A program made the position numbers and the translations under genes. This document shows positions 1-23,175 of a stretch of DNA of 23,175 nt, in pieces. Position 1 is the first letter of the stretch; every line of letters begins with the position of its first letter. Origin of the DNA: a virus; IMG/VR virus record IMGVR_UViG_3300024518_000147, positions 1 to 23,175 of that record; one strand, 5' to 3'. The notes beneath the pieces are model-generated. The model searched no databases. It saw only the letters and a program-made list of their open reading frames with translations, and had not been told where the DNA came from.

Positions 1-1
1 A

Positions 2-229
2 CCAATAGTTCACTGTCACAACATGGCGCAAAAATACGACATGCCAAAGACTTTTGACTTCTGGAAGAAACATGACTTCACTTACATTGATAACTGTAAC
101 GCAGTTTATGTATTAGAGATGCCTCATTGGGAAAAGAGTGAAGGTATAACCGCTGAAATAGCATACGCTAAAAGGATTGGTAAGCCAGTACGCTATGTAC
201 CAGTAGACCCAAAATTTTACAGTGAGTAA
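2..229 (+). CDS. DUF1937 / nucleoside 2-deoxyribosyltransferase-like protein (5' truncated)
   Basis: The reading frame is open to the left edge, and the residues before the first visible ATG (position 23) read PIVHCHN. This fits the S-P-I-x-H segment that precedes the conserved part of DUF1937-type phage proteins, so the true start lies outside the window. The rest shows the family pattern: a W-x-x-x-D-F segment, then VYVLEMPHW followed by EKSEG, then an E-I-x-x-A helix and GKPVRYV. The S-x-G-x-x-x-E arrangement resembles the nucleotide-binding part of nucleoside 2-deoxyribosyltransferases. From the family I infer a role in nucleotide handling or salvage during phage replication, but no substrate can be assigned. 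The stop codon overlaps the GTG of the next gene by 8 nt, indicating translational coupling with the endonuclease. Confidence 0.72.
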   Translation, partial: PIVHCHNMAQKYDMPKTFDFWKKHDFTYIDNCNAVYVLEMPHWEKSEGITAEIAYAKRIGKPVRYVPVDPKFYSE

Positions 230-605
230 ACAAATAACTAAATCACAAGTAGCAGGAGTACTACAGCAATTAGTCAAACGACAAGCTGGTCTTTGTGCTA
301 TTTGTGGTGAATCATTTAAAAGCTACGACCCACCTTGTTTAGACCATAATCATAAAACAGGTAGAATACGTGGTGCATTACACCGAAGCTGTAATTCAGC
401 AGAGGGTAAAATCAAAGTTAAAGCATATCGAGGCCATAAGGGAGTTGATACTGATACCTATCTGATAGGGCTTGGTAAGTACCTAGAATTCCATTCTAAG
501 CCACGAACTGCATTAATTCATCCAGACCATAAGACTGAAGACCAAAAGCGACTAGCGCGAAATAAGAAAGCTAGAGAGGCTAGGGCGAGGAAGAAAAAGC
601 AATGA
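222..605 (+). CDS. Endonuclease VII-like Holliday junction resolvase
   Basis: This 127-residue protein matches the phage recombination endonuclease VII family (T4 gp49 type), which cleaves branched DNA and debranches replicating genomes before packaging. The signature is clear. C25 and C28 form the first half of a zinc site. The D41-H42-N-H44 box (LDHNHKTGRIRG) holds the catalytic Asp-His. H54-x-x-C57 probably completes the zinc site, where T4 has two cysteines. N58 follows, as in the T4 enzyme's catalytic Asn. The C-terminus is very basic (KKAREARARKKKQ), suited to DNA binding. The start is GTG, chosen because the conserved domain begins close behind it and it overlaps the previous stop by 8 nt. 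The stop overlaps the next ATG (ATGA). It takes the place of T7 endonuclease I (gp3). Confidence 0.92.
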   Translation: MSKQITKSQVAGVLQQLVKRQAGLCAICGESFKSYDPPCLDHNHKTGRIRGALHRSCNSAEGKIKVKAYRGHKGVDTDTYLIGLGKYLEFHSKPRTALIHPDHKTEDQKRLARNKKAREARARKKKQ

Positions 606-796
606 GGTTCTACTTAGAAGGTAAGACACTAGCAGATTTAGTTGAACTAGCTTCAAAGAGCGACCACGACTTATGCCAAGTAATTTACAACATCACAGCA
701 GACATTCAAATTTTGTGTGATGATATTGAAAAGTTAAAGCGTGACAATGCAAAATTACGACAAACAGTAAATATAGTAAGTACATTAATACACTAG
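602..796 (+). CDS. Small hypothetical protein with C-terminal coiled coil
   Basis: A 64-residue protein of unknown function. It has no signal peptide or membrane segment. Residues from about 28 on (ITADIQILCDDIEKLKRDNAKLRQTV) show a heptad-like spacing of I/L residues with charged residues between, suggesting a short coiled coil and possible oligomerisation. It overlaps the endonuclease stop by ATGA, and its own TAG is contained in the AGGAG ribosome-binding site of the RNA polymerase gene. It is therefore tightly embedded in the operon and probably real. I recognise no family, and function cannot be inferred beyond its position at the end of the DNA-metabolism block. Confidence 0.7.
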   Translation: MRFYLEGKTLADLVELASKSDHDLCQVIYNITADIQILCDDIEKLKRDNAKLRQTVNIVSTLIH

Positions 797-807
797 GAGT
801 ATATTAC

Positions 808-3210
808 ATGGCAACAATGATTGAGCAACTAAAATTTGAACAAGAATGCGTCGAACGCGGTACAGCTCGTTATTACGCCAAGCAAGACAGAATGAGGGAA
901 TCAGGACAGGGCGACCAGTCTGATACCGTGAGTCATTTACTTCAGGATAGACTAGTTGAAGTATCTACAAGAATTAAAGAAATAGCGAGTACTAATATCG
1001 GGCGTGGAGCAGTCTATAACAAACTTCTCAGAAAAGCTGCACTTGAAGAGGACTATTTAAAGATAGCGTACATTGGAACGAAGACAGCCTTTCAGGTATT
1101 GTTAATGCCAAAGGAAAACACTGTCTTAAAAGTATGTTTAGAAATAGCATCAAGACTGGAAGCTGACTTGAAATGTCAACTGTTTGAGGCTGCACACCCC
1201 GCTTATTACGCAATAGTGAATCAATCGTTTGTTGACCAAAAGGTTACAGACTACGTTCACAAACATAAAGTGTTAATGAAAAAATTCACAGAGTTTAACA
1301 TTGATTGGAATAACTGGACACCACTACAGAAAACACAAATCGGTAGTAGAGTTCTACGAGCTATTCTAAATGTATTCTTTGATGTACTGTTCATTAGAAA
1401 AGATTGGTCCAGAGGTAAGTCAACTGCTCGTTTAGATACAACAAATCTATTTGACGAGTGGGCTGGTGAATTTGAAAAGGAACGTGGTTTCATGTACCCT
1501 TTCTTATTACCATTAAAAATAAAACCTAAAGACTGGATTGCAGAAGAAAGATTTGGTGGTTACTATTCAACAAAGATGTGCGTAAGATTCCCTATGATAA
1601 AAACTAAGGGTAAAGCACATAGAGCATACGTTGACAATGGTAATCCAGAAGCCCATAGGATGGCAATAAATAAACTGCAAGGGACTGCTTGGGAAATAAA
1701 TCACGAAGTACTAGCAATACAAAAGCAAGTGTATGAGAAAGGTTTAAATATAGGAATACCAAGTAGTGAACAAATTAAACCAATTGAGTTCCCTGAACAT
1801 CTACAGAACGTAGAGAAGGAAGATTTAACCGATGAACAGAAAGAAGAAATTGGAGACTGGAAAGCGGTCGCTAAAAGAATGTATGGTAGAGAGCAAGAGA
1901 GAAAGGGAAAAGTACTTGCGTTCATGCAAGCATACAAACTCGCAAACGAACTCGACAGTTGGGAAGAATTCTATTTCGCCTACAACGCTGATTTCCGAGG
2001 AAGAATATATTGTGCTACAGCGGGATTATCGCCTCAAGGTGCCGACACTGCTAAGGCGTTACTCACGTTTAAAAACAGAGTTAGACTTGGCGAAGCAGGA
2101 GTTAGATGGCTTGCGATACATGGGGCGAATACCTACGGCGTGGATAAAGTCAGTTACGACGAACGTGTCCAATGGGTACAAGACAATATCGAAAACATTG
2201 AAGCGACTGTTTACGACCCAATAAGTAATAAAAGTTGGTGGAGTGATGCTGATAAACCTTATCAGTTTTTAGCGTTCTGCCTTGAATGGAGAAATTCAGA
2301 ATATGGACGGAATAAAGATTACAGAAGTAATATCCCAGTTGGGATGGACGGTTCATGCAATGGACTTCAACATTACTCAGCGATGCTTAGAGATGAAGTT
2401 GGAGCGACAGCAACCAACCTCGTACCATGCGATAGACCTAATGATATCTATGGTGATGTTGCAGAAGTTACAACAAATTTACTTACCGAACAAGAAGATG
2501 ACTACCGCGCTAGTAAGTGGTTACGTGTCGGGATTAATCGTAAATGCGCTAAACGGCCTGTAATGACATTACCTTATGGTGCTACTCAACAATCAGCTAG
2601 ACAATACATTTTGGAATATGTCCAAGATAACTGGACTAAGTTTGATTTAGACGAGAAGCATCAATGGGAATTCGCAAAGTATCTAACTCCTATTCTATGG
2701 ACAGCTATAGGACAAGTAGTTATTGCAGCGAGAGAAACTATGTCATGGTTACAGAAAAACATAGCAAAAGATTACATTTGTTGGATAACACCAATCGGAT
2801 TTCCAGTATATCAATACTACAAGAAGTCTAAAGAGATTCAAGTTTACACTCAATTAAATGGGAAACTAAGACTGATTTTAAGGGATGCAGATAACGAAGG
2901 TTCGCCTAATGTTTATGCTCAAAGGAATGGTATAGCGCCTAACTTTGTACATTCCATTGATAGTACTCACATGGTGATGACTATTAACAGAACAGAATTA
3001 GTAGACTTAGCAATGATACACGATGACTTCGGCACACATGCAGGTAACGCGCCAGTATTAGCAGTTGACACACGATTAGCATTTAAAGACTTGTATACTA
3101 AATGTGACCCTCTTGAAGAATGGGCGACACAGCAAGGACTAACAGACTTACCAGAACTTGGTGAGTATGACATTAATGTAATAACTGAGGCAGAATACTT
3201 CTTCGGTTAA
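808..3210 (+). CDS. T7-type single-subunit DNA-dependent RNA polymerase
   Basis: An 800-residue polymerase (T7 RNAP has 883) that would transcribe middle and late phage genes from phage-specific promoters. All core palm and fingers motifs are visible. DFRGR is at 395-399. G-M-D-G-S-C-N-G-L-Q-H carries catalytic D514 (T7 D537). KRPVMTLPYG carries K582 and Y590 (T7 K631 and Y639, the ribose-discriminating Tyr). APNFVHS is followed by MIHDDFGTH with D739 (T7 D812). The C-terminus ends in AEYFFG, like the F-A-F-A foot of T7 RNAP. ATG 808 has AGGAG eight bases upstream. The gene sits immediately ahead of the virion genes rather than in an early region, an order typical of phiKMV-like phages. No frameshift or lost catalytic residue was seen. 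Confidence 0.98.
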   Translation: MATMIEQLKFEQECVERGTARYYAKQDRMRESGQGDQSDTVSHLLQDRLVEVSTRIKEIASTNIGRGAVYNKLLRKAALEEDYLKIAYIGTKTAFQVLLMPKENTVLKVCLEIASRLEADLKCQLFEAAHPAYYAIVNQSFVDQKVTDYVHKHKVLMKKFTEFNIDWNNWTPLQKTQIGSRVLRAILNVFFDVLFIRKDWSRGKSTARLDTTNLFDEWAGEFEKERGFMYPFLLPLKIKPKDWIAEERFGGYYSTKMCVRFPMIKTKGKAHRAYVDNGNPEAHRMAINKLQGTAWEINHEVLAIQKQVYEKGLNIGIPSSEQIKPIEFPEHLQNVEKEDLTDEQKEEIGDWKAVAKRMYGREQERKGKVLAFMQAYKLANELDSWEEFYFAYNADFRGRIYCATAGLSPQGADTAKALLTFKNRVRLGEAGVRWLAIHGANTYGVDKVSYDERVQWVQDNIENIEATVYDPISNKSWWSDADKPYQFLAFCLEWRNSEYGRNKDYRSNIPVGMDGSCNGLQHYSAMLRDEVGATATNLVPCDRPNDIYGDVAEVTTNLLTEQEDDYRASKWLRVGINRKCAKRPVMTLPYGATQQSARQYILEYVQDNWTKFDLDEKHQWEFAKYLTPILWTAIGQVVIAARETMSWLQKNIAKDYICWITPIGFPVYQYYKKSKEIQVYTQLNGKLRLILRDADNEGSPNVYAQRNGIAPNFVHSIDSTHMVMTINRTELVDLAMIHDDFGTHAGNAPVLAVDTRLAFKDLYTKCDPLEEWATQQGLTDLPELGEYDINVITEAEYFFG

Positions 3211-3229
3211 AACACCTTATGGGGAAAGT

Positions 3230-3460
3230 ATGAAACAAAAGAACATAGAAATAGCGGAATCTATTGCTAAAGACCCTCGTGGTCTAATAAAGCAAGATGT
3301 TGCACATTTACTGTCAGTATTCAAACCAAAACCGATAACACCAAAGATGACAATGGCAGAAATTCAACACGCAGCAGGTCAACAACTTGTAATTAATTAC
3401 ATTATTAATAGAATGATAGCGAAAGCTGATTCAAGAGTGTTGCCTAATGCCTTTCAATAA
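3230..3460 (+). CDS. Small hypothetical protein downstream of RNA polymerase
   Basis: A 76-residue protein, start ATG with a GGGGAAAG ribosome-binding site directly upstream. It is mostly helical by composition: an N-terminal segment rich in charged residues (KNIEIAESIAKD), a Pro-rich middle (FKPKPITPKM), then a helix ending in INRMIAKAD. It has no cysteines and no membrane segment. It overlaps the following gene by 14 nt, supporting a real gene in a compact operon. I recognise no family; its position between RNA polymerase and the virion genes is the only functional clue. Confidence 0.68.
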   Translation: MKQKNIEIAESIAKDPRGLIKQDVAHLLSVFKPKPITPKMTMAEIQHAAGQQLVINYIINRMIAKADSRVLPNAFQ

Positions 3461-3911
3461 ATGGTTATCAATAGACGTTCAAGAACGTAGAAACAGAATA
3501 GAAAACTTATGTCAGGGTTGTAAAAGCGACCCTGATTTAAAACCTGCTAAAACATCAATGCGCCACTTCAAATGTGGTAATGTCTATCTAAGAGAAATGA
3601 CAGCGCAGAAAGATGCAATCATAGTAGGGAAAATACATAAGAAACCTCAGATAAATATAATATCTAAAGGTGCTGTAGTAGTTTACACTGACCAAGGTGA
3701 AGACGTAATAGTAGCTCCAAGTACGTTTATTTGTCCTGCAGGGACACGCAGAGCAGTAGTTGTGTTAGAGGAAGTAGTATGGGCGACAGTACACGAAACT
3801 GAGTCAGATGACTTAGGTGTAATTGAAGAAGAACTGATTGCCAAAGATTACAACGCATTGGAACTTCACTTAAAAGACAATAGTAAGGAGCGTGTAAAAT
3901 TACTTGGATAG
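3447..3911 (+). CDS. Cupin-fold phage protein (metal site apparently degenerate)
   Basis: A 154-residue protein whose middle (about 45-125) reads as a small beta-barrel of the cupin type: GNVYLREM, then GKIHKKPQINIISKGAVVVY, then PSTFICPAGTRRAVVVLE, then VWATVHET. Similar short cupin-like proteins occur near the virion genes of many podoviruses. In the classical first motif only H64 remains of the usual two His and one Glu. The second motif keeps P-A-G (97-99) but has Arg where the metal-binding His is expected, so metal-dependent catalysis looks unlikely. The N-terminus has two cysteines (C-Q-G-C) and basic residues. The start is ATG inside the previous gene (14-nt overlap). Near its 3' end it contains the AAGGAG of the next gene. 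A structural or scaffolding role is possible but unproven. Confidence 0.72.
   Translation: MPFNKWLSIDVQERRNRIENLCQGCKSDPDLKPAKTSMRHFKCGNVYLREMTAQKDAIIVGKIHKKPQINIISKGAVVVYTDQGEDVIVAPSTFICPAGTRRAVVVLEEVVWATVHETESDDLGVIEEELIAKDYNALELHLKDNSKERVKLLG
3885..3901 (+). promoter_or_regulatory. Ribosome-binding site supporting an ATT start
   Basis: AAGGAG at 3885-3890 is followed by eight bases and then ATT (3899). No ATG, GTG or TTG lies at a suitable distance in the downstream gene's frame. A GTG at 3892 is followed at once by TAA. The later TTG at 3938 has only a weaker AGGGGC ahead of it. Confidence 0.55.
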
Positions 3912-4144
3912 CAGTAGCAGTAGTAGGGGCAAGTACATTGTACTCTACCAACAGAGCTAAAGCAGCACAAAGAGATGCTAGAAAGCAAGCTGAAAAAGAT
4001 AAAATTGCAGCACAGAAAGCTGAAATCTTTGCAGAAACAGAAGGGCAGGGTACAGGTGGTTTGGGTACTATTTCACTAGCGGTGGATGACGACATAACCG
4101 AAGAAGAAAAACTTAAACAAACTGGCTCGTCAGTCAGTATATAG
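3899..4144 (+). CDS. Small membrane-anchored gp7.3-like head/tail assembly protein, probable ATT start
   Basis: The conventional start would be TTG at 3938, giving 68 residues. Reading in frame upstream of it gives ITWIAVAVVGASTLYSTNRA, a hydrophobic helix followed by positive charges, which looks coded rather than random. The only plausible start in that extension is ATT at 3899, eight bases after a strong AAGGAG (3885-3890); there is no in-frame ATG or GTG. The 81-residue product would have an N-terminal membrane segment, a Lys/Ala/Gln-rich helix (KAAQRDARKQAEKDKIAAQK), a Gly-rich stretch and a terminal TGSSVSI. The Ser/Gly-rich tail ending in Ile and the place directly ahead of the portal gene recall T7 gp7.3, a small virion protein needed for tail attachment; this is inference. 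If ATT is wrong, use 3938-4144. Confidence 0.68.
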   Translation: MTWIAVAVVGASTLYSTNRAKAAQRDARKQAEKDKIAAQKAEIFAETEGQGTGGLGTISLAVDDDITEEEKLKQTGSSVSI

Positions 4145-4152
4145 GAGGCGCG

Positions 4153-5685
4153 ATGGACTTTACAGACGCACAAGCTAAATATATACGTGGTGAATTTAAA
4201 CTCAAAGGTCAGTTTAATAACGGTGGTGGTGAGCGAGAAACAGTATTAGACAATGCTGAAAGGTATGCAGGTTGGACTTTACCAAACATTTTTCCAGATG
4301 AAAATTTATCTGAGTCAGATGAAATGCAAAACGACTTTCAATCAGTTGGAGCGCAAGCGGTAATAAATTTATCTAATAAAATTACTATGAGTTTATTTCC
4401 AGCAGCTAGACCATTCTTCAAAATGGATTTATCAAAGAAGCAGAAAGAAGATGCTTTAGAAGAAATGGACGAAGCAACAGTTACTTCAACATTAGCAGCA
4501 CAAGAACGAGAAGCTATGAAGGAATTTGCTACATTGAATGGTAGGGTCACTTTAACAAACGTAGTACAGAATCTTATGATTGCTGGTAACTCTTGTTTGT
4601 ATATGCCACCAGATGAAAAAATGTCAAACTTTAGTTTACGCGACTACACTATTAAAAGAGATTTACGAGGAAACTTAGTTAAATTAATTTTATGTGAGAG
4701 TAAAGGCGTAGATGCTTTAAGTGATGAACTAGCAGCACTAGTAGGTGAATATGGTTATGAACACGATATGGAAGTTAAACTTTACACATGTGTTCAACGA
4801 TACGCTAAAGACAAATATATAGTATGGCAAGAAATAGAAGACGTTGGCTACTGTCATAAAAGAGTAGGTAACGAGACAACAGATACACTACCTTGGATTC
4901 CTTTAACATGGGATTTAGTAAGAGGTAAAGATTATGGTACTGGTTTAGTAGAAAGTTACTCAGGTGATTTTCATACACTATCATCATTAGCAGAAGCAAT
5001 CCTAGATTATACAGTTATATTAACAGATGTTAAAACCTTGGTTAATCCAGCAGGTCAAACAGACGTAAACGATATAATTGAAGCACCAAGTGGAGCTTAT
5101 GTATTAGGAGTTGAAGAAGATTTATATGTGCATACACCTAACGTGTCGGGTGCAACAGATTTCCTAGAGAAACAGTTTGCAGTAGTAGAAAGACGTATAG
5201 GCGTAGCATTCTTAATGAACTCGTCAGTGACTAGAGATGCAGAACGTGTAACAGCAGAAGAAATAAGAATGCAAGCCTTGGAACTAGAAAGTTCATTAGG
5301 TGGAGTATATTCTCGACTAGCTGAAGAACTACAGTTACCACTAGCAAAAAGATTACTAGTAAGGTTAGACAAAGAATTTAAGGATATAGTACCTATCGTA
5401 GTGACAGGTTTAGAATCATTATCCAGAAGTTCTCAACTAGATAGAATCAGAGCATTCTTTTCTGACTTGGTAGCATTATCAGATGTGCCAGAAGAAGTTA
5501 AAGATTGGATTGATTACGCACCCTTGATAGCTGAAATAGGCGCAGGGCATGGAGTAGACTATTCTAAGTTCTTACTAGACAAAGATGTAGCTGACCAGCG
5601 AAAGGCTGAGAGAGCTAAACACGAAGCAGCAGCAGCAGGTTTAGAAGCTGGTGCAGTAAATCAAGCACAAAACCAAGGACAGTAA
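4153..5685 (+). CDS. Portal (head-tail connector) protein, T7 gp8-like
   Basis: A 510-residue portal protein (T7 gp8 has 536) that forms the ring at the single vertex through which DNA enters and leaves the head. The N-terminal part carries the family hallmarks: ETVLDNAERYAGWTLPNIFP, then F-Q-S-V-G-A-Q-A-V-I-N-L-S-N-K, then LFPAARPFFKMDLS. These align with T7 gp8's ...YTIPSLFP..., ...W-Q-A-V-G-A-R-G-L-N-N-L-A-S-K and ...LFP. The C-terminal third contains VTAEEIRMQALELESSLGG, also typical of this connector family, and ends in an Ala/Gln-rich tail. ATG 4153 follows GGAGG by four bases, which overlaps the previous stop. The stop TAA abuts the scaffold ATG directly. Confidence 0.96.
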   Translation: MDFTDAQAKYIRGEFKLKGQFNNGGGERETVLDNAERYAGWTLPNIFPDENLSESDEMQNDFQSVGAQAVINLSNKITMSLFPAARPFFKMDLSKKQKEDALEEMDEATVTSTLAAQEREAMKEFATLNGRVTLTNVVQNLMIAGNSCLYMPPDEKMSNFSLRDYTIKRDLRGNLVKLILCESKGVDALSDELAALVGEYGYEHDMEVKLYTCVQRYAKDKYIVWQEIEDVGYCHKRVGNETTDTLPWIPLTWDLVRGKDYGTGLVESYSGDFHTLSSLAEAILDYTVILTDVKTLVNPAGQTDVNDIIEAPSGAYVLGVEEDLYVHTPNVSGATDFLEKQFAVVERRIGVAFLMNSSVTRDAERVTAEEIRMQALELESSLGGVYSRLAEELQLPLAKRLLVRLDKEFKDIVPIVVTGLESLSRSSQLDRIRAFFSDLVALSDVPEEVKDWIDYAPLIAEIGAGHGVDYSKFLLDKDVADQRKAERAKHEAAAAGLEAGAVNQAQNQGQ

Positions 5686-6522
5686 ATGACCGATAACGCA
5701 GAACAAACGAAGACCCCCAATGCGGAAGGTGAAAAAACAACCGAGGGATTAAAAAGTCCCAATGAAGGTTATAAAGATGATGCCCGATTAGATGGAAATG
5801 GAAATCCATTATCAGAAGCGGATGCAGCTAAAGCAGTAGAAGATAAAAAATTAGCAGACCAAAAAGCAGTAGACGATAAACCTACTGGTGAAGGTGACAA
5901 ACCCAAAGTTGAATTTGATAAATCTGGCTTAGACCAAGTTACAGACCTAATCAAAGATGCAGGACTATCAATGGCAGACGTAGCGAAATCCGTTACAGCA
6001 GAAGATGGTAAGGTTACACCAGCTATTTTAAAAGCATTAGAAGAAAAGCATGGAGCAGGAGTAGCATCTCTAATTGTTAGTCAATTAGAAGGGATTCATA
6101 AATCTAATGTAGCAGTAGCGCAAGCTAAGGATAAAGCAGTATTCGACCAAGTTCATGAGATATTCAACGACCCGCAAGGTGGTGAAGAAACATGGAAAGA
6201 ACTTAGTGGGTGGGCTAAAGAAAAAGTACCAAATGAACAACGAGCAGAACTAAACAAATTATTATCTCAAGGTGGTTTAGCAGCCAAACTAGCAGTTAAT
6301 GAATTAGTTAGTATGTTTAAAGGTTCAGGTGATTACACACAGTCAGCACAATTAGAACAGGGCGATGAATTAAACAACGCACCTACTACTTCGATGATTG
6401 ATAAAGTAAGTTACCAAAATGAATTACGCGCATTAATGAATGCAGGGGAAGATTATAATTCTTCAGTAAAAATAAAAGAGTTAAACAGACGCAGAGAAAT
6501 CTCGATGAAGCGTGGAATTTAA
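5686..6522 (+). CDS. Capsid assembly scaffolding protein, T7 gp9-like
   Basis: A 278-residue protein (T7 gp9 has 307) that would guide capsid subunits into the procapsid and leave before maturation. It is strongly charged. The first 85 residues are an acidic, low-complexity region rich in Asp, Glu, Lys, Ala and Gly. The middle is predicted helical (LDQVTDLIKDAGLSMADVAK; LLSQGGLAAKLAVNELV). The C-terminus is basic (ELNRRREISMKRGI), as expected for the capsid-binding end of a scaffold. Its position between portal and major capsid genes is decisive, because sequence similarity in this family is low. ATG immediately follows the portal TAA, with AAGGA just inside the portal gene. Confidence 0.9.
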   Translation: MTDNAEQTKTPNAEGEKTTEGLKSPNEGYKDDARLDGNGNPLSEADAAKAVEDKKLADQKAVDDKPTGEGDKPKVEFDKSGLDQVTDLIKDAGLSMADVAKSVTAEDGKVTPAILKALEEKHGAGVASLIVSQLEGIHKSNVAVAQAKDKAVFDQVHEIFNDPQGGEETWKELSGWAKEKVPNEQRAELNKLLSQGGLAAKLAVNELVSMFKGSGDYTQSAQLEQGDELNNAPTTSMIDKVSYQNELRALMNAGEDYNSSVKIKELNRRREISMKRGI

Positions 6523-6533
6523 TATAATTATTA
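6513..6533 (+). promoter_or_regulatory. Weak candidate phage promoter ahead of the capsid gene
   Basis: Starting inside the scaffold stop region, this AT-rich stretch shares TG, two bases, then ATTTAATA with the two strong promoter-like motifs at 7711 and 20676, and about two thirds of positions overall. T7 has its phi10 promoter at the equivalent place. In AT-rich DNA such similarity can arise by chance, so this is tentative. Confidence 0.3.
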
Positions 6534-6555
6534 ACGACAAAAGGAAAACAACTTA

Positions 6556-7662
6556 ATGTCAATAGTAGGACAAGCAGTAGCAAACGACCAAGTACGCTCA
6601 GGCCATCAAGGTGGAGTAGATTCAGGTAACGTAAACCCGTTATACATTGAACAGTATGGTGGTGAGGTTGAACATCGTTTCTTAAAGAAATCTATGATGC
6701 GTCAATTCTTTAAGTTCAAGACCATCCGTGGTACTGATACTTTAACAAACGACCGAATCGGTCACAGTTCTTTACAGAAAGTATCACGTGGTGTAAGACC
6801 TACCGATGATGCACCAACCTTCGATAACATCTCTATCAAAGTAGATACAATCGTATTAGCACGAACCAATGAGTTCTTGTTAGATGATTTCTTATCTCAC
6901 ATTGATACGAGAACAGAAGTTGGTAAAGAGCATGGTATGGAGATTGGTAAATTCTTCGATGAATCATTCTTGGTTCAAGGAATTAAAGCTTCTCAAATTA
7001 CTAACAAAGACCCCGCGGGAACTTTACTTGGTGGATGGGAAGATGCAGTAAATGATGGTTCGGCTTCAAAACCTTCCAACATTGTACGAACAGCACCTAT
7101 CGACTTCCAAGGTGGAACAATCAAGATTCTTGATGCAGTTGGAGATGAAACTGACCCTGATTTACTAGAGTTAGCAATCTTAGATATGTGCCAAGCAATC
7201 GAAGAAAAAGATGTTGATATCGAAGATGCAATCTTATTGATGCGTCCAGAACAGCGATACACGTTGCTCAAGAATGATAAGTTAATTAGTACTGACTTCT
7301 CTCTTGGTAATGGTAACTATGCCAAAGGGCAGGTATTAGAAGCAAATGGTGTAAGAATCATGGCAACTAACCGATTCCCTAAGCAAGCAGATGTTGGTGT
7401 AACTCACTTCCTATCTAATGCTGGTAATGGTAACGCTTACGATGTAACTCAGGCTGATGTGAACTGTAAAGTTTGCTTACTTATGCCTAAAGCATTACTA
7501 GCGGGTGAAACTATCCCATTGACTTCTGACGTATATTACGACAAGAAAGAAATGCAGTGGTTTATCGACTCATACTTAGCGTATGCTGTTACACCAAACC
7601 GAGCTGAAATGGCGGCTGGAATCTTCAGATTCGACCCTGATTTACAGGTTCCAACACCTTAA
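6556..7662 (+). CDS. Major capsid protein, T7 gp10A-like
   Basis: A 368-residue capsid protein (T7 gp10A has about 345) of the HK97-fold podovirus family. The N-terminal part contains YIEQYGGEVEHRFLKKSMM followed by RGTDTLTNDRIG, the order seen in T7-like capsids (tail region, then E-loop). The middle has DTIVLARTNEFLLDDF. The C-terminal half has DIEDAILLMRPEQRYTLL and VLEANGVRIMATNRFP, the latter close to the G-x-x-I-x-x-(T/S)-N-x-x-P block of the family. ATG 6556 is preceded by AAAAGGAAAA. It is the third gene of the portal-scaffold-capsid triad. No slippery heptamer or extended -1 frame is evident at its 3' end, so no gp10B-like frameshift product is claimed. Confidence 0.96.
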   Translation: MSIVGQAVANDQVRSGHQGGVDSGNVNPLYIEQYGGEVEHRFLKKSMMRQFFKFKTIRGTDTLTNDRIGHSSLQKVSRGVRPTDDAPTFDNISIKVDTIVLARTNEFLLDDFLSHIDTRTEVGKEHGMEIGKFFDESFLVQGIKASQITNKDPAGTLLGGWEDAVNDGSASKPSNIVRTAPIDFQGGTIKILDAVGDETDPDLLELAILDMCQAIEEKDVDIEDAILLMRPEQRYTLLKNDKLISTDFSLGNGNYAKGQVLEANGVRIMATNRFPKQADVGVTHFLSNAGNGNAYDVTQADVNCKVCLLMPKALLAGETIPLTSDVYYDKKEMQWFIDSYLAYAVTPNRAEMAAGIFRFDPDLQVPTP

Positions 7663-7680
7663 TCGGTAAGTAGTACTTTC

Positions 7681-7704
7681 AAGCTCTCTTTAATTAGAGG
7701 GCTT
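7681..7704 (+). terminator. Terminator-like hairpin after the capsid gene
   Basis: The arms AAGCTCTCT (7681-7689) and AGAGGGCTT (7696-7704) pair over nine positions with one G-U, around a six-base loop. The following T-run is weak (one T, then ATAAG). Its place just after the capsid gene matches that of T7's T-phi terminator. It may attenuate transcription or act as a processing site rather than stop it fully. Confidence 0.6.
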
Positions 7705-7710
7705 TATAAG

Positions 7711-7731
7711 TGTTATTTAATAACATAAATT
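7711..7731 (+). promoter_or_regulatory. Candidate phage RNA polymerase promoter (copy 1)
   Basis: The sequence TGTTATTTAATAA, then C, then ATAAATT recurs at 20676-20696 with a single change (G for C). Both copies lie on the same strand, in the two most spacious intergenic gaps, a few bases after a hairpin. This copy includes an inverted repeat, GTTATT-T-AATAAC (7712-7724). The length and placement fit a T7-type promoter recognised by the phage polymerase, though it does not resemble the T7 consensus. The transcription start is not determined. Confidence 0.6.
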
Positions 7732-7763
7732 AGATATAGGCGATTCTATATCTTTTTTCTTTT
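7732..7763 (+). terminator. Rho-independent terminator-like hairpin before tail tubular protein A
   Basis: AGATATAG (7732-7739) and CTATATCT (7746-7753) form a perfect eight-base stem around GCGATT, followed by a T-rich tract, TTTTTTCTTTT, ending at 7763. It has the shape of an intrinsic terminator but begins one base after the promoter-like motif. It could therefore instead be a 5' stem-loop on the transcript, or limit read-through from the capsid operon. Confidence 0.6.
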
Positions 7764-7778
7764 GCAAAAGGAAATACA

Positions 7779-8381
7779 ATGGATGAATTAGAAGCAATAA
7801 ACATGATGCTTAGATTGATAGGTTCAAATCCTGTCAACGATGTAGAAACGTCACAACCTGACGTATTCAATGCTCGGGCAACATTAAAAAGAAACAGAAA
7901 GAAAATACAGAAAAGAGGTTGGTGGTGTAACGTAGATTACAATGTAATATTTCAACCAGACCCATCAACAGGAATTATAACAGTAGGTTCAGAGATTACA
8001 TCTTTTATACCATACAGAACGGATAGTTACATAGTCCGTGATAATAAATTGTATGATAGGATTAATCAAACTTACGTATTCACTGAAAATATTACAGCTT
8101 ACAAATTGATTAGAACATTAGAATGGGACGAGATGCCCGATTCAATGCAAGAAACAGTTGGCTACATGGCAGCAGCAGAATTTATTAGAGATGAACTAGA
8201 AGACGCTCAGAAGCAAGCTAACGTCGAGCAAGATGTTAAGCGAGCTAGGAAGAACCTAGATAAAGAAAACCTCACACAAGGCCAACCTAACATGTTTAAC
8301 AGTGCTAGACGAGCCATAGCTAGAGGTGGGGTTCAGCCTTATCGTGCTGGTCGATATAGACAACAAAACTTTGACACCTAA
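7779..8381 (+). CDS. Tail tubular protein A, T7 gp11-like (gatekeeper)
   Basis: A 200-residue protein (T7 gp11 has 196) that forms the ring connecting portal to the tail nozzle. The N-terminus, ELEAINMMLRLIGSNPVNDV, is the conserved opening helix of this family, followed by a helix with RGWWCNVDYNV, where the W-W pair is typical. The middle holds the beta part (FIPYRTDSYIVRDNKLYDR). The C-terminal half is a long charged helix (DELEDAQKQANVEQDVKRARKN). ATG 7779 is preceded by AAAAGGAAA. The gene is separated from the capsid gene by the 116-bp regulatory gap and runs closely into the gp12-like gene. Confidence 0.95.
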   Translation: MDELEAINMMLRLIGSNPVNDVETSQPDVFNARATLKRNRKKIQKRGWWCNVDYNVIFQPDPSTGIITVGSEITSFIPYRTDSYIVRDNKLYDRINQTYVFTENITAYKLIRTLEWDEMPDSMQETVGYMAAAEFIRDELEDAQKQANVEQDVKRARKNLDKENLTQGQPNMFNSARRAIARGGVQPYRAGRYRQQNFDT

Positions 8382-8398
8382 ACGCTTAGGGAGGCGCT

Positions 8399-10789
8399 AT
8401 GAGAACAGAACAGTCGTACCCAACACCTATCAAGGGTGTGAGTACTTTAACGCCTAGAAACAGGCTAGTAGGGCAAGCAGCACTACAAGAAAACTTTAGG
8501 TCTGACCCTATCAATAAATTAACGAGAAGACCTCCTATGGAATGGTCTAGCTTTATGCGTACCGATTCAGGTAACGATTATAAACATCATCAGTATAAAC
8601 GTGGTGATGACGTTTTCGATATCTTAGTTGATACAGGTGGTATAGTAACCGGATTCAAGAATGGTGTATCACAAACAGTATCAGGTAACTTAACTAGTTA
8701 CCTGTCTAGTGTAGATATCAATTCAGTAAAATTAAATAATATTAACGATACAACATTTGTACTTAATAGAGAAAAAACAGTAACGAAAGATGGGACGTTA
8801 GACGAACTAAACACAGAGAAGGTAGCGCATATTAATGTTGTCGCTGCAATGAATTATGGGGAAACACTAACAGTAACCATACTGACAGGTGCAATAAGAA
8901 ATACTATTAGCTACTCTATACCATTAGTTGGTACATCAGGGAACTTTGATGCAGCAGACCAAGCAAGAGCAACTAATGAAGTAGCAAGTCAGATAGCCGC
9001 CCTAGTTACAGCAGCTTTCACAGGAACACTAACAGCTATAGCTTACGGCTCTAGCGTTGCTTTATGGTGGGGATTCTCACCGACAGATTGGGTAGAAGTG
9101 GAAGTGGAAACTGGTCGAGGTGACGGGAGTATTGTAGCAGTAAATTCAGTAATCGAAAAAGTAGATGGCTTACCTTTGTATGCAGTAAACGGAACTAGAA
9201 TTACAGTTAAACCCAATCCTACATCAGACAAGGGTACATACTATTTAGAAGCGGTAGCAACTGACCCCGCCGCAGTAATAGCGGGTACGCCAGCAAGTAG
9301 GATTTTACAAGAAGTTGTGTGGACGGAATCACGCTCACCTACACAGCAATACAATCTTACCAGTGCAACAATGCCACACGAAATAGTTTGGTCGGGTTCG
9401 CAATTTGATATAGCACCCATTGCTTGGGATGAAAGATTAACAGGTGACGATGACTCGGTAAAAGTACCTAGCTTTGTTGGTAAAACAATTTCAGCATTAG
9501 GTTACTTCCAAAAGAGATTAGTATTAGTTTCCGACGATGAAGTTTCAATGACAGAGACAGATAACATATTTAATTTCTGGAAAGCTTCAGCGGTACAATT
9601 GCTAGTAACAGACCCAATTAATATTTCGTCCAGCGCAGTAGGTATTAATAAATTACAAAGTATTGTAACCCATAATAGGGATTTGTTAGTAATAGCTTCC
9701 AATGGACAATTTAAAGTTGACGGGACAATACCAGCAACACCACAAACGGTGTCGATGCCGCAAGTATCTTCATACAGTGTACAAACATTTACAGACTCAG
9801 TATCAATGGGTAGTGATGTTTACTTACCATTAAGTTATGGTGATAGTTCTGGACTACAGATATATAGTGGTAAAAGAAATACAACACAGGATATTGCTAA
9901 ATCCATTTCGGACCATGTAGTAGATTACGTTTCTGGAAGAATATCAGTACTCGCAGCAAACCCGAATATTGGAATGCTTGCTTTAGTTTCAGAAGATGTT
10001 AGTAACGAAATTATTATATACGAAACATCAGAAGATATGTCAGGTAAGCAAACACAAGCATCGTGGAGTAAATGGATACTTCCAGCAACGACAGAAATAA
10101 TTAACTTAACCTTCGACGAAGATGCGTTAAACGTAGTTTGTAAAGACGCGGGTAATATCATTTTGAAGAAGATGGAAATGCACTCTTTAGGGTTAATATT
10201 AAATACAGAAAGAGTTTATTTGGATAACATGGTGCGCCTTGATTCTTCAGACGGGCTAACAGCAACAGTACCTACTAATTATAGTATGGTAGCGGGAACA
10301 ATTATAGTAGCAGCAGATGGTACTGAATACCCTTTGAGTAAAGTAACCTATACAGAAGCAGCAGGTACGATAACCTTTGATGAAGATATCAGTGGTGGAG
10401 TAGCATGTAAGATTTATATGGGTGAACAGTTTAGTTCAAAGTTCAGACCGACTAGACCCTATCGTAGAGATGACCAAGGTATAGTAGTAACCTCAGACAG
10501 ATTAAGAGTAGCAAAGTTTATTTTAAATGTTGATGAAACAGTTGAAGTAAATATGGCTATCATATCTGACTATAGTGACTTCGATGACCAAGAATTTAAT
10601 TCGAGGTATGTTGGTGGTGCAGGTAATTTAATTGGTGAAGTAACACCGTACTCAGGTGATGTTAAATTTAGTTACAGTATGAATGCTGACTTATCAGAAG
10701 TAGAATTTTATACAGATGGTTACTTAGGTTTAACTATATCAGGAATATCATGGGCAGGTAATTATTACCAAGCAAGTAGGAGAATGTAA
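8399..10789 (+). CDS. Tail tubular protein B, T7 gp12-like (nozzle)
   Basis: A 796-residue protein, almost exactly the length of T7 gp12 (794), which forms the tail nozzle. The N-terminal segment has P-I-K-G-V-S near the start and then NKLTRRPPMEW, matching T7's ...K-G-G-I-S... and ...Q-K-R-P-P... The body is beta-rich. Near the C-terminus are RPYRRDDQGIVV and SDRLRVAKFILNVDETVEV, the region where the family has its conserved R-L-(Q/R)-(L/V) strand, followed by RYVGGAGNLIGEVTPYSGDVKFSYSM in two adjoining blocks. ATG 8399 follows GGGAGG by five bases. The stop is two bases before the gp14-like start. Adapter and core proteins are expected to bind here. Confidence 0.95.
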   Translation: MRTEQSYPTPIKGVSTLTPRNRLVGQAALQENFRSDPINKLTRRPPMEWSSFMRTDSGNDYKHHQYKRGDDVFDILVDTGGIVTGFKNGVSQTVSGNLTSYLSSVDINSVKLNNINDTTFVLNREKTVTKDGTLDELNTEKVAHINVVAAMNYGETLTVTILTGAIRNTISYSIPLVGTSGNFDAADQARATNEVASQIAALVTAAFTGTLTAIAYGSSVALWWGFSPTDWVEVEVETGRGDGSIVAVNSVIEKVDGLPLYAVNGTRITVKPNPTSDKGTYYLEAVATDPAAVIAGTPASRILQEVVWTESRSPTQQYNLTSATMPHEIVWSGSQFDIAPIAWDERLTGDDDSVKVPSFVGKTISALGYFQKRLVLVSDDEVSMTETDNIFNFWKASAVQLLVTDPINISSSAVGINKLQSIVTHNRDLLVIASNGQFKVDGTIPATPQTVSMPQVSSYSVQTFTDSVSMGSDVYLPLSYGDSSGLQIYSGKRNTTQDIAKSISDHVVDYVSGRISVLAANPNIGMLALVSEDVSNEIIIYETSEDMSGKQTQASWSKWILPATTEIINLTFDEDALNVVCKDAGNIILKKMEMHSLGLILNTERVYLDNMVRLDSSDGLTATVPTNYSMVAGTIIVAADGTEYPLSKVTYTEAAGTITFDEDISGGVACKIYMGEQFSSKFRPTRPYRRDDQGIVVTSDRLRVAKFILNVDETVEVNMAIISDYSDFDDQEFNSRYVGGAGNLIGEVTPYSGDVKFSYSMNADLSEVEFYTDGYLGLTISGISWAGNYYQASRRM

Positions 10790-10791
10790 CA

Positions 10792-11385
10792 ATGTCAATT
10801 TATGCAGCAGCAGTATCAGCAGGTATGGGAGCAGCACAGGAACTTTTAACCGGTAGTAGTGCCCAATCTACGGCTGCATTTAATGCGGCTTATGATGCAC
10901 AAGCTAGACGTATAGCAGCAGCAGGTTTAAAGAACAATGCTGAAAAGAACATAGCAGCAATTAATCAAGATAAAATATTAACAAACTCGGCAATACAAAT
11001 GAAACAAAATGCAGCAGAAGCAATGATAAAAGTTAATGCAGCAACTTCAGGTGTTGAGGGTGGTAGTGTAGATGATGCAATTTACAGCACAGAAGCTAAT
11101 GAATCTTTCGCAATAAATAGAAACAAACGACAGGCTGACCAAGCAATTGAAGGTCAACTTGCTAAAGTTAATTCAGCGCAAGCATCACTACTTTCAGTAA
11201 GAGATGAGAAGATAAGTGCTACAGGCAATTTACTTAAAGCAGCATCTTCTTTAGATTCGGGTGACTTCGCAGCAATGGGAGAATCGTTTGGATTCGAAAA
11301 ACCAAAACAACAGACGTTACTAGATGAAGCAAGAAATGATGCTGCGTCGAGTATTAACGATAACATATTTGGAGCAGCAGCCTAA
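10792..11385 (+). CDS. Internal virion protein, T7 gp14-like
   Basis: A 197-residue protein, the same length as T7 gp14 (196), which is ejected first and forms an outer-membrane pore. The composition fits: Ala/Gly-rich N-terminus (IYAAAVSAGMGAAQELL), long Ala/Asn/Gln-rich helices (ARRIAAAGLKNNAEKNIAAI) and the segment ATSGVEGGSVDDAIYSTEAN. The latter corresponds to the (S/T)-G-(V/I)-x-(G)-x-S-V block found in gp14-like proteins. AGGAGA lies ten bases before the ATG, inside the gp12-like gene. The stop TAA shares its last A with the next ATG. Identification rests on length, composition and position as well as this short motif. Confidence 0.86.
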   Translation: MSIYAAAVSAGMGAAQELLTGSSAQSTAAFNAAYDAQARRIAAAGLKNNAEKNIAAINQDKILTNSAIQMKQNAAEAMIKVNAATSGVEGGSVDDAIYSTEANESFAINRNKRQADQAIEGQLAKVNSAQASLLSVRDEKISATGNLLKAASSLDSGDFAAMGESFGFEKPKQQTLLDEARNDAASSINDNIFGAAA

Positions 11386-13667
11386 TGGCAGAATTTGGTT
11401 TACCAAACAGAAACGCAACAGATGATGCTAATGCAGGAGTTATAAATCCTCCTGCTAAGAAGTCAGTTGCTAGGGACCAGAATATATCGAGAGATAAAGT
11501 ACGGTCCACTTTAGATGAGGGTGTAGAAGCAGTTGGAACCAACTTAGGGAATGCCCTTGCTAAGAAAGTTACTGATTACAGAAGCAACATAAAAGAACAA
11601 AAAAAGTTAGACGCAACTATTAGACAAGGCGTGAAACATAGTATTAATGAAGTTGATAAAGTTAAGAAACGTACTGGATGGCAGTTAGCAGTTTATGGGC
11701 AAGACGAAGAATATCGCGCGGCACAGCAACAAGCAGCTAAAACCATTATCAAGGATAGGTACAATGAAGAAGCGGTATCTGTAGACGAATATGCAGGAGA
11801 CGCACCAGACGAATACCACTTACGCTTAAAGAAAGGTCTGGATGCCGAATTAGACAAGTTTACAGGTGATAAAGACACCCAACGCGTACTAGCAAAAGAG
11901 TGGCAACAAAACGCAGCTAAACTAGCATCTAAACACTACGCAGCGCATTATGCTTGGAATCAACAACAACAAGCAGAAGTAACTAGAAGAGATATAGCGG
12001 TATCTTTAGACACTTACAACATTGATACAAATTCAGCTATATCGTTAGAAGAAGTGGAAGGGTTTAAAATGTTGGCTAAAGATATCTTCAATCTACAAGG
12101 GAGTCATAGGAGAAAAGGTCAAACAGCAGAATCGTATAGTAGGCTAGTTAATGAAGAAGTTAATACTACATTACGTAACGGTAACATTAACGCATTCAAG
12201 TTATCTACCGAGGCCGGTTGGGAAAAGTCACTTAACGCAGCAGACAAAGTTAAACGTGACCAAGCAATAGGTGCATACGATACAGATTTTAATAATCAAG
12301 TCGGTACTTCTTTGTCTAATGGTGAAGTTGAAGCAATGGAATCCAAATCAGTAGCAGAGGCTTCAGTAGCCTATGATGTACTAGATGGTCGTATAGATGA
12401 ACTAGAACAGCGAGAAAGCGGTACTGACAGAGGTAAAAAGATTATTGCCGATGCTAGGAAGCGGATAGCTCAAGGACGTAACAGGGCGCTTACAGCAGGT
12501 TCTAAGGCACAAGTAAAAGCTGAGAACACTCAGAAAATGGTAGATTCTTGGAATGCTGGTAATACTTTAGATATTGGTAATGCTCAAACAGAACTAAAGC
12601 CAACTAAAAAAGAAAGAGCGGAATCATTTGATGTTCACTTGTTTCAATCAGCAGGTGTTAATGGTGTCTCAGTAAATACAATGGAAGAATACAAAGACGT
12701 TGTTATGAGTAATCCTACAGTAGCAGCTAAAATTTCGAATGAAATGATAGACAAAGCTGTAGTGTCTCCAATGTTCTTACAAATGTCCAAACAGTTTACT
12801 GGTGGATTCACTTCTTTGTTTGATGAAGACGGTAAGCCATTACCAGCAGCAGAAACAGCTTTAGGTTCAGTTAGTCAATTTATGAAGTCAGATGCCTTTA
12901 GAAATAAGTTTGGTACAGCAGAGTATGATAACTACATTGAAATCAGAAATGGAATTCAGGGTGGATTAACAGCCGAGCAGATTAAAGAAAATATTGCTAG
13001 GTTTCAGGAACGCTCTGATAACATGGCAACTAAAAGAACTCAGTGGCCACTAGGTTACAAAGACGATAGAGTTACTCAAGAGCAATACATTGGACAACTA
13101 GTTCAAAGTGTTACTGGTCAGTTTCCATCGGACACACAAATTAGTAGTTACTTAGCTGATTACCAAAGAGGATTAATTCATAGTAATGATTCTCATGAGG
13201 GCGCTCAACAATACTTACGTGGCAGAGTTAAAACTCAGCGTGTTCAAGTAAAGAATCAAACGATTGAAGGTGGCTCGTACTTAGATGAAATTTCTAAGCA
13301 TGGCTACTCGTTTAATGACTTAATTGAAACAGCAGAGAATGACAACTTACTAGCTGCATTTATTGCGGTTGGTGGTGGTAACACTAGAAGATTCGATGCA
13401 GAAGGTAAACCGATGCCACCAATATCTAAATTGGAAGAACTAGGTGCAGGTTGGAGAATGACAGTAGACGATGGGATTGACGGTGTAGTATTACATTCTC
13501 AAGCATTTAAAGAACCCGTTGTGATATCTTCAGAATGGTTGAATCAGTGGGACCAACGTAGAGAGCTTCAAAGAATTAATAAAGAAGCACTTGATGACGG
13601 TACAGCAGCAGCTTACGTTAAGGAATTCCAGAAAGGTATAGCCTCTGAAAATCCTCTTAAACTATAG
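11385..13667 (+). CDS. Internal virion protein, T7 gp15-like
   Basis: A 760-residue protein (T7 gp15 has 747) that would be part of the internal core and be ejected to form the periplasmic tunnel with the gp16 equivalent. It is largely helical and hydrophilic, with no membrane segment. Near the N-terminus is a disordered, charged stretch. The body includes LAKEWQQNAAKLASKHYAAH and QVRAENTQK-like helices, and the C-terminal part contains ISKHGYSFNDLIETAENDNL. Direct motif recognition is weak, so the call relies on length and on its fixed place between gp14- and gp16-like genes. ATG overlaps the previous stop (TAATG). The next gene follows after ten bases that include an AGGAAA ribosome-binding site. 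Confidence 0.88.
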   Translation: MAEFGLPNRNATDDANAGVINPPAKKSVARDQNISRDKVRSTLDEGVEAVGTNLGNALAKKVTDYRSNIKEQKKLDATIRQGVKHSINEVDKVKKRTGWQLAVYGQDEEYRAAQQQAAKTIIKDRYNEEAVSVDEYAGDAPDEYHLRLKKGLDAELDKFTGDKDTQRVLAKEWQQNAAKLASKHYAAHYAWNQQQQAEVTRRDIAVSLDTYNIDTNSAISLEEVEGFKMLAKDIFNLQGSHRRKGQTAESYSRLVNEEVNTTLRNGNINAFKLSTEAGWEKSLNAADKVKRDQAIGAYDTDFNNQVGTSLSNGEVEAMESKSVAEASVAYDVLDGRIDELEQRESGTDRGKKIIADARKRIAQGRNRALTAGSKAQVKAENTQKMVDSWNAGNTLDIGNAQTELKPTKKERAESFDVHLFQSAGVNGVSVNTMEEYKDVVMSNPTVAAKISNEMIDKAVVSPMFLQMSKQFTGGFTSLFDEDGKPLPAAETALGSVSQFMKSDAFRNKFGTAEYDNYIEIRNGIQGGLTAEQIKENIARFQERSDNMATKRTQWPLGYKDDRVTQEQYIGQLVQSVTGQFPSDTQISSYLADYQRGLIHSNDSHEGAQQYLRGRVKTQRVQVKNQTIEGGSYLDEISKHGYSFNDLIETAENDNLLAAFIAVGGGNTRRFDAEGKPMPPISKLEELGAGWRMTVDDGIDGVVLHSQAFKEPVVISSEWLNQWDQRRELQRINKEALDDGTAAAYVKEFQKGIASENPLKL

Positions 13668-13677
13668 GAAAAAACAA

Positions 13678-16600
13678 ATGAGTGAAATAAATAAAGTAGT
13701 AGACGGTGACACAGCCGATATAACAGGTGATGCGCGAAACGAAAGAGTGCGTATTGAGGGTATCAATACTGCGGAATCTGTTTCACTTAACCAAGAAAAT
13801 ACAGAGACAGGGAAGCGAGCTAGTAAGTTTGCTTCTTCTGTATTACCTGTAGGTTCAGAAGTAGAAACGGACATTTCGAAAACAGATAAATTCCAGCGTA
13901 AGGTTGGTAAAGTAAGTCGAGTAATAAACGGTACACCAATTGATATGGGATTAGTTCAACTAGACCAAAACTTTTCTTCGTACTATACGAAACATGGTAA
14001 ACATTCCGACCCGACTACACACGAACAATATAAAGAATACTATTCTCCTTATGCTCCTTTTGAAGCAGGTGATAATGTAGAGCCACTATCAAGAGTAGAT
14101 TTTACTCTAATGGCAGAAGCACAAAAGAATTTTGAAGATACAAAGAAAAACTTTGAAGATGGTAAAGCAACACAAGAAGAACTAGATGCAGCAATGGTAC
14201 ACCTTTATAAAGATGGTGACAAAGTTTCTAGGTTTAGACACCAGTTACACAATTGGGATAAAGATGTTTCTTGGGATGCAGCAGACGGTTCAGTAAAGTT
14301 TGGTATGCAGATGGTATTAAAAGACCCTGCAATGAGAGAACAATATAATAGGGCAGTTAGAAACAGTACATTAGAAGTTTATGCAACACCAGAAGCACAA
14401 CCAACATTTTGGGAAAAGACTAAAGCTTCTTTCAGTATGATGAATGATGTATCAAGCTACATTGACGCTAACGACCTATGGCACGCTAGACGTATGGATG
14501 CTAACGGAGTAGAAGTAACAGACGAAGATTTAATTTCGAATGTACCTGCTCGTTTCCATAGTATGTTAATAGCAGAAAAACAACAAACTAATAGCATAGC
14601 TGCTATGACGTTAAAAGAACAACTAGAACAAGATTTAGCAAATGACAAAATCTGGCAGAATACAAATTTCTTTGAAGGTTTATTGTTAGGTGCTGGTGCA
14701 ATGATTACAAGTCCAGTTGCATTAACAGGTGGTGGACTACTTGCAAGCGGTAGTGCTAAAGCAGCACAGTACGTCGGTACGGTTGCTACTAAGCAATGGA
14801 TGAAAAGTACGGCTATAAAGAAAACAGCTACAATGGCTAACTGGGCCGCTTTAGGTTTCTCTGAGGAAGCAATAGCAGCGTTACCAAGATTAGCAGCAGA
14901 CCATACTTACATGGCTAAAGATTACTATTTGGATACCATGTTAGGTGGAGCATTCGGATTAGGTCTTGGTGGTATCGTAGAAGGTGTAGCTAAACCGTTT
15001 GTAAAGGGTATAGCTGAACGAAAAGAGTTAAGGGATAGCAGAGATGCTGAAGCCAGAGAACTCCAAGCACACGCTGAAGCAGAGGCTATGATAGCTAAGG
15101 GTGAATTACCTCAAGCTAAAAACGAAGCAGAAGCTACTTACAATGATAAAGTAAACGCAATTGACAACACACTAGGCGCTCAGACTAAAGTTAGAGATAC
15201 AACTAACATGTTCGACATGGATGAATTCAAAGCACAAAAGGATTTAGAGAAATCGTTTAGTCCTGAACTAGTAGCAGAGAATAAAATAGCTAAGGGTGAA
15301 TTACCTCAAGCTAAAAACGAAGCAGAAGCTACTTACAACGATAAAGTGACTTCTATTGATAACACGCTAGGCGCTCAAACTAAAGTTAGAGATACAACTA
15401 ATATGTTTGATATAGATGAATTCAAAGCACAAAAGGATTTAGAGAAATCGTTTAGTCCTGAACTTGTAGCAGAGAATAAAATAGCAGCTAAACAGAAAGG
15501 TGAATTATTCACTAAATGGGAAGCAGTAAACAAAATATCTCCTAAAGGTTTCAGAGCGATATCAGAAACATTAATGACAAACTTCCCTGTTAAGAAGCAA
15601 GGTCAAAGTGGTATGAGATTCTTAATTAACTCACAACTAGGTTTGAATGCTAAGAAGTTAAATCCAGACCAAAGAAAGATTGCTAATGAATTAAACTCAT
15701 TAACAGCACACATAGCTGGCGCATTCCCTGATGGTAAAATACCTAAGAATGTTGATACAGCAATTAAGCAAGCAACTTTCGCTCAACAAAAGTTTAAGCA
15801 GAATGCAGCAATGTCTGATTTACTTCAAGGTAAAGTTTCAAATGAAACCGGTACTTTAAATAAGTATGTAAACTTCTTAGAAGATTTAAGTGTATTTAAA
15901 GGTGTCGATATACTACCAGTTAGTAGACGAGAATTCTTTGAACAAAATACTGAAGTACTTAACAGATTAAATGATTTAGCAGAAGATGACGTTCATCTAA
16001 CAAAAGTGTTACCTAAAGAAGTTTCGTTCCTTAAAGATGTTGTAGAACTTAATAAGATGGCAGCAGTTAAAGATAACCCTGACTTCACAGCACTCATGGA
16101 AAGAATGAATGGAGTAGTCGCAGCAAGACTAGAACAACTTGAACTAGGTACATTGGAAAAGTTTACTGACTCAACTAAGAGTTTCGGTAAGTCTGCTAAA
16201 ATGTCAGCACCAGAAATTGCAGCTAAATTAAAAGAAGAAGGTTTAAAACCTAAAACTCCTGAATACTCAACTCGATTAAAAGAGCTAAGGCAAACAGGTA
16301 GAGTTGCAGTATCAGAAGAAGTTAATGCAATTGGTAAAGTAAACGAGTTTGAAATTGGTATGACTGATACTAAGCGTGCATTGAAAGTTGATTCAGTAGA
16401 AGAAACTAACAGAGCCGATTTAGATTTACGTGAAAAAGAATCTGTACTTGTTGCAGACGATTTAGACCAAGACTTATTACCTCGTTCATTTAAAGAGAAA
16501 GCTGAAAACATCAAGGCATTCAAAGACCCTTCAGTTGACAACTTAAAGATGGTTAAAACTAGACTTACAGATATAGCTAATAAACTAGGTGTATTAAAAG

Positions 16601-19600
16601 TTACTGGTAAAGCTGAGTTCAAAGCTCAGAACCAACGTATAAATGCTGTTAAGGTAGCATTGAAGAAAGATAAGAAAGCTGTAATTGATAGAATGATTTT
16701 ACGTCAAGATATGAATTTAGCTATGGAAGTTATACAAGCGTCAGATAGTATAGCTAGAAACGCTAAACGAGCAGATATGCAGTTAATTGCTAAGTTAGCG
16801 GAAGCTAGAAGTAAACAAACTGTAGAGGGTAGTGAGGCGAACCTAGAAGAAGCATACAAGGAGATTGCAAGTGAGAACGTTAAAGCAACCGCTAAGAGTA
16901 AAGGTGAGATTTGGGATAAATTAGACAAGGTAGAACAACATAAGCGTATTACTACTGAGATTGCAGCAGTAAGAAAAGCAGATGTTGCACCAAGTAAAAA
17001 TCCTTTGACGGAAACTTTGAAAGAAGAAGATTTTGATGTGTTAGATAAACATGGTCCAGAAGCTTTCCCTGAAGAAATAGCAGAAGTACAAGCTAAGGTA
17101 GATGCAGCAGTTGATTTCACTAGTGAGAGAACAGCCAAGAAGATTGGTGACGGTATTGCTGAGTGGGTTCGAGTAGGTGGTAAAAGACTTCTTGAACTTA
17201 ATTTAAAACCACGAGGTGCTTTAGATAGAATAGGTCGTATGGCTTCATTCTTAACTAAAGACATAGGTACTAGATTGCAACAATCGAAACTAACCTCTTT
17301 ACAATATTTTGGTGCTAACGTAACTGAAGTAGGTAAAGGATTTGGTGGTGCAAGCAAGAGAACCGCTACTGGTGGCTTAATTAAACACGCTGAATACCAA
17401 GACTCGATTATGCAAATAGCTCCCCACTACGTCCGTAGTATGGATGCCTACGCTATGTCAAAAGGTGAAGGTGCTTTAGGTAAAATGAAAGCTCAACAAG
17501 AAGCCGGTGTTGATAGCCCAATAGTTAAACAATTCAATAGAGATGTATTCACTATCCAAGAATTGCGCAGACAAGGTAAACCACTTCCTAAAGCTATGGA
17601 TGAATCTGTAATAAAATTCGTTGATGACTGGGATAAATACATGGACCACAATTTTAACAAGATGGTGGAAAACGGCATAGGTGGATTTAATCCTAAGAAG
17701 AAAGTTAAGAACTATATTCCTCATGTTTGGATGGATGGTAAATTTAAAGGTGCAATCAGTACTCACGGTATTGATAAAGTAACAGATGTAATTGAACAAG
17801 CTTACAAGCGGTCAATGCACGCTGGAACTAATCCTAGACCTCCTGAAGAAGCAAGAGCTATGGCTCAAGACTTAATTAGAGAAGTTATGGATGACACTAT
17901 TGTAAAAGATGGTTACATGCCAATGGCAGACAGTAGAGCAAAACATAGACAAGACTTAGACACAACAACAGAGATAGATGGTTTATCCATACTTGATTTG
18001 TTAGATGACGAAGTAATTGGTTTAGCAACTAAGTACAGTCACAGAATGTCAGGTTGGGTTGGTTTGTCAAAATCAACTAAAGGTATGTTTACTTCACTAG
18101 CAGACATTGATGGTTTCAAGAAGAACGTAATAGCTGAAGGTAAAGACAAAGGAGTCGATACAAAGAAAGGTGAACAGTTCTACGATGATGTAATAAACAT
18201 GATGTTCGGTAGACCAACAAGAGATGGTTTAGACGAAGAACTTAGACAAATAAAAGATTTGACAGCGTTAAGATTAATGGGTGGTTTAGGAACTGCACAG
18301 TTGATTGAAACAGGTCAGGTAATAACAAGGTCTACATTACAGTTATTCTCAGATAAAGCAGCAGTTAAGAAGGTGTTCGACTTAGCAGGAGAAGACATAA
18401 ATAACAAACAGCTTATGAGGGAGATACAGTCGATTTCTAGTATAACAAATGATATAGAGTTCATGGACAGACAATCAGTACATTTAGACCAAGCTAAGTT
18501 AGACGAAGCTGGTAATGTACGGAAGTTGTCGTTATGGTTAGCAGACAAAGGAACTTTTGGTAAACACAAAGCGATAGCTAGTAGAGCACTGGGTAAAGTA
18601 TCCGGTTTTAATGCTGTACGAAGATTCCAATTTAGAGTATCGCAAGCTAGTTTCGTAGTAGACGTAGCAAAACACTTTAAATCTGGAACAGGTAAGATGG
18701 GTAATGCAAGGATGGCAGATGTTGGACTAACTGATTCACTAGGTGACAATGTAGACTTAGCTAATGTATTTAAAAAGTATGTCGAGTTTGATGAAGCTGG
18801 TTTACCAACTAAGTTGAATGTAGATAAATGGCCTAAGCACGTTAGAGAAGAATTTCAATATGCAATGACTCGTGATGCTAACCAACAAGTACAACATACT
18901 GTAGTAGGAGAACTACCACCTTGGATGAATAATCCATTGATGGCTTTAGCTTTCCAATTTAGACAAATGCCAATAGTAGCTCAAAATAAATCTCTAGGTC
19001 GTTCAATGGCCTTTGCAGATAAAGAAGCTGTAACTGGTGTAATGTTAAATGCAGCAATGTCAGGTATGGTTAGGTATTCTAAGTTCGCAGTATTAGGATT
19101 AGGTGTAGCAACTATCACAGGTAATGAATGGAAAGAACCTAATGGTGAAATGATGGACGTACCAAAATATATAACACAATTTGGAATGTTTCCAGATACA
19201 GTTGATTTGGTAACTGACTCGTATAAAGCCGGTGTTAAAGGTGATATCAAGAAAGCTCTTGGTCAAGTACCTGCATTGAACACAGCATTTCAGTATATGG
19301 AAGCATTAGGGATTACTGAAGGTAGAGGACAAATGGATGCAGCAATGAGTTTAGTACCGTTACAGAATACTGTAGCAGGTGATATGACTCAAGCAGGACT
19401 CAGGGAAATATTTGGTGATTTAAAACTACCAGAAATAAAGAGTAAACCTACTAAGACAAGTAAACCTAAAACTAGTGTATCAAGTAAACCTGAAACTAAA
19501 GTAACCAAATCGGATAAGAAACATTTGGACTTTATAAAGAAGGAAGAACAGTTTCATGCTACAGCTTACAAAGACAATACTCAGCATAGCATAGGCTACG

Positions 19601-19926
19601 GGACTCGAACAGATGACCCAGATGAAATATCTGGTGCTAAGAAGATTTCTAAGGCTGAAGCAACTAGGAGACTAGAGGCTTGGACTGCTAAGGATAAAAA
19701 GTACATTGAAAGCAAAGGCAACTGGACTAAGAATGAATTAGCTGCACTAACAAGCTTTACATACAACTTAGGTAGAGGTAACTTTAATACCTTAATTAAA
19801 GGTAGAGATAAGAAAACTATAGCTAAGAAGATTAAACTTTACAATAAGTCTGCCGGTAAAGTATTAACTGGCCTCGTTAAACGACGAGATGCAGAATCTA
19901 AACTATTCTCAACACCAGACAAGTAG
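13678..19926 (+). CDS. Giant gp16-like internal virion protein with N-terminal SNase-like and C-terminal GH24 lysozyme domains
   Basis: A 2082-residue ejection protein (T7 gp16 has 1318). Residues 1 to about 109 match the staphylococcal-nuclease fold: VVDGDT (D9, D11), R-V-R-I-E-G-I-N-T-A-E (R25, N30, T31, E33) and DKFQR (D70, R74). These correspond to SNase D19, D21, R35, D40, T41, E43, D83 and R87, with only D40 changed (to Asn). Hydrophobic segments lie at about 331-360 and 419-443. A 65-residue unit is duplicated at 472-601. A long helical region leads to the core-like part with NYIPHVWMDGKF (about 1345) and LMGGLGTAQLIETG (about 1533). A Lys/Thr/Ser/Pro linker (about 1920-1945) precedes a GH24 lysozyme with E1957, D1966, SIGYGT (1971-1976) and ALTSFTYNLG. 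phiKMV gp36 also has a C-terminal lysozyme. ATG is preceded by AGGAAA. Confidence 0.93.
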   Translation: MSEINKVVDGDTADITGDARNERVRIEGINTAESVSLNQENTETGKRASKFASSVLPVGSEVETDISKTDKFQRKVGKVSRVINGTPIDMGLVQLDQNFSSYYTKHGKHSDPTTHEQYKEYYSPYAPFEAGDNVEPLSRVDFTLMAEAQKNFEDTKKNFEDGKATQEELDAAMVHLYKDGDKVSRFRHQLHNWDKDVSWDAADGSVKFGMQMVLKDPAMREQYNRAVRNSTLEVYATPEAQPTFWEKTKASFSMMNDVSSYIDANDLWHARRMDANGVEVTDEDLISNVPARFHSMLIAEKQQTNSIAAMTLKEQLEQDLANDKIWQNTNFFEGLLLGAGAMITSPVALTGGGLLASGSAKAAQYVGTVATKQWMKSTAIKKTATMANWAALGFSEEAIAALPRLAADHTYMAKDYYLDTMLGGAFGLGLGGIVEGVAKPFVKGIAERKELRDSRDAEARELQAHAEAEAMIAKGELPQAKNEAEATYNDKVNAIDNTLGAQTKVRDTTNMFDMDEFKAQKDLEKSFSPELVAENKIAKGELPQAKNEAEATYNDKVTSIDNTLGAQTKVRDTTNMFDIDEFKAQKDLEKSFSPELVAENKIAAKQKGELFTKWEAVNKISPKGFRAISETLMTNFPVKKQGQSGMRFLINSQLGLNAKKLNPDQRKIANELNSLTAHIAGAFPDGKIPKNVDTAIKQATFAQQKFKQNAAMSDLLQGKVSNETGTLNKYVNFLEDLSVFKGVDILPVSRREFFEQNTEVLNRLNDLAEDDVHLTKVLPKEVSFLKDVVELNKMAAVKDNPDFTALMERMNGVVAARLEQLELGTLEKFTDSTKSFGKSAKMSAPEIAAKLKEEGLKPKTPEYSTRLKELRQTGRVAVSEEVNAIGKVNEFEIGMTDTKRALKVDSVEETNRADLDLREKESVLVADDLDQDLLPRSFKEKAENIKAFKDPSVDNLKMVKTRLTDIANKLGVLKVTGKAEFKAQNQRINAVKVALKKDKKAVIDRMILRQDMNLAMEVIQASDSIARNAKRADMQLIAKLAEARSKQTVEGSEANLEEAYKEIASENVKATAKSKGEIWDKLDKVEQHKRITTEIAAVRKADVAPSKNPLTETLKEEDFDVLDKHGPEAFPEEIAEVQAKVDAAVDFTSERTAKKIGDGIAEWVRVGGKRLLELNLKPRGALDRIGRMASFLTKDIGTRLQQSKLTSLQYFGANVTEVGKGFGGASKRTATGGLIKHAEYQDSIMQIAPHYVRSMDAYAMSKGEGALGKMKAQQEAGVDSPIVKQFNRDVFTIQELRRQGKPLPKAMDESVIKFVDDWDKYMDHNFNKMVENGIGGFNPKKKVKNYIPHVWMDGKFKGAISTHGIDKVTDVIEQAYKRSMHAGTNPRPPEEARAMAQDLIREVMDDTIVKDGYMPMADSRAKHRQDLDTTTEIDGLSILDLLDDEVIGLATKYSHRMSGWVGLSKSTKGMFTSLADIDGFKKNVIAEGKDKGVDTKKGEQFYDDVINMMFGRPTRDGLDEELRQIKDLTALRLMGGLGTAQLIETGQVITRSTLQLFSDKAAVKKVFDLAGEDINNKQLMREIQSISSITNDIEFMDRQSVHLDQAKLDEAGNVRKLSLWLADKGTFGKHKAIASRALGKVSGFNAVRRFQFRVSQASFVVDVAKHFKSGTGKMGNARMADVGLTDSLGDNVDLANVFKKYVEFDEAGLPTKLNVDKWPKHVREEFQYAMTRDANQQVQHTVVGELPPWMNNPLMALAFQFRQMPIVAQNKSLGRSMAFADKEAVTGVMLNAAMSGMVRYSKFAVLGLGVATITGNEWKEPNGEMMDVPKYITQFGMFPDTVDLVTDSYKAGVKGDIKKALGQVPALNTAFQYMEALGITEGRGQMDAAMSLVPLQNTVAGDMTQAGLREIFGDLKLPEIKSKPTKTSKPKTSVSSKPETKVTKSDKKHLDFIKKEEQFHATAYKDNTQHSIGYGTRTDDPDEISGAKKISKAEATRRLEAWTAKDKKYIESKGNWTKNELAALTSFTYNLGRGNFNTLIKGRDKKTIAKKIKLYNKSAGKVLTGLVKRRDAESKLFSTPDK
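15091..15480 (+). repeat. Two tandem 195-bp repeats inside the gp16-like gene
   Basis: Unit 1 is 15091-15285 and unit 2 is 15286-15480. By eye they differ at about 14 of 195 bases, and only three of 65 residues change (N-A to T-S, M to I). The unit starts IAKGELPQAK and ends SPELVAENK. A third, diverged start (IAAKQKGEL) follows directly. It is in frame and looks like a recent duplication. Confidence 0.95.
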
Positions 19927-19929
19927 GGC

Positions 19930-19946
19930 ATATTTTAAATAACATT
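19930..19946 (+). promoter_or_regulatory. Weak candidate promoter ahead of the tail fibre adapter
   Basis: The 32-bp gap contains ATATTTTAAATAACATT, which shares AATAACAT with the promoter-like motif at 7711 and TATTT just before it, with a two-base spacing difference. T7 has its phi17 promoter at this place. The gap is too AT-rich for certainty. Confidence 0.25.
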
Positions 19947-19958
19947 GGAGATGAATAA

Positions 19959-20633
19959 GTGGCAGCAACAAAGAAGACGCACACAGGGGACGGGGCTACG
20001 GTCCTTTACCCTGTTAATTTTACTAATGGTTTTATTAGTAGAGATGATGTATATGTTTACCTCGATGGTACTGTATACACAGACCAAATTGCATATACTT
20101 GGGTAAATGATACACAGATACAAATTACTGTACCTGTAGCCGATACACAAGTATTTTATATACAAAGAATAGTACAAAGAGATGATGCAGTAAATGATTA
20201 TACTGATGGTGCTATTTTAAAAGAAAAGAATTTAGATGACTCATACAACCAAGCGTTGATGATTATCGAAGAAATGGATGATGGGTTTGTCCTTGAAGCA
20301 AACTCAGACATTAACGATTTAATAGCGGCGGCGGGTGGTGCTAGGTACATTCAGGAAGCAGTACCAGTAGGTGCAGTTGCGGGAAACAGTTGGTACAAAC
20401 CTTCTGAAGCGACTACATTCGTATTATACACTGATGCAGATAGTTCTCAATGGGTGGAGGAACACCCCGCAACAGGAGGTACAGAAGTACAGGATTTACT
20501 TCTAGTAACTGACGGAATAGTTTCACCCTCAACAATACTGTCTACAGCCCAATTGTACGTTGATACAGCAGATGGCTCACTAAAAGTAAAATTTGGTGAC
20601 GGTACAGTAAAAGTACTAGCAACAAATCCTTAA
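19959..20633 (+). CDS. Tail fibre adapter, T7 gp17 N-terminal domain-like
   Basis: A 224-residue protein whose first 125 residues match the N-terminal, tail-binding domain of T7 gp17. The matching blocks are T-G-D-G-A-T-V-L-Y-P-V-N-F, VYVYLDGTVY, ITVPVADTQVFYIQR, then the D-(Y)-T-D-G-A-I-L-x-x-x-x-L-D-x-x-x-x-Q block at about 79-97. The shorter C-terminal part ends in AQLYVDTADGSLKVKFGDG, a repeat type common in phage fibres. It lacks a long shaft or tip, so it probably acts as an adapter that docks the separate beta-helix spike onto the gp11/gp12-type tail. The start is GTG at 19959 with GGAG eight bases upstream; an ATG at 19951 is in another frame. Confidence 0.93.
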   Translation: MAATKKTHTGDGATVLYPVNFTNGFISRDDVYVYLDGTVYTDQIAYTWVNDTQIQITVPVADTQVFYIQRIVQRDDAVNDYTDGAILKEKNLDDSYNQALMIIEEMDDGFVLEANSDINDLIAAAGGARYIQEAVPVGAVAGNSWYKPSEATTFVLYTDADSSQWVEEHPATGGTEVQDLLLVTDGIVSPSTILSTAQLYVDTADGSLKVKFGDGTVKVLATNP

Positions 20634-20645
20634 AGTAACAAACTC

Positions 20646-20672
20646 AACCTCATTCTAACGAGTGGGGTTTTT
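20646..20672 (+). terminator. Rho-independent terminator after the adapter gene
   Basis: AACCTCATTC (20646-20655) pairs with GAGTGGGGTT (20660-20669) over ten positions with two G-U pairs around a four-base loop, followed by T's to 20672. This is a complete intrinsic terminator 13 bases after the adapter stop. Confidence 0.8.
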
Positions 20673-20675
20673 GAT

Positions 20676-20696
20676 TGTTATTTAATAAGATAAATT
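20676..20696 (+). promoter_or_regulatory. Candidate phage RNA polymerase promoter (copy 2)
   Basis: TGTTATTTAATAA, then G, then ATAAATT, identical at 20 of 21 positions to the motif at 7711-7731. It lies three bases after the terminator T-run and 18 bases before the HNH gene, so it would restart transcription of the endonuclease and tailspike genes. Confidence 0.62.
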
Positions 20697-20701
20697 TAAT
20701 T

Positions 20702-20716
20702 AAAGGAGATAATATG
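20702..20716 (+). promoter_or_regulatory. Ribosome-binding site fixing the HNH gene start
   Basis: AAAGGAG (20702-20708) is five bases before ATG 20714. An in-frame TTG at 20675 would place the start inside the promoter-like motif and ahead of this site, so ATG 20714 is preferred. Confidence 0.85.
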
Positions 20717-21184
20717 GTTTCACATTGGAAGTATATTACAGGGTACGAAGGTAGGTACAGTATTTCCAATAAAGGTGAAGTGTACTCACACATTAGAAAT
20801 TACATTTTAAAGCAGCGACAAAGTGTGCGAGGATATTACAATATAGATTTACGAGATACCTCTGGAAACAGGCGAACGTTACCAGTACACAGATTAGTGG
20901 CGCTAGAGTTTATACAAAACGATAATGACTTGGAAACAGTAGACCACAAGGACGGGAACAAACTAAACAACACCGAAAGTAATTTACGTTGGATGACTAG
21001 GGGAGACAATGCTGCTTTGGCTAACGAGAAGGAACACAAATTTGTAAGTCCTTCAGGCGTTGTGGTTAAATTTACCAACCTTAGAAAGTTTTGTAGAGTT
21101 AATAATTTAAACCAAGGTTGTATGTTCGCAGTGAATACTGGAAAGAGACTACACCATAAACAATGGAGAGCTTGCAATGACTAG
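20714..21184 (+). CDS. NUMOD4/HNH homing endonuclease
   Basis: A 156-residue free-standing homing endonuclease. Residues 4-25 (WKYITGYEGRYSISNKGEVY) are the NUMOD4 motif. The HNH core follows: L-P-V-H-R-L-V-A-L-E-F, then VDHKDGNKLNNTESNLRW with the central D-H and Asn residues. The C-terminal part (FTNLRKFCRVNNL, then GKRLHHKQWR) is a DNA-binding segment often found behind phage HNH domains. Such enzymes cut a related genome lacking the gene and spread by repair. It sits between the fibre adapter and the spike, directly behind a terminator and promoter-like motif, and its stop overlaps the spike ATG by 8 nt. It looks intact, and it interrupts an otherwise ordinary late gene order. Confidence 0.95.
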   Translation: MVSHWKYITGYEGRYSISNKGEVYSHIRNYILKQRQSVRGYYNIDLRDTSGNRRTLPVHRLVALEFIQNDNDLETVDHKDGNKLNNTESNLRWMTRGDNAALANEKEHKFVSPSGVVVKFTNLRKFCRVNNLNQGCMFAVNTGKRLHHKQWRACND

Positions 21185-22847
21185 CCCAAACTACCCGAAC
21201 AACCCAACAGTAGGGCAAACCTTTAACGTAGGTAATATAACGTTTAGATACGATGGTGAGAAGTGGAAAAGTATTGCACCGGCTAATCATGAGAATAGAA
21301 TTACTCAGAATGAGTTAGACATTGTAGAATTATCCCGAGAACATGACTTCGATACGGTAGCAGAGATGCAAGCAGCAACGGACATAGTAGTAGGCGATAA
21401 CGTCATACTACGGGATAGACTGAGTTCTACATGGCAGGTAATAGCTGCAACAACAAACAACGGGTGGAATGTCCTCGACGGTACAGGTAGTGGTGTCAGT
21501 CTACGGTTAATAATTAAAAGTACATTAAGTACTAAGGAATGGGGGATACTCCACGATAACTCGTCAGATAACAGTACGGCACTACAGGCGATGATAGACT
21601 ATGGTATAGCAAACGACATACCTATAGACATAGATGTAGGTACTAGGGCGCGATACTTTTACACACTGAACATAACGGGTAAACTCACTGTGAAAGGTTA
21701 CGGGGAGTTAAACTTTCACCCGCAATCTTCAGGACAGGCGGGACTTTTAGCTACAGGTGACGAAGTTGAATTGTATGATTTTAAACATAGTAACACTATG
21801 GCTAGTGCAAATTCAGAAACCATCAGGTTTGAGGATGCTAACGACTATAAACTGTATAACTTAGAAGTAACGGGTGGACACTATGGTCTAAGCTTTGCTA
21901 ATACAGTGGATGATTATACAGTAAACAAAAACGGTTCCGTAGCAAACTGTTCCGCAATAAGTTGCACCAGTTCGGGTTTTGATTTCGACCAGTCTTCTAG
22001 TCTACGGTTGCATGGTTGTAGAGCAGAAGGTTGCAGTACGGATGGGTTCAAGTTTAGGCAGAGTAATAAGCATGCCACTGTAACAGGTAACACAGCAGTT
22101 GGTTGCGGTCGAGATGGTTTCGACACTTACGATGGTTTAATAGAATCTACATTATCCAACAATACTTCGGAAGGTAACACTCTGCAAGGATTCGAAATTA
22201 AAGGTACGTTTGACGGTACTAATTATGTTACTAGAGGTAATTGTATTGCTAACAATGTGGCAATTAACAACGGTACAGATGGTTTCCTAGTACAATCAGT
22301 TAGGGATTGTGTATTTTCTGGTAATCAATCAATATCCAATGCTCTCCGAGGGTTTCATATAAATGAAGTGCAAGGTACAACTTTTAACGGTGATACAGCA
22401 CAGAAGAACACACAGCATGGTTGGTTGTTTACTAACGCCTCTCGATGCGAATTAAACGGCTGTGTAGCTGTGAATAATTCATGGGTAGATGGTGTAACTC
22501 AAAACGGGACTTACCACGGTTTCCAATTAGAAGCACCAGCAGACGGTTTAGGTTTCAATGGGTGTAGAGCTTTAAATGGTTTAGTGACAAACCAGAAAGG
22601 TGGACAAGGTTACGGGATAAACTTCGTTGTAGGTTCAGCAGCTAACCGAATTATAGGCGGTAGATACGACGACAACGTAACGGGTGACTTTGGTGGTGAT
22701 AAAGCCTCCCAAGGGTTTCTAATGCTAGATGCTTCACTGAGACCTGTATTTGGCGACTGGACTACAAACGGGGATGTTGCCATCCAAGGGTACGTAACTA
22801 TAGTTGACCAAACGGGTACAACTAGAAAACTAGCTACAATTGCATAA
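21177..22847 (+). CDS. Right-handed beta-helix tailspike (probable polysaccharide depolymerase)
   Basis: A 556-residue receptor-binding protein. Residues 3-35 (NYPNNPTVGQTFNVGNITFR, then DGEKW) form a short fibre-type N-terminal module that probably contacts the adapter. HDFDTVAEMQAA and WNVLDGTGSG are common phage spike linker motifs. From about residue 125, DNSTALQAMIDYGIANDIPI starts a pectate-lyase-like domain. Repeated rungs follow with spacing near 20-25 residues and recurring D-G-F/H-G-F/H-G-W (SSGFDF, TDGFKF, RDGFDT, TDGFLV, LRGFHI, QHGWLF), as in right-handed parallel beta-helices. It ends in GYVTIVDQTGTTRKLATI, a frequent C-terminal strand of spikes. It probably binds and cleaves a capsule or O-antigen; active-site acids cannot be assigned. 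ATG overlaps the HNH stop. Confidence 0.9.
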   Translation: MTSPNYPNNPTVGQTFNVGNITFRYDGEKWKSIAPANHENRITQNELDIVELSREHDFDTVAEMQAATDIVVGDNVILRDRLSSTWQVIAATTNNGWNVLDGTGSGVSLRLIIKSTLSTKEWGILHDNSSDNSTALQAMIDYGIANDIPIDIDVGTRARYFYTLNITGKLTVKGYGELNFHPQSSGQAGLLATGDEVELYDFKHSNTMASANSETIRFEDANDYKLYNLEVTGGHYGLSFANTVDDYTVNKNGSVANCSAISCTSSGFDFDQSSSLRLHGCRAEGCSTDGFKFRQSNKHATVTGNTAVGCGRDGFDTYDGLIESTLSNNTSEGNTLQGFEIKGTFDGTNYVTRGNCIANNVAINNGTDGFLVQSVRDCVFSGNQSISNALRGFHINEVQGTTFNGDTAQKNTQHGWLFTNASRCELNGCVAVNNSWVDGVTQNGTYHGFQLEAPADGLGFNGCRALNGLVTNQKGGQGYGINFVVGSAANRIIGGRYDDNVTGDFGGDKASQGFLMLDASLRPVFGDWTTNGDVAIQGYVTIVDQTGTTRKLATIA

Positions 22848-22864
22848 CAAACAGGAAACAAGAA

Positions 22865-23113
22865 ATGAAAGGTAGATTAAACATAGTATCAAAAGAGTAC
22901 ACAGGTGCTAAAACTATAACAGCCCACGACAATCGTGGGTACTTATTTATAATTTGTACATCAGGTTCAATTTCAGTAGCAGTAGGCTCAGGAGGTACTG
23001 GTGGTATACCATTAGCATCAGGTGCATTTTGGGAACCATATATAGCTCCCATTGGGAAACTAACTATAACTGGTACGGGTACGTACACAGTAGTAACAAA
23101 TAGGAACATATAA
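22865..23113 (+). CDS. Small hypothetical protein, probably virion-associated
   Basis: An 82-residue beta-rich protein downstream of the tailspike. Its middle reads SISVAVGSGGTGGIPLASGA, then FWEPYIAPIGKLTITGTGTY. This Gly/Thr-rich pattern with a W-E-P turn suggests a small beta-sandwich of the kind found in phage virion accessory or fibre-tip proteins; I do not recognise a named family. ATG 22865 follows AGGAAACAAGAA, and the stop overlaps the ATG of the next gene (TAATG). It could associate with the spike or decorate the particle, but only its position supports that. Confidence 0.68.
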   Translation: MKGRLNIVSKEYTGAKTITAHDNRGYLFIICTSGSISVAVGSGGTGGIPLASGAFWEPYIAPIGKLTITGTGTYTVVTNRNI

Positions 23114-23175
23114 TGCCTTACGGTGATAGCAGTCCATTTAACCCAACAACTGACATAAATATAGAAGACATATTT
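23113..23175 (+). CDS. Hypothetical protein, 3' truncated by the window edge
   Basis: An open frame starts at ATG 23113, overlapping the previous stop as TAATG, and runs to the window end without a stop. Only 21 residues are visible (MPYGDSSPFNPTTDINIEDI and one more). The Pro/Asn/Asp-rich start gives no family. In T7-like phages lysis or terminase genes usually follow here, but nothing in these residues identifies one. Confidence 0.5.
   Translation, partial: MPYGDSSPFNPTTDINIEDIF

Follow-up and report, generated by a model that had tools for sequence, protein, structure and literature searches.

A T7 gp16-like ejection protein that begins with a staphylococcal-nuclease-type domain

The locus studied here raises the question of what a domain resembling staphylococcal nuclease (SNase) may be doing at the front of a phage ejection protein, and, before that, whether it is a SNase domain, how far the phages carrying it agree in its active site, and in which compartment of the host cell it would come to lie.

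The gp16-like gene and its locus

The window, by which we mean the whole stretch of DNA analysed, is a 23-kb IMG/VR virus record (23,175 nucleotides) of a marine T7-like phage, and no close DNA relatives of it were found among phages. The plus-strand open reading frame at 13678-19926 translates as originally predicted into a gp16-like ejection (internal virion) protein of 2082 aa, with a ribosome-binding-like AGGA read in the sequence on its 5' side (13666-13669, +). Upstream of this gene lie the portal, capsid, tail-tube A and B, gp14-like and gp15-like genes. The gp14-like internal virion protein (10792-11385, +, 197 aa) is matched by PHROG 805 at E 3.8e-9, and the gp15-like internal virion protein (11385-13667, +, 760 aa) is assigned by PHROG 3883 (E 1e-4), by gene order and by counterparts of about 760 aa in the relatives. 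The window hence has the gp14-gp15-gp16 order after the tail-tube genes by which a T7 gp16-type protein is recognized. The protein itself matches PHROG 342, named 'internal virion protein with endolysin domain', at E 2.8e-66, and in the profile-profile comparison by hhalign its C-terminal half is homologous to the T7 gp16 set with E 1.2e-31 and 99.9% probability over 660 columns, which bears out the original assignment to the T7 type. A profile search also matches it to solved ejection-protein structures; for residues 135-440 no convincing match was found in the PDB.

All parts of the protein are given here on the plus strand. The conserved gp16 core, at residues ~1095-1905 (16960-19392), is the best PHROG 342 stretch and is also seen in the alignment. 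The hydropathy scan gives two hydrophobic stretches, of which stretch I (residues ~331-438, 14668-14991) is the counterpart of T7 gp16 membrane region I and stretch II (residues ~1797-1815, 19066-19122) lies within the core, and a phage lysozyme domain stands at the C-terminus (residues 1954-2073, 19537-19896; Pfam PF00959, 63.4 bits, E 3.4e-17, cut-off 22.3). In addition, a 195-bp in-frame tandem duplication is present within the gene at 15091-15485, having 2 copies with 93% matches and repeating about 65 residues; the second copy is absent from the aligned relatives.

Family and fold of the N-terminal domain

The N-terminus of the gp16-like protein is, we are practically sure, a true homologue of the SNase family. 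On the isolated residues 1-135 the Pfam SNase family PF00565 scores 23.7 bits (E 6.9e-5) and in the full-length protein 19.7 bits, the curated cut-off being 21. Among the relatives the scores are 40.3 for L014, 33.8 for L008, 32.5 for L007, 26.5 for R8W, 25.6 for L017 and 23.8 for H4/4, with L009, L011 and L013 slightly under the cut-off and L010 without a match. The window domain matches PHROG 452, a phage 'endonuclease' family, at E 3.9e-15, and a profile built from the SNase domains of 10 relatives matches free-standing phage SNases at E 2.2e-14. Against the PDB the same profile finds 283 chains in all, and every match listed is a SNase (E 1.6e-9 to 1e-8). The AlphaFold model, made from the same alignment with middling confidence (pLDDT 72, pTM 0.65) and weakest at residues 34-39, just past the active-site loop, has the SNase OB-fold barrel with its helices, and Foldseek matches it to SNase crystals with E 1.3e-7 and TM 0.64 (296 PDB matches at E<=0.001). 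In a viral structure library the best match is a large protein with 51% identity over the domain.

The original prediction of a SNase fold over the first ~109 residues thus holds for the fold and falls short in the extent, since the SNase-like C-terminal part (SSYYTKHGKHSDPTTHEQYKEYY) is conserved too and the domain reaches residue ~128, i.e. 13678-14061 (+). A Pfam Mcm-like_N match (22.2 bits) was rejected, being under its cut-off of 26 and overlapping the SNase region.

Position relative to the T7 transglycosylase

In T7 gp16 the lytic transglycosylase occupies about residues 5-139, and in the window no such N-terminal enzyme is present, the SNase domain (residues 1-128) standing in its place as had been proposed. 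The hydropathy peaks are at 331 and 420 in the window protein and at 330 and 394 in T7 gp16, showing that about 330 residues separate the start from the first membrane stretch in both, and the PHROG 342 alignment begins at residue 141 of the L014 protein, corresponding to profile position 135. The equal spacing together with this alignment places the SNase domain in the transglycosylase slot. Judged from such sequence comparison, the domain has replaced the N-terminal transglycosylase of T7. The latter is not universal, as it is missing in the P22/Sf6 counterparts (PMC8954989).

Active-site residues

The alignment shows, in accordance with the original reading, that D21, R35, T41, E43, D83 and R87 of SNase correspond to D11, R25, T31, E33, D70 and R74 of the window, and that the position of D40, which is a Ca2+ ligand in SNase, is occupied by Asn (N30). 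D19 and T22 are also matched (D9, T12), and the G86 position beside R87 is Gln73 in the window and Gly in most relatives. Throughout the aligned virion domains D19, D21, T22, R35, E43 and R87 are invariant; D21, R35, E43 and R87 are kept in L036 and L039 as well, as read in the sequence, and these four catalytic residues vary in no domain examined. Over the 10 relatives 24 of 131 columns are invariant, including all of D11, R25, E33 and R74 (random expectation 9e-4), which is more than chance would give. The acidic and Arg positions are thus far from varying freely among homologues, and as the predicted structure has the SNase barrel, neither of the two outcomes named beforehand as refuting the original prediction was obtained.

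Of the 13 domains, 10 have Asn at the D40 position and two (L010 and L017) have Asp; in L013 the residue is lost along with the whole DTP motif (D40-T41-P42). The secreted nuclease of Anoxybacillus phage A403 also has Asn at this position, showing that Asn is not a mark of the virion forms alone. The substitution leaves the family membership intact, as this rests on fold and profile, but it lowers the claim of activity. We lean towards a catalytically active domain, because the catalytic residues are invariant over a wide divergence; against activity speak the replacement of D40 by Asn, the degeneracy of L013 and the hazard of a Ca2+ nuclease beside packaged DNA.

Distribution among phages and descent

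Counting the window, the domain is borne by the gp16-like protein of 13 distinct phage genomes or fragments, with one near-copy (L033, of L007) outside this count, and chance similarity or an assembly artefact is rejected on this basis. The carriers are the window, the cultured Alteromonas phages vB_AspP-H4/4 and vB_AmeP_R8W (H4/4 and R8W), and the IMG/VR records L005/L011, L007, L008, L009, L010, L013, L014, L017, L036 and L039. In the cultured phages and the IMG/VR records alike the domain stands at or near the protein front, and the relatives' domains are 40-53% identical to that of the window. In the tree the virion domains group in a single clade apart from the free-standing nucleases, both cytosolic and secreted, with support of 100/100, and their sub-clades agree with those of the gp16 core, pointing to one entry followed by inheritance with gp16. 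Most simply, then, the domain would have entered once and been inherited with gp16.

The gp16 proteins of three Vibrio phages with related cores (JSF7, K437b and phiV141) are without the SNase domain. Among bacterial and archaeal genomes 24 places were matched by patterns, none of them a relative of the domain, and viral contigs scanned with the window domain or core as a single sequence gave no relatives, alignments being required. Secreted-type SNases with signal-like fronts are encoded in three records (L044 5671-6570, L043 5512-6579 and L045 1-567); they have the block TPESVxPxxxxNxxxGKxA in common with the virion domains, at 33-43% identity, and are a possible source of the domain. As a separate observation, positions ~1101-1231 of PHROG 8809, a profile of 2317 positions, match the SNase domains of L007, L009, L014 and L017 (best E 1.3e-7), and this profile may represent a further family of very large phage proteins that have a SNase domain in an internal position.

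Peptidoglycan hydrolases around the domain

The carriers differ in where the enzyme for the cell wall is placed. The SNase domain of L005 is directly preceded by a lysozyme-like domain fused to it in frame, giving lysozyme, SNase and gp16 in one open reading frame. H4/4 and R8W have a separate lysozyme frame ahead of SNase, ending in GTA AAA AAG TAG, and an in-phase A_AAA_AAG slippery site lies at this lysozyme stop in both (15974-15983 in the H4/4 record, L001; 11965-11974 in the R8W record, L002), at which a shift of -1 takes translation directly into the SNase frame. The SNase frame of H4/4 is without a start codon before codon 88, from which it follows that the full domain would be made only as a lysozyme fusion. 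The authors of H4/4 noted the slippery sequence and frameshift (PMC5658483); R8W is annotated without a frameshift. The lysozyme frame of R8W was treated as the lysis endolysin (PMC8228385), and it is likely to be a virion lysozyme also.

The window has its lysozyme at the opposite end, the C-terminus of the gp16-like protein. In L010 the gp15-like protein (4118-6952, 944 aa) resembles over residues 294-493 the baseplate hub or tail lysozyme family PHROG 27932 (E 2.4e-18), and in L015, L016 and L017 a lysozyme gene lies 3' of gp16, where no frameshift joining gp16 to the downstream lysozyme was found, the two being separate genes. The lysozyme frame of L017 (12210-12734) overlaps the gp16 end in another frame and has a signal-anchor-like front (MKWKYLLALMLVLLVKK). 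A small open reading frame after gp16 in L013 (12174-12557) and in L014 (8894-9235) carries an SxHxxxxAxD-like motif and resembles M15-type peptidase endolysins. L014 further encodes at 9279-11501 a tail-fibre protein whose N-terminus is of the T7 type and which contains an extended collagen-like repeat (Pfam Collagen, 116 bits).

Probable location and possible function

In T7, residues 1-156 of gp16 form wings on the gp15 tunnel in the periplasm; the central part of the protein enters the cytoplasm, and close to the C-terminus there is a second membrane region (PMC8954989). This topology would leave both protein ends in the periplasm, which fits the finding of a lysozyme at either end in the phages studied here. 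The periplasm is also the likeliest compartment because the SNase domain is directly joined to a wall enzyme in three relatives (L005, H4/4 and R8W). By homology with T7, the domain is very probably ejected with gp16, having been enclosed in the head as a component of the core, and would probably come to rest in the periplasm rather than the cytoplasm, beside the gp15 tunnel and in the same compartment as the fused peptidoglycan hydrolase of the relatives. There it would most likely act as a Ca2+-dependent phosphodiesterase cutting nucleic acid exposed in the envelope, for example DNA from competing phages or whatever other DNA lies beyond the sealed tunnel, with the phage's own genome shielded inside. 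Nucleic acid in the envelope is a tentative choice of substrate, and the explanation as a whole, i.e. a SNase in the transglycosylase slot that is ejected, lies in the periplasm and cuts envelope-exposed nucleic acid, seems to us evenly poised.

The main rival is that the fold has been reused structurally: the SNase-like barrel would catalyse little or nothing, its only role being that of a wing or docking module in the gp15-gp16 tunnel or of a clamp that binds DNA. We consider this somewhat unlikely. The domain has been kept even though D40 is Asn in most carriers and D40-T41-P42 is lost in L013, the region after the barrel (YYTKYGxHPDPxxHxxYKEYY) is conserved to the same degree as the active site, and an active nuclease would be dangerous beside packaged DNA, all of which a structural role accommodates; a purely structural barrel, however, would not need D21, R35, E43 and R87, and these stay constant at 40-53% identity, while the Asn loses some of its weight given the A403 nuclease. 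As to the hazard, in P22 packaged DNA can reach the ejection-protein space (PMC8402733). In seawater, a free Ca2+ nuclease inside a head full of DNA ought to endanger the genome of the phage that carries it, and this speaks for inhibition, shielding or low activity.

The original prediction suggested that the domain could act on host DNA or RNA on entry. Delivered to the cytoplasm, it could in the early phase of infection cut the DNA or RNA of the host or its nucleotide defence signals; host nucleic acid is an obvious substrate of a SNase, and the ejected gp16 core does reach the cytoplasm in T7. However, the N-terminal part of T7 gp16 remains in the periplasm (PMC8954989), a peptidoglycan hydrolase directly precedes the domain in L005, H4/4 and R8W, and in the cytoplasm the phage's own genome would be exposed as well, so that action there, as it was stated, ranks below the structural reading and is in our view quite improbable. 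More improbable still is that the domain attacks a phosphodiester polymer of the envelope other than nucleic acid and so helps to bore through the envelope as the T7 transglycosylase does. In favour of this, a wall-cutting enzyme has given up its slot to such a domain here and, in an independent case, in the baseplate hub of BtI1 (PMC2147016), and the reaction of SNases is the hydrolysis of phosphodiesters; against it, these phages retain a separate lysozyme for the wall. We know of no SNase-family enzyme with such a polymer as substrate.

Returning to envelope-exposed nucleic acid as the target, its fullest version is that a marine T7-like clade injects an active, tunnel-mounted SNase into the periplasm, which would destroy competing or stray DNA in the envelope with the own genome protected and so exclude rivals before any phage gene is expressed. 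This we regard as unlikely, and a large effect on competitors is doubtful given the few gp16 copies per virion.

Relation to known systems

The window domain agrees with the SNase family PF00565, including the thermonuclease of S. aureus and the phage SNases SPbeta YokF and the cyanophage 'endonuclease' of PHROG 452, in fold, in motif order, in D19-G-D21-T22, R35, T41, E43 and R87, and in the C-terminal helical part. Unlike the free-standing SNases, it is the N-terminus of a 2082-aa virion protein without a signal peptide, falls in a clade of its own, and shares with most virion forms the Asn at D40. With T7 gp16 the window protein has in common the gp14-gp15-gp16 order, the C-terminal core and two hydrophobic regions in matching places, whereas it has SNase instead of the N-terminal transglycosylase and a lysozyme at the C-terminus. 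The same SNase-gp16 protein is present in H4/4 and R8W (Foturvirus) as gp40/gp44, with about 46% domain identity and annotated only as 'putative internal virion protein'; there the lysozyme is in front via a -1 frameshift, in contrast to the C-terminal fusion of the window. In K1E and K1-5 the gp15-like proteins have lysozyme activity (PMC8954989), which is likewise a swapping of enzymatic domains among ejection proteins, theirs being a peptidoglycan hydrolase and not a nuclease.

No case in T7-like gp16 proteins was known to the original prediction, and for the gp16 type none was found in the open-licence literature, where SNase or thermonuclease is not linked to an internal virion protein and nothing was found for SNase with virion or tail; the 2022 review on ejection proteins is silent on nucleases (PMC8954989). 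A precedent does exist outside the gp16 type, in the BtI1 homologue of the gp147 baseplate hub of Bacillus phage 0305phi8-36, where an N-terminal SNase-related domain replaces the transglycosylase (PMC2147016). The likeness, known from annotation only, is that of a SNase-related N-terminus at the place of a relative's transglycosylase in a virion entry protein; BtI1 is a long-tailed phage-like element of a Gram-positive host, and its protein is a hub, not an ejection protein. Both the domain and the machine in the window are thus known; their combination is not described in the open-licence literature searched, and the BtI1 hub is the nearest precedent.

Ejection proteins of short-tailed phages are known for wall-cutting enzymes, and for these proteins no conserved nuclease-type domain in this slot is described in the open-licence literature searched. 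The enzyme modules of the entry machine are swapped as a kit: the SNase domain is always at the front of gp16, and the lysozyme may precede it, by fusion or by -1 frameshift, stand behind it, or belong to gp15. If the domain is active, it raises the questions of how a phage packs a nuclease beside its own genome and where this nuclease acts, both open to experiment with the cultured Alteromonas phages.
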